Assembly (NCBI RefSeq): GCF_901686465.1 | Contig: NZ_LR594487.1 | Coordinates: 2,927,773-2,991,772 of the forward strand | Direction: 5' to 3' | Length of the DNA stretch: 64,000 nucleotides | Origin: Halorubrum sp. DM2 | Lineage (GTDB): Archaea > Halobacteriota > Halobacteria > Halobacteriales > Haloferacaceae | Shown: piece after piece, positions 1 to 64,000 of the stretch | How positions within the stretch are numbered: position 1 is the stretch's first letter | How the letters are laid out: every line of letters starts with the position of its first letter | Translations under genes and position numbers: made by a program | Notes under the pieces: generated by a model | Database searches by the model: none | Seen by the model: the letters and a program-made list of their open reading frames with translations, nothing else | What the model was told of the DNA's origin: nothing

Positions 1-34
1 GGCCGCCGGCTCGACCGCGCTCGACGCGGAGTAG
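1..34 (+). CDS. 3' end of a gene truncated by the window edge
   Basis: Reading from base 2 gives ten codons (AAGSTALDAE) followed by TAG at 32-34. The acidic, Ala-rich tail and GC-ending codons fit the end of a haloarchaeal protein, but ten residues cannot identify it. A chance open stretch is possible. Confidence 0.35.
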   Translation, partial: AAGSTALDAE

Positions 35-164
35 GACGCGACGGCGCACTCCCGACGACGCTTTCAACGGTTCGCGCGTTCCACTCCGTCTTTCTCTTGT
101 CGCCCTCCGGCTTCCCTCGCGTTCGCCGGTTTCTCCGCCCGTGCTAACGGTTCTCGCGTCGGCG

Positions 165-200
165 ACAGCGTTAAATCGGTGTACATACTTGTACATCACA
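165..200 (+). promoter_or_regulatory. trp operon promoter with palindromic operator candidate
   Basis: A TATA-like TTAAAT lies at 171-176. It is followed at once by a perfect inverted repeat, TGTACA (180-185), TACT, TGTACA (190-195). The palindrome falls between the presumed TATA box and the start site, where an archaeal repressor would block polymerase. trpD begins at 228, leaving a leader of roughly 25-30 nt. The surrounding 60 bases are much more A/T-rich than the rest of the window. The regulator is not in the window. Confidence 0.6.
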
Positions 201-227
201 ACGCGGAATACTACATCGGTGGACATA

Positions 228-1277
228 ATGAATCTCAACGACACGGTCGAGCGCGTGACGGACGGGACGGATCTGACTGTCGACGAGGCGCGCGAGGCCG
301 CGCGGCTCGTCTTCGAGGAGGCGACGGAGGCGCAGATCGGGGCGCTGCTCGCGGCGCTCCGCACGAAGGGCGAGACCGAGGCGGAGATCGCCGGCTTCGC
401 GCAGGGGATGCGCGACGCCGCCCGGACGATCGAGCCGGACCGCGAGCCGCTCGTCGACACCTGTGGGACCGGCGGCGACGACTACGACACGATCAACGTC
501 TCGACGACCGCCGCGATCGTCGCCGCGGGTGCCGGGGTGCCGATCGCCAAGCACGGCAACTACTCGGTCTCCTCCTCCTCCGGGAGCGCCGACGTGCTGG
601 AGGTCGCGGGAGCCGACGTCGAGGCCGAACCCCCGGCCGTCGAGGACGCCATCGAGGCGGACGGGATCGGCTTCATGCTCGCGCCCGTGTTCCACCCGGC
701 GATGAAGGCCGTCATCGGCCCGCGCAAGGAACTCGGGATGCGCACGATCTTCAACGTCCTCGGGCCGCTCACCAACCCCGCCGGTGCCGACGCGCAGGTG
801 CTCGGCGTGTACGACCCGGACCTCGTCCCGGTCATCGCCCGGTCGCTCGCGCACATGCCGGTCGAGCGCGCCCTCGTCGTCCACGGCGCGGGGATGGACG
901 AAATCGGGATCCACGACGACACCGTGGCCGCCGAGGTCGACGGCGACGAGGTCACGGAGTTCACGATCACGCCGGAGGAGCTCGGACTCGACCGCGCGCC
1001 GATCGAGGCGGTCGCGGGCGGGACGCCCGAGGAGAACGCCGCGGACCTCCGCGGGATCGTCGACGGCTCCGTCACGGGAGCGAAGCGCGACCTGATCCTC
1101 GCGAACGCGGGCGCTGCCATCTACGTCGCCGGCGAGGCCGACTCGCTCGAAGCGGGCGTCGAGCGCGCCGCCGAGGCGATCGACTCCGGCGCGGCCGCCG
1201 AGAAGTTCGCGGCGCTGTGCGGCGACGACGAGCCGGTCGAGGAGGGATCCGGCGTGACCGCGGAGGACGACGACTGA
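228..1277 (+). CDS. trpD: Anthranilate phosphoribosyltransferase
   Basis: This enzyme transfers phosphoribose from PRPP to anthranilate, the second committed step of tryptophan synthesis. The 349-residue protein has the PRPP-binding GTGGD loop at 80-84, KHGN at 108-111, the SSSSGSAD stretch after it, and FNVLGPLTNPA near 175-185. The metal-binding pair appears as GMDEIG near 222-227. I place the start at ATG 228, because an upstream in-frame ATG at 141 would add 29 residues with no family likeness and would include the promoter palindrome. The gene is first in trpDFEG and its TGA overlaps the trpF ATG by one base. Confidence 0.95.
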   Translation: MNLNDTVERVTDGTDLTVDEAREAARLVFEEATEAQIGALLAALRTKGETEAEIAGFAQGMRDAARTIEPDREPLVDTCGTGGDDYDTINVSTTAAIVAAGAGVPIAKHGNYSVSSSSGSADVLEVAGADVEAEPPAVEDAIEADGIGFMLAPVFHPAMKAVIGPRKELGMRTIFNVLGPLTNPAGADAQVLGVYDPDLVPVIARSLAHMPVERALVVHGAGMDEIGIHDDTVAAEVDGDEVTEFTITPEELGLDRAPIEAVAGGTPEENAADLRGIVDGSVTGAKRDLILANAGAAIYVAGEADSLEAGVERAAEAIDSGAAAEKFAALCGDDEPVEEGSGVTAEDDD

Positions 1278-1921
1278 TGGCGCGCGTGAAGATCTGCGGG
1301 ATCACCGACGCGGCCGACCTCCGCGCCGCGGTCGAGGCCGGCGCGGACGCGGTCGGCGTCATCACCGAGGTCCCGATCGACTCGCCGCGCGAGGTCGACC
1401 CGGCGACGGCCGCGGAGCTGCTCGCCGACGTGCCGCCGTTCGTCACGGCGACGCTCGTGACGATGCCGGAGTCGGCCGAGCGCGCGGCCGAACTCGCCCG
1501 GACGATAGCGCCGGACGCGATCCAGCTCCACGGCGAGTGGACCGTCGACGAACTGCGGTACGTCCGCGCGGAGACGGAACGCAAGGTGTTGCTCACGGTC
1601 GACGCCGCCGACTCGGCCCGCGCGGAGGAGTTCGACGGCGCGGTCGACGCGCTGGTGATCGACTCCACCGACGATTCGGGGGCGGGCGGCACGGGCAAGA
1701 CCCACGACTGGAAGGCGACCGGCGAGCTCGCCGCCCGGCTCACCACGCCCGTCGTGTTAGCAGGCGGACTCACGGCCGACAACGTCGCCGAAGCCGTGCG
1801 CGTCGCCGACCCCTTCGCGGTCGACGTCGCCTCGGGCGTCGAGATCGAGGGCGGGCGGAAGGACCACAACGCGGTGGCCCGGTTCGTCGCCAACGCGGGC
1901 CGGGAGATGGAGCTGGCATGA
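1277..1921 (+). CDS. trpF: Phosphoribosylanthranilate isomerase
   Basis: TrpF converts N-(5'-phosphoribosyl)anthranilate to CdRP by an Amadori rearrangement. The 214-residue single-domain TIM barrel begins MARVKICGIT, with the catalytic Cys at residue 7, and ends with the phosphate-binding VVLAGGL and DVASGVE segments; the latter carries the catalytic Asp. The length is normal for the family. The start ATG shares its A with the trpD stop, and the end overlaps trpE as ATGA, so translation is probably coupled. Confidence 0.94.
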   Translation: MARVKICGITDAADLRAAVEAGADAVGVITEVPIDSPREVDPATAAELLADVPPFVTATLVTMPESAERAAELARTIAPDAIQLHGEWTVDELRYVRAETERKVLLTVDAADSARAEEFDGAVDALVIDSTDDSGAGGTGKTHDWKATGELAARLTTPVVLAGGLTADNVAEAVRVADPFAVDVASGVEIEGGRKDHNAVARFVANAGREMELA

Positions 1922-3624
1922 GCGACGACGCGGCGTCGGACGGCGACGCGTCCGTCCTCACCTCCCTCGACCGCTCGAAGGCCGAGTTCGTCGACCTCGC
2001 CGCCGACGCCGACAAACCGGTCGTGGTCCGCGCGTCGGTCTCGCTCGACGCCGACGTCACCCCGCTCGCGGCGTACGCGACCCTCGTCGGCGAGGGGCCG
2101 TACGGGTTCCTCCTAGAGTCCGGCGAGAAGGTCGCCTCCAGCGACCCCGACGGCGCGTTCACCTCGGGCGGGAAGGCCGACAGACACGCCCGCTACTCGT
2201 TCGTCGGCTACGACCCCGAGGCGATCGTCTCGATCCACCCGGACCGCACGGAGGTGACCGAACTCGGTCCGGCGGCCGAGTTCGTCGGCGACCCGGACAC
2301 CGAGGAAGAGCGCCGTAGCGGCCTCGGTCCCGACGCCGGCGACGCGGTCGACCGGACCCGGGCCGCCTTCCCGGACGTGAGCCTGCGCGGGTTCCCCGAC
2401 ACCGACCGCCAGATCCTCTCTGGCGGCTTCGTCGGATTCCTCGCGTACGAGGCGGTGTACGACCTCTGGCTGGAGGAGGTCGGCGTCGAACGCCCCGAGA
2501 CCGAGTTCCCGGACGCGGAGTTCGCCCTGACCACCCGGACCGTCGTCTTCGACGAGAAGGAGGGGAGCGCCGAACTCGTGTTCACGCCGGTGATCGGCGT
2601 CGACGACGACCCGGCCGCGGTGTACGACGATCTGGTTGCCGAGGCCGAGCGCGTCGCGACCGAACTGCGTGCGACCGGGTCGCCGGACCCGGACGGCGTC
2701 CGGGTGCGCGAGGAGACCGCGGACCCCCGCGAGGAGTACGAGGAGGCCGTTCGGACCGCGAAGCGACACGTCCTCGACGGCGACATCTACCAGGGCGTGA
2801 TCTCGCGGAGCCGCGAACTGCGCGGCGAGGTCGACTCGCTCGGGCTGTACGCGGCGCTGCGCGACGTGAACCCCTCGCCGTACATGTACGTGCTGCGCCA
2901 CGACGACCGGACCGTCGTCGGTGCCAGCCCGGAGACGCTCGTGTCGGTGAAAGGCGACCGGATCGTCTCGAACCCGATCGCGGGGACCTGTCCGCGAGGC
3001 ACGAGCCCCGTCGAGGACCGGCGACTCGCGGGCGAGATGCTCGCCGACGGGAAGGAGCGCGCCGAGCACACGATGTTGGTCGACCTCGCGCGCAACGACG
3101 TGCGGCGGGTCTCCGAGCCGGGGTCCGTCCGCGTCGAGGAGTTCATGAACGTCCTGAAGTACAGCCACGTCCAGCACATCGAGTCGACCGTCACGGGGAC
3201 GCTCGCGGGCGACGCCGACGCGTTCGACGCGACCCGCGCGACGTTCCCCGCGGGGACGCTCACCGGCGCGCCGAAGGTGCGCGCGATGGAGATCATCGAC
3301 GACCTCGAAACGACGCCGCGCGGGGCGTACGGCGGCGGCGTCGGCTACTACGCGTGGACCGGCGACGCCGACTTCGCGATCGTGATCCGGACCGCGACGC
3401 TCCACGAGTCGCCGGCGGACGCGAGCGCGCCGGACGAGGCCGCCGTCACCGTCCGCGCCGGGGCCGGCCTCGTCGCCGACTCCGACCCGGCCGCCGAGTA
3501 CGAGGAGACCGAACAGAAGATGGACGGCGTGTTGACCGCGATCGACCGGATCCGCGAAGACGCTGGTGGCGAGGCCGAAAGCGGCGAAGAGCCGCTCGCA
3601 ACCGGCCCGGAGGGCGAGCGATGA
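1918..3624 (+). CDS. trpE: Anthranilate synthase component I
   Basis: TrpE makes anthranilate from chorismate using ammonia supplied by TrpG. The 568-residue protein has the N-terminal LLESGEK motif, part of the tryptophan feedback site in this family, followed by a chorismate-binding domain with GDIYQGVISR, VGASPETLVS, NPIAGTCPRG, DLARNDVRRV and FPAGTLTGAPK. An acidic C-terminal tail of about 25 residues precedes the stop. It overlaps trpF and trpG by ATGA junctions, consistent with stoichiometric production of the two subunits. The LLES motif suggests the enzyme is also controlled by tryptophan. Confidence 0.95.
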   Translation: MSDDAASDGDASVLTSLDRSKAEFVDLAADADKPVVVRASVSLDADVTPLAAYATLVGEGPYGFLLESGEKVASSDPDGAFTSGGKADRHARYSFVGYDPEAIVSIHPDRTEVTELGPAAEFVGDPDTEEERRSGLGPDAGDAVDRTRAAFPDVSLRGFPDTDRQILSGGFVGFLAYEAVYDLWLEEVGVERPETEFPDAEFALTTRTVVFDEKEGSAELVFTPVIGVDDDPAAVYDDLVAEAERVATELRATGSPDPDGVRVREETADPREEYEEAVRTAKRHVLDGDIYQGVISRSRELRGEVDSLGLYAALRDVNPSPYMYVLRHDDRTVVGASPETLVSVKGDRIVSNPIAGTCPRGTSPVEDRRLAGEMLADGKERAEHTMLVDLARNDVRRVSEPGSVRVEEFMNVLKYSHVQHIESTVTGTLAGDADAFDATRATFPAGTLTGAPKVRAMEIIDDLETTPRGAYGGGVGYYAWTGDADFAIVIRTATLHESPADASAPDEAAVTVRAGAGLVADSDPAAEYEETEQKMDGVLTAIDRIREDAGGEAESGEEPLATGPEGER

Positions 3625-4214
3625 AGGTCGTCGTCGTCGACAACTTCGACTCGTTCACCTACAACCTCGTCGAGTACGTCTCCGACCAGCGGATCGACGG
3701 CGAGCCGGTCGCCGTCGAGGTGTTCAAAAACACCGCGTCGCTCGACGAGATCGAGGCGGCGGACCCGGACGCGGTGATCGTCAGCCCCGGCCCCGGACAC
3801 CCGAAGAACGAGCGCGACGTGGGCGTGACGATGCCGGTGTTGCGCGACCTCTCGACACGGGTGCCGACGCTCGGCGTCTGCCTCGGCTTGGAGGCCGCCG
3901 TCCACGAGTACGGCGGGACCGTCGGCCACGCTCCCGAGCCGGTCCACGGGAAGGCGTTCGCCGTCGACCACGACGGCGAGGGCGTGTTCCGCGGGCTCGA
4001 TCAGGGGTTCCGGGCCGGCCGCTACCACTCGCTGGCGGCGACCGAGGTGCCCGACGCGTTCGAGATCACGGCCACCACCGACCACGACGGCGAGTCGATC
4101 GTGATGGGGATCCGCGGCCGCGAGCACCCGATCGAGGCGGTCCAGTTCCACCCGGAGAGCGTGTTGACCGGCTCCGGCCACGACCTCATCCGGAACTTCC
4201 TCACCGGGGTCTGA
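3621..4214 (+). CDS. trpG: Anthranilate synthase component II, glutamine amidotransferase
   Basis: TrpG hydrolyses glutamine to feed ammonia to TrpE. This 197-residue class I amidotransferase has DNFDSFTYNL at 7-16, SPGPGHP at 55-61, the nucleophile elbow GVCLGLEAA with Cys87, and FHPES near the C terminus supplying the His and Glu of the triad. The usual GVCLGHQ elbow reads GVCLGLE, so two normally conserved residues differ. It is the last gene of the operon; trpC, trpB and trpA are not in the window. Confidence 0.94.
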   Translation: MKVVVVDNFDSFTYNLVEYVSDQRIDGEPVAVEVFKNTASLDEIEAADPDAVIVSPGPGHPKNERDVGVTMPVLRDLSTRVPTLGVCLGLEAAVHEYGGTVGHAPEPVHGKAFAVDHDGEGVFRGLDQGFRAGRYHSLAATEVPDAFEITATTDHDGESIVMGIRGREHPIEAVQFHPESVLTGSGHDLIRNFLTGV

Positions 4215-4226
4215 GGCGGCGGCCCG

Positions 4227-4928
4227 TCAGGCGTCGCCGTCGCCGGACGGGTCGTCGTCGGCTCCCACGTCCGCGGACGCGTCGTCGGTGGCGTTTTCTC
4301 CCTCCGCCGTCTCCTCTCTCTCCACCTCTTCTACTTCCTCCGTCTCCTCCTCGCCGCGTTCGTCGACCCCTCGCCCGGCGAGGCCGACGAGGTGGCTGAC
4401 CTCGGGGAGGATCACCTCGTCGACGCCGAGCCGGACCGCGTTCTCGGAGCCGGGGAGACAGAACACCGGCGTCGCGGAGACGACACCGGCGGTCGCGCGC
4501 GACCCGATCGTCCGCGTCCCGATCTCCTCGTAGGAGAGCCGGCGGAACAGCTCACCGAATCCCGGCAGGCGCTTCGCGAACAGTCCGCGGACCGCCTCCG
4601 GCGTCACGTCGTCCGGCGTGACGCCCGTGCCGCCGGTGGTCACCACCGCGTCGGTGTCCTTCCGCCGGGCGAGCCGGTCGACCGTCCCCTGAACGCTGTC
4701 GTAGTCGTCGCCGATCAGCTCGCGGACGGCGATCTCGTGGCCCGCGTCCTCGAAGGCGGCCGCGACGTAGTCGCCGGCCGGGTCCTCATCCGCGCTCCGC
4801 GACGACGACACGGTGACGACCGCGACCGCGACCGAGTCGACGTCGTGGTGGTGATGGTCGTGGCCGTTCCCGTGGTCGTCGCCGTGTTCGTCGTGCCCCT
4901 CGTCGCTTCCGTGGTCGTGACTCGTCAT
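4227..4928 (-). CDS. moaB: MoaB/Mog-type molybdopterin adenylyltransferase
   Basis: The 233-residue protein has a MoCF-type domain (about 30-185) with TTGGTGVTPDDVTPEAV, the molybdopterin-binding signature. Proteins of this family adenylylate molybdopterin before MoeA inserts the metal. It is flanked by tails unlike the family core. Residues 3-28 are rich in His and Asp and include HDHHHHD-type runs, and the C-terminal 45 residues are almost all Glu, Asp, Val and Ala. The His-rich start could bind Zn, Ni or Mo-related metals, which is inference. The start at 4928 is the first ATG giving the His-rich segment. It converges on trpG with 12 bases between the stops. Confidence 0.85.
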   Translation of the reverse strand: MTSHDHGSDEGHDEHGDDHGNGHDHHHHDVDSVAVAVVTVSSSRSADEDPAGDYVAAAFEDAGHEIAVRELIGDDYDSVQGTVDRLARRKDTDAVVTTGGTGVTPDDVTPEAVRGLFAKRLPGFGELFRRLSYEEIGTRTIGSRATAGVVSATPVFCLPGSENAVRLGVDEVILPEVSHLVGLAGRGVDERGEEETEEVEEVEREETAEGENATDDASADVGADDDPSGDGDA

Positions 4929-4999
4929 GTCACGCAATTCGTCGCCGCGGGCAAAACACCTCGCGTTGGGGGCGGGACCGCTCCCCGGTCGGGGCCGGG

Positions 5000-5416
5000 C
5001 TACGGCCAGTCGTCGCGGGCCTGCTCCTCGGCCGCCTCGTCCGCGGTCTCGCCGGTCGCGAGCGTCCACCCCGCGGCCTCGGCGGCGTCCTCGACGTGGA
5101 GGAACTCCCAGCCGGTCGCCTCGGCGACGGCCTCGTCCTCGTCGTCGACCCCGACGAAGACGTGTCGGTCCGTGTCGAACTGCCCGCTGATGTTCTCCAA
5201 GCTCTCCTCGACGCCGCGCGGCCCGGAAAAGAAGTCCTGTCGCACGCGGTGTTTCCGCGTGAAGTTCGTGACGACGTAGGTGGGCTTCTCGCTGACGACG
5301 CCGACGTACTCGGTCCACTGTCGGGCGTTGCTGAACACCGCGTTGGGGTCCGCGAGCGCCTTCAGCGCTTCCAACTCGAACGCCAGCGTCATGTCGGTGG
5401 ATCCGCCGCTGTCCAT
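5000..5416 (-). CDS. Haloarchaeal DUF7124-like protein (copy 1)
   Basis: This is a soluble acidic protein of 138 residues. Its core reads TLAFELEALKALADPNAVF, then NARQWTEYVGVV and later HVFVGVDDEDEAVAEATGW. It is clearly paralogous to the protein at 18734-19216: both share xLAxPxAxFxxARQWxxxVGIV, a VFVG strand, and a GW/GY-EFL-AAEKAGWxL tail. From memory the family is DUF7124; function unknown. The alternating strands and helices suggest a small Rossmann-like fold. The start at 5416 (MDSGGSTDM) was chosen over a longer low-complexity frame; MTLAFE nine codons later is an alternative. Confidence 0.75.
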   Translation of the reverse strand: MDSGGSTDMTLAFELEALKALADPNAVFSNARQWTEYVGVVSEKPTYVVTNFTRKHRVRQDFFSGPRGVEESLENISGQFDTDRHVFVGVDDEDEAVAEATGWEFLHVEDAAEAAGWTLATGETADEAAEEQARDDWP

Positions 5417-5505
5417 GCCTCCCGCTTGCTCCCCGCCGGCGAAAACAACTTCGCTTCCGCCCCGCCGCCCCCTGCCGGGGCCCGAGCGCTCGCCCGGACC
5501 CAAAC

Positions 5506-5721
5506 TCACCGCGAGCGGACGAGGTAGTAGTCCGTGAACTTCACCACGTCGCCGTCCTCCAGAGTGCTCGTCTCCGGGGCCGTCCGCGGTCGTCCGGCGA
5601 GCTCGGCGACGACCTGCTTCTCGTCGTCGCTCAGCTCGTCGAAGTGCCGGACTCGCGCGTCGGACGGCATGCGACCGGTGCGCCGGAGTCTGAGCTGCCG
5701 GTTCGACTCCCGAATTGTCAT
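5506..5721 (-). CDS. Small haloarchaeal hypothetical protein
   Basis: This is a 71-residue protein beginning MTIRESNRQL. It contains FDELSDDEKQVVAELAG and ends VVKFTDYYLVRSR. The helical acidic centre and the aromatic C terminus resemble small haloarchaeal proteins of unknown function. The start at 5721 places the ATG 26-30 nt downstream of a TATA-like TTTATGATTA box, as expected for a leaderless transcript; the upstream ATG at 5748 would lie inside that box. Confidence 0.65.
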   Translation of the reverse strand: MTIRESNRQLRLRRTGRMPSDARVRHFDELSDDEKQVVAELAGRPRTAPETSTLEDGDVVKFTDYYLVRSR

Positions 5722-5760
5722 GTGGTAACGTATATCATTATTAATCATAAATGTTTCGCA
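5722..5760 (-). promoter_or_regulatory. A/T-rich leaderless promoter of the small gene at 5506-5721
   Basis: On the minus strand the segment holds TTTATGATTAATAATGATA, the longest A/T run in this part of the window. Its TATA-like core sits about 27 nt before the ATG at 5721. The extended A/T tract may help DNA melting or bind a regulator. Confidence 0.55.
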
Positions 5761-5840
5761 GCACTGTAACTACGGTGGGCGGTCCGTGATCGAGGAGAGA
5801 ACGGGGTCGCTACGGGGCGATCCTGTGACTGCGGCGGCCG

Positions 5841-7079
5841 TTACTGCTCGGCCGAGGCCGGCAGGTCGTCGACTGCGAAGCCGGGTTCCATGAGGAAGTC
5901 CGCGTGGTCGCTGACGTCGCGGCCCTCGCGCATCAGCTGTTTGAACGCGGACTGCGGCGAGAGGTCGCCGATGAGCACCCCGCCGACCACCTTACCGTCC
6001 TTCAGCGCGACGCGACGCCACTCGCCGTCGGCGGTGGTCGCCTCCACGGAGTCGTCGCCGAGGGTCGGGTGGCCGAAAGAGAGGAACGGGAAGTCGAAGT
6101 GGGTGATCGAGTACGAGGAGACCCACTCGAACTCCTCGCTGCCGTAGTCGACCATGTTCCGGGCAGCGATCGTCCCCTGCTCTTTGGCGGATCCCCACGA
6201 GCCGTTCTTCGCCCGTTCGCCGAGGATGAGGTCGTTGAACGTGGTGATATCGCCCGCGGCGTACACGTTGTCGACGTTGGTCCGCATGAACTCGTCGACG
6301 ACGATGCCGTCGTCGACCTCCAGCGGCGTGTCCTCGACGAGTTCGGTGTTGAAGTTCAGTCCGATGGCGACGCCCGCGAAGTCGCACTCGTAGCGCTCGC
6401 CGTTCGGGTCGACCGCGGCTTCGACGTGGCCGTCGTCGTCGACCTCGAAGTGGTCGACGCCGGAGCCGAACACCGGCTCGACGCCGCGCTCGCGCATCGC
6501 CTCGTGCATGATCTCCGCGCCCTCCTCCGAGAGCGCGTAGCGCCACCAGTTGTCGCCGCGCATGAGGTACTTCGCCTCGACGTCCTGCGCGCCGCAAATG
6601 GCCGCGAAGTCGATGCCGAGCAGGCCCGCTCCGACGATGACCGCCTTCTCGGCGTCCTCGACGCTCTCTTTGATCCGGCGGGCGTCTTGGAACGTCCAGA
6701 AGTGGTGGATTCCGTCGGCGTCAGCGTTTTCGACCGGGAGCTGTTGAGGCGTGCCGCCGATCGCGAGCAGCAGCGAGTCGTACTCGAACGTCTCGCCCTC
6801 GTGGGTGTGGACCGCGTCCTCGTCGATGTCGATGTCCACGACGACCGTGTTGAGCCGGAGGTCGACGTCGTGTTCGTCGTACCACTCCTCCTGGTGGATC
6901 GATATCGGGGCCTCGGGGAGTTTCCCCTTCGCGTACTCTTTGATCAGAATCCGGTTGTAGAGGGACTCACCCTCGTCCGTGAGAACCGTGATATCGGCGT
7001 CGGGCGCTTCCTCGCGGAGCGTCTCGGCCGCGGACGCGCCCGCGATACCGTCACCGATGATCACGTACGAATCGCTCAT
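5841..7079 (-). CDS. NAD(P)/FAD-dependent oxidoreductase (nitrite-reductase/rubredoxin-reductase type)
   Basis: The 412-residue flavoprotein begins SYVIIGDGIAGASAAETL, an FAD-binding Rossmann motif (GxGxxG with Asp in place of one Gly). A second dinucleotide fold at about 145-175 reads KAVIVGAGLLGIDFAA for NAD(P)H, and NVYAAGDITTF near 290 closes over FAD. No redox-active CxxC is visible, so it belongs to the NirB/rubredoxin/ferredoxin reductase-like group that passes electrons to a separate acceptor. No partner ferredoxin or rubredoxin gene is adjacent. The start at 7079 puts the Rossmann motif at residues 4-20. Confidence 0.85.
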   Translation of the reverse strand: MSDSYVIIGDGIAGASAAETLREEAPDADITVLTDEGESLYNRILIKEYAKGKLPEAPISIHQEEWYDEHDVDLRLNTVVVDIDIDEDAVHTHEGETFEYDSLLLAIGGTPQQLPVENADADGIHHFWTFQDARRIKESVEDAEKAVIVGAGLLGIDFAAICGAQDVEAKYLMRGDNWWRYALSEEGAEIMHEAMRERGVEPVFGSGVDHFEVDDDGHVEAAVDPNGERYECDFAGVAIGLNFNTELVEDTPLEVDDGIVVDEFMRTNVDNVYAAGDITTFNDLILGERAKNGSWGSAKEQGTIAARNMVDYGSEEFEWVSSYSITHFDFPFLSFGHPTLGDDSVEATTADGEWRRVALKDGKVVGGVLIGDLSPQSAFKQLMREGRDVSDHADFLMEPGFAVDDLPASAEQ

Positions 7080-7243
7080 GTCTCGGCGTTCGGATTCATG
7101 CCTAATGTGGGTTGTCATCCGCGTCCGCACCCGTGCGAACGAGACTCACGACCGCCGGGAAACGCGTACAGAGACCCTTCTCCCGCCGGACGCGCGTCGG
7201 CGAGCGGTCGGCCGCACCACCCGTCGGTAGGCGTCGTCGCCGG

Positions 7244-7822
7244 TCAGTGGTCCGCGCCGGCCGGCTCCCCGGGGAAGTCCTTCTCGCCGGCCCGGATCGG
7301 GACGTCGAGCCAGTTCTCGCCCGGCACGAGCGGGCACTCGTAGGCGTGGTTGTACGCGCACGTGGGGTTGTACGCGACGTTGAAGTCCACCACCCACTCG
7401 CCGTCGACGCGGTCGCGATCGGGCTCCAGATCGAGGTACCGCCCCGCGCCGTAGGTCTCCTCGCCGCTGGTCGCGTCGCGGAACGGCACCCACAGGCGGT
7501 CCTCGTCGCCGGCCGGGCGGTACGCCTGAAGCGTCACCGACTCGCCGTCGACCGCGAAGCGGAACTCGCCCCACCGGCGGTACGTCTGCTCGCCGCCCGC
7601 CGTCGTCTCGACGGTCACCGTCTCGGTCTCGTCGTGTTCGTGAAGCGGGAGGACGAACCGGTACGCCGGGTCCGGCTCGAAGTAGTCGAGCCCCGGGAAC
7701 GCGTCGCCCCGCATCGAGACGGGCAGCGGCGACCGCGCCGACTCGCGGAACTGTTTCGCCTTCGCCTCCCGCCGCGCCTCGACCTGCGCCGCCCAGTCGT
7801 CGTCTCTCTCGCTCGCGGCCAT
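7244..7822 (-). CDS. DUF1684 family protein
   Basis: The 192-residue protein matches the DUF1684 pattern. An N-terminal helix (WAAQVEARREAKAKQF) is followed by a beta-rich body with RRWGEFRF and VPFRDATSGEETYGAGRYLDL. The hallmark C terminus is VVDFNVAYNPTCAYN, then CPLVPGENWLDVPIRAGEK. The function of the family is unsettled. A TATA-like GTTATTT sits about 30 nt upstream on the minus strand (7848-7858), supporting the start at 7822. It is divergent from the gene at 7938. Confidence 0.85.
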   Translation of the reverse strand: MAASERDDDWAAQVEARREAKAKQFRESARSPLPVSMRGDAFPGLDYFEPDPAYRFVLPLHEHDETETVTVETTAGGEQTYRRWGEFRFAVDGESVTLQAYRPAGDEDRLWVPFRDATSGEETYGAGRYLDLEPDRDRVDGEWVVDFNVAYNPTCAYNHAYECPLVPGENWLDVPIRAGEKDFPGEPAGADH

Positions 7823-7937
7823 GTCCACGTCGACGTTGTTCGCTCGGCGAAATAACACTTCTGCGGCGCGGTCGCCGACGCGCACGATCACGTCTCGGAC
7901 GCCACAGATTCAAGAGCGTCCCGACCCAATCGAGCGT

Positions 7938-8534
7938 ATGAAAATCCGGCAGAACATCCGTCACTGGGCCGCGAAGAAGGCGTTGACCACGCCGGTCGTC
8001 GGCGACGTCGCCAACGACAAGCTCGTCGACCTCCACACGAGTATCTTCCTCAACAAGGCCGACGAGGACCGCCGCGAGGAGCGCCGCGACCACCTCGACA
8101 GCTTCTTCGACGCGACGATGGACACGTACGTCGCCGCCTTAGAGGCGGGCTTCCCGGAGGCGGAGGCCCGCGAGATCACCCACGTCCAGGCGAACTTCGA
8201 CTTCTTCAACCACGGCTGGACGGAGATGATGGAGATCCCGGGCGACGAGCTGGAGGCCCACTACCGCCGGTACGAGGAGTTCTTCTCCGAGTACGGGATC
8301 ACGATCGACGACCCGCTGGGCGAGTTCTGTCCGGCCGGGGGCGTCGTCGAGGCACCCGAGACGCCCGAGAAGCTCGACGAACCCGAGTACGAGAACGCGC
8401 TGGCCGGCTTCGCCGACGACGTGTACGTCGAGACCGACGAGGGCGAGACCGTCGTCGGCGGCGACACGGAGGAGCCGGACGAGGTCGACGCCGCGACCGC
8501 GCCCGGACTCGACGAGGACGAGGCGAGCGCCTGA
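7938..8534 (+). CDS. Haloarchaeal DUF6149-like protein
   Basis: This 198-residue soluble protein begins MKIRQNIRHWAAKKALTTPV. A helical core follows with FFDATMDTYVAALEAGFPEAEAR, then THVQANFDFFNHGWTEMMEIP and HYRRYEEFFSEYGI. The last 60 residues are an acidic, low-complexity tail. The core resembles a haloarchaeal family I remember as DUF6149; no activity is known to me. No transmembrane segment or metal motif is obvious. The start is the only ATG near the divergent promoter region. Confidence 0.7.
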   Translation: MKIRQNIRHWAAKKALTTPVVGDVANDKLVDLHTSIFLNKADEDRREERRDHLDSFFDATMDTYVAALEAGFPEAEAREITHVQANFDFFNHGWTEMMEIPGDELEAHYRRYEEFFSEYGITIDDPLGEFCPAGGVVEAPETPEKLDEPEYENALAGFADDVYVETDEGETVVGGDTEEPDEVDAATAPGLDEDEASA

Positions 8535-8634
8535 CCCGACCGACCGCCGCCCGTTTCCCTCCTCTCCTTCCCTCTCTCCTTCCCCCCTCTCCCGACTCTC
8601 GGAGTCCGAGACCGACCCGGCGCTCCCGGTGACG

Positions 8635-8642
8635 TTTATAAC
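8635..8642 (+). promoter_or_regulatory. TATA box of the AI-2E-type permease gene
   Basis: TTTATAAC lies 22-29 nt before the ATG at 8664. This spacing is diagnostic of leaderless haloarchaeal transcripts. Confidence 0.65.
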
Positions 8643-8663
8643 CCGCCGGAGACACAGACGCCC

Positions 8664-9680
8664 ATGAACCGCGGGCAATCGTTCCTCCTGCTTCTGATGG
8701 GCGCGGTCGCGCTCCTGACGCTCTTCGTCATCCTCCCGTTTATCGAGTACGTGATCGCCTCGGCGATCCTCGCGTTCGTCCTCTACCCGTTCCACCGGCG
8801 GCTGACCCGCCGGCTCCAAACGCGGGTCTCGAAGCGGTTCGGCGAGATGCTCTCGGCGCTGACGCTCATCCTCTCTGCTATCGTCGCCGTGATCCTCCCG
8901 CTCGCGTACATCACGTGGGTGTTCGTCCGCGATCTCACCGCGATCGCCGCCGGCGACACGACGATCGACGTGGCGGCGATCGAAGCCGAGATCGCGGCGC
9001 TGACCGGGCAGAACCCGGAGATCGGTGAGACACTCCAGACCGTCGGGCAGCAGCTCGCCCAAACGCTGTTCGGCGGCTTCAGCGGTATCCTCACGACGGC
9101 GGTCCGCGCCTCGGTCGGGCTGTCGCTCGCGCTGTTTTTAGTCTACTACGCGCTCATCGACGGCCCGGCGTTCGTCAAGTGGATCCGCGCGGCGAGCCCG
9201 CTGCCGTCGGACGTCACCGCCGACCTCGTCGAGCGCGTCAACGTGATGACGCGCGGCGTCGTCATCGGGCACATCGTCGTCGCGCTGCTTCAGGCCTTCA
9301 TCGCCGGGCTGGGGCTGTGGGCTACGGGGATCCCCAACGTGGTGTTCTGGACGTTCGTGATGGCCGTGCTGGCGCTGCTCCCGCTCATCGGCGCGTTCTT
9401 CGTGTGGGGACCGGCGGCCGCGTACCTCGTGATCGTCGACCAGGTGACCGCCGGCGTGTTCCTCGCCGTCTACGGCGTCGCGGTGATCGCGATGGTCGAC
9501 AACTACGCCCGCCCGCTCGTCATCGACCAGCAGGCGCATCTCAATCCCGCGATCATCCTGCTCGGCGTGTTCGGCGGCATCTACTCGGTCGGGTTCACCG
9601 GCCTCTTCGTCGGTCCCATCGTGATCGGCGTGCTCGCGGCCACGCTGGAGACGTTCCGCGAGGACTACGACGCAATCTGA
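8664..9680 (+). CDS. AI-2E family (PerM/TqsA-type) transporter
   Basis: The 338-residue membrane protein has the family layout. Two N-terminal helices (residues 7-45) are followed by a helix near 70-95, a soluble loop (about 100-135), and five or so closely spaced helices from 140 to 330. The segment SVGLSLALFLVYYALIDG and the late GIYSVGFTGLFVGPIVIGVL are characteristic. Family members export small molecules or act as Na+/H+ antiporters; the substrate cannot be read here. The ATG agrees with the TATA box 25 nt upstream. Confidence 0.85.
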   Translation: MNRGQSFLLLLMGAVALLTLFVILPFIEYVIASAILAFVLYPFHRRLTRRLQTRVSKRFGEMLSALTLILSAIVAVILPLAYITWVFVRDLTAIAAGDTTIDVAAIEAEIAALTGQNPEIGETLQTVGQQLAQTLFGGFSGILTTAVRASVGLSLALFLVYYALIDGPAFVKWIRAASPLPSDVTADLVERVNVMTRGVVIGHIVVALLQAFIAGLGLWATGIPNVVFWTFVMAVLALLPLIGAFFVWGPAAAYLVIVDQVTAGVFLAVYGVAVIAMVDNYARPLVIDQQAHLNPAIILLGVFGGIYSVGFTGLFVGPIVIGVLAATLETFREDYDAI

Positions 9681-9729
9681 GACCGGACCCGGCGTGGGGG
9701 TTTACTTCAACGCCCGCCGTACTTCGGCC

Positions 9730-10242
9730 ATGGCAACGACCGCGACCTCCCGGCTACCGGACCGACGCGACGCCCTCCTCATCGCCGCCGCGGCGGTCGG
9801 GGTCAACCTGATCGGCGCGCTCGGCGTCCCGTTCACGACCGCCCGGAGCGCCTGGTTCGCGTCGCTCGAACTCCCGGCGTTCTACCCGCCGAGCTGGGCG
9901 TTCGGCGTCGTCTGGCCGATCCTGTACGCGCTGCTCGGCGCGGCGGCCGCGCTCGTGTACCTCGCCGGCCGCGACGGCGCGGCGTCGGCGCGGTGGGTGC
10001 GGACCGCGCTCGCGCTGTTCGGCGTTCAGCTCGTCGTCAACGTCGCGTGGTCGCCGGTGTTCTGGGGGCTCGAACGCGCCGACCTCGGTCTCGTCGTCCT
10101 CGTCGCCCTCCTTCCCTTGGTCGTCGCGACGATAGTCGCCTTCGATCGCGTCGACCGGCGGGCCGCGGCGCTCGTCGTCCCGTACCTCGCGTGGGTCTGT
10201 TTCGCGACCGCGCTCAACTACGCCATCTGGGCGCTCAACTAG
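9730..10242 (+). CDS. tspO: TspO/MBR-like tryptophan-rich sensory protein
   Basis: The 170-residue protein has five hydrophobic helices and the family signatures ELPAFYPPSWAFGVVWPILY (about 43-62) and NVAWSPVFWGL (about 105-115). TspO proteins bind porphyrins and other tetrapyrroles and influence photosynthetic or stress responses. An in-frame upstream start at 9694 would add 12 basic residues; the start at 9730 (MATTATSRLPD) fits the family better. It converges on the acetyltransferase gene with the two stop codons overlapping by four bases. Confidence 0.88.
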   Translation: MATTATSRLPDRRDALLIAAAAVGVNLIGALGVPFTTARSAWFASLELPAFYPPSWAFGVVWPILYALLGAAAALVYLAGRDGAASARWVRTALALFGVQLVVNVAWSPVFWGLERADLGLVVLVALLPLVVATIVAFDRVDRRAAALVVPYLAWVCFATALNYAIWALN

Positions 10243-10877
10243 CGCGGATCCTCGCTTCCCGTCCCATCCGCGTCGACCGCCGGCGGGCCGCGTTCCAGTC
10301 GCTCGGCGACGAACCGACGCTCGGCGCGGCTCAGTTCCGCGTCCGTCTCGCGGAACGCCGCCATTCCGTCGCGATATCGCTCGGGGTCGACGCGGGCGGG
10401 CGTCGCGGCCGGCCGCGCCAGTTCCAGTTCGGCGAGTCCGGTCCGCTCGCCGGTGTATCCGAAGCCGCACTTGTGGCACGCCTCGTAGGCGAACGGGTTG
10501 TTCACGGCGATCTTTACTCGGTCAAACCCGTCGGCGGCCAGATCGGCGACCGTCTCGTCGATCAGCCGCGGCCCGATTCCCTCGCCGCGCCGAGCGGCAT
10601 GGACCGTGACGTACCGGAGCCGGCAGCAGTCGGGGTCGGTCCGGTCGGGCGAGAAGGAGACGGCCGCGATCACGTCCGTCTCGAACGCTTCGGGATCGAC
10701 CGTGTCCGGCAGCGACTCGCTCGGCGTCCAATCGGGCGCGGCCGGGCCCCTGTCCGGCGTCCGGATCACCGACTTGCCCGGCGCGCCGACGACGAACTTC
10801 CCGGCGTACGCGAACGCCCGGTAGTCGAGCCGCAGGGTCGCGCCCTCGCCGGGGCGACACACGAGCGCGTACTCCAT
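10239..10877 (-). CDS. GNAT-family N-acetyltransferase
   Basis: The 212-residue protein carries a GNAT fold in its centre: LRYVTVHAARRGEGIGPRLI (about 88-106) is the acetyl-CoA binding strand and P-loop (RRGEGIG). NNPFAYEACHKCGFGYTG is the usual following segment, in which the Cys pair CHKC is unusual. The C-terminal 60 residues are helical and acidic. The substrate is unknown. Its stop overlaps the tspO stop by four bases, and it is divergent from the methyltransferase at 10949. Confidence 0.8.
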   Translation of the reverse strand: MEYALVCRPGEGATLRLDYRAFAYAGKFVVGAPGKSVIRTPDRGPAAPDWTPSESLPDTVDPEAFETDVIAAVSFSPDRTDPDCCRLRYVTVHAARRGEGIGPRLIDETVADLAADGFDRVKIAVNNPFAYEACHKCGFGYTGERTGLAELELARPAATPARVDPERYRDGMAAFRETDAELSRAERRFVAERLERGPPAVDADGTGSEDPR

Positions 10878-10948
10878 GGCCGTCGTACGGGGGCGAGCCC
10901 CTAAACGGGGTCGGTGGCCCTTTGTCCGTCGCGGGACTCCTTCCGCCC

Positions 10949-11524
10949 ATGTACGGACTCGGCGACGTGGCGTTCTTCGACCGCGTGGCCCCGCTGTACG
11001 ACCTCGCGATGCCGCCGGCGGACGGCGCGGCGCTGGCCGCCGGCCTCGACCACGCGACGCGTCCGATCGAGCGCCTCCTCGACGTCGGCGGGGGGTCGGG
11101 ACGGGCGGCGGCCGCGCTGACCGGCCCGGAGATCACGGTCGTCGACGCCTCCGTCGAGATGCTCTCGCGGGCGCGTCGCGTCCGCGGGCTCGACGGTCTC
11201 GCAGCCGACGCGGGGCGGCTGCCGTTCCGAGACGCGAGCGTCGACGCGGTGACCGTCGTCGACGCGTTCCACCACCTGCCGGACCACGAGGCCGCGCTCG
11301 CGGAGGCGGCCCGCGTACTCGCGCCCGGCGGCGCGCTCGTCGTCCGCGAGTTCGACCCCGACCATCCGCTGGGGCGACTCCTCGTCGCCGGCGAACACGC
11401 GATCGGCATGGACTCGCGGTTCCTGACTCCGGACGACCTCGCGGCCGCGATGGACGCCGTCGGCCTCGATCCCCGCATCGTCGACCGCGGATTCGGCTAC
11501 ACGGTCGCCGGGGTTCGGCGGTGA
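10949..11524 (+). CDS. Class I SAM-dependent methyltransferase (UbiE/MenG-like)
   Basis: The 191-residue protein begins MYGLGDVAFFDRVAPLYDLA, the usual UbiE-like entry helix. SAM-binding motif I is LLDVGGGSGRAAAAL at about 43-57. The acidic residue VVDASVEML, the motif IV-like DAVTVVDAFHHLPD and VLAPGGALVVREFDP follow in order. Haloarchaeal relatives are annotated as menaquinone or unspecified small-molecule methyltransferases, and the substrate is not evident. The start at 10949 is favoured over an upstream TTG. Repeat copy A follows 40 bases after the stop. Confidence 0.85.
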   Translation: MYGLGDVAFFDRVAPLYDLAMPPADGAALAAGLDHATRPIERLLDVGGGSGRAAAALTGPEITVVDASVEMLSRARRVRGLDGLAADAGRLPFRDASVDAVTVVDAFHHLPDHEAALAEAARVLAPGGALVVREFDPDHPLGRLLVAGEHAIGMDSRFLTPDDLAAAMDAVGLDPRIVDRGFGYTVAGVRR

Positions 11525-12007
11525 CCGGTCGGTACAGCGGGAGAAACGACCGATCTGTGGTACCGTGGCGCGTGCCTGCGAGCGGTCGCCACCGGCGACC
11601 GCGAAGCAGCACCGCGCGAGGGAGTCGGTCGCCGAAGCGAAGCGGAGGCGACCGACGAGGCTGGGGAGGCGTGAGGCTGTGCGGGGCGGGACTCGAAGGG
11701 GCAGCCGGGAGGCCGGCAGAGGGGACGTAAGCACCGCAGCGAAGGAGCGAGTGAAACGAGCGACTGAGCGAGGAGCACAGCGAGCGTCTGCCGGCCTCCC
11801 GGCTGGGGCTTCGGCGGTCTCAGTCGGAACGTCGGTGGCGACTATATCGTAGCGAACGGCTGGACCTTCGCCGGTAGTCGTGTCGATCAGCAGTTCATAA
11901 ATCCCACTTGAACGACCGGCCGCTTAACTCGTTCTCGCGTCCGAGCGGACAGTTCCAACGGCGTCTCCAAATACGAAAGTCGGCCTCGGTGAATTCGACC
12001 GTCCGCC
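11525..12007. other. 483-bp intergenic region between convergent genes
   Basis: It holds repeat copy A (11565-11814) and then about 190 bases of lower GC content. The latter includes a minus-strand GGGATTTATGAAC at about 11896-11908 that could be a TATA-like element for a small RNA. No convincing protein gene is present; the open frames across the repeat are the low-complexity Arg/Ser type. Confidence 0.6.
11565..11814 (-). repeat. Structured intergenic repeat, copy A (inverted orientation)
   Basis: This is the reverse complement of the core shared with copies B and C. It has three inverted repeats. The inner one is GCGGTCGCC/GGCGACCGC (11582-11590, 11594-11602). The middle is GTCGGTCGCC/GGCGACCGAC (11624-11633, 11647-11656). 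The long one is an 18-bp perfect pair, AGCCGGGAGGCCGGCAGA (11703-11720) with its complement at 11787-11804. Between the arms lie conserved blocks such as GCACCGCAGCGAAGGAGCGA. The element sits between convergent gene ends. Confidence 0.85.
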
Positions 12008-13444
12008 TCAGTCCTGCGTTCGACCCTGCGGCTCCGCACCGCGAGTCGGGTCCGCCGAACTCTCCTCGTGACCGTCGCCATGATCGTGATCGTGGTCGCC
12101 GTGGTCGTGGGCGTCGTTCGCCCCCGTCTCACCGAGCACCTCGGCCCCCTCGCCGTCGATCATGTCCATGTTCTTCAGGTTGTCGCGCTCCTCGAAGTCC
12201 TCGACGGCCGCCATCACGTCCTCCTGCGTGATCGTCATCCGGTCCTCCGTGAGCGCGCCGAGGACGGCCTCCCGGAGCACCATGCGGAGGTCAGAGCCGG
12301 TGAGTCCGCTCGTCCGGTCGGCGACCTCCTCGGGGTCGAAGTCGGCGATCTTCATCTCCTTCGTCACCACGCGGAGGATGTCGGCGCGCATGTCTCGGTC
12401 CGGCTTGGGGAAGTTGACGATCTCGTCGAACCGCCGCCACGCGGCGGCGTCGAGCTGGTCCGGGTGGTTCGTCGCGCCGATGAGGAGCACCTCGTCGCGG
12501 ACCAAAGACACCTCGTCGATCGACTTCAGCAGGGTGTTGACCGCGCGTTTCAGCGCCGCGTGTTCGTCCGAGCGGCGGGTCTTCGCCACCGAGTCGAACT
12601 CGTCGATGAAGAGGATGCACGGCGAGAGCCGCTTGGCGACCTCGAAGCTCTTCTCGACGTTCTTCGACGTCTCGCCGAGGTACTGGCTCGTGATCATCGA
12701 GAGTTTGACCTCGACGAACGGGAGCCCGAGCTCGTGAGCGAGCGCGCGCGACACGGTCGTCTTCCCGGTGCCCGGCGGGCCGACGAACAGCAGCTTCCCG
12801 ATCTCGCGGAGACCGATCTCCGCGAGGTACTCGCGGTGTTCGATCGCCTTGACGATCTTCTGGATCTCGCCCTCCTGATCGCCGGTCAACACGAGGTCGG
12901 CCAGCGTCGTCTCGATCTCCTCGGGCGCGCGGACGTTGACCAGATCGAGCATCTCCGCGTCCTCGTCCTCGTCGAAGTACTCGCCGAGGAGCGCGTCGAT
13001 CCAGACGCGGTCGGCCTGAATGGGTCGGACGTCGGCTCTGGCCTCCTCGTGGCTCACGGGAGCCGTCAGCTCGTCCGCGGCCTCCAGCGCGGCGACGATC
13101 GTCGGGTTCCCGGCGATCCGGTCGTCGTCCGCGCGGTCGCGGTACCACTCCAAGCCCATCGCCGGCTGGGTCAGCGAGATCTCGCCGGAGAACTCCGTGC
13201 GTTGGGTGAAGAGGAGGTCGGAGACCGCCTCCCACGGCCGTTCGACCCCCGTCGCGGTACGGGTGGTCTCGTCGGTCGCCTTCAGCGGCCGCTCCACGCC
13301 GCCGGGGGCGTCCTCGGCGGCGTCGGCCGACCAGAACACCTGCCGGAAGCGGGGCGGCAGGTCGTTCTCGTCGAGGTCGCGGTCCTGCGTGTAGAAGTGC
13401 GTCGTCAACACGAACTCGACGACGTCGAGCGCCGGGTTACTCAT
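12008..13444 (-). CDS. AAA+ ATPase with His-rich C-terminal tail
   Basis: The 478-residue protein has a family-specific N-terminal domain (1-180), then one AAA+ module. Walker A is GPPGTGKT at 222-229, Walker B ILFIDEFD at 277-284, sensor 1 IGATNHPDQLD at 322-332 and an arginine-finger pair RRFD at 337-340, followed by a lid helix domain. It resembles the haloarchaeal CDC48/FtsH-like AAA proteins without a protease domain, so remodelling of an unknown substrate is likely. The last 35 residues contain HDHGDHDHDHGDGH, a probable metal-binding tail. A TATA-like CTTAACC lies about 30 nt upstream. Confidence 0.85.
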   Translation of the reverse strand: MSNPALDVVEFVLTTHFYTQDRDLDENDLPPRFRQVFWSADAAEDAPGGVERPLKATDETTRTATGVERPWEAVSDLLFTQRTEFSGEISLTQPAMGLEWYRDRADDDRIAGNPTIVAALEAADELTAPVSHEEARADVRPIQADRVWIDALLGEYFDEDEDAEMLDLVNVRAPEEIETTLADLVLTGDQEGEIQKIVKAIEHREYLAEIGLREIGKLLFVGPPGTGKTTVSRALAHELGLPFVEVKLSMITSQYLGETSKNVEKSFEVAKRLSPCILFIDEFDSVAKTRRSDEHAALKRAVNTLLKSIDEVSLVRDEVLLIGATNHPDQLDAAAWRRFDEIVNFPKPDRDMRADILRVVTKEMKIADFDPEEVADRTSGLTGSDLRMVLREAVLGALTEDRMTITQEDVMAAVEDFEERDNLKNMDMIDGEGAEVLGETGANDAHDHGDHDHDHGDGHEESSADPTRGAEPQGRTQD

Positions 13445-13565
13445 CCGCGCGAAGTAGCGCCGGGACGCGGTTAAGAGCGTCGAAGCGCCGGCGGCTCATC
13501 GGCGTGACGGCGGAGTCGCGCGCGGGCCCCGCGACAGACGTGGCCGACCGATCGCCGTATCGAAC

Positions 13566-13575
13566 CCTTATTAGC
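13566..13575 (+). promoter_or_regulatory. TATA box of idi
   Basis: CCTTATTAGC is centred about 27 nt before the ATG at 13598, which supports that start and a leaderless transcript. Confidence 0.55.
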
Positions 13576-13597
13576 CCTGGTCCGCGACGTAACGCGC

Positions 13598-14212
13598 ATG
13601 AGTTCCGAAGACGCGACCGCGTCGGGCGACCCCGCCGGCGACGGCGCGGCAGAGACCGGCGACACGGGCGACACGGACCACGAGAACGCGCTTCAGGACG
13701 TTATCGCCGTCGACCCCGACGACGTCGCGCAGGGCACGGTGAACCGGCTCGACGCGCATACGGGCGACGGGATCCGTCACCGCGCGTTCACCTGCCTCGT
13801 CTTCGACCGGGACGGCCGGATCCTGCTGGCCCAGCGCGCGCCCGACAAGCGCCTGTGGGACGGTCACTGGGACGGCACGGTCGCCTCTCACCCGGTCGAG
13901 GGGCAGTCGCAGGAGGACGCCACCGAGCAGCGCCTCGAAGAGGAGCTCGGCATCTCGCCCGACCAGTACGACGACCTCCGGGTGACGGACAAGTTCGAGT
14001 ACAAGCGCTACTACCCCAACGAGGGCGTCGAGTGGGAGGTCTGTGCGGTGCTGAAGGTCACCCTCGACGACACCGGCTTGGACCCCGACGACGACGAGAT
14101 CGGCGGCATGCTGTGGGCCGACTACGACCACCTCCACGAGAACCCGGCGCTGTACCGGCAGCTCCGGCTCTGCCCGTGGTTCGAGATCGCGATGCGGCGC
14201 GACTTCGCCTGA
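13598..14212 (+). CDS. idi: Isopentenyl-diphosphate delta-isomerase, type I (Nudix)
   Basis: The enzyme interconverts IPP and DMAPP for isoprenoid lipid synthesis. The 204-residue protein has a 50-residue acidic N-terminal extension. The Nudix core follows: HRAFTCLVFDRDGRILLAQR (61-80), WDGHWDGTVASHPVEGQ (87-103), the EDATEQRLEEELGI helix and EVCAVLKVTL carrying the catalytic Glu. The position of the catalytic Cys of the E. coli enzyme (VCGHP) is occupied by Ala in TVASHP. Otherwise the family signature is clear. It stands alone, 62 bases before the next gene. Confidence 0.88.
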   Translation: MSSEDATASGDPAGDGAAETGDTGDTDHENALQDVIAVDPDDVAQGTVNRLDAHTGDGIRHRAFTCLVFDRDGRILLAQRAPDKRLWDGHWDGTVASHPVEGQSQEDATEQRLEEELGISPDQYDDLRVTDKFEYKRYYPNEGVEWEVCAVLKVTLDDTGLDPDDDEIGGMLWADYDHLHENPALYRQLRLCPWFEIAMRRDFA

Positions 14213-14273
14213 GCGGCCGGCCGGTTGCGGCCCGAAACGGCGACTTGAAGGCGCTCCCGCGACGCGATCCGGT

Positions 14274-15029
14274 ATGACCGTCGTCGCCCTGCTGGCGAAC
14301 CCGCCCCGCGAGGGGCTCGTCGGAACCGCGCTCGCCGAGTCGACGCCGCTGTCGCCCGCCGAGGCGGCCGACCTCTACGAGGCGCAGTTCCGCGACGCCG
14401 TCCTCGCGGTCGAGCGCTCCGGCGGCGAACTCCTCGTCAACTACCCCGCCGAGGACGAACTCCCTGCCGAGTACCAGACCGAGACGAGCGCGGAGGCGGA
14501 GCTGCGGACGCTCGTCGCGGACACCCTCGGCGGCACCGACGGCGTCCGCTTCGAGCGACAGGTCGGGTCCTCGTTCGGCGCGCGCGCCGGCAACACCGTC
14601 ACGCACCTGCTCCGCGAGGAGGGCGCGGACTCGGTCGCGGTCGTCACGCCGACCGCGCCGCTGCTCTCGCGGACGCTCGTCGACTCGGCGGCGATGAAGC
14701 TGCGGACGACCGAGGTCGTGATCGGGCCGTCGACGGACGGGCGGGCGTACTACGCCGGCTTCACCGAACCGATCGACTTCGACGGGGCGTTCGAAGCCCC
14801 CGCGCTGCCGACGCTCGCCGAGCGCGGCCGCGACGCCGACCGCTCGGTGGACTTCGTGGAGCCGTCGCCCTCGCTGGAGACCGGGGAAGACCTTCTCGAC
14901 GTGGTGCCGATGCTCCGGGCGCGGTTCGCCGCCGAGCGCGTGGTCCCCGATTACGCCGCGGCGTTCGTCCACCAACACGGCCTCGACGTCGTCGTCGAGG
15001 ACGGCGAGCAGCGGTTGGTGCGGGACTGA
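14274..15029 (+). CDS. Probable nucleotide-sugar-transferase-like protein (DUF2064/GT-A-like)
   Basis: The 251-residue soluble protein begins MTVVALLANPPREGLVGTAL. It includes SPAEAADLYEAQFRDAVLAV, then VAVVTPTAPLLSRTLVDSAA and VVIGPSTDGRAYYAGF. This order (LYxAFLxD, SDxP-like segment, GPaxDGGYYL-like loop) is that of the TIGR04282/DUF2064 glycosyltransferase family, with the metal-binding Asp of the P/SDxP loop reading TPTAP, so the catalytic site is degenerate or remodelled. I am fairly sure of the fold, not of activity. The role of the gene between idi and tRNA-Ser is unknown. Confidence 0.55.
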   Translation: MTVVALLANPPREGLVGTALAESTPLSPAEAADLYEAQFRDAVLAVERSGGELLVNYPAEDELPAEYQTETSAEAELRTLVADTLGGTDGVRFERQVGSSFGARAGNTVTHLLREEGADSVAVVTPTAPLLSRTLVDSAAMKLRTTEVVIGPSTDGRAYYAGFTEPIDFDGAFEAPALPTLAERGRDADRSVDFVEPSPSLETGEDLLDVVPMLRARFAAERVVPDYAAAFVHQHGLDVVVEDGEQRLVRD

Positions 15030-15104
15030 GTCGGCTCCCGGCGGTGCGGTCGCGTTCGTCGGATCCGACACGACTTAGTCGGCCGACGCCGAGCAGTCAC
15101 GTGT

Positions 15105-15188
15105 GGTGGGATGGCAGAGTGGCCCATTGCGCCTGCCTTGAAAGCAGGTAGCCTCACGGCTTCCTGGGTTCGAATCCCAGTCCCACCG
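15105..15188 (+). tRNA. tRNA-Ser (anticodon TGA)
   Basis: The acceptor stem GGTGGGA (15105-15111) pairs with TCCCACC (15181-15187), with discriminator G at 15188. The anticodon stem CCTGC/GCAGG encloses loop CTTGAAA with anticodon TGA, reading UCA/UCN codons. A variable arm AGCC-TCAC-GGCT and T arm CTGGG-TTCGAAT-CCCAG are present, as expected for a class II tRNA. The CCA end is not encoded. No intron is seen. Confidence 0.96.
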
Positions 15189-15229
15189 TGACGCGTCGGG
15201 TGCCACCGCGCGCCGCGCGCGACTCGTGC

Positions 15230-15243
15230 GGGATTTGAATCAG
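15230..15243 (+). repeat. 14-bp motif shared by the 3' flanks of both tRNA genes
   Basis: GGGATTTGAATCAG begins 41 nt after the tRNA-Ser 3' end. The identical 14-mer, in the same direction relative to transcription, begins 44 nt after the 3' end of tRNA-Arg (61320-61333, minus strand). Its reverse complement resembles a tRNA T-arm. Role unknown: processing signal, terminator-related or old attachment-site debris. Confidence 0.7.
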
Positions 15244-15395
15244 AGAGAGACCGATCCGCCGCGAAACCGTATATGGTTACTTGTCGTTCTCGTCAGTCGA
15301 TCATAATTACCGTTGTGCTCCGTTCTTCTGGCCCCGGAACCGCAACGACACCGCTAGTCGGCTGAAACCCCCGATAACACTCACGTCTGGTGTCG

Positions 15396-15447
15396 CGTGG
15401 TACCACGTGGCGCATTATCTTTAACAGGTTTCCTGTACATAATAGAA
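15396..15447 (+). promoter_or_regulatory. sod promoter with nested palindromes
   Basis: A 12-bp palindrome CGTGGTACCACG (15396-15407) overlaps an 8-bp palindrome CCACGTGG (15403-15410). A TATA-like TTATCTTTAA follows at 15414-15423, then an inverted repeat ACAGG-TTT-CCTGT (15424-15436). A further half-site GAAACAGGT occurs near 15445-15453. Sites on both sides of the TATA box suggest activator and repressor binding in oxidative or metal response. Confidence 0.5.
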
Positions 15448-15462
15448 ACAGGTGATACAACG

Positions 15463-16062
15463 ATGAGCTACGAACTCGATCCTCTTCCGTACGATTACGA
15501 CGCGCTGGAACCGCACATCTCCGAGCAGGTGCTCGAATGGCATCACGACACCCATCATCAGGGGTACGTCAACGGCTGGAACTCGGCCGAAGAGACGCTC
15601 GAAGAGAACCGTGAGTCCCACGACTTCTCTTCGTCCGGCGGAGCCATCCGCAACGTGACCCACAACTCCTCGGGACACATCCTCCACGACCTGTTCTGGC
15701 AGAACATGTCGCCGGAGGGCGGCGACGAGCCCGAGGGCGCGCTCGCGGACCGCATCGCCGAGGACTTCGGCTCGTACGAGGCCTGGAAGGGCGAGTTCGA
15801 AGCCGCAGCGGGCAATGCGAGCGGCTGGGCGCTTCTGGTGTACGACACGTTCTCGAACCAGCTTCGCAACGTCGTGGTCGACAAACACGACCAGGGCGCT
15901 ATCTGGGGCGGTCACCCGATTCTCGCGCTGGACGTCTGGGAGCACTCCTACTACCACGACTACGGTCCGGCTCGCGGCGAGTTCGTCGACAACTTCTTCG
16001 AGGTCGTCGACTGGAACGAGCCGTCCACGCGGTACGAGCAGGCCGTCGAGCTGTTCGAGTAA
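15463..16062 (+). CDS. sod: Superoxide dismutase (Mn/Fe family)
   Basis: SOD dismutates superoxide to oxygen and peroxide. The 199-residue protein has all four metal ligands. His27 lies in EWHHDTHHQGYV, His75 in GHILHDLFW, and Asp and His in LALDVWEHSYYHDY near 158-170. The C-terminal HDQG segment supplies a Gln in the second shell, as in Mn-type enzymes, so Mn is the likelier metal. The start at 15463 (MSYELDPLPYDY) is the family start; an upstream ATG at 15397 lies within the operator palindromes. No signal peptide, so cytoplasmic. Confidence 0.95.
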   Translation: MSYELDPLPYDYDALEPHISEQVLEWHHDTHHQGYVNGWNSAEETLEENRESHDFSSSGGAIRNVTHNSSGHILHDLFWQNMSPEGGDEPEGALADRIAEDFGSYEAWKGEFEAAAGNASGWALLVYDTFSNQLRNVVVDKHDQGAIWGGHPILALDVWEHSYYHDYGPARGEFVDNFFEVVDWNEPSTRYEQAVELFE

Positions 16063-16063
16063 G

Positions 16064-16106
16064 CGCGTCTCCGGACGCGTTACGCGCGTCGAGATCCGCA
16101 TTTTTT
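16064..16106 (+). terminator. Terminator candidate after sod
   Basis: The hairpin CGCGTC-TCCG-GACGCG (16064-16079) starts two bases after the stop codon, and a run of six T (16101-16106) follows 21 bases later. Archaeal terminators need mainly the T run, so 16100-16106 is the likely release point. Confidence 0.5.
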
Positions 16107-16163
16107 CGTGACGCTTGCCGGGTAGTCGCGACTGTAGAAGTCGCTGACCGACACGAACCGCTG

Positions 16164-16473
16164 CGAAGCCTCGGCCGCTCGGCTGTACGACTCTGTTTCT
16201 GTTTGTAGATAGTCGACCGACACGAGCCACTTCGAAGCCCCAGCCGCGAGGACTCGCGCGGCTCGCTGCGCTCCTCGCTCGCTCACTTCGTTCGCTCCCT
16301 GCGGTCCTTACGTCGCCTGCGGCCTCCTCGCGGCTGCCCCTTCGAGTCCCACCCCGCACAGCACCTCTTACCTCCCCAGCCTCGTCAGTCGCCTCCGCGT
16401 TGCTCCGGCGACTGACTCCCTCGCGCGGCGCTCCTCGCGCCCTGCGGGGCGCTCGGAGGCGCGCGCCACCGCA
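16164..16473 (+). repeat. Structured intergenic repeat, copy B
   Basis: A 5' module beginning CGAAGCCTCGGCCGCTCGG (16164) is followed 69 bp later by the core, which starts CGAAGCCCCAGCCG (16233). Inverted repeats are AGCCGCGAGG/CCTCGCGGCT (16242-16251, 16326-16335), GTCAGTCGCC/GGCGACTGAC (16384-16393, 16407-16416) and GCGCCC/GGGCGC (16437-16442, 16447-16452). The arm sequences differ from copies A and C but pair within the copy. The unpaired CTGCCCCTTCGAGTCCC is nearly identical in all three. Confidence 0.85.
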
Positions 16474-16527
16474 TCGGATCGAGTCGCTATCGGCAGCGTT
16501 TACGGACGCGGTCGCGTATCGCCGCCC

Positions 16528-16842
16528 ATGCCCGAACCGAAGTCGGCGTTCGACGCCACCTACCCGTGCGACTTCTACGAGCCGGCCGAGCTGTTCGAAC
16601 CGGACCAGATGTACACCATCCCCGAGATCGGCCGCCTGCTTCAGGGGCTCGAACCGGACACCGAGGTCGACCCCGACACCGAGGCGGTGCTAGTCGACTG
16701 GGCGGTGCCGTGGGTGATGGTCCACGCCGAGGACATGGTCGTCGCCGAGCCGCTGTCGGAGGACGGCCCGGGGTACTACGGGCTGGCGACCGAGGCGGGG
16801 GCGGAGCAGGGGACCGATCCCGACGCCGACGAGTCCGCGTGA
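16528..16842 (+). CDS. Haloarchaeal DUF5827-like protein
   Basis: This 104-residue acidic protein begins MPEPKSAFDATYPCDFYEPA. It contains MYTIPEIGRLLQGLEPDTEV and VLVDWAVPWVMVHAEDMVVA, features of a small haloarchaeal family I recall as DUF5827. No activity is known to me. It overlaps the following ATPase gene by GTGA, so the two are probably made together and may act together. Confidence 0.7.
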   Translation: MPEPKSAFDATYPCDFYEPAELFEPDQMYTIPEIGRLLQGLEPDTEVDPDTEAVLVDWAVPWVMVHAEDMVVAEPLSEDGPGYYGLATEAGAEQGTDPDADESA

Positions 16843-17753
16843 GCGGGGAGCCGTCCGACTCGCCGGTGTACCTCGTCGCCGGCGGGTCCCGCGTCGACGC
16901 CGGGAAGACCACCTTCTCGGCTGGGCTGGTCACGCACCTCGCCGAGCGCGCGGGCGACGCGGTCGGCGTCAAACCCCGCGCGGGCAACGACTTCTGGTTC
17001 GACCACGACGACTACCGGATCGCGACCGACTCGGGCCGCCTCTACGGCAAGGACGCGCGAAAACTGGCGGCCGCGAGCACCCGCACGCTCGCGACCGTCG
17101 ACGATCCGTCGTCGTCGCCCTCGGCAGTCGCGCCCGAGTCGATCAACCCCGTCCACCGGCTCTGGCGGCCGACGCCGGGGCGGACCGGGATGCTCGGCGA
17201 CGCGGACCGCACCTTCCTCTGTGACCGCGTGACGACCGACTCCGGGACGCGGTTCGTCGTCAACGCCGCCGCCGAGGCGGCGGGGCTGCTCCCCGACGCG
17301 CTCACCGAGCGGCTCCCCCTCGACGACGCGACCCGCGTGCGCGACATCCCGGCGTTCAACGACGTGATGGCCGAGGCGCACCTCCCCGCGATCGAACGCC
17401 TCGCGGCGCGCGTCGCGCGGACGCCGGTCCCCGTCGTCGTCGAGTCGTACGCCGACGTGGCGGGGACGCTCCCGCGCGACGGGCCGGTCGCGCCCGATGC
17501 CGTCGCGGTCGTCGACCCCGGCCGCGCTCGGATCTACGCGGGCGACCGGTACGCGAAGGCCCGCGCGGTCGCCGCCGGCAGCCCGCGCGAGGGGAGCCGC
17601 GAGGAACACGTCGACGCCGTGACGGAGATGATCGAACCGGTCGCGACCGCCTCGCTCCCAGCGCTGTCCGGCGAGGTTCGAGGGGATCCCGACCGCGTCG
17701 CGTCTCGGTACGAATCGGCGTACGAGGCGCTCGTCGGTGCGGTCGAGGACTGA
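16839..17753 (+). CDS. Predicted P-loop ATPase (haloarchaeal, MinD/DTB-synthetase-like)
   Basis: The 304-residue protein starts at a GTG that overlaps the preceding stop. Near the N terminus VYLVAGGSRVDAGKTTFSAG (about 9-28) is a deviant Walker A (GGSRVDAGKTT), as in the MinD/BioD class of P-loop proteins. Later VPVVVESYADVAGT resembles a Walker B strand followed by a loop, and PDAVAVVDPGRARIY closes the fold. GVKPRAGNDFWFDHDDY after Walker A recalls the BioD-type layout. The substrate is unknown; coupling with the DUF5827-like gene is the main clue. Confidence 0.65.
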   Translation: MSGEPSDSPVYLVAGGSRVDAGKTTFSAGLVTHLAERAGDAVGVKPRAGNDFWFDHDDYRIATDSGRLYGKDARKLAAASTRTLATVDDPSSSPSAVAPESINPVHRLWRPTPGRTGMLGDADRTFLCDRVTTDSGTRFVVNAAAEAAGLLPDALTERLPLDDATRVRDIPAFNDVMAEAHLPAIERLAARVARTPVPVVVESYADVAGTLPRDGPVAPDAVAVVDPGRARIYAGDRYAKARAVAAGSPREGSREEHVDAVTEMIEPVATASLPALSGEVRGDPDRVASRYESAYEALVGAVED

Positions 17754-17778
17754 AAAAATCGGCGCGGTCGGCCCGCGC
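17754..17778 (-). terminator. T-run terminator candidate for the minus-strand gene
   Basis: Six A on the plus strand (17754-17759) give a T run on the minus strand about 20 bases after the stop of the 17779-18261 gene. The plus-strand ATPase stops just before it. Confidence 0.35.
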
Positions 17779-18261
17779 TCAGGCGTTCCGCTTCGTGTAG
17801 TGGTCCAGCGCGGACTCGATCGACGAGAGGTCGGCGGTCACCCGGCTGTCGGCGACGCGCATGAATCCGGGCGTGTACGACGACGAGTAGTCGAAGATGC
17901 GGTTGACGGCGCGCTTGGGAGCGGAGACCTCGGCGTAGTCGGTCACCGTGTACACCCGTCTGGCGGGGAACGCCGTCCAGAACGACCCGCTGGTCCACCG
18001 GTCGTCGTCCTCAAAGGTCGTGCCGATCCGACCCGTGGCGATGTACTCGTCGTCGGTGTAGAACAAGACGAGGTCCCCTTCGCTCATCTTCTCGAACGTC
18101 GATCCGTTGCCGCTGTCGTCGTCGACCGCCCACAGGCGGGCCTCGTCGAGGTCCGCGAGGGCGTCCGGTCGGTCCGGGTACTCGGTGAGATCCACCGCGG
18201 ACCGGACCGTTCGGTCGAAGTTCTCCGGGTCGATCGGGACCAGGAAGACGTTCTCGCTCAT
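17779..18261 (-). CDS. PUA/EVE-like domain protein
   Basis: The 160-residue protein has the look of an EVE/PUA-fold reader. After FLVPIDPENFDRTV come DEARLWAVDDD, then FEKMSEGDLVLFYTDDEYIA, TGRIGTTFEDDDRW and a C-terminal RRVYTVTDYAEVSAPKRAVN. The order 'LWAv, GDxVlFYt, aiGrigt, vy.vt' is typical of EVE/YTH-like domains that bind modified nucleic acid bases. In other genomes such domains are often fused to restriction nucleases, but here it stands alone. Recognition of modified DNA or RNA is inference. Confidence 0.6.
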   Translation of the reverse strand: MSENVFLVPIDPENFDRTVRSAVDLTEYPDRPDALADLDEARLWAVDDDSGNGSTFEKMSEGDLVLFYTDDEYIATGRIGTTFEDDDRWTSGSFWTAFPARRVYTVTDYAEVSAPKRAVNRIFDYSSSYTPGFMRVADSRVTADLSSIESALDHYTKRNA

Positions 18262-18312
18262 TACCCTCCGTTTCGCCGGGAGGGGTTTAAACTCGTTCGT
18301 TGCGCTGTCAGG

Positions 18313-18660
18313 TCACGCCTCGGCGTCGACGTACAGGCGGTCCATCTTCGCCGCCATCACGAAGTCGGCGCGGGTGAGCCCGCCAACCTCGTGGCTCCAG
18401 ATCTCGACCCCGACCTCGCCCCACGACAGCGCGATGTCGGGGTGGTGCCACTCCCGTTCGGCGAGTTCGCCGATCTCGTTCGTGAACGCCAGCGCGGTCT
18501 CGAAGTCGGGGAACTCGTAGCTCGCCTCCAAGTGGTGGTCGTCGACGACCTCCCACGCGTCGCCGAGTTCGGCGAAGTGTTCGGCGTACTCGTCGCCTTC
18601 GAGCGGCTCCGCGTCGTCGCCGGCCGGCTCGACCGGCTCGTCCGCGAGCGGTGAGGACAT
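18313..18660 (-). CDS. 4a-hydroxytetrahydrobiopterin dehydratase (PCD/DCoH)
   Basis: The 115-residue protein has an acidic N terminus, then the PCD fold. It includes [40 protein letters not shown] and [20 protein letters not shown]. The catalytic motif is (E/D)xxxHHPdi...W..V...tH, of which HHP, W and SHE are present. The enzyme recycles oxidised pterin cofactors, yet haloarchaea seldom have biopterin hydroxylases, so a role with molybdopterin or folate is possible. The start at 18660 gives the normal length; longer frames upstream overlap the next gene. Confidence 0.88.
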
Positions 18661-18733
18661 ACCCCACGTTGGGCGACGAGCGGTTTGTACCTTCGGTAGA
18701 CGGGGACGCCGCCGTAGCGACCGGCGGCCGGAG

Positions 18734-19216
18734 TCACCGGAACCGAGAGACCACGCCGCGAACGGCCCGTCGCAGTCGAGCGAGGCGACGGGCGTCGCGG
18801 TCGTTTCCACCCCGGTCGTCGCCGTCCGTTCCCGTCGCGCCCGGCTCCGAGAGCTCCCAGCCCGCCTTCTCGGCGGCCTCGTCGATCGGCAGGAACTCGT
18901 AGCCGGTCTCGGTCGCGACGCGCTCGTCGGCGCGCGTCGTGCCGACGAACACGCACCGCGGGGCGGCGCTCTCCTCGCGAACGTCCGCGAGCGTGCCCCA
19001 CTTGTCCCAGTTCGCGAGCGCGTAGTCGTTGTCGACGCCGTGGCGGCGGGCGAACGCCGCGACCTCGTCGGCCTCGTTCGCGACGATCCCGACGTGGCGG
19101 CTCCACTGCCGCGCGTCGGCGAACGCCGCGGCCGGATCGGCGAGCGACCGCGCGGCACCGAGCGAGAAGACGAGCGTCACGTCGCCGTCGCCGGGCGTCG
19201 TCGCGTCGATTCCCAT
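18734..19216 (-). CDS. Haloarchaeal DUF7124-like protein (copy 2)
   Basis: This 160-residue paralogue of the protein at 5000-5416 has [19 protein letters not shown], then [35 protein letters not shown] and [15 protein letters not shown] in the same order. It differs by a longer middle ([20 protein letters not shown]) and a C-terminal Arg-rich tail ([20 protein letters not shown]) that copy 1 lacks and that could bind nucleic acid. Function unknown. It is divergent from the BtpA-like gene at 19293. Confidence 0.75.
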
Positions 19217-19292
19217 CTCGACCGGACCCAGACGACGAGCGGCCTAAACGCTGTGGGGAGGCTTATGCCCGGCCGACCCGTCGACCCCGACG

Positions 19293-20120
19293 ATGGAGTT
19301 CGAATCCACTTTCGGCACGGCCGCGCCGCTGCTCGGGATGGTCCACCTCCCGCCGCTGCCGGGCGCGCCCCGAGCGCCCGATGACGGCCGGCGGGCGATG
19401 GCTGCCGCGGTCGACCGGGCGACGAGCGACGCGCGGGCCCTCGACCGCGGCGGCGTCGACGGGATCGTGATCGAGAACTTCGGCGACGCGCCCTTCTACC
19501 CCGACGAGGTCCCGCCCCACGTCGTCGCGGCCGTGACGCGCGCCGCGACCGCCGTCGCCGCGGAGACTGACCTTCCACTCGGGATCAACATCCTCCGCAA
19601 CGACGCCGAGGCCGCGCTGTCCGTCGCCGCCGCGGTCGACGCCGACTTCGTCCGCGTGAACGTCCACACCGGTGCTCGCGTCACCGATCAGGGGATCGTT
19701 CAGGGGCGCGCCCACGAGACGCTCCGCCTGCGCGACCGCCTCGGCGTCGACGTCGGCGTCTTCGCCGACACCGACGTGAAACACTCCGCGCCGCTGACCC
19801 CGGAAGGGTACACCGCCGAGTCGTTCGCCGACACTGCCGAGCGCGGCCTCGCCGACGCCGTGATCGCCTCCGGATCCGGGACCGGCGAGGCGGTCGATCG
19901 TGACGCCCTCGACGCGGTCGTCGCCGAACGCGAGCGTCACGGCCTCGACACGCCGGTCCTCGTCGGCAGCGGCGTCACGTCGGAGACGGTCGGCGACCTG
20001 CTCGGCGTCGCCGACGGCGCGATAGTCGGAACCGCGCTCAAGCGGGGCGGCGAGACGACCGCGCCGGTCGACGCGGACCGCGTCGCGGACCTCGTCGCGG
20101 CCGCCGACGCAGTTCGGTGA
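19293..20120 (+). CDS. BtpA/SgcQ family protein
   Basis: The 275-residue TIM-barrel protein has the BtpA signatures: LLGMVHLPPLPGAP near residue 13-26, DGIVIENFGDAPFY near 56-69, DFVRVNVHTGARVTDQG near 118-134, and DAVIASGSGTGEAV. The family was named for photosystem I assembly in cyanobacteria, but most archaeal members sit with sugar or nucleoside genes and are assumed to be metabolic enzymes. Here it converges on a PfkB kinase/deaminase pair. TATA-like GGCTTATGCC precedes the ATG by about 29 nt. Confidence 0.82.
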   Translation: MEFESTFGTAAPLLGMVHLPPLPGAPRAPDDGRRAMAAAVDRATSDARALDRGGVDGIVIENFGDAPFYPDEVPPHVVAAVTRAATAVAAETDLPLGINILRNDAEAALSVAAAVDADFVRVNVHTGARVTDQGIVQGRAHETLRLRDRLGVDVGVFADTDVKHSAPLTPEGYTAESFADTAERGLADAVIASGSGTGEAVDRDALDAVVAERERHGLDTPVLVGSGVTSETVGDLLGVADGAIVGTALKRGGETTAPVDADRVADLVAAADAVR

Positions 20121-20174
20121 CGTCGCCCGGCCTCGTCGCTCTCGTCGGATCCCGTCGCTCTCGTTCACCGCTCG

Positions 20175-21266
20175 CTACCGACTCCCGTCGGGACCGTATC
20201 CGCGCTCCGCGAGGAACGACTCGACCTCGCTCCGGGTCGGCAGTCCCGGCTGCGTGAACCGGGCGGTACAGTTGATCGCGGCGACCGCGCCCGCGAACCG
20301 GACGCCGGCGGCGACGTCGTCGCCGTCAGCAAGCGCTCCCCGTGACTCCCCCGCGATCCAGCAGTCGATCAGCCCGGCGGTGAACGCGTCGCCGGCACCG
20401 GTCGCGTCGACGGCGTCGACGTCGAACGCGTCGAACCGAGAGACCTCCCCGCCGGCGACCGCGGTCATCCCGTCCGCGCCGTGCGTGAGGACGGCCCGCG
20501 GCCACGTTGAGTCCCCCCGCGGTCCGTCTCGCGACCGCGACGCGGATCCGGCAGTGCCGGTCTGTGCGGCCGCGATCCGCTCGACCGCGTCGGCCGCGGA
20601 GCCGAAGAAGGCGGGCGCGGCCACCCCGTCGGCGACGAACAGGTCCGCCGCGTGGAGAAGTCGGTAGACCGTCTCCGGCTCGGTCCCCCGGTCGACCAGC
20701 TCCTCGACCGACCCCGAGAGGTCGAAGACGAGCGCGGGTGGATCGGCGGTCTCGCCCTCGCGGAGCGCCGCGATCCGGTCGAGGACCCGCCGCGAGACGT
20801 GATCCGGGGCGTAGGCGGTGAGGAAGACGGCGTCGGCGTCGGCCGTCGCCGCGAGCGCGGCGTCGTCCAGCCGCAGTCCGCGGAAGCTCTCGCCCGCGGT
20901 GACGATGGCGCGCTCGCCGCCCGGGTCGCTGAGGATCAGCGACCGGGTGTGGGGGTCGTCGCCGACCGCGACGTGGGTCGCGTCGACGCCGGTCTCCGCG
21001 AGGTACTCCCGCGCCCGCCGCCCGTACTCGTCGTCGCCGACGCGGCTGACCAGTCCGGCGTCGCGGCCGAGGCGGTCGAGCGCGACCGCGACGTTCGCGC
21101 CCACGCCGCCGAACGCGGACGTGACCTCGCGGGCGAACGCGCCCCCGTCCGGCTCCGGGAGGTTACTAACCGCGTACCACTCGTCTATCGCCGCGGCTCC
21201 GATAGAGAGGACCGCGGGCGGGTCGCGGTTCGTCTCCTCGTCGTCGGCATCCGGTCCCGCCGTCAC
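20175..21266 (-). CDS. PfkB/ribokinase-family carbohydrate or nucleoside kinase
   Basis: This 363-residue kinase has the N-terminal PfkB motif GGVGANVAVALDRLG and the C-terminal signature DATGAGDAFTAGLI, whose Asp (GAGDAF) is the catalytic base. LFDLSGSVEELVDRG and LTHGADGMTAVAGG lie between. The start is a GTG at 21266 overlapping the stop of the upstream deaminase (GTGA), so the two genes are co-translated. Substrate candidates include ribose-1-phosphate, ribose, fructose-phosphate or a nucleoside; context with a deaminase favours nucleoside-derived pentoses, which is inference. Confidence 0.82.
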   Translation of the reverse strand: MTAGPDADDEETNRDPPAVLSIGAAAIDEWYAVSNLPEPDGGAFAREVTSAFGGVGANVAVALDRLGRDAGLVSRVGDDEYGRRAREYLAETGVDATHVAVGDDPHTRSLILSDPGGERAIVTAGESFRGLRLDDAALAATADADAVFLTAYAPDHVSRRVLDRIAALREGETADPPALVFDLSGSVEELVDRGTEPETVYRLLHAADLFVADGVAAPAFFGSAADAVERIAAAQTGTAGSASRSRDGPRGDSTWPRAVLTHGADGMTAVAGGEVSRFDAFDVDAVDATGAGDAFTAGLIDCWIAGESRGALADGDDVAAGVRFAGAVAAINCTARFTQPGLPTRSEVESFLAERGYGPDGSR

Positions 21267-21769
21267 GGTTCGCCGAAGAACGACTCGTGGACGGTCATCG
21301 CCGCGTCGACGGCGATCGGTCCCTCGACGGTCGTCTCGCCGCCGGCGCGCCGGATCACCTCCTCGCAGGGGATCGGTACCACACCGCCGGAGACCGCGTC
21401 GAGCGTCTCGCCGTCGACGCCGAAGACGAGCCGGCCGATCCCCGCGTAGTGGACCGCGGTCGAACACATGGGACACGGCTCCGTGCTGGCGTACATCGTA
21501 CAGGCCGCCCGCTCGTCGGCGTCGAGTTCGCGCGCGGCCCACCGCGCGAGCGTCAGTTCCGGGTGCGCGGCGACGTCGTCGGTTCGCGTCTCGTTTCGGG
21601 CCTCGCGGACTACCTCGCCGTCGACGACGAGCAGCGCGCCGAACGGGGTGTTCCCGGCCGCGACCGCCTCCTCAGCCAGTTCGATCGTCCGGGCCACGTA
21701 CTCCTCGTCGGTCGCGTCCGTGGGGAGATCGACCGCGACCGGACCGCCGAGTTCGTTCTCGTCGGGCAT
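21263..21769 (-). CDS. Nucleoside/guanine deaminase (CDA fold)
   Basis: The 168-residue zinc deaminase has the ligand motif HPELTLARW (His with the catalytic Glu as HPE) and TEPCPMCSTAVHYAGI (PCxxC). AEEAVAAGNTPFGALLV at about 35-51 is the usual start of the fold. The HPE rather than HAE form and the C-terminal GGVVPIPCEEVIRR are like guanine deaminases and related nucleobase deaminases; tRNA adenosine deaminase is less likely. It overlaps the PfkB kinase downstream by GTGA. ATG 21769 gives the usual length. Confidence 0.82.
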   Translation of the reverse strand: MPDENELGGPVAVDLPTDATDEEYVARTIELAEEAVAAGNTPFGALLVVDGEVVREARNETRTDDVAAHPELTLARWAARELDADERAACTMYASTEPCPMCSTAVHYAGIGRLVFGVDGETLDAVSGGVVPIPCEEVIRRAGGETTVEGPIAVDAAMTVHESFFGEP

Positions 21770-21936
21770 ACCCGCACGTGCCCCTCCGACCACCTAACGC
21801 TTCCTGCGGTCGCCGCCGGGAGGTCGCTCGCGATCATCGGGGCGTCCGTGTCGCCGCCGCCGAGCGTCGTCATCACGCTCGCGTCCGCGCCGGACCCTCC
21901 GCCACGCTCTTGACCGCTACGGGCGAAACGGGAGTA

Positions 21937-23457
21937 ATGCTGGACAGGGTGCGAGCGAAACTCGCCGCCGCTCGCCGGCGGGTGCGTCGGATCGAACGCC
22001 GGGAGCTCGTGGAACTCCGCCAGTGGGCCGAGGACACGACCAATCTCCTCCACCTGACGACGCTGTTTCTCGTGCCGGTGCTCATCGCGCTCGTCACCCA
22101 GATAACGAACCTGACCGACCTATCCTTCCTCCTCTTCCCGCCGCTGGCGTCGGGGGCCTACACGCTCTTCGCCGACCCGGAGGGGAAGTACTCCTCGCCG
22201 CGGACGTTCGTCGGCGGCCTCGTGGTGGGGGCGCTCGCGGGGTGGGTCGCGCTGGAACTGTCGCTGCTCGGTATCGGCGGCGTCTCGGCCGGCGCGATCA
22301 GTCCGCTCAGCGCCGGGTTGTCGATCATGCTCTGTGGCGGCCTGACGTGGCTGGCCGGCGTCGAGGAACCGGTCGCCTTCTCGACGGCGCTCTTAGTCCT
22401 CGTGAGCGCGCGCGGCGACGCGGTGCTCGTGTTCGGCACCGCCGTCGACCCGGCGGCGGCCTACGTCGTGGGCGTCGCGGTGTCCGGCGGTCTGGTCGCG
22501 GGCGCGTTCACCGTCTGGCGCACGTGGTTCTACGAGGAGCGCGCCCGCTATCTCTACGGCACGACGCAGGCCGACGACCACGTGCTGGTGCCGATGCGCG
22601 GGGAGACGGACGAGGCGACCGCGTTCTTCGGGGCGCGGCTCGCCGCCGCCCACGACGCCGGGAAGGTCGTCCTTCTCGACGTCGTCGACGACGCGGCGTT
22701 GGCGGCCGCGGAGCGGGCGGTGCTCGCCGACCACGACGCCGCGACGCCCGAGGACCTCCCGGACTCGGTGCGGACGTCGTTCGACGGCGACTTCGAGGAG
22801 GCGGTCACGGACCGGGCGACGGCGACGGCGGCCGAGCGACTCGAACGCCACGCCACGGAGATCCGAGCGCGGCTCGACGTGCCCTGCGAGGTGGTCGTCG
22901 CGGCCGACGGCGATCCGACGCGGGTCGCCGTCGAGACCGCCCGCGCGACGAGCTCGGACCTGCTCGTGACGCCGTACGAGACCGAAGACGGCCTGCTCTC
23001 GCCGTTCACTCGGGGCGTCTTCGCCGGTCCCCTCGACGCCGTCGCGTTCCGGTCGGCGACCGGTATCGACACCTGGCGGCGCATCCTCGTCTTAGTCGCC
23101 CGCCCCGGCGACTCGGCGCACGCGATGATCGACTTCGCCGAGCGACTGGCCGGCGAGACCGGCGGGGTGAGCGTCTGTACCTGTATCGACGCCGAGTCCG
23201 ACCGCCGACGGGCCGAGACGAAGCTGGCGAACCTCGTCGAGACCGCGGCGGGACCCGTCGAGACGCGGGTCGCGCGGTCGGAGGTGACGGCGTTCCTCGG
23301 CGCGAACGCGGACGCCTACGACCTCGTCCTCATGGGGTCGAGCGGGGACCGCTCCGTGGCCTCGCGGCTCGTCTCCCCGCCGACCTTCGAGCGCATTCAG
23401 GACGTCCAGTGCGACGTGGCCGTCGTGGACCGCGGCGACGCGGGCCGCGACGTGTAG
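21937..23457 (+). CDS. HPP-family membrane protein fused to Usp-like domains
   Basis: The 506-residue protein has an N-terminal helical region (RRIERRELVELRQWAEDTTN), then four or five hydrophobic helices to about residue 200. These include FLLFPPLASGAYTLFADPEG, the HPP-family pore-like segment. The C-terminal 300 residues are soluble, with DDHVLVPMRGETDEATAFFG and RRILVLVARPGDSAHAMIDF starting two universal-stress-like alpha/beta halves; the last ends YDLVLMGSSGDRSVASRL. HPP proteins transport nitrite or other anions in some organisms. The Usp part probably senses nucleotide. I chose ATG 21937, the nearest to the membrane domain. Confidence 0.78.
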   Translation: MLDRVRAKLAAARRRVRRIERRELVELRQWAEDTTNLLHLTTLFLVPVLIALVTQITNLTDLSFLLFPPLASGAYTLFADPEGKYSSPRTFVGGLVVGALAGWVALELSLLGIGGVSAGAISPLSAGLSIMLCGGLTWLAGVEEPVAFSTALLVLVSARGDAVLVFGTAVDPAAAYVVGVAVSGGLVAGAFTVWRTWFYEERARYLYGTTQADDHVLVPMRGETDEATAFFGARLAAAHDAGKVVLLDVVDDAALAAAERAVLADHDAATPEDLPDSVRTSFDGDFEEAVTDRATATAAERLERHATEIRARLDVPCEVVVAADGDPTRVAVETARATSSDLLVTPYETEDGLLSPFTRGVFAGPLDAVAFRSATGIDTWRRILVLVARPGDSAHAMIDFAERLAGETGGVSVCTCIDAESDRRRAETKLANLVETAAGPVETRVARSEVTAFLGANADAYDLVLMGSSGDRSVASRLVSPPTFERIQDVQCDVAVVDRGDAGRDV

Positions 23458-23504
23458 GTGTTAGAGAGGGTGAGACCGCCGGCGACGCGCGCGGTGGAAC
23501 CGCG

Positions 23505-25130
23505 TCAGTCGGTGGTGGCCGCGATCGGCCCGTCCGCGGGCTCCGCCCGGTCGTCGCGGATCAGGTCCGCGGCCCGCTCGGCGATCGCGATCGTCGGGGC
23601 GTTCGTGTTGCCGCCGACGAGCGTCGGCATCACGCTCGCGTCCGCGACGCGGAGCCCCTCGACGCCGCGGACGCGGAGCCGGTCGTCCACGACGGCCGCC
23701 TCGTCATCCCCCATCTTACACGTGCCGACGGGGTGATACACCGTGTGGCACCGCTCGCGGACGTGTTCCGCGATCTCCGCGTCCGACCGGGCGTCCTCGC
23801 CCGGCCACACCTCCTCTTCGACGTACTCCGAGAGCGGCTTCCGTGCGGCGATCTCGCGGGCGCGCCGCACGCCCTCGACGAGGGTCGCCACGTCCTCGCT
23901 CTCGGCGAGGTAGTTCGGGTCGATCCGCGGCGCGTCGAAGGGGTCGTCCGACGCGAGCGTGACGCGGCCGCGGCTCTCCGGTCGGAGCTGCGTCGCGCCG
24001 ATCGACAGCCCCCGCCCGTCGGCGGGGTTCGCGAGCCCGTGCTCCATGAAGTACGAGGGCGCGAAGTGGAACTGGAGGTCGGGGCGGGGTTCGTCCTCGC
24101 TCGTGCGAACGAACCCGCCGGCCTCGCCGACGTTGGAGGTGAGCTTCCCGCGCTTGAACACGAACCAGTTGAGGACGTCCCGCAGCCCGCCAGCGTCGTC
24201 GAGCGTGCTCACGTCGTCGGCCGTCTCGTAGACGGTGAAGGCGAACAGGTGGTCCTGAAGGTTCCGACCGACGCCCGGCGACTCGACCGCCACGTCGATG
24301 TCATGGTCCGAGAGGTGGTCCGGGTCTCCGACGCCAGAGAGCATGAGCAGCTGCGGGGAGTTGACCGCGCCGGCGCTGAGGATCACCTCCTCGCCCGCGC
24401 CGGCGCTGCGGGTCCGGCCGTCCTGTCGGTAGTCGACGCCGGTCGCATGGCCGTCCTCGATGGTCACCGCCGTCACCTGCGCGCCGGTCTCGGCGGTGAG
24501 GTTCGGGCGGTCGAGGGCGGGCTTCAGGTACGCGTCGGCCGCGCTGTGGCGTTTCCCGTTCTTCTGCGTGACGTGGTACAGGCCGACGCCCTCCTGTGTC
24601 GCCCCGTTGAAGTCGTCGTTCCGGTCGTAGCCCGCCGCGGCGGCGGCGCGGACGAACGCCTCGGAGGCGGGCCGCGGCGAGGTCTGTTCGGTGACGCTGA
24701 GCGGTCCGTCCGCTCCGTGGTACGACGATCCTCCCGGGCCGAAGCGCTCCGCCCGCTTGAAGTACTCCAACATCGAGTCGTACTCCCACCCGTCGTTGCC
24801 CAGTTCGGCCCAGTGGTCGTAGTCGGACGGGTGGCCGCGGACGTAGATCATCGCGTTGTTCGACGAGCAGCCGCCGAGGGTCTTGCCGCGCGGCCAGTAC
24901 AGCTCCCGGCCGCCGCAGTGCTCCTGCGGCTCGGTGTAGTACTCCCAGTCCGTCGAGGTCTTGAACAGCTCCGGGAACGCCGCCGGAATCCGGATGTTCC
25001 GCTCGTCGTCCGGCTCGCCCGCTTCGAGCAGCAGCACGGACGCCTCCGGGTCCTGTGTGAGCCGGTTCGCGAGGACGCAGCCCGCGGACCCGGCACCGAC
25101 GACGACGTAGTCGTACTCGCTTTCCATCAT
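23505..25130 (-). CDS. GMC-family FAD oxidoreductase (choline dehydrogenase-like)
   Basis: The 541-residue flavoprotein begins DYVVVGAGSAGCVLANRL (FAD Rossmann fold, residues 7-24). WPRGKTLGGCSSNNAMIYVRG is GMC signature 1 and GEEVILSAGAVNSPQLLMLSG is signature 2. HTVYHPVGTCKMGDD near the C terminus contains the catalytic His. These enzymes oxidise alcohols such as choline to aldehydes. In a halophile, betaine synthesis is a tempting use, but no aldehyde dehydrogenase or betaine transporter is adjacent. The two ATGs at 25130 and 25127 are adjacent; a TATA-like CACTTAATTGG lies about 28 nt upstream. Confidence 0.88.
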   Translation of the reverse strand: MMESEYDYVVVGAGSAGCVLANRLTQDPEASVLLLEAGEPDDERNIRIPAAFPELFKTSTDWEYYTEPQEHCGGRELYWPRGKTLGGCSSNNAMIYVRGHPSDYDHWAELGNDGWEYDSMLEYFKRAERFGPGGSSYHGADGPLSVTEQTSPRPASEAFVRAAAAAGYDRNDDFNGATQEGVGLYHVTQKNGKRHSAADAYLKPALDRPNLTAETGAQVTAVTIEDGHATGVDYRQDGRTRSAGAGEEVILSAGAVNSPQLLMLSGVGDPDHLSDHDIDVAVESPGVGRNLQDHLFAFTVYETADDVSTLDDAGGLRDVLNWFVFKRGKLTSNVGEAGGFVRTSEDEPRPDLQFHFAPSYFMEHGLANPADGRGLSIGATQLRPESRGRVTLASDDPFDAPRIDPNYLAESEDVATLVEGVRRAREIAARKPLSEYVEEEVWPGEDARSDAEIAEHVRERCHTVYHPVGTCKMGDDEAAVVDDRLRVRGVEGLRVADASVMPTLVGGNTNAPTIAIAERAADLIRDDRAEPADGPIAATTD

Positions 25131-25153
25131 GGACGATCATGTGCGGGACGGCC

Positions 25154-25268
25154 AATTAAGTGTACCCGTGTCACACACCGTCCGTCGGCGACTTTCGTCC
25201 CGTCTCGTTCCCGGAGGTTCGACGGAGCCGACCGCGACCCGCCGCCGTCGCTCGTCCCTTTATATACC
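25154..25268. promoter_or_regulatory. Divergent promoters between GMC oxidoreductase and PHP genes
   Basis: Minus-strand TATA-like CACTTAATTGG at 25154-25164 serves the gene starting at 25130. Plus-strand CTTTATATACC at 25258-25268, the most canonical TATA box of the window, lies about 27 nt before the GTG at 25289. Confidence 0.65.
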
Positions 25269-25288
25269 TCCCGCCGCGTAGTCCGAGC

Positions 25289-26230
25289 GTGTCCCGCGTC
25301 ACCGTCAGCATCGACCCGCACGTCCACTCCGAGGGCAGCTACGACGGGCACGAGCCGGTCGAGCTAATCTTAGAACACGCGGCCGAGATCGGACTCGACG
25401 CGGTCGTCATCACCGACCACGACGTGATCCGGGAGTCGAAACGCGCCGCGGAGATCGCCTCCGAGTACGGGCTGATCGGGATCCCCGGCGTGGAGGTGTC
25501 GACCGCGCACGGCCACCTGCTGGCGGTCGGCGTCGATCGGATGCCGCCGCGCGGGCGACCGTACGACGAGACGGTCCGGCAGATCCACGAGCAGGGCGGG
25601 GTCGCGATCGTTCCGCACCCGTTCCAGCGCTCGCGGCACGGCGTCCGCCAGCGCAACATCCCGACGCCCGGACCGGACCGACCGAGCGGCGACGCCGAGA
25701 CCGCGGACGAGACCCCCGAGTCGGGCGTCGGCTCCGGCTTCGAGTCGGGGCCCGAGCCGGATCCGGGAGTCGCGCGCGCCGCGTCGGCCGCCGAGGTCGA
25801 CGCGATCGAGGTGTTCAACGCGTGGCTGTTCACGGGGTACCGCAACCGGCGCGCGCGTCGGTTCGCGGCCGAACACGGGTATCCGGGCATCGCCGCCAGT
25901 GACGCGCACCACCTCCAGTACGTCGGCCGCGCGTTCACGGAGCTAACGATAGCGGGACGGGAGTCGGCGACCGAGGTCACCGCGGACGACGTGCTCGGGG
26001 CGATCCGCCGCGGCACGACCACCGTCGAGGGACGGCGCGCGCCGATCCGGATGGCGGCGAAACACTACGTCGGCGCTGCCGGTCGCCGGTCGGCGTACTA
26101 CGCGCGAACCGGCGCGGCCCGGGGCGCGCGGGCCACGAGGCGGACCGCGGTCGACGGGGCGGTGGCGGCGAAGGTCGCCGCCCTCCAGTCGGTCCACCGC
26201 ACCCGGCGGCTCCTCTCCTGGTTCGCCTAA
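25289..26230 (+). CDS. PHP-domain phosphoesterase
   Basis: The 313-residue metallo-phosphoesterase has all PHP motifs in order: DPHVHSEGSYDGH (9-21, HxH), VITDHDVI (48-55), EVSTAHGH (75-82), PHPFQRS, and SDAHHLQYVGR. A 30-residue disordered stretch (about 130-160) interrupts the fold. These enzymes hydrolyse phosphodiesters or phosphate monoesters, for instance 3',5'-nucleoside bisphosphate. The GTG start is set by the TATA box 27 nt upstream. The C-terminal tail of 60 residues is Arg/Ala-rich, unusual for this otherwise acidic proteome. Confidence 0.85.
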   Translation: MSRVTVSIDPHVHSEGSYDGHEPVELILEHAAEIGLDAVVITDHDVIRESKRAAEIASEYGLIGIPGVEVSTAHGHLLAVGVDRMPPRGRPYDETVRQIHEQGGVAIVPHPFQRSRHGVRQRNIPTPGPDRPSGDAETADETPESGVGSGFESGPEPDPGVARAASAAEVDAIEVFNAWLFTGYRNRRARRFAAEHGYPGIAASDAHHLQYVGRAFTELTIAGRESATEVTADDVLGAIRRGTTTVEGRRAPIRMAAKHYVGAAGRRSAYYARTGAARGARATRRTAVDGAVAAKVAALQSVHRTRRLLSWFA

Positions 26231-26318
26231 GCGATCGGGAACGGGGATCGGCGCGCGTCGTTCCAGCGACCGCGACCGCGGAGAACGGGTTTTTGCCCGC
26301 GGCCGCGAATGGGTACGT

Positions 26319-27581
26319 ATGAGCCACGACAGACGCGAGTCCGGGTTCAAGCGGCGGACCCGGGTCGCGGACGCGAGGGCGACCCTGCTCGACGCCGTCA
26401 CGCCCAACGACCGGCGCGAGTCGGTCCCAGTCGCGGCGGCCGACGGTCGAGCCGTCGCCGAACCGATCGACGCGCCGTCGCCCGTGCCGGGGTACGACCG
26501 GGCCGCGATGGACGGATTCGCGGTCCGCGCGAGCGACACCTTCGGAGCCGGCGACCGCTCGCCCGCGGTCCTCGACGCGAAGCCGGCCGAAACCGAGTCG
26601 ATCGCGCCGGGCGAGGCGGCGCGCGTCCATACCGGCAGCGCGGTGCCCGAGGGCGCGGACGCGGTCGTGATGGTCGAGCGGGTCGAGTCGGTCGGCGACG
26701 AGGTGGAGGTGTTCGACGCGGTCGCGACCGGCGAGAACGTCGGCGAGGCGGGCGAGGACGTCGCGGCCGGCCAGCGTCTCTACGAGCCGGGTCACGTCCT
26801 GCGGCCCTCCGATATCGGGCTCCTGCGCTCCGTCGGCATCGACGAGGTCGCGGTCCGAGAGCCGGCCGACGTCGCCGTGATCCCGACCGGCGAGGAGCTG
26901 GTCGAGTCCGACCCCGGTCCCGGCGAGGTGATCGAGACGAACGGACTCACGGTCTCGCGGCTCGTCGAGCGGTGGGGCGGCGAGGCGCGCTACCGCGACG
27001 TCGTCACCGACGACCCGGACGCGCTCCGGGAGGCTGTCGCGGCCGACCTCGACGCCGACGTGGTCGTCACCACCGGCGGCTCCTCGGTCGGCGAGCGGGA
27101 CCTGATCCCGGAGGTCGTCGACGGCCTCGGCGAGGTGCTGGTCCACGGCGTCGCGCTGAAGCCCGGCCACCCGGTGTGTCTCGGGCGGGCGGAGGGGACA
27201 CCGATCGTGTCGCTGCCCGGCTACCCGGTCGCGTGTATCGTCAACGCGGCGCAGTTCCTCCGGCCCGCGATGAAGCGGGCGGGCGGAGCCGACGCGGACC
27301 CGTTCCCGACGCGGCGGGCGACGCTGGGGCGGAAGGTCGCGAGCGAGCCGGGCGTCCGAACGTTCGCGCGGGTGGGCCTCTCGGCGGACGGCGAGAACGA
27401 CGCGAGCGACGAATCGGCCGACACCGACGGCCTCCCGACCGCGACGCCGACCCGCGCGAGCGGCTCCGGAATCTTATCCAGCGTCGCGCTCGCGGACGGC
27501 TGGGTCGTCGTGCCGGAGCCGCGGGAGGGCCTCGACGCCGGCGAGGCCGTCGACGTGGAGCTCTGGGAGGTGAACGCGTGA
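26319..27581 (+). CDS. moeA: Molybdopterin molybdenumtransferase MoeA (copy 1)
   Basis: The 420-residue MoeA inserts molybdate or tungstate into adenylylated molybdopterin. It shows GYDRAAMDGFAVRASD (about 59-74), TGSAVPEGADAVVMVERVE (107-125), PTGEELVES, the MoCF motif TTGGSSVGERDLIPEVVDGL, KPGHPVCLGR and LPGYPVACIV, followed by a small C-terminal beta domain. The gene overlaps the second moeA by GTGA. The MoaB-type protein at 4227-4928 acts immediately upstream in the pathway. Confidence 0.93.
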   Translation: MSHDRRESGFKRRTRVADARATLLDAVTPNDRRESVPVAAADGRAVAEPIDAPSPVPGYDRAAMDGFAVRASDTFGAGDRSPAVLDAKPAETESIAPGEAARVHTGSAVPEGADAVVMVERVESVGDEVEVFDAVATGENVGEAGEDVAAGQRLYEPGHVLRPSDIGLLRSVGIDEVAVREPADVAVIPTGEELVESDPGPGEVIETNGLTVSRLVERWGGEARYRDVVTDDPDALREAVAADLDADVVVTTGGSSVGERDLIPEVVDGLGEVLVHGVALKPGHPVCLGRAEGTPIVSLPGYPVACIVNAAQFLRPAMKRAGGADADPFPTRRATLGRKVASEPGVRTFARVGLSADGENDASDESADTDGLPTATPTRASGSGILSSVALADGWVVVPEPREGLDAGEAVDVELWEVNA

Positions 27582-29674
27582 GCGACCGCAAGGAGTTCCG
27601 CGATCTCGCGACCCCCGAGGCCGCCCGCGACGCGATCGCCTCGCTCGACCTCTCGCCGGACCCGGAGACGGTCCCGCTGCGGGAGGCCCGCGGCCGCGTC
27701 CTCGCCGAGCGGGTCGACGCCGCGATCGACGTGCCGGGCTTCGACCGCGCCTCGATGGACGGGTACGCCGTCCGGGCGCGCGACACCTTCGGCGCGGACG
27801 AGGCCGACCCCGCCGAACTCGACCTCGTCGGCGCGGTCCACGCGGGCGCGGCCCCCGACGTGACGGTCGAACCGGGCACGTGCGCGGAGATCTCCACCGG
27901 GGCGGTGATGCCGGACGGTGCGGACGCCGTCGTGATGGTCGAACGGACCGACGAGCTCGGCGCTGCAGACGGCGACGACGACTCGGATGCGGCCGACGCG
28001 GACGCCGACTCGGGCGCGACCGACGCGGACGACGACGCCGAGCCCGCCCGGATCGCGGTGCGAACCTCGGTCGCGCCCGGCGACCACGTGATGACCGCCG
28101 GCACGGACATCGCCGCCGGCGCGCGGGCGCTCGGTCCCGGAACGCGGCTGACGCCCCGCGAGATCGGCCTGTTGTCGGCGCTCGGCGTCGACGAGGTCCC
28201 GGTCGAGGGACGCCCGCGCGTCGGGATCGTCTCGACCGGCGACGAGCTCGTGCGCCCGGGCGAGGAGCTGAATCCCGACCGCGGCGAGATATACGACGTG
28301 AACTCGACGACGATCGCCGCCGGCGTCGAGGAGGCGGGCGGTGAGCCGGTGCTGTACCCCCACGCCGGCGACGACTACGAGGAGATGGAGCGACTGCTCC
28401 GGCGGGCCGCAGACGAGTGCGACCTGGTACTCTCTTCGGGGTCGACCTCCGCGAGCGCGGTCGACGTGATCTACCGCGTCATCGAGGCGCGCGGCGACCT
28501 CCTCCTCCACGGGGTCGCCGTCAAGCCCGGCAAGCCGATGCTCGTCGGGCGGCTGGACCGCAGGGAGGAGGCGGGAGACGAGGGGGCGGACGGCGGGGCC
28601 GACGGGGCCGGTGAGGCCGGCGAGTCGGCGTACATCGGCCTCCCCGGCTACCCGGTGTCCGCGCTCACGATCTTCCGGACGTTCGTCGCGCCCGCGATCC
28701 GGGAGGCCGCCGGCCAGCCCGAGCCGGCGACGGCGACCGTCGAGGGCCGGATGGGCGTCGGCGAGCGCTACGGCGAGGGGCGCATGCGGCTGATGCCGGT
28801 CGGCCTGCTCGACGTGTCGGACGGCGACCGCGCGGGCGACGCGGACGACCGCCCGCTCGTCTACCCGGTCGACAAGGGGTCGGGCGCGACGACGAGCCTC
28901 GTCGAGGCCGACGGCGTCGTCGCGGTCCACCCGGACACTGAGTACCTCGACGCCGGCGAGTCCGTCTCGGTCGACCTGTTCTCGCCCGACGTGCGCCCGC
29001 CGACGCTGCTCGGCGTCGGCGAGGACGACCCCGCGCTCAACCGCCTGCTCGACCGCCTCGCGAACCCGCGCTACCTCGCCGTCGGCTCCCGCGAGGGGCT
29101 CCGACGCCTCCGCGACGGCGTCCCCGACGTGGCCGTGACCGCGGGCCCGACCGACCGCGAGGTCGACGCCGAGCCGATCGGCGGGTGGACCCGCGAGTGG
29201 GGGTTGGTCGTCCCCGACGGGAACCCCGACGACGTGACGGGGCTCGCCGACCTCGTCGACCGCGACCTCCGCTTCCGGAACCGGCCGACCGTCTCGGGGC
29301 TCCGGCGAAGCCTCGACGCGGCGCTCGACGACCTCGCGGCCGAGCGCGACGCCGACCGCCGCGCGCTCGCGGAGGAGATCGACGGCTACGAGCGGACCGC
29401 GAAGGCGTTCGAGAGCCCGGTCCGCGCGGTCGTCGCCGGCGACGCGGACGCGGGACTCGGCCTCCGCGAGACGGCGGCGCGGCTCGGCTGTGAGTTCGTC
29501 CCGCTCGGCGAGCAGTCGGTCGTCGTCCGGGCCGCCCCGGACCGCGTCGACCGCGAACCGGTCGCGGCGCTTGAAGCGGAGCTGTCGGCGGGTGTGGGCG
29601 GTGACCGCCCCGCGCTCGACGCGATCCTCGACGACCTCCCGGGCTACTCGCGGAACAGCCGGAACGACCCCTGA
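27578..29674 (+). CDS. moeA: MoeA copy 2 fused to a periplasmic-binding-like domain
   Basis: The 698-residue protein starts at a GTG overlapping the first moeA. Residues 1-465 form MoeA: GFDRASMDGYAVRARDTF, STGAVMPDGADAVVMVERTD, STGDELVRPGEELNPDRGEI, SSGSTSASAVDVIYRV, KPGKPMLVGR and GLPGYPVSALTI. Two acidic inserts interrupt it (a DADADSGATDADDD run near 140 and a DEGADGGADGAGE run near 335). The last 230 residues form a PBP-like fold (LAVGSREGLRRLRDGVPDVA), GLVVPDGNPDDVTGL, like the domain seen in other archaeal MoeA/ModE proteins and thought to sense the oxyanion. Gene pairs of this kind usually split Mo and W roles. Confidence 0.88.
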   Translation: MSDRKEFRDLATPEAARDAIASLDLSPDPETVPLREARGRVLAERVDAAIDVPGFDRASMDGYAVRARDTFGADEADPAELDLVGAVHAGAAPDVTVEPGTCAEISTGAVMPDGADAVVMVERTDELGAADGDDDSDAADADADSGATDADDDAEPARIAVRTSVAPGDHVMTAGTDIAAGARALGPGTRLTPREIGLLSALGVDEVPVEGRPRVGIVSTGDELVRPGEELNPDRGEIYDVNSTTIAAGVEEAGGEPVLYPHAGDDYEEMERLLRRAADECDLVLSSGSTSASAVDVIYRVIEARGDLLLHGVAVKPGKPMLVGRLDRREEAGDEGADGGADGAGEAGESAYIGLPGYPVSALTIFRTFVAPAIREAAGQPEPATATVEGRMGVGERYGEGRMRLMPVGLLDVSDGDRAGDADDRPLVYPVDKGSGATTSLVEADGVVAVHPDTEYLDAGESVSVDLFSPDVRPPTLLGVGEDDPALNRLLDRLANPRYLAVGSREGLRRLRDGVPDVAVTAGPTDREVDAEPIGGWTREWGLVVPDGNPDDVTGLADLVDRDLRFRNRPTVSGLRRSLDAALDDLAAERDADRRALAEEIDGYERTAKAFESPVRAVVAGDADAGLGLRETAARLGCEFVPLGEQSVVVRAAPDRVDREPVAALEAELSAGVGGDRPALDAILDDLPGYSRNSRNDP

Positions 29675-30210
29675 CCGACGACGACCTCCGAGCGGTTCTC
29701 TTCCCCGTCGTTCTCATCCGTCCCGCCGGCCCCGTCGACGGCGGTGGTGACGGTCATCTCGCTGACGCCGATCGAGCCGCCGGCCCTGACGACCTCCGCC
29801 TCGGCGCGGAGGTCGCCTGTCGCGGGCCGGAGGTAGTTCGCGTCGAGGTTCACCGTCGCCACGCCGCCGCCGAGCGGGTTCTCGAAGGTGGTGCGCTGCG
29901 CGACGCCGCCCGCCGTGTCGATCAGCGTCGCCGCGACGCCGCCGTGGATCGTCCGCCCGTCGGCGTTCGTGAGCTTGTCGTCGAAGGGGATAGAGAGGAC
30001 GACGCGGCCGCGCTCGATCGTCTCGACCGACGTGTTCAGCCACGAGAGGTAGCCGTGTTCGTCCTCCAGCTTCCGCTCGACGAATTCCGTCGCGTCCGCC
30101 GGGAGCGGGTCCATCTCCGCGATGTCCGTGCGGTCCATGTCCCGGGCGTCGCCCTCGGACGGCTTGTAGCCCCCGGAAACGCGAGACAACGGGTCGGTGA
30201 TTGGCTTCAT
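29644..30210 (-). CDS. PaaI-family thioesterase (hotdog fold)
   Basis: The 188-residue protein has the hotdog signature ADGRTIHGGVAATLIDTAGG (HGG followed by an Asp-containing helix), with the strand VATVNLDANYLRPATGDLRA. Such enzymes hydrolyse acyl-CoA or related thioesters; the substrate is unknown. Its 3' end overlaps the convergent moeA copy 2 by 31 bases. The start at 30210 gives a 28-residue N-terminal extension; MDRTDIAEMDPLP at 30138 is a good alternative start. It lies 15 bases after the M23-like gene, same strand. Confidence 0.82.
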   Translation of the reverse strand: MKPITDPLSRVSGGYKPSEGDARDMDRTDIAEMDPLPADATEFVERKLEDEHGYLSWLNTSVETIERGRVVLSIPFDDKLTNADGRTIHGGVAATLIDTAGGVAQRTTFENPLGGGVATVNLDANYLRPATGDLRAEAEVVRAGGSIGVSEMTVTTAVDGAGGTDENDGEENRSEVVVGQGSFRLFRE

Positions 30211-30225
30211 CTCGTCGCCCGCGAC

Positions 30226-31263
30226 TCAGCCGACGCCGAGCCGGACCGGGTCGTCACTCGGGACGACCTCGACCGTCACCGACGCTCCGACCTCGAATGT
30301 CGCGTCGGGGCAGACGACCTTGACACCGAAGCGGCCGCCGCGCGCCGCGAAAAGCGAGAGTCCGACGACGCGCTCGCCGTTCGCGAGGACGTCGACCGGG
30401 GCCCACTCGACGCGCGGCGCTCCCGGCTCGGTCCCGGCGTCGTGTTCGGTCGCGGTCCCGATTCGGGTGCCGAAGAGGGACAGCGCCGATCCGATCAGCA
30501 CAGCCGACTCATCTCCGACTCCGAACGTCCCGCCCCCGGCGTAGTGCGTCAGCCCGCCGTCGAGGGAGACTCCCTCGTCGCTCGCGAGCGCCGCGAACGC
30601 CGGTGCGGACTCGTCCCCTCGCGAACGGTCCCGCCCCGCGCCATCCCGCCGCGGCCCGTCGAGGACGACGTGCGTCGGGCCGCGTTCGACGACCGAGCCG
30701 GTCCCGTCCCACGCCACCGGCTCGACGGGCGCGTTGACGGCGACCGGGAGCGACCCGCTCGCCCTGAGGGGGTTCGCGTCCGGCGGTCGGAAGCCGAGGT
30801 GGACGTGGTCGTCGACCCACTGCCCGAAGAAGCCGGAGCGCGTCGTCGGGCCGAGCGCGTCGCCGACGGACACCCGGTCGCCGGGAGACACCTCGGGGAT
30901 CACGTGGAGGATCCGCGCGACGGTTCCCGGGGGTGCGCCGGCGCGAGCACACCACTCGTCCGCGAGGTCGACGGCGATCAGGTGGTCCTCGTCGGCGGCG
31001 TACGGGCGGTCCGGGCAGCCGACGCTCCGGACCTCTCGGACGGTTCCGGCGACCGGGGAGCGACCGACCCCGTCACCCGGGTACAGGTCGATCGCGCGGC
31101 CGCGGCGGTGGGCGGGGTACGGGGAGTTGAACCGCGAGAATTTCCGGTACCGTTCGACGACGCCCGCGGGAAGCGACACGGTCGCGCCCGGCGGGTCGGG
31201 GTCGTCGTTGTCGAGGTCGTCGCCGGTATCGGGGTTGTCACGCCCGGTCGGTGCTCCTGTCAC
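30226..31263 (-). CDS. M23-like (lysostaphin-fold) protein
   Basis: The 345-residue protein has an M23-type core: HRRGRAIDLYPGDGVGRSPV (His...Asp) about residues 43-62, PDRPYAADEDHLIAVDLADE, a LHVIPEVSPGDRVSVGDALG barrel strand, and VDDHVHLGFRPPDANPL with the HxH motif. These are the zinc ligands of M23 peptidases. No signal peptide is evident from the N terminus, which is acidic and low in complexity. The GTG start at 31263 overlaps the histidine kinase stop (GTGA). Haloarchaea lack peptidoglycan, so a different target or a non-peptidase sugar/pigment-binding role is likely. Confidence 0.65.
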   Translation of the reverse strand: MTGAPTGRDNPDTGDDLDNDDPDPPGATVSLPAGVVERYRKFSRFNSPYPAHRRGRAIDLYPGDGVGRSPVAGTVREVRSVGCPDRPYAADEDHLIAVDLADEWCARAGAPPGTVARILHVIPEVSPGDRVSVGDALGPTTRSGFFGQWVDDHVHLGFRPPDANPLRASGSLPVAVNAPVEPVAWDGTGSVVERGPTHVVLDGPRRDGAGRDRSRGDESAPAFAALASDEGVSLDGGLTHYAGGGTFGVGDESAVLIGSALSLFGTRIGTATEHDAGTEPGAPRVEWAPVDVLANGERVVGLSLFAARGGRFGVKVVCPDATFEVGASVTVEVVPSDDPVRLGVG

Positions 31264-32936
31264 GATTCCCCCGCCTCCAGCCCCTCGATGACGAACCGCG
31301 CGCCGCCGGCGTCGGACTCGGTGACGGTGAGCGTCCAGCCGTGCGCCTCGACGATGTCGCCGACGATGGCCAGCCCCAACCCGGTGCCGCCGCCGAGCGA
31401 CACGCCGCGCTCGGTGACGTTCTCGCGCTCCGCCTTCGGGATCCCGGGGCCGTCGTCGCCGACGGCGAGCGTGACGCCGTCGCCGTCGGACGCGACGCTG
31501 ACGGTGACCGCGACGTCCTCGCCCGCGTGTTCGATCGCGTTGCGGAACAGGTTCGAGAGCAGCTGTTCGAGCCGGTCGCGGTCGGCCAGCGCGGTCGCGT
31601 CGCCCTCGACGACGAGGGTCGCGTCCGCGGTCTCCAGCCGGGACCAGACGCGCCTGACGGTCCCGTCGAGCGAGACGCGGTCGAGGTCGTCGACCGTCTC
31701 GCCCGCCGTCGCCAGCGCGAGCAGCCCCTCGATCATGTCGTCCATCCGCTCGTGGGCGTTCGCGGCCCGCTCCAGCGAGCCGTCGGGGTCGTCGCCGCGC
31801 TGGCGGGCCAGTTCGACGGCCGCGGACGCGGCCGCGAGGGGATTCCGCAGGTCGTGCGAGACGACGCCGGCGAACTCCGCTAACCGCTCGTTCTGGCGTT
31901 CCAGTTCGGTCTCCCGCCGTTCGAGCGCCGCCTGTCGCTGCTCCCGCGCGGTCACGTCGCGGAGGAGGAAGACGTGCCCGCGGTCGGTGCCGCGCGGGTC
32001 CGTGATGGGGTTCTCTTGGATGTCGAACTGGCGGTCGCCGATCGCGATCGGGTGTTCGGAACCGTCCTCCAGTCGCGGGAACACCGCCGGCAGCGACGAC
32101 CCGACCGCGTCCGGCGGGAGGAGCGCCTCGGCCGCCGGGTTGAGGTCGCGGATCCGCCCGTCCGAGCCGGAGACGATCACGGGGTCTTGCATCACCTCGA
32201 CGGCGGTGTCGCGCGCGACGACCGCGGCGTCGAGGGTCCCGAGCCAGAAGACGGTCCCGTACAGGAACACGCCGTGGATCACGAACGCCGTCGGCAGCCA
32301 CGAGAGGCTCGCGTAGCTCCCGACGTCGACGAACGTCGCGACGCCGGCCAGAAACGGGAACAGCGTCCCGAGCAGCACGACGAACGTCTGGAGCCGGTAC
32401 CGGTTCCCGGTCCGCTCGTAGAGGTCGACGACGAGCAGCGCGCCGGCGACGCACAGTCCGTACGCGAGGAGGACGTACGCGCCGCCTACCGGTCCCAACC
32501 CGTATCCGAGCAGCGTGAACGGGCCGTCGACGACGGCCGTCACCGACCGCCGGGCCAGCCCGTGGGTCTCGCTCGACCACGCGAGCAGCACCCAGACGAA
32601 CGCGGGCGTCGCGAGCGCGACGATCCGGCGCTCCGTCCGCCAGCGCTCGTGGCCCGTGAACGCGAGCGCGAAGCAGATCCAGAGGACGGGGAGCGCCCCG
32701 ACGAGCGGCGTCGACAGGTTGAGCGCCACCGTCATCGCGACCTCGCCCGGGAGCGCGATCCGGACGGCGTACAGGAGGGCGACGCCGCCGCCACAGAGCA
32801 GGTAGAGCGCGACCTCCAGCCCCCCCGGCTCGTCGCGCTCGTGCCACGCGACCCGACCGAGCCAGAGCCCGATACCCCCCGCCAGCAGACAGGCGGTGAG
32901 GTACGCTTGGACCGGCAGGGCACCCAGGTCGCTCAT
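31260..32936 (-). CDS. Membrane sensor histidine kinase
   Basis: The 558-residue kinase has seven hydrophobic helices (about 8-28, 41-60, 68-95, 105-121, 140-172, 185-205, 210-232), the 7TMR-HISK arrangement. A PAS domain follows at 245-330 (DPVIVSGSDGRIRDLNPAAE), then HisKA with the phospho-acceptor His361 in VVSHDLRNPLAAASAAVELA and HATPase with NLFRNAIEHAG, DDGPGIP and GTGLGLAIVGDI. The response regulator is not encoded next to it. It shares a GTGA overlap with the M23-like gene downstream. The start at 32936 places the first helix near the N terminus. Confidence 0.9.
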   Translation of the reverse strand: MSDLGALPVQAYLTACLLAGGIGLWLGRVAWHERDEPGGLEVALYLLCGGGVALLYAVRIALPGEVAMTVALNLSTPLVGALPVLWICFALAFTGHERWRTERRIVALATPAFVWVLLAWSSETHGLARRSVTAVVDGPFTLLGYGLGPVGGAYVLLAYGLCVAGALLVVDLYERTGNRYRLQTFVVLLGTLFPFLAGVATFVDVGSYASLSWLPTAFVIHGVFLYGTVFWLGTLDAAVVARDTAVEVMQDPVIVSGSDGRIRDLNPAAEALLPPDAVGSSLPAVFPRLEDGSEHPIAIGDRQFDIQENPITDPRGTDRGHVFLLRDVTAREQRQAALERRETELERQNERLAEFAGVVSHDLRNPLAAASAAVELARQRGDDPDGSLERAANAHERMDDMIEGLLALATAGETVDDLDRVSLDGTVRRVWSRLETADATLVVEGDATALADRDRLEQLLSNLFRNAIEHAGEDVAVTVSVASDGDGVTLAVGDDGPGIPKAERENVTERGVSLGGGTGLGLAIVGDIVEAHGWTLTVTESDAGGARFVIEGLEAGES

Positions 32937-33082
32937 CGATATCGGTATCACTCTCACCCCCGACAAAACTGTTGTGTCACGCGACGGCGTCGCGCCGCGT
33001 GCGGGCGGGGTCCGCGGGCGAGGCGAAACGGACGACGCAGGCGAACGCAAAGGGCTTCGGCGCTGCGGCCGTCAGTCGCCGT

Positions 33083-33793
33083 ATGCGCGTGTACCGGGGA
33101 GAGTTCTCGACGCCGGCCGCCGACCGGGCCCCGACGGCCGACCTGCTCGCGTCGGCCGCGGACGGCGTCCCGGCCGTCCGCGTCACCGCCCCACCGCGGC
33201 AGGTCGCGTTCGGCCGCCGCGACGCCCGCGAGGACGGGTTCGACCGGGCGAAGCGCGCGGCCCGCGACGCCGGGTTCCCGGTCGTCGAGCGCGACGTCGG
33301 CGGGCGCGCGGTCGCGTACACCGGATCGACCCTCTCGTTCGGGGTCGCGGTACCGACGGGCGAGGGGCGCGGGTCGATCGGAGCGCGGTACGACGTCGCG
33401 GTCGAGACGCTCCGCGACGCGCTCCGCGACCTCGGAGCGGACGTAGTCCGCGGCGAGCCGCCGGCCGCGTTCTGTCCCGGCGACCACTCCCTGCGGGTCG
33501 CGAACCGCGGGAAGATCGCGGGGCTCGCGCAGCGCGTCCGCGCCGACGCGGCGCTCGTCGCGGGCGTCCTCGTCGTCTCGGCGGCGGACCCCGAGGCGAT
33601 CGCGGGGGTGACGGGGCCGGTCTACGACGCGCTCGACGTGCCGTTCGACCCGGAGTCGGTCGGGAGCGTCGCCGATGCCGGCGGCCCGGACGACTCGGAC
33701 GCCGTGGCCCACGCGGTCGAGGACGCGTTCGTCGACGGGCCGTGGGGCGACGGCGAGCGCCGGATCGTGCGCGTCGGCGGGGGAGACGCCTGA
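33083..33793 (+). CDS. Lipoate-protein ligase A-like (BPL/LplA/LipB family)
   Basis: The 236-residue protein resembles the catalytic domain of lipoate ligases. It has QVAFGRRDAREDGFDRAKRA, then ERDVGGRAVAYTGSTLSFGV (RR/GGxAVxH.G.L..S region), and NRGKIAGLAQRVRADAALVA (the K-I-G-AQR Lys). In family members the last segment ends HGTLL, while this one reads VAGVLVV, so a normally conserved His is lost. Octanoyl or lipoyl transfer is plausible, as is a dedicated regulator without activity. Divergent from the kinase, 146 bases apart. Confidence 0.72.
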   Translation: MRVYRGEFSTPAADRAPTADLLASAADGVPAVRVTAPPRQVAFGRRDAREDGFDRAKRAARDAGFPVVERDVGGRAVAYTGSTLSFGVAVPTGEGRGSIGARYDVAVETLRDALRDLGADVVRGEPPAAFCPGDHSLRVANRGKIAGLAQRVRADAALVAGVLVVSAADPEAIAGVTGPVYDALDVPFDPESVGSVADAGGPDDSDAVAHAVEDAFVDGPWGDGERRIVRVGGGDA

Positions 33794-33829
33794 ACCCGGC
33801 GCGCCGCGCGGTTCCGACGTTTCGACGTG

Positions 33830-33839
33830 CTTTTTATGC
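33830..33839 (+). promoter_or_regulatory. TATA box of rps6e
   Basis: CTTTTTATGC is centred about 26 nt before the ATG at 33860, supporting the short start over an upstream ATG at 33827 inside the box. Confidence 0.6.
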
Positions 33840-33859
33840 GCGGGCATCTGGGTTCGCGC

Positions 33860-34258
33860 ATGGCTGAATTCAAAGTCGTCGTCGCCGACCCCGAGACCGG
33901 CGAGACGTTCCAGCGAGAGGTCGACGGACAGGACGCCAACCGATTCCTCGGCCGCGAACTCGGCGACGAGATCGGCGGCGACGCCGTGGGGCTCTCCGAC
34001 CACACGATCGAACTCACCGGCGGCTCCGACGAGACCGGTCGCCCGATGCGCGAGGACGTCTCCGGCACGCGTCTGAAGGAGCTCCTCTTGGAGGGCGGCG
34101 TCGGCTTCGAGCCGTCCCGCGACGGCGAACGCAAGCGCATCACCGTCCGCGGCCGCGAGGTCGACGACGACGTCGCGCAGATCAACGCGAGCGTCGTCGA
34201 CGGCGACGGCGACGTGGCGGCTGCGTTCGGCGAGGGCGACGACGAAGACGACGAGTAA
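33860..34258 (+). CDS. rps6e: 30S ribosomal protein eS6
   Basis: The 132-residue protein begins [20 protein letters not shown]. It has [20 protein letters not shown] and ends in an acidic tail after [18 protein letters not shown]. The order matches archaeal S6e, which binds 16S rRNA in the small subunit. Haloarchaeal members share the acidic C terminus. The gene is followed 9 bases later by a DUF7112-like gene and appears to be highly expressed from a strong TATA box. Confidence 0.93.
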
Positions 34259-34267
34259 GGACTCCCC

Positions 34268-34735
34268 ATGCCTCGCGTCCCCTCCGACGGCGAGGATGTT
34301 TCCTCGATCCGCGTCTCGCTCGCCCGGAGCGGCGGCACTCGTCGCCCCTGCGTCAGGCTCCCGGCCGACGACGCGCTCGACGGCCGCGTCGAGTCCGGCT
34401 CCTGTGACGCGTTCGGCGTGAGCGCGGGCGATATCGTTCGGATCGCGATCGACCGCGAGGAGTACCACGCGCGGGTCGCGAGCGACTCGAAGGGGCGGTT
34501 TCTCCGCGGCGCGTTCGACAACCGGCGGCTCGCGCGTGACGCCGGCGAGGGGACGAACCGGCTGGCCGAGTGGCTCGACGCGAACGAGCGGGAGCCGGGC
34601 GAGAGCGTCGTCCTCGACGTCGTGGTACCCGGCGAGCTGTACGGCCTGCGGATCCCGGGTGAGCGGACCGTCTACGACGCGAACCGTGGTCCCCGCTCGT
34701 CGCTCGCGGACATCGCCCGCGACGTGGACGGGTAG
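34268..34735 (+). CDS. Haloarchaeal DUF7112-like protein
   Basis: The 155-residue protein has two beta-rich halves. One contains VRIAIDREEYHARVASDSKG, then RFLRGAFDNRRLARD and NRLAEWLDANEREPGESVVL, ending YGLRIPGERTVYDA. It resembles a haloarchaeal family I remember as DUF7112, of unknown role. The pattern suggests an SH3-like or OB-like barrel that could bind RNA, which fits its place 9 bases after rps6e. The start at 34268 gives an immediate transition from the upstream stop. Confidence 0.65.
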   Translation: MPRVPSDGEDVSSIRVSLARSGGTRRPCVRLPADDALDGRVESGSCDAFGVSAGDIVRIAIDREEYHARVASDSKGRFLRGAFDNRRLARDAGEGTNRLAEWLDANEREPGESVVLDVVVPGELYGLRIPGERTVYDANRGPRSSLADIARDVDG

Positions 34736-34841
34736 GCGCGGCGGCCGCGAGACGCGCGGCGGCCGCGAGGCGAGACGCGCGCCGAGCCACCGCCCGCGAC
34801 GGGTCGAACCGCTTATTCTCGCTCGGCTCCGATGTCTCTTC

Positions 34842-35927
34842 ATGCAGGAGGTCGACGCGGATCTGACGACACTCGACCGCGCGATCATCAACGCGTTCCA
34901 GGGCGGCTTCCCGGTCGTGGGGCGTCCCTTCGACGCGGCGGCGGCCGTACTCCGCGAGCGCGGCGTCGACGTGACGGGCCCGGCGCTGTGCGAGCGCGTC
35001 CGCGAGCTCGACGAGGCGGGAACCTTATCGCGGTTCGGCGCGCTCGTCAACGCCGAGGAGATCGGCGGGGCGGCGTCGCTCGTGGCGATGCACGCGCCGG
35101 CGGACCGCTACGAAGAGATCGCGGAGACGGTCAACGAGTTCACCGCGGTCGCGCACAACTACGAGCGGGAACACCCCCATCTCAACATGTGGTTCGTGGT
35201 GAGCGTCGCGGACCATCCCGACCCGGACAAAGACGGGAGCGACCGCGTCGAGGAGGTGTTAGCGGAGATCGAGACCGCCACGGGCCAGGAGACGTACAAC
35301 CTCCCGAAGCTCCGGGAGTTCCACGTCGGCGCGAAGTTCCTCGTCGACGGGCCGGTCCCCGACGGCGACGTCGACCTGTCGGAGTTGGGCCCCGACGTGG
35401 CTCCGAGCGACCGCGGGACGCTCACCCCAGACGAGCGCGACCTCGTCGTGGAGATTCAGGGCGGGCTGCCGGTGACTGAGACCCCGTACGCCGACGTGGC
35501 GGCGGCGCTGGACGCCGACGTCGACTGGGTGATCGAGACGATAAAGCGGTTCGAGCGGGAGGGGAAGGTGCGCCGCGTCGGCGTCATCCCGAACCACTAC
35601 GCGCTCGGCTACACGGAGAACGGGATGACGGTGTGGAACGTGCCCGAGGAAGTCTTAGACGAGGTCGGTCCCGCCGTGGCGGAGTTGGACTTCGTCACGC
35701 ACTGCTACGAGCGCCCTCGGCACGCGGGCGTCTGGGAATACAACTTCTTCGCGATGACGCACGGCCGCACCGAAGCAGAAAGCGAGCGCCGGATCGCGGA
35801 GGTGAGAGAGCTGATGGACGAGTACTGGGACGTCGGCGCGGACGACTGGGACACCCTTTTCTCGACGCGCATCCTGAAGAAGACCGGCATCCGCATCGCG
35901 GACCGGGCGGACAGCAACACGGCGTGA
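34842..35927 (+). CDS. ahbAB: Siroheme decarboxylase, AhbA-AhbB fusion
   Basis: This enzyme removes the acetate side chains of sirohaem to give didecarboxysirohaem in the alternative haem pathway. The 361-residue protein is two Lrp/AsnC-like modules in tandem: TTLDRAIINAFQGGFPVVGRPFD (about 9-31) and DERDLVVEIQGGLPVTETPY (about 194-213) start the HTH halves. Each ends with a ligand-binding ferredoxin-like fold carrying NYEREHPHLNMWFVV and CYERPRHAGVWEYNFF. These segments contain the conserved Tyr and His of sirohaem decarboxylases. In many organisms ahbA and ahbB are separate genes. It leads a cluster with precorrin-2 dehydrogenase and hemA. TATA-like GCTTATTCTC lies about 27 nt upstream. Confidence 0.9.
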   Translation: MQEVDADLTTLDRAIINAFQGGFPVVGRPFDAAAAVLRERGVDVTGPALCERVRELDEAGTLSRFGALVNAEEIGGAASLVAMHAPADRYEEIAETVNEFTAVAHNYEREHPHLNMWFVVSVADHPDPDKDGSDRVEEVLAEIETATGQETYNLPKLREFHVGAKFLVDGPVPDGDVDLSELGPDVAPSDRGTLTPDERDLVVEIQGGLPVTETPYADVAAALDADVDWVIETIKRFEREGKVRRVGVIPNHYALGYTENGMTVWNVPEEVLDEVGPAVAELDFVTHCYERPRHAGVWEYNFFAMTHGRTEAESERRIAEVRELMDEYWDVGADDWDTLFSTRILKKTGIRIADRADSNTA

Positions 35928-35947
35928 CCCGCCGAACCGCGACGCCC

Positions 35948-35954
35948 GGAGGTG
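35948..35954 (+). promoter_or_regulatory. Strong ribosome binding site deciding a GTG start
   Basis: GGAGGTG, complementary to the 16S rRNA 3' end, lies four bases before the GTG at 35959 within an operon. This supports that start for the precorrin-2 dehydrogenase gene. Confidence 0.7.
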
Positions 35955-35958
35955 CGCC

Positions 35959-36651
35959 GTGACCCCGCTGTACCACGATTTCGCCGGGGAGACGGTGGTC
36001 GTCTTCGGCGGCGGCTCGGTGGGGTCCCGGAAGGCGCGTGGGTTCGGCGACGCCGCGCGCGTCGTCGTCGTCAGCCCGGCGTTCGACGAGCGACTGCGGT
36101 CGCTCGCGGACGGGCGGGGCGGAGATGGTGGCGGAAACGGCGAGGGCGACCCGGCGATCGAACTGGTCCGCGCCGCGCCGTCTCCCGGCGACGTCGCGGG
36201 GTGGTTCGACCGACTCGACCCGGCGCTCGCGGTCGCCGCGACCGACGACGCGGCCGTCAACGCCGCCGTGGAGTCGGCCGCGCTCGACCGGGGCGTGCTG
36301 GTCAACCGGACGGACGTCTCGGGCGACCGCGACGCCGGGAGCGTCGTGGTGCCCGCGACCGTCGAGGACGACCCGGTGACCGTGGCGCTCTCGACGGGCG
36401 GAACCAGCCCCGCGCTCGCGAAGGCGCTGCGGGAGCGGATCGAAGCGGAGATCGACGGCGCGGGGGAGATGGCGAGGCTCTCGGGGGAGATCCGCGAGGA
36501 GCTGAAATCGGACGGAATCGCGCCCGAGAAGCGCCGCGAAGCGGTCCGGCGCGTCGTCAGATCGCGGGGGGTTTGGAAGGGTTTACAAAAGGGGAGATCT
36601 TACGGACGGCAAGAGGCTGACACCGTGATCGAGGAGGTACTCGACCGATGA
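35959..36651 (+). CDS. Precorrin-2 dehydrogenase / sirohaem ferrochelatase (CysG N-terminal domain, Met8 type)
   Basis: The 230-residue protein begins at a GTG and has TPLYHDFAGETVVVFGGGSVGSRKARGFG, an NAD-binding Rossmann fold (GGGSVGxRK, broken here for length) at about 11-25. Later VLVNRTDVSGDRDAGSVVVP and VALSTGGTSPALAKALRERI are the dimerisation and catalytic parts of Met8-type proteins. It oxidises precorrin-2 to sirohydrochlorin and may insert iron. The product is the precursor of sirohaem for AhbAB next door. It overlaps hemA by ATGA. Confidence 0.86.
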   Translation: MTPLYHDFAGETVVVFGGGSVGSRKARGFGDAARVVVVSPAFDERLRSLADGRGGDGGGNGEGDPAIELVRAAPSPGDVAGWFDRLDPALAVAATDDAAVNAAVESAALDRGVLVNRTDVSGDRDAGSVVVPATVEDDPVTVALSTGGTSPALAKALRERIEAEIDGAGEMARLSGEIREELKSDGIAPEKRREAVRRVVRSRGVWKGLQKGRSYGRQEADTVIEEVLDR

Positions 36652-37988
36652 GAGAGACGGGCGCGATCGCCGGCGTGAGCGTCGCCCACGCCGACGCGAC
36701 CGTCGACGAGATCGAGGCCGCCGGCGGCGACGGCGTCCGCGCGACCGTCTCGGACCTGCTCGCACGCGAGGGCGTCGAGGAGGCGTTCGCGGTACAGACG
36801 TGTAACCGCTCGGAGGCGTACGTCGTCACCGACCGCACGGTCGACGGCACGACCGCCCTCTCGACGTTCGCGCCGGAGGTACGCGGCGGCGCGGTCCGCC
36901 GGCTCGACCACGAGGAGAGCTTGGAACACCTGATGCGGGTCGCGTCCGGGCTGGAGTCGCTCGTGCTCGGCGAAGACCAGATCATCGGGCAGCTGCGGGA
37001 GGCCTACGAGGAGTCGAAGTCCGCCGGCGGCATCGGGCCCGTCCTCAAGGACGCGGTGACGAAGGCGCTCCACGTCGGCGAGCGCGCCCGGACGGAGACG
37101 TCGATAAACGAGGGCGTCGTCTCGCTCGGCTCCGCGGCGGTCCGGCTGGCGGCGAGCGAGATCGACCTGACCGACGGGACGGCCGTCGTCGTCGGCGCGG
37201 GCGAGATGGGCACGCTGGCGGCCCGCACGCTCGACGACACGCCGGTCTCAGAGATCGTCGTCGCCAACCGCACCGTGCCGAACGCGGAGTTCGTCGCGGA
37301 GGAGGTCGACACCCCCGCGGAGGCGGTGTCGCTCGCGGACCTCCCCGCGATGATCCCGGACGCCGACCTCGTCGTCACCGCGACCGGGAGCCCGGACCTG
37401 ATCGTCCACCCGTCGTACGTCGACGACGCCGGCCGGCTCGTCTGTATCGACATCGCGCAGCCCCGCGATGTCGACCCGGCGGCGGGGGCCCGCGAGGGCG
37501 TGACCGTCTACGATATCGACGACCTCGAAGACGTCACCCGGCGGACCCGGGAGAGCCGCGAGCAGGAGGCCCGCGAGGTCGAGTCCATCATCGACGAGGA
37601 GTTAGCGCGCATTCTGAAGGCGTACAAGCGTAAGCGCGCCGACGACGCCATCTCGTCGATGTACGCCGGCGCTGATCAGGTGAAGGCGCGCGAGCTCGAC
37701 CGCGCGATGTCGAAGCTGGAGGCACAAGGCGACCTGACAGAGGCGCAGCGCGAGACGGTCGAGGATCTGGCGGACGCGCTGGTCGGCCAGCTGCTCGCGG
37801 CACCGACCCGGTCGCTGCGGGATGCGGCCGGCGAGGACGACTGGGAGACGATCCGGACCGCGCTCCGCCTGTTCGACCCCGAGTTCACGCCCGAGGCAGA
37901 CGAGGCGGCCGAGTCCGACGCCCCGGACGCGGGGATCGGTTCGCCCGACGCGATCCCAGACTCTGTCGCCGAGGAACTGGACGATTAG
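36648..37988 (+). CDS. hemA: Glutamyl-tRNA reductase
   Basis: The enzyme reduces glutamyl-tRNA(Glu) to glutamate-1-semialdehyde, the first committed step of tetrapyrrole synthesis. The 446-residue protein has FAVQTCNRSEAYVVTD (active-site Cys at about residue 50), LEHLMRVASGLESLVLGEDQIIG, an NADPH Rossmann fold VVVGAGEMGTLAARTL (about 185-200), and a long helical C-terminal dimerisation domain (ELDRAMSKLEAQGDLTEAQR). A further acidic 30-residue tail is species-like. It is the last gene of the cluster; hemL and hemB are not in the window. Confidence 0.94.
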   Translation: MRETGAIAGVSVAHADATVDEIEAAGGDGVRATVSDLLAREGVEEAFAVQTCNRSEAYVVTDRTVDGTTALSTFAPEVRGGAVRRLDHEESLEHLMRVASGLESLVLGEDQIIGQLREAYEESKSAGGIGPVLKDAVTKALHVGERARTETSINEGVVSLGSAAVRLAASEIDLTDGTAVVVGAGEMGTLAARTLDDTPVSEIVVANRTVPNAEFVAEEVDTPAEAVSLADLPAMIPDADLVVTATGSPDLIVHPSYVDDAGRLVCIDIAQPRDVDPAAGAREGVTVYDIDDLEDVTRRTRESREQEAREVESIIDEELARILKAYKRKRADDAISSMYAGADQVKARELDRAMSKLEAQGDLTEAQRETVEDLADALVGQLLAAPTRSLRDAAGEDDWETIRTALRLFDPEFTPEADEAAESDAPDAGIGSPDAIPDSVAEELDD

Positions 37989-38524
37989 ATCGGTTCCGGT
38001 ACGACCCGGGTCCGTTCTGTCCTGTACTGTTCTGTCGCGGAGAGGTCTCTCTGAAATCGTCGCGACCGGTTAGCGAGTCGAGCGGGAGCAGCAGAGCGAC
38101 GATCACCGAAGCCCCGGCCGCTCGGCTGTACGTGTTTTCCTCCGTTGAGAGTGACTCCGTGACCGTGACCACCGAAGCCCCAGCCGGAAGGGCGACACAC
38201 GCTCGCTGCGCTCCTCGCTCAGTCGCTGACGCTCCTTCGCTGCGGTGCTTACGTCGCCTGTGTCGCCCTTCCGGCTGCCCCTTCGATTCCCGCCCCGCAC
38301 AGCACCGCAACCGCACCTCACGCCTCCCCAGCCTCGTCGGTCGCCGTCGCTTCGCTCGGCAACCGACTCCCTCGCGCGACGCTCCTCGGCCGCGATACGG
38401 CCTCGGAGGCGCGCGCCACCGCAGCAATCACGAATAAACGGTCGTCTGCGACGCGGTCGCCTCCGAGTAAAATCGATCTTGGCGGACCGCCGCGCTTTAT
38501 TTCCCGCCCGAATCACGAACCCGT
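37989..38524. other. 536-bp intergenic region between hemA and the Nif3-like gene
   Basis: It is the longest non-coding gap in the window and is occupied by repeat copy C (38107-38423) plus about 100 bases on each side. The 3' part contains a TATA-like GCTTTATTT at 38491-38499 for the next gene. Short frames across the repeat encode Arg/Ser-rich low-complexity peptides and are not believed. Confidence 0.65.
38107..38423 (+). repeat. Structured intergenic repeat, copy C
   Basis: The 5' module CGAAGCCCCGGCCGCTCGG (38107) precedes the core CGAAGCCCCAGCCG (38173) by 66 bp. An 18-bp perfect inverted repeat, AGCCGGAAGGGCGACACA (38182-38199) with its complement at 38259-38276, encloses conserved sequence including CTTCGCTGCGGTGCTTACG. 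A second pair, GTCGGTCGCC/GGCAACCGAC (38336-38345, 38358-38367), has one G/T-type mismatch. The third is GGCCG/CGGCC (38388-38392, 38398-38402), flanked by imperfect arms. Confidence 0.85.
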
Positions 38525-39301
38525 ATGGAACTCTCCGAGTACGTCGACCGACTCGACGAGCGACTCGACACGGCCGCGTACGCCGATGTCGACGCGAGCG
38601 CGAACGGACTTCAGGTGGGGCCGGACGATGCCGAGATCGAGCGCGTCGCCTTCGCGGTCGACGCCGCGCGGGCGACGATCGAGGCCGCCGCGGACGCGGG
38701 CGCGGACCTCCTCGTGGTCCACCACGGGCTCTCGTGGGGCGGCATCGAGCGCGTCACCGGACGGGCGCACGACCGGATCGCGGCCCTGATCGGGAACGAC
38801 CTCGCGCTGTACGTCTCACATCTCCCGCTCGACGGGCACGCCGAGTTGGGCAACGCCGCGGGGGTCGCCGAGGAGGTGGGGCTGACCGACCGCGGGCCCT
38901 TCGGCGAGATCGGACCGGTCACGATCGGGACGATCGGCGAGACGCCGGAGCCGCGGTCGGCGGCCGCGATCCGCGAGACGCTCGACGGGTTCGAGGGCCA
39001 GCCCGACGGCGAGGCCTCGCCGACGCGCGTGATCGACTTCGGCCCGGACCGGATCGAGCGCGTCGCGGTCGTCACCGGCTCCGGCGCGGACTGGCTCGAC
39101 GAGGCGGTCGCGGCCGACGCGGACGCGCTGATCACGGGCGAGGGGAAGGGGAAGCTGTACCACGAGGCGCGCGAGGCCGGCCTCACCGTCTTCCTCGCGG
39201 GCCACTACGCCACCGAGACGTTCGGCGTCCGGGCGCTGGAGTCGCTGTCGAGCGAGTGGGGCGTCGAGACGACGTACGTCTCGCACCCGACCGGGCTGTA
39301 G
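38525..39301 (+). CDS. Nif3-like dinuclear metal-centre protein (DUF34)
   Basis: The 258-residue protein begins [20 protein letters not shown]. The family metal ligands are [14 protein letters not shown] (HH at about 65-66), [15 protein letters not shown], and the late [16 protein letters not shown], with Glu in [17 protein letters not shown]. This is the GTP cyclohydrolase I type 2/NIF3 family; several members have been linked to GTP cyclohydrolase or metal-chaperone activity. Substrate here is unknown. TATA box about 29 nt upstream. Confidence 0.88.
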
Positions 39302-39404
39302 GCCGGCGCGGACGGTCGCGGCCGATCCCTCGCCGCGAGCGCTCGGCTGCCGGCCCGTCGCCGCCGAACGCAACCCTTACCGCTCGCGTCCGCGCAGTCG
39401 GGGT

Positions 39405-40952
39405 ATGCGCGATCACTTCGAGATCCGGGACCACGACGCCGCCGGGCGGATCGGCCGGCTGGAGGTCCCGCGCGCCGACGTCACGGTCGAGACGCCGGCG
39501 CTCCTGCCCGTGGTCAACCCCAACGTGCTCACGATCGAGCCGTCGCGGCTCGAAGCCGAGTTCGGCGCGGAGATGCTGATCACGAACTCCTACATCATCC
39601 GCAGCACCGACCGCATCCGCGACCGCGTCGTCGACGAGGGGCTCCACGACTTCCTCGGGTTCGACGGGGCGATCATGACCGACTCCGGCTCCTTCCAGCT
39701 GGCCGAGTACGGCGACATCGACGTGACGACCGAAGAGATAATCGAGTTCCAGCGGCAGATCGGCAGCGACGTGGCGACGCCCGTCGACGTGCCCACGCCG
39801 CCCGACGCCGACCGCGAGCGCGCCGAGCGCGAACTGGCGACGACCCAGCGAGCGCTCGCGGACGCGGAGAGCGCGGAGACCGGCGAGATGCTCGTCAACG
39901 CGCCGGTTCAGGGGTCGACGTACGCCGACCTCCGCGAGGAGGCGGGCCGACACGCGGCGGGGACCGACCTCGACGTGTTCCCGGTCGGCGCGATGGTCCC
40001 GCTGCTCAACTCCTACCGCTACGCCGACACCGTCGAGGCGGTGCGCGCGGCGAAGCGCGGACTCGGGCCGGGCGCGCCGGTCCACCTGTTCGGGGCCGGC
40101 CACCCGATGATGCTGGCGCTCGCGGTGGCGGCCGGCTGCGACCTGTTCGACTCGGCCGCCTACGCGCTGATGGCGCGCGACGGCCGCTACCTCACCGTCT
40201 CGGGGACGGAGCACCTCGAAGACCTCGACTACTTCCCCTGCTCGTGTCCGGTGTGTGCCGAACACACGCCGGCCGACCTCCGCGCGCTCGACGGAGCCAG
40301 CGGTGACGGAGACGAGGGCGACGGAGACGAGGGCGACGGAGACGGCGGCAACGGCGACGACGGGCCGACCGCCGAGCGACTGCTCGCCGAACACAACCTC
40401 CACGTCACCTTCGAGGAGCTGCGCCGCGTGAAGGAGGCGATCCGGTCGGGCACACTGCTCGAACTGGTCGACCGCCGCGCCCGCGGCCACCCGGCGATGC
40501 TCGACGGCTACCGCGCGCTGCTCGACCACGCCGACGAACTGGGGCGGACCGACCCCGGCTCGAAGGACGCGTTCTTCTACACGTCCCACGAGTCGGCCCG
40601 GCGACCGGAGGTCGAGCGGCACCGCGACCGACTGGCTCGGCTGGCGACGCCCGAGCGACTCCTGCTCACCGAGTCGAAGGCCCCTTCCAGCCACGACTAC
40701 GACGCCGTGTGGCGCGTGAAACCCCCGTTCGGCCCGTACCCGCCCGCGCTCGCCGAGACGTACCCGCTCACCGCCGAGGTGCCCGAACGGACCGACGACG
40801 CGGCGCAGGTCGCGGCCGCGGAGAGCGTGGTCGCGCTCGCGGCGGCCAACCCCGAGACCGCCCTCACGCTCGGGCACGACGCGTGGTGTGAGCTCGCGCT
40901 CGACCGGCTGCCCGACCGCGTCGAGACGGAGAACCTGCGGACGCTCGGCTGA
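39405..40952 (+). CDS. tgtA: Archaeosine tRNA-guanine transglycosylase
   Basis: TgtA exchanges guanine-15 of tRNA for preQ0, the first step of archaeosine formation. The 515-residue protein has the TIM-barrel catalytic part: [40 protein letters not shown] (catalytic Asp), [40 protein letters not shown] and the zinc site [13 protein letters not shown]. An acidic insert after the zinc motif is a 15-bp tandem repeat at DNA level. The last 130 residues form a partial C-terminal region (ending [19 protein letters not shown]) but no PUA domain is obvious, as in the split haloarchaeal TgtA/ArcS arrangement. Confidence 0.92.
40305..40349 (+). repeat. 15-bp tandem repeat inside tgtA
   Basis: GACGGAGACGAGGGC occurs twice exactly (40305-40319, 40320-40334) and a third time with two changes (40335-40349). 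It encodes a DGDEG repeat in an acidic loop. The unit length of 15 preserves frame when the copy number changes. Confidence 0.9.
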
Positions 40953-41090
40953 CGGGTGGAGCGTTCGACCGCGGACCGGTAGCGTCCACAAAAACGAGCC
41001 GCAGCCGTGACCGAGTCGGACCGAATCAGGTCGAGCCGGGTCACATCGGGTCAGACCGGATCGACCGTCGATTCGGTGATGTCGTGCGCG

Positions 41091-41423
41091 TCAGTCGCGG
41101 CGGTGCCCGAGCGGCTTCTTCTGGTCGACCTCGACCTCGACGTGGATCGAGTCGGGGAAGTCGCGGCCGACGACGTCGCGCGCGATGTCGTCAGCGCCGT
41201 GGATCTCCATCGAGCGCCGGTACACGTCGTAGCGCCACGGCGAGAACTCGTCGCCGGGCGCGAGGTTCTTGTACAGCGGGACGGTGACGGTCTCCGAGGG
41301 GGTCGCGTGCGGTCCCTTACACTCAGCGCCTTTGCGTTCGAGCGTCTCTTTGAGCTCTTGGACGGTCTCGACGAGCACGTCTCGGTCGCCGGACGCGAAG
41401 TCGAGTTTCGTGACGAAGGTCAT
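41091..41423 (-). CDS. Ribosomal protein S10-like (uS10 family paralogue)
   Basis: The 110-residue protein has uS10 features: MTFVTKLDFASGDRDVLVET, RKGAECKGPHATPSETVTVP, and YDVYRRSMEIHGADDIARDV then FPDSIHVEVEVDQ. Haloarchaea encode a separate true S10, so this is the second uS10-fold paralogue of unknown role, probably a translation-associated protein. The C-terminal KKPLGHRRD is basic. The start at 41423 follows a TATA-like GTTTTTACC about 38 nt upstream. Confidence 0.78.
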   Translation of the reverse strand: MTFVTKLDFASGDRDVLVETVQELKETLERKGAECKGPHATPSETVTVPLYKNLAPGDEFSPWRYDVYRRSMEIHGADDIARDVVGRDFPDSIHVEVEVDQKKPLGHRRD

Positions 41424-41596
41424 GGCTGGGGGTCGTGCGTGGATGGCCGCCCGAGCGGTAAAAACGCATCTACCCGCGGTCGGCGCGCGCGCTCGGCCCG
41501 CGAGTCCCGCCCTGAGACCGGTCGATCCCGCCGCGTCGTTCGGATCTGTTCGGGAGTCCGACACGCTCTTTAGGGGTGATCGCTTACCTGCGGCCA

Positions 41597-42043
41597 ATGA
41601 CGGTCGAAGCGACCAGCGCCGGAGCCATCCTCTTCCGCGATACCCGCGGCGAACGGGAGTACTTGCTCCTGAAGAGCCGGCCGGGGGACTGGGAGTTCCC
41701 CAAAGGCGGGGTCGAGGGGGACGAGGAGCTCCAGCAGACGGCGATACGAGAAGTCGGCGAGGAGGCCGGGATCGAGGATTTCCGGCTGATCGACGGGTTC
41801 CGCGAGGAGTACGACTACGTGTTCGAAGCGAACGGGAAGACCATCCACAAGACGGTTCACCTGTTCATCGCGCGCTCGTTCGAGGCGAGCGCCGAGCTCT
41901 CGAAGGAACACCGCGACCTCCAGTGGCGCGACTACGACCAGGCGCTCAACACGATCACCCAAGACGGTCCCCGAGAGATCCTAGAGGAGGCCCACGAGTA
42001 CCTCGACGAGCGGAAAGACGAGGAGAGCGGGAAGTACGTCTGA
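41597..42043 (+). CDS. Nudix hydrolase, diadenosine tetraphosphatase type
   Basis: The 148-residue protein has the Nudix box GGVEGDEELQQTAIREVGEE (Gx5Ex7REUxEE) at about residues 37-57. Before it are AGAILFRDTRGEREYLLLKS and DWEFPKGG, after it EYDYVFEANGKTIHKTVHLF. The arrangement WEFPKGGVEGDE is that of Ap4A hydrolases; they remove alarmone-type dinucleotides. Metal and substrate identity are by family. TATA-like CTCTTTAGGG is about 25 nt upstream. Related to the window's idi only by fold. Confidence 0.88.
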   Translation: MTVEATSAGAILFRDTRGEREYLLLKSRPGDWEFPKGGVEGDEELQQTAIREVGEEAGIEDFRLIDGFREEYDYVFEANGKTIHKTVHLFIARSFEASAELSKEHRDLQWRDYDQALNTITQDGPREILEEAHEYLDERKDEESGKYV

Positions 42044-42140
42044 CCGCCGTTCGCGCCCTTCCGGCCGCGACGACCGGACCGGTCGGTCGCGTCGCCGCCG
42101 AGCGGTCCGCTTTTGTCCGCCCCCGACGACTGTTCGGGCA

Positions 42141-43136
42141 GTGACGCCAGACGCCGAGTTCGGCTACGAGCTGCTCGTCTGCCGGTACGCCGAGTTGGCC
42201 TGGCACCCGAGCGAGGGACCTCGACCCGCGATCGTCTCCCGCCAGCTCGGCACCAAGGAGCGCCGCTGGGACACGCTCGTGATCGAGGTCGACCCGGCGG
42301 CGTTCGCGGCGCGGCGCGCGTTCGGCGACCGGACCATCGACTCCGACCTCCTCCACGTCGTCCGCGGCGCGCCGGCCGAGTGGACGTGGTACCGCGACGC
42401 GCTGCCCGACCCCGGCTACCCGTGGCGGTACGTCAGACAGGCGGTCCACCGCGCCGCGGGCCGGGACCTGATCGAGAAGCGCCGCGACGGGAACCGGATC
42501 CAGATCCGCCGGACGCGACCGTACCCGGACTGGGTCGAGCGGATCGTCGCGGTCGAGAACAAGCCGGGTCTCGACCGCTCGGCCGCCGACCGTCTCGCCG
42601 AGCAGCTCGAACACGACGTGACGACCGCGCTGGCCGACGAGGCGTGGCTGGCGACCGAGACGACCGGCGAGCGCGTCGAGCCCGCCCTGCTTCGGGAGAT
42701 GCCGGTCGAGGCCGGCATCCTCGCGACGGACTTCTCTCAGGGCGTCGACGCCGACGTGACCGACGTTGCGTGGTACCCGAGCGACCTCTCGCCCGCGGAC
42801 GGCGAGCGCCGCGACGACGAGACCGAGACGCTGCGGTTGGAGATAGCCGAGCGCGCCTACGGTAAGGGATGGCGCTCGTATCACGACACGATGCGGCCCG
42901 ACTGTCGCCACTTCGAACTCCGCCGCGACGGGCGCGCGCTCGTCCCGCACTGCGCGGCGAAGGACAAGACCCCGACCGCCCGCGAGTGTTCCGGCTCCTG
43001 TCCCGAGTTCTCGCCGGAGCCGCCCCAGTGGCGGACGAAGGGGTGGCCGATCGAGGGCGGGCCGGGGAAGGGGTTCGAGCGGTTGTTGGCGCGGCGGCGG
43101 GAGCGCGAGCGAGACCGGGTCGAAAGGATTGAGTGA
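42141..43136 (+). CDS. DUF5787-like protein, probable Fe-S PD-(D/E)XK nuclease
   Basis: The 331-residue protein starts at a GTG. LLVCRYAELAW (Cys14) near the N terminus resembles the CxRxAWL segment of Cas4 nucleases. A PD-(D/E)XK-like motif is VAVENKP (Glu139, Lys141), followed by a helix with Gln155 (LAEQLEHDVTTAL). The C terminus carries Cys255, Cys271, Cys283 and Cys287 (CRHFELR, PHCAAK, ECSGSCPEF). One N-terminal and several C-terminal Cys around such a core is the layout of the Fe-S nuclease staple in Cas4/AddB. From memory the family is called DUF5787. Nuclease activity is inference. Confidence 0.6.
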   Translation: MTPDAEFGYELLVCRYAELAWHPSEGPRPAIVSRQLGTKERRWDTLVIEVDPAAFAARRAFGDRTIDSDLLHVVRGAPAEWTWYRDALPDPGYPWRYVRQAVHRAAGRDLIEKRRDGNRIQIRRTRPYPDWVERIVAVENKPGLDRSAADRLAEQLEHDVTTALADEAWLATETTGERVEPALLREMPVEAGILATDFSQGVDADVTDVAWYPSDLSPADGERRDDETETLRLEIAERAYGKGWRSYHDTMRPDCRHFELRRDGRALVPHCAAKDKTPTARECSGSCPEFSPEPPQWRTKGWPIEGGPGKGFERLLARRRERERDRVERIE

Positions 43137-43157
43137 GCGCCGGCCGCAAGTGGCCGT

Positions 43158-43367
43158 ATGCGGTTCCCAGACCCGTCACTCTCCGAGTACGCGGTCAACA
43201 CGGCGGTCGTGGTCCTCACGCTGGCCGTCCTCCAGTACACCGGCTGGCTCTCGGACGACCCCGCCGGACTCGACCCGGCGCTCCTCGTCGTGGTCGCGGT
43301 GACGTTCCCGGTCTTCACGTACCTGCTGGCCGTCCTCGCCGCGAACGTCCGCTGGATTCCGGAGTGA
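43158..43367 (+). CDS. Small two-helix membrane protein
   Basis: A 69-residue protein with two hydrophobic segments (NTAVVVLTLAVLQYTGWL about 14-31 and ALLVVVAVTFPVFTYLLAVL about 41-60). The first and last turns are charged. It is a short haloarchaeal membrane protein of unknown role. The start ATG is 22 bases after the preceding stop. Confidence 0.65.
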   Translation: MRFPDPSLSEYAVNTAVVVLTLAVLQYTGWLSDDPAGLDPALLVVVAVTFPVFTYLLAVLAANVRWIPE

Positions 43368-43422
43368 CAGACCGCCGGGGCCCCGTCGACGCCGTCGCAG
43401 TCGACGACACCGCTGCGCTCGA

Positions 43423-46400
43423 CTACGCCAGCGCGGCCGCCAGCTTCTCGACCGGGTGTACCGGCTCCGGCACCTCGCCGGGACCCTCCTCCAACTGCGT
43501 CCGGCAGGAGGTGCCGGGCGCGACCAGCGCGTCGCCGTCGCTCGCCGAGACCTGCTCGAACAGGTTTTCGCCGATGGCCTTACTCATCGCGTAGTGTTCG
43601 GCCTCGTAGCCGAACGAGCCGGCCATCCCGCAACAGGAGGTGTCGAGCGGGTCGACGCCGTAGCCGGCGCGCCGCAGCACGCCGACCGCGTGGTGGTCCT
43701 TCTTCGTCGCCTTCTGGTGACAGTGGCCGTGGTAGGTGAGCGCCTCGGCGGGCGCGTCGAGTGCGAGTGACTCGTCGAGCCGGAAGGCGTCGACGTACTC
43801 CATGACCCCGTAGGCGTTCTCCGAGACTGCGGCCACGTCGTCGTCGGGCACGTCGCTGGCGTCGCCGTCGAGTAAGTCGTGGTAGTCGGACTGGAGCATG
43901 ACGGCGTCAGAGGGCTCGACGACGACGACCTCCCACCCGTCCCGGACCTCGGGCGCGAGCGTCTCCACGGCGTCTCTGGCCGTCGCGCGCGACACGTCGA
44001 GCATCCCCTTCGAGTGGGGCGGGCGACCGCTGCCGTCGACGTCCGGAATCTCGACGTGGCAGTTCGCGGCCTCCAGCACGCGCACCGCGGCCTTCCCCGC
44101 GCCGGGGTTGACGTAGGTGGTGTACACGTCGGGGAACAAGAGTACGTCGCGGTCCGCCTCGTCGCGCGGGACGCCCGCGCCGCCGCGGGCCTCGAACCAG
44201 TCGGTGAGCGTCTCCGAGCGGAACTCGGGGAGGTCGCGCTCCCGCGCGATCCCGAGCGCCTTCTCCGCGAGGAGGCCGCTCCCGGGAATCTTGTTCGGGA
44301 GGTTCGAGAGGGGTGCGAGCGTCGAGGCGAGCGGCGCGAGGTCCTCGAAGCGACCGAGCAGCCGCGTGCGCAGGTCAAGCCCCTGCTCCTCGTGGTGGGC
44401 GTGTTCGACCTCCGCCTTCAGCTTCGCCATGTCGACGCCGCTCGGGCAGTCCACCTTACACCCCTTACAGCCGACACACAGGTCCATCACCTCGGTGACG
44501 AACTCGTCGTCGGTCGGGTCGTCGGGCAGTTCGCCGCTGATCGCGCCGCGGAGCATGTTGGCCCGGCCGCGGGTCGACTGGATCTCCTCCTCTGCGGCGC
44601 GGTAAGTCGGACACATGGTGCCGCCGGTCGTCTCCTGCGGCCCGCGGCAGCCGCCGCAGCCGTGACACAGCTCCACCATCCCCTGCATCCCGTTGTCGAT
44701 CGCCCACTCCATCGCGGGGTCGAAGCCGGCGTCGTACTCGTAGTCGGCGTCGAACCGGAGGTTCTCGCCCATGTCGTGGTCGCCGCAGACGTTCCCGGGG
44801 TTGAGCAGCCAGTCCGGGTCGAACGCGGTCTTTAACTCGCGGAACGCCTCCCACAGGTCGTCCCCGTACAGCTTCCGGTTCCACTGGGTGCGCGCGCGGC
44901 CGTCGCCGTGTTCGCCGGACACCGACCCGCCGAGCCGGACCACGGCGTCGGTGACGCGGTCGGCGATGTCGACCATCGCCTCGACGTCGTCGACCTCTTT
45001 CGTGTTGATCAGCGGCCGGATGTGTAACACGCCCGGCCCGGCGTGCGCGTAGAAGGTGGCGAACGTGTCGTTGTCTTCGAGTATCTGCTGGAACTCGCGC
45101 GTGTACTCGGGGAGGTGTTCGGGCGGGATGGCGCAGTCCTCGATGAAGGAGATGTGTTTCTCGTCGGTGGTGCGGGAGAGTAAGATCGGGAGCCCCGCCT
45201 TCCGCATCTTCCAGAAGCGGTCGCGCTCGTCGGGCTCGTGCGCCTCTAAGGCGTCGACCGCGCGCCGCGGCTGGCCCGTCGTCTCGGCCGCGCCGTCGCC
45301 CGGCTCGGCCGCCGTCTCCGGGACGACCGCGTCGTTCGCGGCTCCGTCTCCGTCCGCGTCGCCCTCATCCGCCCCGTCCGCGCGGTCGCCGCCCCCGTCC
45401 GCCGGGACGCCCACGCGGTCCGCGATGAGGTCGGCGACCTTCCGACGGCCCTCCGCGTCGCTCTCGGCGTAGAACTCGACGAGCAGCACCGAGTCGGTGC
45501 CGTCGGGGAGCATGCCGACGACGTCCTCGAACTCCGGCGTGTCGGCCGCGAGCCCGAGGAGGACGTCGTCCATCACCTCGACCGCGGCGGGGTCGTGTTC
45601 GAGACACGCCGCCACGTCCTCCATCGCGTCGAGGAGGTCGTCGTACGTCAGCAGTGCCACCGACTTCGTCGCCGGGACCTCGACGAGCGAGACGGTCGCC
45701 TCCGTCACGGTCGCGAGCGTCCCCTCGCTGCCGGCCATCAGGCGGCCGAGGTTGACGACCCCTTCCTCGCCGTACTCGCCGCGGTACTCCGCGAGCAGGC
45801 GGTCGAGGTTGTAGCCGGAGACGTTCCGTTTCAGTTCGGGGTACCGCTCGTCGATCCGGTCCGCCTCCTCGTCGAGGATCCGAACGATCTCCGCGTGAAT
45901 CCGCGGCAGGAGGTCGTCGGCGTCCGGGTCCGCCGACTCCCGTAACTCTTCGACCGCGACCTCGCCGAACGTCGTCGCGGTGCCGTCGGCGAGGACGGCC
46001 TCGACCTCCTCGACGTAGTGGTCCGTCTTCCCGTACTTCAGCGAGTGGGAGCCGGTGGAGTTGTTCCCGATCGCGCCGCCGAGCGCGGACTTGTCGCGCC
46101 ACGCGGGGTCCGGAGCGAACTTCAGGCCGTCCGCCTCGACCGCGGCGTTGAGGTCGCCGACGTACGCGCCCGCCTGCGCTCGGGCGGTCCTCGCGTCCGG
46201 GTCGGTCTCGATCACCGCGTCCATCTCGCCGGTGAGGTCGAGGACGACCGCCTCGTTGACGGTCTGGCCCGCCAGCGAGGTGCCGCCGCCGCGGGGGAGG
46301 ACGGGGATCCCCTCGCCGAAGCAGTACTCGTGGACGGCCGCGACGTCCGCGGTCGACTCCGGGATCACGACGCCGATCGGGGTGACCTCGTACGCAGAGG

Positions 46401-46554
46401 CGTCGGTCGCGTACAGCCGCTTCGAGTAGTCGTCGAAGCGCACGTCCCCGTCGACGCGGCGGTCGAGCGCGTCGACGAGGTCCGGCCGCTCCACGTCGCC
46501 GCCGGCGTAGTCGAAATTCCCGCCGTCCGTCGGGTCCGGCGTGTTGGTCGCCAT
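43423..46554 (-). CDS. D-lactate dehydrogenase-type FAD/Fe-S fusion (GlcD-GlcF like)
   Basis: The 1043-residue protein has an FAD_binding_4 domain with LPRGGGTSLAGQTVNE (about 86-101), ALGGAIGNNSTGSHSLKYGK and RLMAGSEGTLATVTEATVSL. The FAD-linked oxidase C-terminal domain follows and contains an acidic Ala/Gly/Asp insert at about 386-428. Then come LCHGCGGCRGPQETTGGTMC and DLCVGCKGCKVDCPSG for Fe-S clusters, and a CCG domain with YHGHCHQKATKKDHHAVGVL and SCCGMAGSFGYEAEHY. The order equals YdiJ/Dld-II and glycolate oxidase GlcD+GlcF fusions. Its divergent partner is the L-lactate Lut system, so D-lactate oxidation is the best guess. Confidence 0.87.
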   Translation of the reverse strand: MATNTPDPTDGGNFDYAGGDVERPDLVDALDRRVDGDVRFDDYSKRLYATDASAYEVTPIGVVIPESTADVAAVHEYCFGEGIPVLPRGGGTSLAGQTVNEAVVLDLTGEMDAVIETDPDARTARAQAGAYVGDLNAAVEADGLKFAPDPAWRDKSALGGAIGNNSTGSHSLKYGKTDHYVEEVEAVLADGTATTFGEVAVEELRESADPDADDLLPRIHAEIVRILDEEADRIDERYPELKRNVSGYNLDRLLAEYRGEYGEEGVVNLGRLMAGSEGTLATVTEATVSLVEVPATKSVALLTYDDLLDAMEDVAACLEHDPAAVEVMDDVLLGLAADTPEFEDVVGMLPDGTDSVLLVEFYAESDAEGRRKVADLIADRVGVPADGGGDRADGADEGDADGDGAANDAVVPETAAEPGDGAAETTGQPRRAVDALEAHEPDERDRFWKMRKAGLPILLSRTTDEKHISFIEDCAIPPEHLPEYTREFQQILEDNDTFATFYAHAGPGVLHIRPLINTKEVDDVEAMVDIADRVTDAVVRLGGSVSGEHGDGRARTQWNRKLYGDDLWEAFRELKTAFDPDWLLNPGNVCGDHDMGENLRFDADYEYDAGFDPAMEWAIDNGMQGMVELCHGCGGCRGPQETTGGTMCPTYRAAEEEIQSTRGRANMLRGAISGELPDDPTDDEFVTEVMDLCVGCKGCKVDCPSGVDMAKLKAEVEHAHHEEQGLDLRTRLLGRFEDLAPLASTLAPLSNLPNKIPGSGLLAEKALGIARERDLPEFRSETLTDWFEARGGAGVPRDEADRDVLLFPDVYTTYVNPGAGKAAVRVLEAANCHVEIPDVDGSGRPPHSKGMLDVSRATARDAVETLAPEVRDGWEVVVVEPSDAVMLQSDYHDLLDGDASDVPDDDVAAVSENAYGVMEYVDAFRLDESLALDAPAEALTYHGHCHQKATKKDHHAVGVLRRAGYGVDPLDTSCCGMAGSFGYEAEHYAMSKAIGENLFEQVSASDGDALVAPGTSCRTQLEEGPGEVPEPVHPVEKLAAALA

Positions 46555-46638
46555 GCGAGTCTCTCACGGTCGAGCGATGAAAAAGGCACCTCCGATCCCG
46601 CCGCAACATCCAACACGGAGGCTGCCGAACCGATCCCC
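46555..46638. promoter_or_regulatory. Divergent lactate promoter region
   Basis: The 84 bases between the D-lactate dehydrogenase-type gene and lutC must carry both promoters. A minus-strand CTTTTTCAT at about 46580-46590 lies 27-35 nt from the minus start. No clear plus-strand TATA is seen, so lutC may depend on an activator. CAACATCCAACAC is a candidate operator half-site pair. Confidence 0.4.
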
Positions 46639-47220
46639 ATGTCAACTACCGACACGTCGACGTTCACGGGGCGACTCGACGACTTCGGGGTCACCGTCTC
46701 CGAGGGGTCGGCGGGGGAGTGCGCGTCGCTGATCGACGACGCCGCGGGCGAGCCGGCGGTCGGGGTGCCGCTGGGGAGGTCTGGACCGGACGCGCTCGCC
46801 GATTCGGCGGCGTCGCTGCCGGAGCGCGTCGCGACCGACCCGACGACCGCCGACCTGCGCGCCGCGCACACGGGCGTCACCGCGGCGTCGCTCGGGATCG
46901 CCAGCTACGGGAGCGTCGCGATCGAGGCCGACGCCGACGGGACGGAGCCGGTGAGCCTCTTCGTCGACCGCCACGTCGTCGTCCTCCGCGAGACCGACCT
47001 CGTGCCCGGCGTCCCCGACGCCTTCGCGTGGCTCGGCCCGCGGGCCCGCGACGAGTCGGTCGACGTGGTGTTCGCGACCGGGCCGAGCGCGACCGCGGAC
47101 ATGGGCGGGCTCGTCCACGGCGCGCACGGCCCGAAGGAGGTCCACGTGGTCCTGATACGCGAGGACGACGCGGACGGCGACTCGCTCGGGGCGACCGACG
47201 GGGCGGGGGTGGGGAAATGA
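46639..47220 (+). CDS. lutC: LutC-type LUD-domain protein
   Basis: The 193-residue protein is a LUD domain: a VSLFVDRHVVVLRETDLVPG strand-turn, SVDVVFATGPSATADMGGLV with the conserved ATGPSxTADIxG signature, and HGPKEVHVVLI. LutC assembles with LutA and LutB to oxidise L-lactate to pyruvate. The N terminus is shorter and more acidic than bacterial LutC. It overlaps lutBA by ATGA at 47217-47220. Confidence 0.88.
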   Translation: MSTTDTSTFTGRLDDFGVTVSEGSAGECASLIDDAAGEPAVGVPLGRSGPDALADSAASLPERVATDPTTADLRAAHTGVTAASLGIASYGSVAIEADADGTEPVSLFVDRHVVVLRETDLVPGVPDAFAWLGPRARDESVDVVFATGPSATADMGGLVHGAHGPKEVHVVLIREDDADGDSLGATDGAGVGK

Positions 47221-49487
47221 GCAGCGACGCCGACGCCGCAACCGACGCGTCGACCGGACCGAAGCGGGAGACGAAGGCCGAGCGGATCCGCGAGCTACTG
47301 GCGACCGAGGGCGACGCCGTGGCGGCGAACACCCGCGGGTTCAACGCGGGACGCTACGAGTCGACCGGCCGCCTCGACGGCTACGAGGCGCTGAAAGACG
47401 AGGCGCGGGCGATAAAGGAGGACGCAATCGAGCGGCTCCCCGACCTCATCGACGAGGTGCGAGAGACGGTGGAGGCGAACGGCGGGACCGTCTACCTCGC
47501 CGACGACGCCGCCGACGCGAACCGGTACATCCGCGAGGTCGCGGCCGAGCGGGACGCCGAGCGCGCGATCAAGTCGAAGTCGATGACCTCCGAGGAGATC
47601 GAGGTGAACGACGCGCTCGACGCGGACGGCGTCGAGGTCGTCGAGACCGACCTCGGCGAGTGGGTGCTCCAGCTGGCCGACGAGGAGCCGTCCCACATCG
47701 TCGCGCCGGCGATCCACAAGTCCCGCGAGGGGATCTCGGAGCTGTTCGCCGAGCGGTTCGACCTCGACGACCAGCCGGAGACGGCCGAGGAGCTCACGAT
47801 GTTCGCCCGCGAGCGCCTCGGCGACCTGATCGAGGACGCCGACCTCGGGATGACCGGCGCGAACTTCATCGCGGCCGACTCGGGCACCATGCTACTGGTG
47901 ACGAGCGAGGGCAACGCCCGGAAGACGGTGACCGCGACGGACACCCACGTCGCCGTCGCGGGCGTCGAGAAGCTCGTGCCGACCGTGGAGGAGTTCGCGC
48001 CGTTCGTCGAGCTGATCGGGCGCTCGGGGACCGGTCAGGACGTGACCTCTTACATCTCGACGCTGACGCCGCCCGTCGGCTCGCCCGTGCCCGACTTCGA
48101 GGCCGACGAGACGCCCCTCGCGGACGGTTCCGAGGACGACCGCGCGTTCCACCTCGTCTTAATCGACAACGGCCGGCTGGCGATGCGCGACGACGAGACG
48201 CTGAAGGAGACGCTGTACTGCATCCGGTGTTCCGCCTGCTCGAACGCCTGCGGCAACTTCCAGAGCGTCGGCGGCCACGCGTTCGGCGGCGAGACGTACT
48301 CCGGCGGCATCGCCACGGGCTGGGAGGCGGGGATCGAGGGGCTCGACACCGCCGCCGAGTTCAACGACCTCTGTACCGGCTGCTCGCGCTGCGTGCCGGC
48401 GTGTCCGGTCGGTATCGACATCCCGTGGATCAACACCGCGGTCCGCGACCGGATCAACCGCGGCGAGGCGGACCCGAGCCAGCTCGACTGGGCGTTCGAG
48501 GAGCTGGTGCCCGACGAGGAGCCGGGCGGACTCGACCTCGGGACGCGACTCGTGGGCAACTACGCGACGCTCGCGGAGTGGGGCCATAAGACCGCGCCGG
48601 TCGCGAACCGCCTCGCGAACTTCGGTCCGGCTCGCGCGCTCGCCGAGCGGGTCGTCGGGATCGACCGCCGCCGCGACCTCCCCGAGTTCGCGCGCGAGTC
48701 GCTCGTCGAGTGGTTCGCGGACAGGGGCGGGAGCGCGGTCGACCCGGACGAGGCCGACCGCGAGGCCGTCGTCTACCCCGACACCGCGACGAACTACGTC
48801 GACGTCGAGCGCGGGAAGGCGACGGTCCGCGCGCTGGAGGCGCTGGGGGTTCACGTCCGAGTCCCCGACCTCCCCGGCAGCGGGCGGCCGCCGCTCTCGC
48901 AGGGGATGGTCGCCACCGCCGAGGCGGCGGCCGGGGACGTGTACGCCGGGCTGGCACCCCACCTCGACGCCGGGCGCGACGTGGTCGTGATCGAGCCGAG
49001 CGACCTCGCGACGTTCCGCCGCGAGTACGAGCGGTTCCTCCCGGCCGACTCCCACGAGCGGCTCGCGGGCGCGAGCTACGACGCGATGGAGTACGTGTTC
49101 GGCCTGCTGGAGGCGGGCGGCGACCCGGCGGCGCTGCGCGCGCCCGCCGAGGGGACCGGGCCGGTTGCGGCCGGCCGGCGGCTCGCGTACCACCCGCACT
49201 GTCAGGCCCGCACGGTCGAGGTGGGCGAGTACGCGACCGCAACCTTAGAGCGCCTCGGTTACGACGTGCGCGTCTCGGACACGGAGTGTTGCGGGATGGC
49301 GGGTTCGTTCGGCTACAAGACCGACTACTACGAGCTGAGCATGGACGTCGGCGAGCCGCTCCGCGAGCAGTTCGGCGACACCGAGCGCACCGTCGTCGCG
49401 CCCGGCACGTCCTGTACCGAACAGCTCGACGCCCTGCTGGAGTCGACGCCGATGCACCCCATCGAGGTCATCGCTCCGCGGGAGTGA
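47217..49487 (+). CDS. lutB: LutB-LutA fusion of the L-lactate utilisation complex
   Basis: The 756-residue protein joins LutB and LutA. Residues 1-330 are the LUD part (LGMTGANFIAADSGTMLLVT with SEGNARK). Two ferredoxin-like motifs follow: YCIRCSACSNACGNFQSVGG and DLCTGCSRCVPACPVGIDIP. From about 500 is the LutA/CCG part with YHPHCQARTVEVGEYATATL and ECCGMAGSFGYKTDYYEL. LutA and LutB are separate in Bacillus. The final CCG domain is homologous to that of the divergent D-lactate dehydrogenase-type protein. Sole product of the operon with lutC. Confidence 0.88.
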   Translation: MSSDADAATDASTGPKRETKAERIRELLATEGDAVAANTRGFNAGRYESTGRLDGYEALKDEARAIKEDAIERLPDLIDEVRETVEANGGTVYLADDAADANRYIREVAAERDAERAIKSKSMTSEEIEVNDALDADGVEVVETDLGEWVLQLADEEPSHIVAPAIHKSREGISELFAERFDLDDQPETAEELTMFARERLGDLIEDADLGMTGANFIAADSGTMLLVTSEGNARKTVTATDTHVAVAGVEKLVPTVEEFAPFVELIGRSGTGQDVTSYISTLTPPVGSPVPDFEADETPLADGSEDDRAFHLVLIDNGRLAMRDDETLKETLYCIRCSACSNACGNFQSVGGHAFGGETYSGGIATGWEAGIEGLDTAAEFNDLCTGCSRCVPACPVGIDIPWINTAVRDRINRGEADPSQLDWAFEELVPDEEPGGLDLGTRLVGNYATLAEWGHKTAPVANRLANFGPARALAERVVGIDRRRDLPEFARESLVEWFADRGGSAVDPDEADREAVVYPDTATNYVDVERGKATVRALEALGVHVRVPDLPGSGRPPLSQGMVATAEAAAGDVYAGLAPHLDAGRDVVVIEPSDLATFRREYERFLPADSHERLAGASYDAMEYVFGLLEAGGDPAALRAPAEGTGPVAAGRRLAYHPHCQARTVEVGEYATATLERLGYDVRVSDTECCGMAGSFGYKTDYYELSMDVGEPLREQFGDTERTVVAPGTSCTEQLDALLESTPMHPIEVIAPRE

Positions 49488-49589
49488 CGGCTCCCCGACC
49501 CGCGAAACACCGGAACGTCCGACCCGCGGGACTCCGGGGCGGCCGACCCGCGAGACCGCGGAGCGTCCGACGCGCGTCGTTCGACAACG

Positions 49590-49600
49590 AACGCTTAATA
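49590..49600 (+). promoter_or_regulatory. TATA box of the PRC-barrel gene
   Basis: CGCTTAATAGG lies about 29 nt before the ATG at 49625, supporting that start. Confidence 0.6.
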
Positions 49601-49624
49601 GGCGCGCTCGTGACCGTATCGAGT

Positions 49625-49939
49625 ATGAACGCAGCCCCCGAAGAGATCACGTCGCTCGTCGGCCGCGAGGTGTACTCCAGCAACGGCGTCTTCGTCGGAG
49701 AGATCGAAGACATCCAACTCGACTTAGACGCCCGCGCCGTGACAGGCCTCGCGCTCGCCGAACTCAACCACGAGCTGTTCGCCGGGGAGGTGGGCGGCTC
49801 GACCGGCGTCATCGTCCCGTACCGCTGGGTCCGCGCCGTCGGCGACATCGTTCTGGTCAACGACGTGATCGAGCGCTACGACGCCGGCGAACCGGAGGAA
49901 GAGGCGGCCGAAATCGAAGCCCCCTCGGAGACTAGATAG
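49625..49939 (+). CDS. PRC-barrel domain protein
   Basis: The 104-residue protein begins ITSLVGREVYSSNGVFVGEI and continues with EDIQLDLDARAVTGLALAEL, then GGSTGVIVPYRWVRAVGDIV, the PRC-barrel pattern shared with RimM and photosynthetic reaction-centre H subunits. Archaeal single-domain PRC proteins are often near ribosome or cell-division genes, and one family (CdpB) positions FtsZ in haloarchaea. This member could be such a protein, but that is inference. C-terminal acidic tail. Confidence 0.82.
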   Translation: MNAAPEEITSLVGREVYSSNGVFVGEIEDIQLDLDARAVTGLALAELNHELFAGEVGGSTGVIVPYRWVRAVGDIVLVNDVIERYDAGEPEEEAAEIEAPSETR

Positions 49940-49977
49940 GGGCGTCCCGGTCCGCTTCGTTTGTTTCCGCCCCCGTC

Positions 49978-50304
49978 TCAGAACGGGAGCGCGTCGCGCA
50001 GGCTGGCGATCACGCCGCGCTCCTCGCGACGCGCCTCGTCGAACACCGGGTAGAGCGCGTTGAGCAGCGCCGTCTCGTTTTCGAACTCCCGTTGCGGCAC
50101 GCGGTCGAGCGCGTCCGAGACGGTGATCGACCGCCCGTGCGCGTCGTAGGGGATCGACTGGTCGCCGAGCGCGTCGCGGAGCTCCGCGGCCGTCGCGGGA
50201 AACGACACCTCCGCCTCGTCGATCCGGGCGTCGAGGGCCGCGATGCCGAACTCGATCGCCTCGGGCTCGTCGGTATCGCCGCCGCCGGGTGGCCGTGCTG
50301 CCAT
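49978..50304 (-). CDS. Haloarchaeal DUF5789-like protein
   Basis: The 108-residue acidic protein has FGIAALDARIDEAEVSFPAT, ELRDALGDQSIPYDAHGRSI and REERGVIASLRDALPF. It resembles a haloarchaeal family I remember as DUF5789. The two homologous-looking ends (both DALPF/LRSALPF) recur at the end of the next minus-strand protein, 50838-51539, whose last residues are LRSALPF. Function unknown. Confidence 0.65.
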   Translation of the reverse strand: MAARPPGGGDTDEPEAIEFGIAALDARIDEAEVSFPATAAELRDALGDQSIPYDAHGRSITVSDALDRVPQREFENETALLNALYPVFDEARREERGVIASLRDALPF

Positions 50305-50347
50305 CGGCGCGGCCTACTTCCTCCGGCGGCTTGAAACCTTGTTCTTC

Positions 50348-50764
50348 TCACTCGGGGACCGACTCGGTCGGCGGGGCCGCGTCGACGACGGCGAGTTCCA
50401 CGCCGTCCCCGGACCGGTCGAAGGCGGCGATCGACTCCTCGTCGTACGGCGGGACGGCGACGAGCACCACGCCCGCGAGATCGTCGGTCCGCGACACGCC
50501 GAGGAAGCCGTCCGGGTGCGAGAGGAACCGCGCGCCGCCCTCGCCGGCCGGCGTCCCGAGGTCGACCCCGAACACGGAGCTGACCGAGCCCCCCACCGAC
50601 GGCAGGGTGAAGTGGGTCACCACCGGCGTCTCCGGGTCGAGACCGAGGTCGGTCTCGAACTCGCCGGCGGGCGTCGCAGAGAGCCGGAGGTTCACCTCGT
50701 CGGGGTCCTCGCTCGCGGCGCGCTCCCGGAGCACGGTCAACAGGTCGCGGGTGACGTAGATCAC
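50348..50764 (-). CDS. Haloarchaeal hypothetical protein
   Basis: The 138-residue protein starts most plausibly at GTG 50764, giving MIYVTRDLLTVLRERAASED; an ATG at 50791 would add nine residues. It has VNLRLSATPAGEFETDLGLD and GVVLVAVPPYDEESIAAFDR. Beta-strand content is high and no known motif is seen. It lies between other small minus-strand genes and may be co-transcribed with them. Confidence 0.6.
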   Translation of the reverse strand: MIYVTRDLLTVLRERAASEDPDEVNLRLSATPAGEFETDLGLDPETPVVTHFTLPSVGGSVSSVFGVDLGTPAGEGGARFLSHPDGFLGVSRTDDLAGVVLVAVPPYDEESIAAFDRSGDGVELAVVDAAPPTESVPE

Positions 50765-50837
50765 TGTTCGAGCGTCGCTACGGGACGGCACCTCAAAAGG
50801 ACACGCACGAGTCGGCGTCGGCTCGACGGGGCTTCAC

Positions 50838-51539
50838 TCAGAACGGCAGCGCCGACCGAAGCGTCTTCGCGTACAGTCCGGGGGCCTTGCTCCGGGAGTC
50901 CGAGAGCGCGTCTTCGAGGGCGACCGCGGCGCGCTCGTGGACGCCGACGCCGTGGCCGACGAGGACGCGCTCCGGATTCAGCCCCGAGAGCGCGGCCGTC
51001 GGCGGCGTGAGCCGTAACATCGGGTGGACGCCGAGCCGCTCGCGGTCTCCGCGGAAGTACGACCCGGTGCCGAGCGACTCGGGGACGATCAGCGTCTCGC
51101 CGTCGAACAGCCCGACCTCCTGCCACGGCGGGACCGACGAGTCGCGGATCCGGATCGCCTCGAAGCCGGTGTCGGCGAGCCGCGCGCCGAATCGCTCGAC
51201 TTCGACGTCCGGGTCGAGGTCGTCGGCGACGCCGGTCATCCGCTCGGGGACGTACACCGGCACGTCGTGGCGCGCGGCGAGCACGTCGCTGTCGCGCACG
51301 TGGCGGTCGAGTCCGATCACGACGCCGGCGACGGTGCCCAGTTCGTCGAGCAGGTCGTCGACGCCGGGCGCGTCGACCGGGTCGACCACCCACACGTCGT
51401 CCTCGTCGCTCTCGTCGTTGTGGACCGCGAACGCGTGGCTCGCGCGCTCCATCGTCTCGTCGGGGTACGCGATCCAGCCGACGCCGCCGTCGTATCGATC
51501 GATCTCGTGAAGGTCCGGCTCGTCGCCTTTCATGCTCAT
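50838..51539 (-). CDS. Metallo-beta-lactamase-fold protein with degenerate metal site
   Basis: The 233-residue protein has the fold outline of MBL proteins: GGVGWIAYPDETMERASHAF, then VWVVDPVDAPGVDDLLDELG, VAGVVIGLDRHVRDSDVLAA, DVPVYVPERMTGVADD and VGLFDGETLIVPESLGTGSY. The HxHxDH ligand motif reads LDRHVRD, so two or more metal ligands are missing. It is typical of a haloarchaeal-only branch. It may be catalytic through a different site or act as a binding protein. Start at 51539 (MSMKGDE); MKGDE at 51533 is equally possible. Confidence 0.6.
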   Translation of the reverse strand: MSMKGDEPDLHEIDRYDGGVGWIAYPDETMERASHAFAVHNDESDEDDVWVVDPVDAPGVDDLLDELGTVAGVVIGLDRHVRDSDVLAARHDVPVYVPERMTGVADDLDPDVEVERFGARLADTGFEAIRIRDSSVPPWQEVGLFDGETLIVPESLGTGSYFRGDRERLGVHPMLRLTPPTAALSGLNPERVLVGHGVGVHERAAVALEDALSDSRSKAPGLYAKTLRSALPF

Positions 51540-51669
51540 ACGAAGTCGTTCGGGCCGACGCCTTGTTAACCCGTCTCCGTCGGAACGGCGATCCGACCGG
51601 CCGGTTCCGGCCGACGGGAAGCGGGGGAACACGTTCGGGAACGCCCCCAAACGGATCGGGATCGTAACC

Positions 51670-51677
51670 GGGGGTGA
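51670..51677 (+). promoter_or_regulatory. Ribosome binding site of the radical SAM gene
   Basis: GGGGGTGA matches the anti-Shine-Dalgarno complement GGAGGTGA at seven of eight bases, with three bases to the ATG at 51681. One of few mono-cistronic genes here with such a site. Confidence 0.5.
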
Positions 51678-51680
51678 GCG

Positions 51681-52790
51681 ATGTTCGACGACCTCGACAC
51701 GGACCGGCGGCCGCTGGTCCTCGTCTGGGAGGTCACGCAGGCCTGCGGGCTGGCGTGCCGGCACTGCCGCGCCGACGCGCAGCCGCGGCGACACCCCGAC
51801 GAGCTGACGACCGCGGAGGGGAAGCGACTGCTGGAGGACGCGGCCGAGTTCGGCGACGGACAGCTGGTCGTCCTCTCCGGCGGCGACCCGCTCGCGCGCG
51901 ACGACCTCACGGAGCTGGTCGCACACGGCGACGACCTCGGACTCCGGATGACGATCACCCCGAGCGGGACCCAGTCGCTCACGCCGGCGCGCGTCCGCGA
52001 CCTCGGCGACGCGGGGGTCGCGCGGATGGCGCTCAGCCTCGACGGCTCGACTCGCGAGCGCCACGACGCGTTCCGCGGCGAGGAGAGCTTCGAGGACACC
52101 GTCGAGGCCGCACACGCCGCGTCCGACGCCGGAATCCCGCTTCAGGTCAACACCACCGTCTGCGCGGACACGGTCGACGACCTCTCCGCGATCCGCGACC
52201 GCGTCCGGGAGCTGGGCGCGGTCCTCTGGAGCGTCTTCTTCCTCGTCCCGGTCGGCCGCGGTCGCGTCCTCGACCCGGTCTCCCCGGAGCGCGCCGAGGA
52301 CGTGATGGCGTGGCTCCACGAGGTCTCCGACGAGGAGCGGTTCGGCGTCAAGACCACCGAGGCCCCCTTCTACCGTCGCGTCGGGATCGAACGCGCGACC
52401 GAGGACGAGTCGGACGGGGCCGCACAGCGCCGCGGCGGGATCACGGCCGGGCGCGGGTTCGCGTTCGTCAGCCACACCGGCGAGGTGTACCCCTCGGGCT
52501 TCCTCCCCGAGTCGGCCGGCGACGTCCGCGAGCGGTCCGTCGTCGACCTCTACCGGAACGCGGACCTGTTCGAGTCGCTGCGCGACCCCGACGGGTTCTC
52601 GGGGAAGTGCGGGTCCTGCGAGTTCCGCCACGTCTGCGGCGGGAGCCGGTCGCGGGCGTACGCCGCCACCGGCGACCCGACCGGCAGCGACCCGCTCTGC
52701 CCGTACGTCCCCGAGGGATACGACGGGCCGCTTCCGGAGCGGCAGCGCGGGGAGGGGGGCGACGGCGACCGCCCGGAACCGGCGGACTGA
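51681..52790 (+). CDS. Radical SAM/SPASM-type protein (TIGR04053-like)
   Basis: The 369-residue protein has the radical SAM cluster motif VTQACGLACRHCRADAQPRR (CxxxCxxC), the GGxP-like LVVLSGGDPLARDD, and a C-terminal Cys set SGKCGSCEFRHVCGGSRSRA with DPLCPY, typical of SPASM/twitch auxiliary Fe-S sites. The family resembles TIGR04053, some members of which sit near haem genes. AhbC or AhbD-type decarboxylase activity for the alternative haem pathway is possible, as the window holds ahbAB, but it is not adjacent to that cluster. Confidence 0.8.
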   Translation: MFDDLDTDRRPLVLVWEVTQACGLACRHCRADAQPRRHPDELTTAEGKRLLEDAAEFGDGQLVVLSGGDPLARDDLTELVAHGDDLGLRMTITPSGTQSLTPARVRDLGDAGVARMALSLDGSTRERHDAFRGEESFEDTVEAAHAASDAGIPLQVNTTVCADTVDDLSAIRDRVRELGAVLWSVFFLVPVGRGRVLDPVSPERAEDVMAWLHEVSDEERFGVKTTEAPFYRRVGIERATEDESDGAAQRRGGITAGRGFAFVSHTGEVYPSGFLPESAGDVRERSVVDLYRNADLFESLRDPDGFSGKCGSCEFRHVCGGSRSRAYAATGDPTGSDPLCPYVPEGYDGPLPERQRGEGGDGDRPEPAD

Positions 52791-52847
52791 GCCGGCGATC
52801 GGCCGACGGGCCTCGAACCGGCGTCAAGCGTACGCTCCGAACTGCCG

Positions 52848-54233
52848 TCAGGCGTACGCCTCGAACTCCTCGCCGAACGCGAGGAAGTAGCCGGTGCCGA
52901 CGACGCCGATGACGGCCGCGACGGTGAACGCGACCTCGGGGCTGACGAAGTCCCAGAGGTAGCCGCCGACCGCGGCGCTCGGGATGACAATCGTGTTCCG
53001 GATCAGGTAGTACGTCCCGGTGACGCGGCCGCCGGACCCGCTCTCGGCCGGCCCGACGATCAGCGCCTTGTGCGACGGCAGCCCGGCGAACCGCAACCCC
53101 GAGAACGCGAAGACGGCGACCATCACCGCCCACAGCGGCAGCGCCGACCCCGCGAGCGCCGGCGCGTAGATCAACACGACGGGGAAGACGGCGTACACCG
53201 CGAAGCCGACCGCGACGACCGGCTTGAGTCCGACCCGCTCCGCGAGCTTCGAGGCCGGGACCATGATCAGTAGCGCGACGAGCATCTCGACGCCGAGCAG
53301 GTAGCCGAAAAAGGCCTGCGGGGAGAGGTCCACGCCGTAGGAGAACCCGCCGAGCGCGACCGTGGCGTCGAGCCCGACCTCGAAGAACTGGGTGACCACC
53401 AGCACGAAGAACACGTACACCATCCCGTTGGCGAACCGCACGAGCGTGTCCCCGACGAGCAGCGGGCGGAGGGGTTCGGGCATCTCGCGGAGGTCGGAGC
53501 GTATCTGGTCGAGTCCGGCGAAGGAGTCGCCGATGGAGTCGTCGCTCGCGTCGTAGAGGACGTGTTGGACGAGCGTACCGAGCGCGCCGAAGACGACCGC
53601 GACCGCGAGGACGAACTGGAAGCTCACGGTGAACTCCGAGCGAAGCCCGATGAGGACGGCCGCCAGCACCGGGCCGACGAGGAACGCCGTCCGCCGGAAC
53701 GTCTCCGTGCTGGCGAACCCCGCGGCCAGCCGTGAGGGGGCGGTCGCCTGCTTGACGACCGCGAACGTCGCGCCCAGCCCGAACGACTTCCACGCCTGCG
53801 CCAGAATCAGGCCGACGAAAATCCACACCCACGGCTCGACGGTGACGCCCCCCACGCTGATCGCGCCGATACCGGGCGCGACCAGCCAGACGAGGAAGCC
53901 GACGGTCGACAGCAGCCCGAAGAGGGTCAGCGCGTACCGCGATCCGAGGCGGTCCGAGACCGCGCCGCCCGGATACGGGTACAGCGCCGAGATGACGTTC
54001 CCGAACGTGCCGAACAGGCCGACGACGAACCCGGACGCCCCCAAGGCGACCATGTACTCGGGGAGGAAGCGGTTCGTCATCTGGAACCCGAGACTGAACG
54101 CGAACATCGCGACCGACAGGACCAGCACGTCCCGCTCTAACGCGAAGAACTGCCGGAACCCGTCCAGCGCATCCGGAGCCGCTCCGTCGTCACCGTCGCC
54201 GTCCGTCGCGTCCTCCGGGTTGCCCTCGCTCAC
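52848..54233 (-). CDS. MFS transporter
   Basis: The 461-residue membrane protein has a 28-residue acidic N terminus and about 12 hydrophobic helices split by a soluble loop near 225-255. NRFLPEYMVALGASGFVVGL and GGAVSDRLGSRYALTLFGLL (the MFS motif A, G..SDR.GsR) appear in the N half; PASKLAERVGLKPVVAVGFA is the equivalent in the C half. Substrate unknown. The start is a GTG at 54233 overlapping the stop of a 26-codon leader ORF; an in-frame stop at 54261-54263 rules out a start further upstream. Confidence 0.83.
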   Translation of the reverse strand: MSEGNPEDATDGDGDDGAAPDALDGFRQFFALERDVLVLSVAMFAFSLGFQMTNRFLPEYMVALGASGFVVGLFGTFGNVISALYPYPGGAVSDRLGSRYALTLFGLLSTVGFLVWLVAPGIGAISVGGVTVEPWVWIFVGLILAQAWKSFGLGATFAVVKQATAPSRLAAGFASTETFRRTAFLVGPVLAAVLIGLRSEFTVSFQFVLAVAVVFGALGTLVQHVLYDASDDSIGDSFAGLDQIRSDLREMPEPLRPLLVGDTLVRFANGMVYVFFVLVVTQFFEVGLDATVALGGFSYGVDLSPQAFFGYLLGVEMLVALLIMVPASKLAERVGLKPVVAVGFAVYAVFPVVLIYAPALAGSALPLWAVMVAVFAFSGLRFAGLPSHKALIVGPAESGSGGRVTGTYYLIRNTIVIPSAAVGGYLWDFVSPEVAFTVAAVIGVVGTGYFLAFGEEFEAYA

Positions 54234-54310
54234 GGAAGGTCCTCCGGGGTCGTCGAACGGTCAAGGTCGTCGACTCCGAGTCGGCCGAGCGATACGAGAG
54301 CAGGAGCCAT
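54230..54310 (-). CDS. 26-codon leader ORF translationally coupled to the MFS gene
   Basis: ATG at 54310 opens a 26-residue frame starting MAPALVSLGRLGVDDLDRST and ending TPEDLP. Its TGA (54230-54232) overlaps the MFS GTG (54231-54233) as GTGA. A TATA-like GTTTTTATCG (54331-54340) is centred about 26 nt before the ATG, so the transcript would start at this ORF without a leader. The peptide has no known homologue I recognise. It could be a leader that couples or regulates translation of the transporter. Confidence 0.6.
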   Translation of the reverse strand: MAPALVSLGRLGVDDLDRSTTPEDLP

Positions 54311-54330
54311 ACTCGCGGTCCGGTTCGCGT

Positions 54331-54340
54331 CGATAAAAAC
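54331..54340 (-). promoter_or_regulatory. TATA box for the leader ORF / MFS transcript
   Basis: Minus-strand GTTTTTATCG lies 21-30 nt before the ATG at 54310 and about 100 nt before the MFS GTG, pointing to the leader ORF as the first translated frame. Confidence 0.55.
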
Positions 54341-54358
54341 CCGGGCGGTAGAGAACCG

Positions 54359-57250
54359 TCAGTCCCGCTCCGACTCGACGACCCGAACGAGTTCGCGAAG
54401 CTCCGCCATCCCGAGCGGCTCGATCCGTTCGCGGGTCCCGTCGGTCGTGTACAACAGGCTCGCGGAGACCGCCTTGTCGGGGAACCACTCGTCGAGGACG
54501 TGGTAGTACACGCTGAGCTGTTTCCGGTACTCCGGCTGTGCCCGCGGCGTCGCGTCCGTCTTGTAGTCGACGATCTCGACCCGATCGGCCGTCTCGTGGA
54601 CGAGATCTGCGATCCCCGAGACGGTCACCCGGCGGCCGTCGACCTCGATCGGGAGCGTCACCGGCTCCTCGACGTGTTTCTCGCCCGGCAGGTCGTCGAG
54701 GAGGGCGACGACCCTCCGCTCGTGGTCGTTCGACGGCGTCACGTCGTCGCCGAGCGCGTACGCCTCGGCGAAGTCGTGGACGCGCGAGCCGAAGTCCATC
54801 CCGCGCGTCTCCGGTTCCGATTCGGGTTCGGGGCCCGCCTCCGGTCGTTCGTCGGCCTCCTCGAACACCGTCTCGTCCATCAGCGAGTGCGGGGTGTGAC
54901 CGATCGGGCCCTCCGGGGCCGTCACCGCGAACGGCAGCTCCGCGTCGGCCGGCTCGCCGCGGTCGAACGGCTCGACGGCGGGGTCGACCTCCTCGACGGC
55001 GACCGGAAGCTCCCGGAGGAACGCGTTCGGCTCCTCGCCGGCCGCGAACACGACGTGGCTCTCCGCGCGCGACACCGCGACGTAGAGCAGCCGCCGCTCC
55101 TCGTCGTACTCCCGGGGCAGACAGCGCCGACGGACGTCGTGTCGCCAGCTGTCGTAGACGTGCGGATGTGCCCCCGCCTCGGAGTACCGTTTCCGCTGTC
55201 GGAGGCCGACCGGATCCCGGTACTCGACGACGCTCGATCCGCCGGTCCGCGGCGGGAACCGCCCCTCGTTCATGTTCGCCAGCACGACGATCGGATACTC
55301 CAGCCCCTTCGCCGTGTGTATCGTCTGGACGGTCACGGCGTCGTCCCCCGCGTTCGCGCTGAGGTCGACCGTGCTTCCGGCCTCGATGCCGCGCTCGACG
55401 AACCGGATCAGCTCGCCGCGGGTGACGGTCGTCGCGTCGTACGTCGACTGGATCGTGTGGAGGAGGAGGTCCGCGGTGTCGCCCGTGAAGCCGTAGCGGT
55501 CGAAGACGCGGCGTGCGACCGCGCCGACCGACTCCAACTCGCGGAGCGCGTCGCGGAACGCGGCCGCGTCGTCCGGGTACGTCTCCGTCTCCAGCGCGTG
55601 GTCGATCTCGTCGAACGCGTAGCCGGCCCGTTCGAGGACGACCGCCCAGCCGCGGTCGGCGTCCGACTCGAGGATCCGGAGCCACGCGAGTAGCAGCTTC
55701 GCCGGGTCGGTCCGGAACAGCTCGATCCCGCCGTCGTACGCCATCGGGAAGTCGTACTCGTCGGCGACGTCGAGGAGCTCCCGGCCGTAGTCTCGGGTCC
55801 GCGTGAACACCGCGATATCGCCGTACTCCGGCGGACGCGGCTCGCCGTCCTCCCCCTCGACGGCGTAGTCGTCGTCGCCGACGATGTCCTGGACCTTCGA
55901 GAGGACTGCCTCGTGTTCGTCCTCGTGGGTGATTCCCTCGACCACCGTGTTGTCGAACGCCGCGTTCGAGGAGAGTTCGACGACGTCGTCGAGCGGGGCG
56001 TCGACGTCCTCGCCGCCCGTCGCCGGCGTCTCGATGGCCCGCTCGGAGAGGTCGATGACCGACGCCGTCGAGCGGTAGTTCTCCCGGAGCTCGATCCGGG
56101 TCGGGTCGGCGGCGTCGAAGGAGACACGCTCGGCGTCGTCGTTGAGGTCGGCGGCGAACCGCTCCAACCGGTCCTCGAAGTCGAGGATGTTCCGCACGTC
56201 CGCGTACTGGAACGAGTAGATGCTCTGCTTCCAGTCGCCGACGGCACAGAAGTTCTCCGTCCCGGACAGGAGGAGGGCGAGCTTGAACTGGATCTCGCTG
56301 GTGTCCTGAAACTCGTCGACCATGACGTACTCGAACTGCGCTTCCTCCCGGACCCGCGGGTCCTCGCGGAGGAGTACGAACGCGAACAGCTGGAGGAAGC
56401 CGAAGGTGAGGTAGTTCCGCCGCAGGGCGAACCGGACGTACTCGACGTAGGCGTCGTGAACGAACGACTTGAGCGCCTCGCGGTCCTCGAAGAACACCTC
56501 CCGCGCCACGTCGTCGTCGAGCCGCTTCGTCCCGCGCCCGCCGCGGAGCGCCGACTTCGAGGGCGCGTCGCCGAGGTACGCCTTGTTCCGTCCGAAGCGG
56601 CTCAGGTCCTCGCGGAGCGGCGACTGCTTCCGCCCGTCGTTTCGAGGCTGATTCGCGGCGTCGAACAGCTCCTCGAACGCCGCGAAGTCGCCGTCGAGGT
56701 GCGACTCGCCGTCGCCGTACCAGCCGTCGGTCGTGGGGACGACCCCCTTCGCGGCGAGCTCCCGGATCAGGTCGAGCAGCTCGCCCGGCTCATCGAGGAT
56801 CCGATAGAACGCGGCGTACTCCGGGTGGTCGTCGCGGAAGCCGCCGAAGAACTCCCGGAACCGCTCGGTCTCGACCAGCTCGTCGTCCACCACCCGCGTC
56901 GAGCCGGTGATCCGCTCGTCGAGGCCGAGGTGCGTCGGGGCGGCGTGGCCGTGTTCCCCGAGTATCTCGTTACAGTGCGAGTGGAACGTCCGGATCGGCG
57001 CGTCGGCCAGCTCCCGCAGCCCGTACTCGCTGCGGTCGACGATCCGCTCTTTCATCTCCGTCGCAGCGCTCCGCGTGAACGTCGCGAGCAGGACGTCGTC
57101 GGGCTCGACGTCGTCACGGTCGACGACGTTCCCGTAGCGACGGGCGATGGCGAACGTCTTCCCGGTCCCCGGGCCGGCGTCGACGAGGTAGGTCCCCTCG
57201 GTGTGCTCGATCAGCTCCCGTTGCGCGTCGTTGGGCGTCGGGTCGCTCAT
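54359..57250 (-). CDS. AddA-like UvrD-family helicase with nuclease domain
   Basis: The 963-residue protein has all superfamily 1A motifs: GPGTGKT (26-32), EYVMVDEFQDTSEIQFKLAL (motif II), CAVGDWKQSIYSFQYADVRN (III), ELRENYRS (IV), VQTIHTAKGLEYPIVVLANM (V) and EERRLLYVAVSRAESHVVF (VI). The C terminus is a RecB-type nuclease: GIADLV (Asp882) then VEIVDYKTD (Asp895, Lys897) and a helix with Gln911. This domain order is that of AddA. Its ATG overlaps the stop of the AddB-like gene by ATGA, so the two proteins are probably made as a complex. Archaea usually rely on Mre11-Rad50/HerA-NurA for end resection. Confidence 0.88.
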   Translation of the reverse strand: MSDPTPNDAQRELIEHTEGTYLVDAGPGTGKTFAIARRYGNVVDRDDVEPDDVLLATFTRSAATEMKERIVDRSEYGLRELADAPIRTFHSHCNEILGEHGHAAPTHLGLDERITGSTRVVDDELVETERFREFFGGFRDDHPEYAAFYRILDEPGELLDLIRELAAKGVVPTTDGWYGDGESHLDGDFAAFEELFDAANQPRNDGRKQSPLREDLSRFGRNKAYLGDAPSKSALRGGRGTKRLDDDVAREVFFEDREALKSFVHDAYVEYVRFALRRNYLTFGFLQLFAFVLLREDPRVREEAQFEYVMVDEFQDTSEIQFKLALLLSGTENFCAVGDWKQSIYSFQYADVRNILDFEDRLERFAADLNDDAERVSFDAADPTRIELRENYRSTASVIDLSERAIETPATGGEDVDAPLDDVVELSSNAAFDNTVVEGITHEDEHEAVLSKVQDIVGDDDYAVEGEDGEPRPPEYGDIAVFTRTRDYGRELLDVADEYDFPMAYDGGIELFRTDPAKLLLAWLRILESDADRGWAVVLERAGYAFDEIDHALETETYPDDAAAFRDALRELESVGAVARRVFDRYGFTGDTADLLLHTIQSTYDATTVTRGELIRFVERGIEAGSTVDLSANAGDDAVTVQTIHTAKGLEYPIVVLANMNEGRFPPRTGGSSVVEYRDPVGLRQRKRYSEAGAHPHVYDSWRHDVRRRCLPREYDEERRLLYVAVSRAESHVVFAAGEEPNAFLRELPVAVEEVDPAVEPFDRGEPADAELPFAVTAPEGPIGHTPHSLMDETVFEEADERPEAGPEPESEPETRGMDFGSRVHDFAEAYALGDDVTPSNDHERRVVALLDDLPGEKHVEEPVTLPIEVDGRRVTVSGIADLVHETADRVEIVDYKTDATPRAQPEYRKQLSVYYHVLDEWFPDKAVSASLLYTTDGTRERIEPLGMAELRELVRVVESERD

Positions 57251-59829
57251 CGGTCCCCCTCTAACAGCAGGTCGCGGTTGTCCACTCGGCGGTAGTTCGG
57301 CTCGCCCCCGAGCCCGTCGACCGGGAAGCGCTCCTCGCCGGCCCGTCGCCGGTTCAGCTCTTCCAAGCGCTCGTCGACGAACGACTCGAACGCGTCGAGG
57401 TCCTCACGGAAGAACGCGCGCCTGCGGACGCCGTTGAGCGCCCGGATCGCCTGATCCGCGCCCTTCTCGGCGTCGACCGCACCGGACGTTCCGGCGTCGA
57501 CGGCGGCGGTGAACCGCTCGGCGAACGCGGAGGCGCGAAGCTCGCCTTTGTCTGTCGTCTCGGGGAACGACAGATCCGCGACGGCGTCGGCGTAGGCCGC
57601 GTAGCCCAACTCCTCGAACGTCTCCCGACAGTCGGTGTACCCGTCGAGCAGTTCCTCGTAGGCGTCCCGGGAACCGACGTACTCGTCGAACGTGACGGGG
57701 TGATACGAGACCGTCGTGAGCGCGTCGTCGAGGTCGGCGTCGCCCGCGATCACGTCGTCCATCGGTTCGAGGAAGTGGAAGAAGGTGAACTCCAGCGGCT
57801 CGTCCGGTCGGAGGGTTCGGTAGTAGGTCAGGTACAGCGCCGCCTGGAAGTTCGGCGTCTCCGCCGGCGGATCGATCGCCGCGTTTGTGACCACCTGCGA
57901 GGGTCGCTTCTTGGACCCGCTCTTGTAGTCGAGCAGGTGCGTCGGCGTTCGCACGAGGTCGATCTTTCCCTTGACGCCGAGCGCGCCGTCCTCGAACCAG
58001 CGCTCGGTGAGCGGGGAGTCGACCGGGCGGTCGAAGTGGTCCGCGAAGAAGTTGTCGCCCCAGCCGGATGTCGCCGTGAGGAACTCGTCGGACTCCGGTC
58101 CGTTCTCGTCGAGGTACGCTGGGATTAGCTCCAGTCCGATTCGGTATCTCCGCCGGCGGAGGGGCTCGTCCGACGCCGAGAAGAACGCCTCGGTCTCCCC
58201 GAGCATGGCGTCGACGAGGTCGTCGAGGTCGGCCGCCGCGACGGCGTCGGGGTGGTTCACGTAGAACTCCGCGAAGTCGTGGAAGAGGTTCCCCTCGACG
58301 AACCGCTCCCGATCGGGCGAATCGAGGAGCCGCCCGAAGAGATAATCTCGCGGGCTGTTGACGTAGCCGTTGAGGGCGGACTGGCTGACCGTCTCGACCG
58401 TCTCAGCGTCGACCCCGAGCGGCCGGCGGTCGAAGCCGTCGCCGGTCTGTCGCGGCCGCCGTCGGTGTTCGACCGAGTCGAGGTCGCTGAACCGCTCGAA
58501 CCCCTCGTCGAGCAGGTCGCCGAAGTACAGACAGGGCGTGACGGGCTCCCCACCCGCGGCGTCCCGGACGAGGTAGTACCGCCGGTCGCCGCTCTGGAGC
58601 AGGCGCTGGAAGTCCCCGACGTAGCGCTCGAACTGCGTCTCGGCGTCCACCCACGGCCGCTTCGGGGCCCAGTGCGTCCACTCCTCGCCCATTCCGAGGT
58701 GGAAGACCACGGGTCGGTCCACGTAGGCCGATGACTTCGCGTCGGCGAGGAGGACGCCCTCGTTGTCCCTGTCGACGGGGACCTCGTAGGTCTGGAGGTA
58801 GTAGGCGAGCCGGTCGACCGCGCCCTCGGTCACGGGTTCGTCGGCGAGACCGAGCTTCCGTAGCTCCTCGTCGAAGCGCGTCAGCTCGACCCCGGCTCTG
58901 TCCGCGTACGCGTCGAGCGCCGCCGCGAACGTCCGGTCCTCGACGCCGTCGCGAAACTCCCGCAGCCACTCGACTCCGGGACCGTCGACCGTCGCCAGTC
59001 GCCTGTCGCGGTCGCGGACCGGAGCGTCGACGCCCAACTGCGAGAGCACCGGCCGGGCGTCGCCGACGGTCGTGTCGGACCCCCGGAAGCCGAGCCGGAG
59101 GAGCTGGACGAACGCCCTGTGGTGCGGGTCGTCGGCGAACCCCGGACCGCCGTAGAAGGGAATATCGGCCGCTTCGAGGGCGGACTCGACGAGCGAGGAG
59201 TACTGGCCGCCGCCGTCGAGGACGACCGCGACGCGGTCGGCGTTGCGCGCCGAGACGGCGTCGAGGAGCGCCGCGACGATGTCGGTCGCCGACTCGAAGA
59301 CGTGGAAGGGCGGGCGGTCGAACGCCCCGTCGGTGAACAGGTCGACGCGGTCGAACGACTCCGGGAGGACGCCGCGCTCCAAGGTCGTCAGCCGGTCGTG
59401 GCCGACGACCGCGACCGACTGGCCGTCATCGACAGAGTACTCCGTGAGCCGCTTCGACGTGGTTCGGAGGTCTCGCATGGCCGCGACGACCTCGCGGGTC
59501 GCGTCGTCGACGTAGGCGTCGTACTCGAAGATCGCGTCGAGCCGCCCCTGCTGTTCCCAACACTGGAGCACGTTCCCCACGGCGTACGCGATCGCCTTCC
59601 AGTCGCGGTCCGTCTCCGAGACGAGTTCGAGGAACGCGCGGCGGTCCTCCGCCTGTTCACGCCGACCGGCCGCGAGGCGGCGCGGGGTGGTGGCGAACGT
59701 CCCGAAGTGCGGGCGGTCGAGGCGGCGGTTGATCGCGCTCGCGAGCGGGGCGTCGGGAGCGACGACGAGGTCGTACTCGGCGAGTTCCGCGTAGAGTGCG
59801 TCTGCCGACTTCGCTTCGCGGATAGGCAC
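57247..59829 (-). CDS. AddB-like PD-(D/E)XK nuclease with RecC/AddB-type N terminus
   Basis: The 860-residue protein starts at a GTG. Its N-terminal 550 residues lack a Walker A (DLVVAPDAPLASAINRRL) but have strand-helix order and VAVVLDGGGQYSSLVESALE then DIPFYGGPG, like the inactive helicase part of AddB/RecC. Near 618-662 is a PD-(D/E)XK site: GKIDLV (Asp624), LLDYKSG (Asp634, Lys636) and FQAALYL (Gln662). The four Cys of the AddB iron-sulphur staple are absent. TATA-like GCTATCTTTTTG lies about 30 nt upstream. It overlaps the addA-like gene by four bases. Confidence 0.82.
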   Translation of the reverse strand: MPIREAKSADALYAELAEYDLVVAPDAPLASAINRRLDRPHFGTFATTPRRLAAGRREQAEDRRAFLELVSETDRDWKAIAYAVGNVLQCWEQQGRLDAIFEYDAYVDDATREVVAAMRDLRTTSKRLTEYSVDDGQSVAVVGHDRLTTLERGVLPESFDRVDLFTDGAFDRPPFHVFESATDIVAALLDAVSARNADRVAVVLDGGGQYSSLVESALEAADIPFYGGPGFADDPHHRAFVQLLRLGFRGSDTTVGDARPVLSQLGVDAPVRDRDRRLATVDGPGVEWLREFRDGVEDRTFAAALDAYADRAGVELTRFDEELRKLGLADEPVTEGAVDRLAYYLQTYEVPVDRDNEGVLLADAKSSAYVDRPVVFHLGMGEEWTHWAPKRPWVDAETQFERYVGDFQRLLQSGDRRYYLVRDAAGGEPVTPCLYFGDLLDEGFERFSDLDSVEHRRRPRQTGDGFDRRPLGVDAETVETVSQSALNGYVNSPRDYLFGRLLDSPDRERFVEGNLFHDFAEFYVNHPDAVAAADLDDLVDAMLGETEAFFSASDEPLRRRRYRIGLELIPAYLDENGPESDEFLTATSGWGDNFFADHFDRPVDSPLTERWFEDGALGVKGKIDLVRTPTHLLDYKSGSKKRPSQVVTNAAIDPPAETPNFQAALYLTYYRTLRPDEPLEFTFFHFLEPMDDVIAGDADLDDALTTVSYHPVTFDEYVGSRDAYEELLDGYTDCRETFEELGYAAYADAVADLSFPETTDKGELRASAFAERFTAAVDAGTSGAVDAEKGADQAIRALNGVRRRAFFREDLDAFESFVDERLEELNRRRAGEERFPVDGLGGEPNYRRVDNRDLLLEGDR

Positions 59830-59919
59830 GACTACGCGAGAAACGGACGAGTCACAAAAAGATAGCGGGGCGGCGCGCTCGGTCGGGCTGAGAACGTCAC
59901 GACCGTCGCCGCCGCGCCG

Positions 59920-61110
59920 TCACCAGTCGTACTCGTCTCGGGGGTCGACCGCGTCGCGCTCGCGGTCGAACACGTGCTCGCCGTCGACGAAGACGTGTCG
60001 CGTCCGGCTGTCGTTCTCGTAGAAAACCCCGTCCCAGACCGCCACGTCGGCGTCGGTGCCGGGCTCCAGCGTGCCGACGCGGTCGTCGATCCCGAGGATC
60101 TCCGCCGGGTACCGCGTCACCGCCTCAAGCGCCTCCTCGGCGGGGAACCCCTCGCGGACCGCGAGCCCGACGCAGACGTCGAGGTGCTGTTGGGGGAGCA
60201 CGGGCGCGTCCGTCTGGATCGCGACCTTTACGCCCGCCTCGCGGAGGATCGCCGGCGTCTCGAAGGTGATGTTTCGGAGCTCGTACTTCGCGCCCGAGTA
60301 CAGCGACGGGCCGACGATCGCGGGCACGTCGCGCTCCGCGAACTCCTCGGCGATCAGGTGGCCCTCGGTCGCGTGTTCGATTGAGAGCGACTCGATCCCG
60401 AACTCCTCGGCGATCCGGAAGACCGTCATGATGTCGTCGCTGCGGTGCGCGTGAACGCGGAGCGGAAGCCCCTCGGTGAGCACCCGCGCGAGGTTCTCCA
60501 TGCCGAGGTCGCGCTCGAACGGCTCGCCCTCGTTGCGGGCGTGTTCGCGCCGGTCGACGTAGTCTTCGGCCTCCATCAGCGCCTCGCGGAGCGTGGCCGC
60601 GACGCCGGGCCGCGTCGACGGCTGGCGGCCCTGCTCCTCGCCGTGGAAGCGCTTCGGGTTCTCGCCCATCGCGGCCTTCATCCCGTCTTCGCGGATCAGC
60701 ATCTCGTCGGCGGTCAGCCCGTGGGTCTTCATCGAACAGATGATCCCGCCGATCACGTTGCCGGACCCCATCCGCGCCGACACCGAGGTCACGCCGTTCT
60801 GGAACGCGTGTTTCAGCTCCTCGTCGCGGGGGTGGAAGCCGTCGAGCGCGTTGACGTGCGGGGTGACCGCCGCGGTCCCCTCGTTGACGTCGCCGTCCTC
60901 CGGCTCGCCCCACTCGGCCATGCCGGCGTGGCTGTGCGCGTCGACCAGCCCCGGCGTGACGTGGTGGCCCGAGACGTCGATCACGGTCGCTTCCGCGGGC
61001 GGCTCGCCCTCCTCGACGGAGACGATCTCGCTGTCGTCGATGACGACGGTGGCGTCGATCGTTCCCCGCTCCGTTGCCGTGTGGACGGTCCCGCCGACGA
61101 GCGCGTACAT
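59920..61110 (-). CDS. Amidohydrolase (imidazolonepropionase-like)
   Basis: The 396-residue metal-dependent hydrolase has GLVDAHSHAGMAEWGEPEDG (HxH, about 54-73), a bridging or second-shell segment LPLRVHAHRSDDIMTVFRIA, LSIEHATEGHLIAEEFAERD and the late Asp in AIQTDAPVLPQQHL. Flanking beta domains start MYALVGGTVHTATERGTIDA and end DADVAVWDGVFYENDSRTRH. Related enzymes include imidazolonepropionase and prolidase-like amidohydrolases. Substrate unknown. TATA-like ACCGTTTAGTACC is about 28 nt upstream. Confidence 0.85.
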   Translation of the reverse strand: MYALVGGTVHTATERGTIDATVVIDDSEIVSVEEGEPPAEATVIDVSGHHVTPGLVDAHSHAGMAEWGEPEDGDVNEGTAAVTPHVNALDGFHPRDEELKHAFQNGVTSVSARMGSGNVIGGIICSMKTHGLTADEMLIREDGMKAAMGENPKRFHGEEQGRQPSTRPGVAATLREALMEAEDYVDRREHARNEGEPFERDLGMENLARVLTEGLPLRVHAHRSDDIMTVFRIAEEFGIESLSIEHATEGHLIAEEFAERDVPAIVGPSLYSGAKYELRNITFETPAILREAGVKVAIQTDAPVLPQQHLDVCVGLAVREGFPAEEALEAVTRYPAEILGIDDRVGTLEPGTDADVAVWDGVFYENDSRTRHVFVDGEHVFDRERDAVDPRDEYDW

Positions 61111-61268
61111 GGAACGAGGTTTCGCGGGGCGGTACTAAACGGTCAGGGCTGCGGCCGGTCGAACCGGTGACCGTCGCTGGGAGCCGACGGGTTTTCGCAT
61201 CTGCCGCTCGCGGAGTCACGGCGATCAGCGGAGGGTCGCGGTCGCTCTAAGAGAAGTAAAAATCGGAT

Positions 61269-61290
61269 GGGCGTACAGGACTGAACCGCA
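61269..61290 (-). other. Degenerate copy of the tRNA-Arg 3' end
   Basis: On the plus strand GGGCGTACAGGACTGAACC at 61269-61287 matches GGGCGCTACAGGATTTGAACC at 61379-61399, the T-arm and acceptor 3' half of tRNA-Arg, with three single-base gaps and one substitution over about 24 positions. It lies about 90 bases beyond the tRNA end in the same direction. This is the pattern left by tRNA-directed integration or by decay of a tRNA duplicate. Confidence 0.5.
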
Positions 61291-61319
61291 GTCTTACGCT
61301 CGCTCCGCTCGCTTCACTC

Positions 61320-61333
61320 CTGATTCAAATCCC
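61320..61333 (-). repeat. 14-bp motif 3' of tRNA-Arg
   Basis: Minus-strand GGGATTTGAATCAG begins 44 nt after the tRNA-Arg 3' end. It is identical to 15230-15243 after tRNA-Ser, in the same orientation to transcription and at a 3-nt difference in spacing. Confidence 0.7.
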
Positions 61334-61377
61334 TCTACCCAGTTTCGTTACTCGCCGTTCGGCTCGTGGCAGAAACA

Positions 61378-61452
61378 TGGGCGCTACAGGATTTGAACCC
61401 GTGGCAACTTGGTCCGAAGCCAAGCACTCTGTCCAAACTGAGCTAAGCGCCC
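61378..61452 (-). tRNA. tRNA-Arg (anticodon TCG)
   Basis: On the minus strand the acceptor GGGCGCT (61452-61446) pairs with AGCGCCC (61385-61379), discriminator A at 61378. The D arm is GCTC-AGTTTGGACA-GAGT with one G/T pair. The anticodon stem CTTGG/CCAAG holds loop CTTCGGA with TCG, reading CGA/CGN. The T arm is ACGGG-TTCAAAT-CCTGT. CCA is not encoded. A TTAA box lies about 30 nt upstream (61479-61485). Confidence 0.96.
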
Positions 61453-61785
61453 GTATCCGGAGTTACTTCCGAGACCGTGTTAAGTCCCGCGATTCGAAAT
61501 CGGCGTCGCGCAGCCCGTCGGTCTACGGCTCGTTCCCGCCGGTCGATCGATTCGCGGATGTGACACGTCAGTCCCCCACAGCGGCGTTTTCTCCCGGTTT
61601 TGCGACCGAATCGGGCGGCTGAACGGTCGCGGAGGCACGCGGAGACGCGGAGCGGGCCTACGAGGGGCGATCAAAAAGAATATTATTCGGAGCGGGCATG
61701 TTTCGGTAGTAGATGTGTCCTGGTCGTACGGCCTCACAGCCGAACGAGCGGCTCGCGCCGACGTCGTCGCCCCCGAGGTGCGTCC
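61453..61785. other. 333-bp intergenic region
   Basis: It carries the tRNA-Arg promoter (minus TTAAC near 61478-61484) and, near 61672-61690, an A/T-rich AAAAAGAATATTATTC box for the plus-strand gene at 61786. About 80 bases separate that box from the start codon, so the next gene has a leader. No other feature is seen. Confidence 0.5.
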
Positions 61786-62385
61786 ATGTATGAGTTGACG
61801 CCGCAGTTCGACGCCGAGGTCGACCCCGGGACCAACATCCTGTTGACCGGTCCGCCGCTCAGCGGGAAGCGGTCGATGATGATGGACATCCTCGCCGCGG
61901 GGACCGACCGCGACGAGGGGGCCATCGTGGTCACCACGAAGGACGGTGCCGACCGGGTTCTCCGCGACTACGAGAAGCGGACGCCGTACGAGGGGAAACC
62001 CGTCGCAGTCGTCGACTGCGTCACGCGCCAGCAGGGCGGTGAGACGCGGGAGTCCGACCGGATCAAGTACGCCTCCTCGCCGGTGGACATGACCGGCATC
62101 GGGATCAAGCTCTCGGAGTTCCTTCAGGCGTTCGGCGACCGGGGCATCGAGCGGAACCGCGTGATGGTCCACTCGCTGTCGACGCTGCTGATGTACTCGG
62201 ACCTCCAGACCGTGTTCCGGTTCCTCCACGTGTTCACGGGACGCGTCCAGAGCGTCGACGGGCTGGGGCTGTTCAGCATCGACTCGACGGCCCACGACGA
62301 TCAGGCGATGAACACGCTCAAACAGCTGTTCGACGGGATCATCACCGTCACCGAGGACGGCGAGCCGGACATCCGGCTCGCCTGA
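61786..62385 (+). CDS. RecA/RadA-fold protein with deviant P-loop
   Basis: The 199-residue protein begins MYELTPQFDAEVDPGTNILL, then TGPPLSGKRSMMMDILAAGT. The Walker A is GPPLSGKR (22-29) with Arg where Ser/Thr binds Mg, unusual for a phosphotransferase. It continues AIVVTTKDGADRVLRDYEKR and NRVMVHSLSTLLMYSDLQTV and ends in a short strand FDGIITVTEDG. It resembles the RAD55/KaiC-like haloarchaeal proteins that are paired with transcription or signalling genes. ATP binding without hydrolysis is plausible. Confidence 0.68.
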   Translation: MYELTPQFDAEVDPGTNILLTGPPLSGKRSMMMDILAAGTDRDEGAIVVTTKDGADRVLRDYEKRTPYEGKPVAVVDCVTRQQGGETRESDRIKYASSPVDMTGIGIKLSEFLQAFGDRGIERNRVMVHSLSTLLMYSDLQTVFRFLHVFTGRVQSVDGLGLFSIDSTAHDDQAMNTLKQLFDGIITVTEDGEPDIRLA

Positions 62386-62453
62386 CCGGTCGGCCGCGCG
62401 CGGCTCTCGCCGCGGGGGATCCGCTTAATCGGATCGCGCTCGAAGCGTCGTCT

Positions 62454-62882
62454 ATGCTCATCACCGACGACGAGGGACTCGACCGCCTGCTCGACGCGGA
62501 GACGATCGCCGTCGTCGGCTGCTCGACGACGCCCGGCAAGGCCGCCCACGACGTACCCGCGTACCTCCAAGAGCACGGCTACCGCGTGATCCCGGTGAAC
62601 CCCTACGCGGACGAGATACTCGGCGAGCGAGCGTACGACGCGGTCGGCGACGTCGAGGAGACGATCGACCTCGTCGACGTGTTCCGCCCGAGCGAGGAGG
62701 TGCCGGAGATACTCGACGCCGTCCGCGAGCGACACGCCTCGCGCGGCGACGCGGGCGCGGCGTGGCTCCAACTCGGGATCAGCCACGACGAGGCGGCCAC
62801 GAACGCGGCGGCCGACGGGATCGACGTGGTCCAAGACCGGTGTATCAAGGTCGAACACGGTCGCCTGCGCGGCGAAAAATAA
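62454..62882 (+). CDS. CoA-binding protein (YccU-like)
   Basis: The 142-residue protein has TIAVVGCSTTPGKAAHDVPA (about 17-36), YLQEHGYRVIPVNPYADEIL, DLVDVFRPSEEVPEILDAV and AWLQLGISHDEAATNAAADG, the CoA-binding Rossmann domain pattern of the YccU family. It may bind CoA or acyl-CoA as a regulator. TATA-like GCTTAATCGG lies about 27 nt upstream. Stop is followed 21 bases later by the minus-strand cysteine synthase. Confidence 0.86.
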   Translation: MLITDDEGLDRLLDAETIAVVGCSTTPGKAAHDVPAYLQEHGYRVIPVNPYADEILGERAYDAVGDVEETIDLVDVFRPSEEVPEILDAVRERHASRGDAGAAWLQLGISHDEAATNAAADGIDVVQDRCIKVEHGRLRGEK

Positions 62883-62903
62883 ACGCTGGCGGCGTCGGCG
62901 CGG

Positions 62904-63884
62904 CTACCCTTCCCACTCCTCGAAGCTCCGGTAGACGCCCTTCGAGAGGTAGCGCTCGGAGGAGTCGCAGAAGACGGTGACGACCGTCTCGTGCGGCGCG
63001 TCGATCTCGCCGTCCCGGATGTCGCGGGCGACGCGCTTTGCGGCGAGCGAGTTCGCGGCCGCCGAGGAGGCGACGAGCTGCCCCTCCTCGGCCGCGAGCC
63101 GTCCCATCTCCTCGTGGACGTCGCGGTCGTCGATCGCTTGGATCTCGTCGACGAGGTCGGGGTCGAACAGCTCGTTCGTGTCGATGTCGTGGGTGCCGAT
63201 CCCCTCCGTCTTGTACTCCCCGTGTTCGACGTCCTCGCCGAAGAACTCGCGGTACGCGGAGCCGGCCGGCTCGACCGCGGTGACGTGGGTGTCCGCGTCT
63301 GCCTCCCGGAAGTAGCGGGCCACGCCCATCAGCGTCCCAGCGGTGCCGCAGCCGGCGACGACCGCGCCCACCTCGCCGTCGAGCGCCTCGTCGATCTCGG
63401 GGGCGGTCGTCTCGTAGTGCGCCTCGGCGTTGAGGGGGTTCGAGAACTGCTGGGGGACGACCGCGTCGTCGAGTTCCTCCGCGATCTCGTGGGCGCGCTC
63501 GATGGCGAGCTCCATCCCGTCCTTGCTCGGGGTGTTCACGACCTCCGCGCCGAGCGCGCGCATGAGCTGCTGTTTCTCCACCGAGAAGCGCTCGGGGACG
63601 ACGAAGATCGCGTTCAGGCCGAGCTGCCCCGCCGCGACCGCGATCCCGATGCCGGTGTTGCCGGCGGTCGGCTCGATCACGGTGCCGCCCTCGCCCACGT
63701 CGCCGCGCTCTAACATTCGTTCGAGCATGTACTTCCCGATGCGGTCCTTGATGCTCGCGCCGGGGTTGAACGACTCCAGCTTGGCGTACACCGGAACGGC
63801 GTCGGGCGAGTCGTGGACGCGGACGAGCGGGGTCTCGCCGATCGTCTCCACCACCGACGAGAGGGGCTCCGCGTGAGTGGTCAT
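62904..63884 (-). CDS. cysK: Cysteine synthase-like PLP enzyme
   Basis: The 326-residue PLP enzyme has the Lys46 site in SFNPGASIKDRIGKYM, the PLP phosphate loop VIEPTAGNTGIGIAVAAGQ, and the Gly-rich GAVVAGCGTAGTLMGVARY, with EGIGTHDID. It makes cysteine from O-acetylserine and sulphide; the closely related cystathionine beta-synthase is an alternative. The start at 63884 (MTTHAEPLS) is preferred over 63923, whose 13 extra residues have no family match. Confidence 0.88.
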   Translation of the reverse strand: MTTHAEPLSSVVETIGETPLVRVHDSPDAVPVYAKLESFNPGASIKDRIGKYMLERMLERGDVGEGGTVIEPTAGNTGIGIAVAAGQLGLNAIFVVPERFSVEKQQLMRALGAEVVNTPSKDGMELAIERAHEIAEELDDAVVPQQFSNPLNAEAHYETTAPEIDEALDGEVGAVVAGCGTAGTLMGVARYFREADADTHVTAVEPAGSAYREFFGEDVEHGEYKTEGIGTHDIDTNELFDPDLVDEIQAIDDRDVHEEMGRLAAEEGQLVASSAAANSLAAKRVARDIRDGEIDAPHETVVTVFCDSSERYLSKGVYRSFEEWEG

Positions 63885-64000
63885 GGTCCGGCAAAGGTTG
63901 CCGCGGGATTTGTGTGTTGCCATCGCTTCGTCCGGATCCGCGGCTCCGGGGCGGCGGCGTGACTTGCCGGGAGTCGGTCCCGGAGCGCGCCGCGGCCGAC
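63885..64000. other. Intergenic DNA to the window end
   Basis: It holds the upstream region of the cysteine synthase gene. Minus-strand ACACAAATCCCG and AACCTTTGCC are weak promoter candidates. No protein gene is supported in the 116 bases. Confidence 0.4.

Follow-up and report, generated by a model that had tools for sequence, protein, structure and literature searches.

RecBCD and AddAB are treated as bacterial systems in reviews of archaeal DNA repair, where resection in haloarchaea is ascribed to Mre11-Rad50 (PMC7776575, PMC7690668). Haloferax in particular is described as relying on Mre11-Rad50 and as lacking both HerA and NurA (PMC7776575). For AddAB, the Fe-S cluster is reported to be essential for the binding of DNA ends (Yeeles et al., 2009, as cited in PMC3466216). 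No description of an archaeal AddAB, with or without such a cluster, was found in the literature searched, although absence there is not proof, and the compact Fe-S-free class presented below apparently has not been described before.

The window, a stretch of 64,000 nucleotides from Halorubrum sp. DM2 (genome of 3.45 Mb in a single contig), was found to carry two overlapping genes for which the database names are only 'PD-(D/E)XK nuclease family protein' and 'ATP-dependent DNA helicase'. It is considered about 75% probable that they encode a compact, Fe-S-free heterodimeric helicase-nuclease of AddAB type, which would be accessory and partly interchangeable with a full-size haloarchaeal AddAB that has the Fe-S cluster. 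The features of the pair, in window positions, are as follows.

57247..59829, minus strand: gene for the B subunit, AddB-like (860 aa, GTG start, first gene in the pair)
54359..57250, minus strand: gene for the A subunit, AddA-like UvrD helicase plus RecB-type nuclease (963 aa, ATG start)
57247..57250, minus strand: B/A stop/start overlap ATGA, 4 nt
58462..59820, minus strand: B, helicase-like region with UvrD/AddB fold and without ATP-binding motifs (aa 4-456)
58693..58758, minus strand: B, degenerate motif-V-like remnant GVLLADAKSSAYVDRPVVFHLG (aa 358-379), profile-aligned to the motif V region of AddA
58336..58365, minus strand: B, first AddB Fe-S cysteine position, occupied by Ser (YVNSPRDYLF, aa 489-498)
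57259..58404, minus strand: B, Cas4/RecB-type nuclease domain (aa 476-857)
55064..57232, minus strand: A, SF1A helicase motor, motifs Q to VI (aa 7-729)
54446..54802, minus strand: A, RecB-type nuclease domain (about aa 817-935)

The first-pass annotation had described two minus-strand ORFs overlapping by ATGA, and both the coordinates and the 4-nt overlap proved to be exact. The G+C content of the surroundings is about 0.70. The closest named relatives of B are from Halorubrum species, with H. tebenquichense at 91% (within the best 80 of 140 matches).

The A subunit matches the Pfam families UvrD-helicase (5.6e-50), UvrD_C (2.2e-26) and PDDEXK_1 (5.8e-10). It had been annotated as having complete helicase motifs together with a RecB-type nuclease, and this was borne out, as the SF1 motifs Q, I, Ia, Ic, II, III, IV, V, and VI were all located, along with nuclease residues H825, D882, D895, K897, Q911, and Y915, which are invariant in an alignment of 30 diverse members. 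The score of A against the NCBIfam AddA model (171.2 bits) is far under the equivalog cut-off of 707.65; profile comparison matches compact A to the AddA of the Fe-S type. In a tree of 29 helicase sequences, the compact A proteins group as a single clade beside haloarchaeal AddA and Escherichia coli RecB. The A proteins of the full-size haloarchaeal class make up a separate clade, and both UvrD/Rep of E. coli and the UvrD-Cas4 proteins lie apart; this tree was built without Bacillus AddA and AdnB and does not fix the order inside the AddA/RecB group.

The B subunit had been read as an inactive helicase-like N terminus followed by a nuclease, which also stands. Its only Pfam match is PDDEXK_1 (9.3e-13), its nuclease residues are complete (H517, D624, D634, K636, Q662, and Y666, invariant in the alignment of 30 diverse members), and a Walker A motif, G....GK[ST], is absent from the first 150 aa of all 44 compact B proteins scanned. 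The motif-V-like remnant is, judging from its alignment, a putative relic of the dead motor. Among the NCBIfam equivalog models there was no AddB match for B, and PDB searches with its sequence or profile gave no true relative; relatives were found by fold search alone. An AlphaFold2 model was compared with known structures (62 sequences, mean pLDDT 82.4, pTM 0.57). Foldseek placed AdnA first (7sjr_A, 2.0e-11), then AddB (3u44_B, 1.1e-10), with RecC lower. In VIA-align 2 the model matched AddB 4cei_B with a Z of 16.0 (683 residues aligned over 4-859), UvrD with a Z of 16.1 limited to residues 5-456, and Cas4-family proteins over 473-857. These matches indicate the plan of AddB, in which a UvrD-like region precedes a Cas4-like nuclease, although the whole-chain rmsd of about 10 A on AddB means that the individual domains match and their relative placement is uncertain. 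Independently of the fold match, profile comparison linked compact B to the haloarchaeal AddB of the Fe-S type (probability 97.7, E 1.6e-12). An AddB/RecC-like fold, on which the first-pass annotation had made its reading of the pair depend in part, is thus predicted by the model and seconded by the profile. The AddAB-like architecture proposed there is upheld as a whole, with gene adjacency, the motifs and tree position of A, and the predicted fold and profile match of B in agreement.

The cysteines that hold the Fe-S cluster of AddB had been noted as missing from the window B, and this extends to the whole compact family. The pattern C-x2-C-x4-8-C after residue 550 is absent from all 88 distinct compact B proteins. 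At the first Fe-S position, however, 27 of the 88 keep a Cys (N-C-P-R), the others having mostly Ser. This relic suggests that the cluster was probably once present in the lineage of compact B and then lost, rather than never having been there. By comparison, all four cysteines are found in 19 of 19 B proteins of the full-size haloarchaeal class and are invariant in their alignment. From their sequences, then, archaea have two putative AddAB-type classes, one with an Fe-S cluster and one without. As the cluster is reported to be essential for end binding, its absence from the compact family is a point against the AddAB-type reading.

The full-size pairs with the Fe-S cysteines (loci L176 and L194-L211) encode proteins of about 1060-1160 and 1210-1360 aa, an example being L176:2843-10059 (genome G037) with 1131 and 1274 aa and a 4-nt overlap. 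They score 337 bits against the AddA model, compared with 171 for the compact class, and are still not named AddAB by the curated cut-offs. Among 292 genomes of the class Halobacteria, the compact pair was found in 122, full-size B in 56, both in 13 and neither in 127, so that 165 have at least one AddAB-like class. The two coexist in 13 genomes compared with 23.4 expected (OR 0.35, Fisher p=0.0016, phylogeny ignored), which hints that they may do overlapping jobs. A different arrangement was observed at L178:7606-11963 (G010), where a gene for a 301 aa Cas4-like nuclease overlaps a following one for a 1151 aa UvrD-helicase-nuclease; similar nucleases of ~300 aa occur in several other haloarchaea and give weak matches to the B profile.

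Relatives of B occur in 126 of the 292 genomes and in 48 of 77 genera, or in 122 genomes after removal of fragments, and two genomes from elsewhere in the phylum Halobacteriota (G293 and G318; L172:8974-14435 and L173:5450-10832) also have the compact pair. Plasmid records with B number 34 and those with A 36, the named matches among those listed being all haloarchaeal. Beyond Halobacteriota the survey covered plasmids and the best 80 of 140 genome contig matches, and bacterial relatives may exist. Phage records and viral contigs contained no relative of the pair, so as far as those collections go it is not virus-borne. At least a trace of B was seen in 28 of 35 listed Halorubrum genomes, and in several of them the copy corresponding to that of the window is at the same chromosomal place, beside MFS transporter and radical SAM genes and amidohydrolase or PALP genes. 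Outside Halorubrum the gene context is variable. Decayed copies were also seen: in L075 (G065) the A gene is split by inserted DNA between helicase and nuclease, and in L076 (G009) only remnants are left (B 1-60 and A 837-956). The compact pair is an accessory, often mobile module of chromosomes and plasmids; since most genomes do not have it, it is not a general archaeal resection machine. The Halorhabdus tiamatea plasmid pHTIA (NC_021913.1) carries two compact pairs (142591-148048 and 295739-301196), one beside genes for an SMC-related protein, RdfA and ParA and the other beside BREX-5 pglZ.

A second copy of the pair, paralogous to the first (861 + 949 aa, 4-nt overlap), is found in the window genome itself at 1089897-1095329 and shares 51% identity with the window pair in B and 58% in A. 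It is in a stretch of low G+C content, about 0.46-0.61, within an island (L006:330-14198, G000 1083329-1097197) that encodes an OLD-like ATPase with TOPRIM, a plasmid-type MCM, an Mrr-type endonuclease and a CetZ tubulin, surroundings which are as expected of an integrated plasmid-like island. Elsewhere in this genome a 380 aa Cas4-like nuclease (L007:4267-9636, G000 about 1670267-1675636) is encoded next to genes for a serine recombinase, a TFB-like protein and a PLD/DEAD helicase, in an apparently mobile or defence-related locus, and a 1183 aa UvrD-type helicase with a long coiled-coil-like N-terminal part, in which no nuclease domain was detected, is found at L190:202-3753.

In all 44 related loci the gene for A directly follows that for B, and the two overlap by either 4 or 8 nt, never by another length. 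The patristic distances of A and B over 46 pairs are correlated with r=0.936, a value as high being seen in 0 of 2000 permutations, and the two trees have 26 of 43 splits in common. Strict linkage and tree agreement favour a physical interaction between the predicted A and B proteins. A third conserved neighbour gene, RecD-like included, was not found among 124 loci, where the commonest other neighbour family is near 13 at most, and the pair therefore appears to be a self-contained two-gene unit. With relatives in 122 of 292 genomes, constant B-A adjacency and a dN/dS of 0.23 for both A and B (window pair against a close relative), the pair is far beyond chance. Archaea and bacteria are known to have defence-associated UvrD-Cas4 fusions and pairs (PMC5704561), and by that precedent A and B could be two independent enzymes, A a UvrD-Cas4-type fusion and B a lone Cas4-like nuclease, encoded side by side by chance. 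This is most improbable, given the 44/44 adjacency with its fixed overlaps, the co-evolving trees, the AddB-like predicted fold of B and the position of A outside the UvrD-Cas4 branch.

The compact pair is most likely an accessory helicase-nuclease of double-stranded DNA ends, and its main service may be in repair or in defence. Its patchy distribution and plasmid carriage would suit a nuclease directed mainly against viruses and plasmids, acting on incoming or cut linear DNA downstream of restriction, BREX, and CRISPR, with repair secondary. Of 12 annotated plasmid loci, 7 indeed have BREX, R-M, CRISPR or DUF499/SNF2-type genes no more than about 10 kb away, DrmD/BrxH-like and DrmMI-like proteins are among the recurrent neighbours, and the second copy in the window genome adjoins OLD-like and Mrr genes. 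However, such defence genes are also present in 4 of 11 control windows from the same plasmids (one further control was dropped as it held another copy of the compact pair), so that no enrichment is shown (p=0.41). There is, in addition, no conserved defence partner, PADLOC models gave no match to B and only generic UvrD/GajB/RTasHel matches to A, and the window copy is at a conserved Halorubrum site beside metabolic genes. A mainly anti-virus or anti-plasmid function is accordingly considered rather unlikely. Several pairs are near orc1/cdc6, ParA, PolB or integrase genes, and the second copy is near the plasmid-type MCM and CetZ, as might be seen if the pair were a module for plasmid or replicon maintenance or recombination, for example at the ends of plasmid replication intermediates. 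Yet rep/par genes are common on these plasmids anyway, any single neighbour family is common to only a minority of the 124 loci, and several Halorubrum genomes have a chromosomal, syntenic copy; this function is considered improbable.

HerA-NurA had been named in the first-pass annotation as part of the usual archaeal resection machinery, which does not hold for haloarchaea: no HerA HAS-barrel was found in the window genome, though a NurA-domain protein is present (G000:C1:448021-448989). Of 39 genomes searched for NurA-domain proteins, 37 have one, as does the Haloferax volcanii control, contrary to the absence from H. volcanii given in the review. The Rad50 model TIGR00606 had no match in the window genome and remained under cut-off in all controls too. 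It may tentatively be proposed, with more doubt than confidence, that haloarchaea use an undescribed, often mobile AddAB-type complex without Fe-S for end processing or DNA destruction, instead of Fe-S AddAB and HerA-NurA.

As an accessory end-processing enzyme, the compact pair would be expected to work along the lines known from its relatives. The A-B complex would bind a double-stranded DNA end, and A would translocate with ATP in the 3'-5' direction, a polarity assigned by family, and so split the strands. As these emerge, the nuclease of A would cut the 3'-ended strand and that of B the 5'-ended strand, while the dead helicase domain of B may guide one strand as in AddB and RecC. In sum, linear DNA ends would be processed or degraded quickly, as input for RadA-dependent recombination, and the same degradation could also destroy foreign linear DNA. 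If haloarchaea do use such an Fe-S-free complex instead of Fe-S AddAB and HerA-NurA, the Fe-S staple thought essential for end binding by AddAB can be lost, and RecBCD/AddAB chemistry would be native to a large group of archaea, perhaps under Chi-like control of its own and with an anti-virus role. The compact family offers a natural test of the purpose of the AddB Fe-S cluster. It also offers one of whether recombination, mating and virus defence are shaped by accessory machines for resection or degradation in haloarchaea, for which genetics are available.

Among the systems with which the compact pair can be compared, HerA-NurA is likewise an archaeal ATP-dependent end-resection nuclease, but its motor and nuclease families are unrelated. 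UvrD-Cas4 fusions and the GajB protein of Gabija have in common with it an SF1 helicase and, in the fusions, a Cas4-like nuclease; they are, however, single-chain or have another partner and form a separate tree branch, and the GajB matches of A are generic to UvrD. Mycobacterial AdnAB also has two subunits, each with a nuclease, and AdnA is the top Foldseek match of B, but AdnAB has motor motifs in both subunits whereas compact B has no ATP-binding motifs. RecBCD is similar in the RecB-like A and the RecC-like predicted fold of B. It differs in that the compact pair has no RecD-like third gene (SF1B helicase) and in that the nuclease residues of B are invariant, whereas RecC is not a nuclease. 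The likeness to bacterial AddAB/RexAB is that of a two-gene operon in which A has an SF1A helicase and RecB nuclease and B an inactive helicase fold and nuclease. Compared with these, the compact pair is about 25% smaller (963+860 vs about 1230+1160 aa), the Fe-S cysteine set is missing in all 88 compact B proteins, compact A scores 171 bits against a cut-off of 708 and B has no AddB model match; because of the missing cluster and the curated cut-offs, the pair is not filed as plain AddAB. The full-size haloarchaeal AddAB-like pairs differ from it in the four Fe-S cysteines they keep, in the separate clade of A and in their occurrence in 56 of 292 genomes, but share with the compact pair the gene order, the domain plan and a kinship seen in their profiles.
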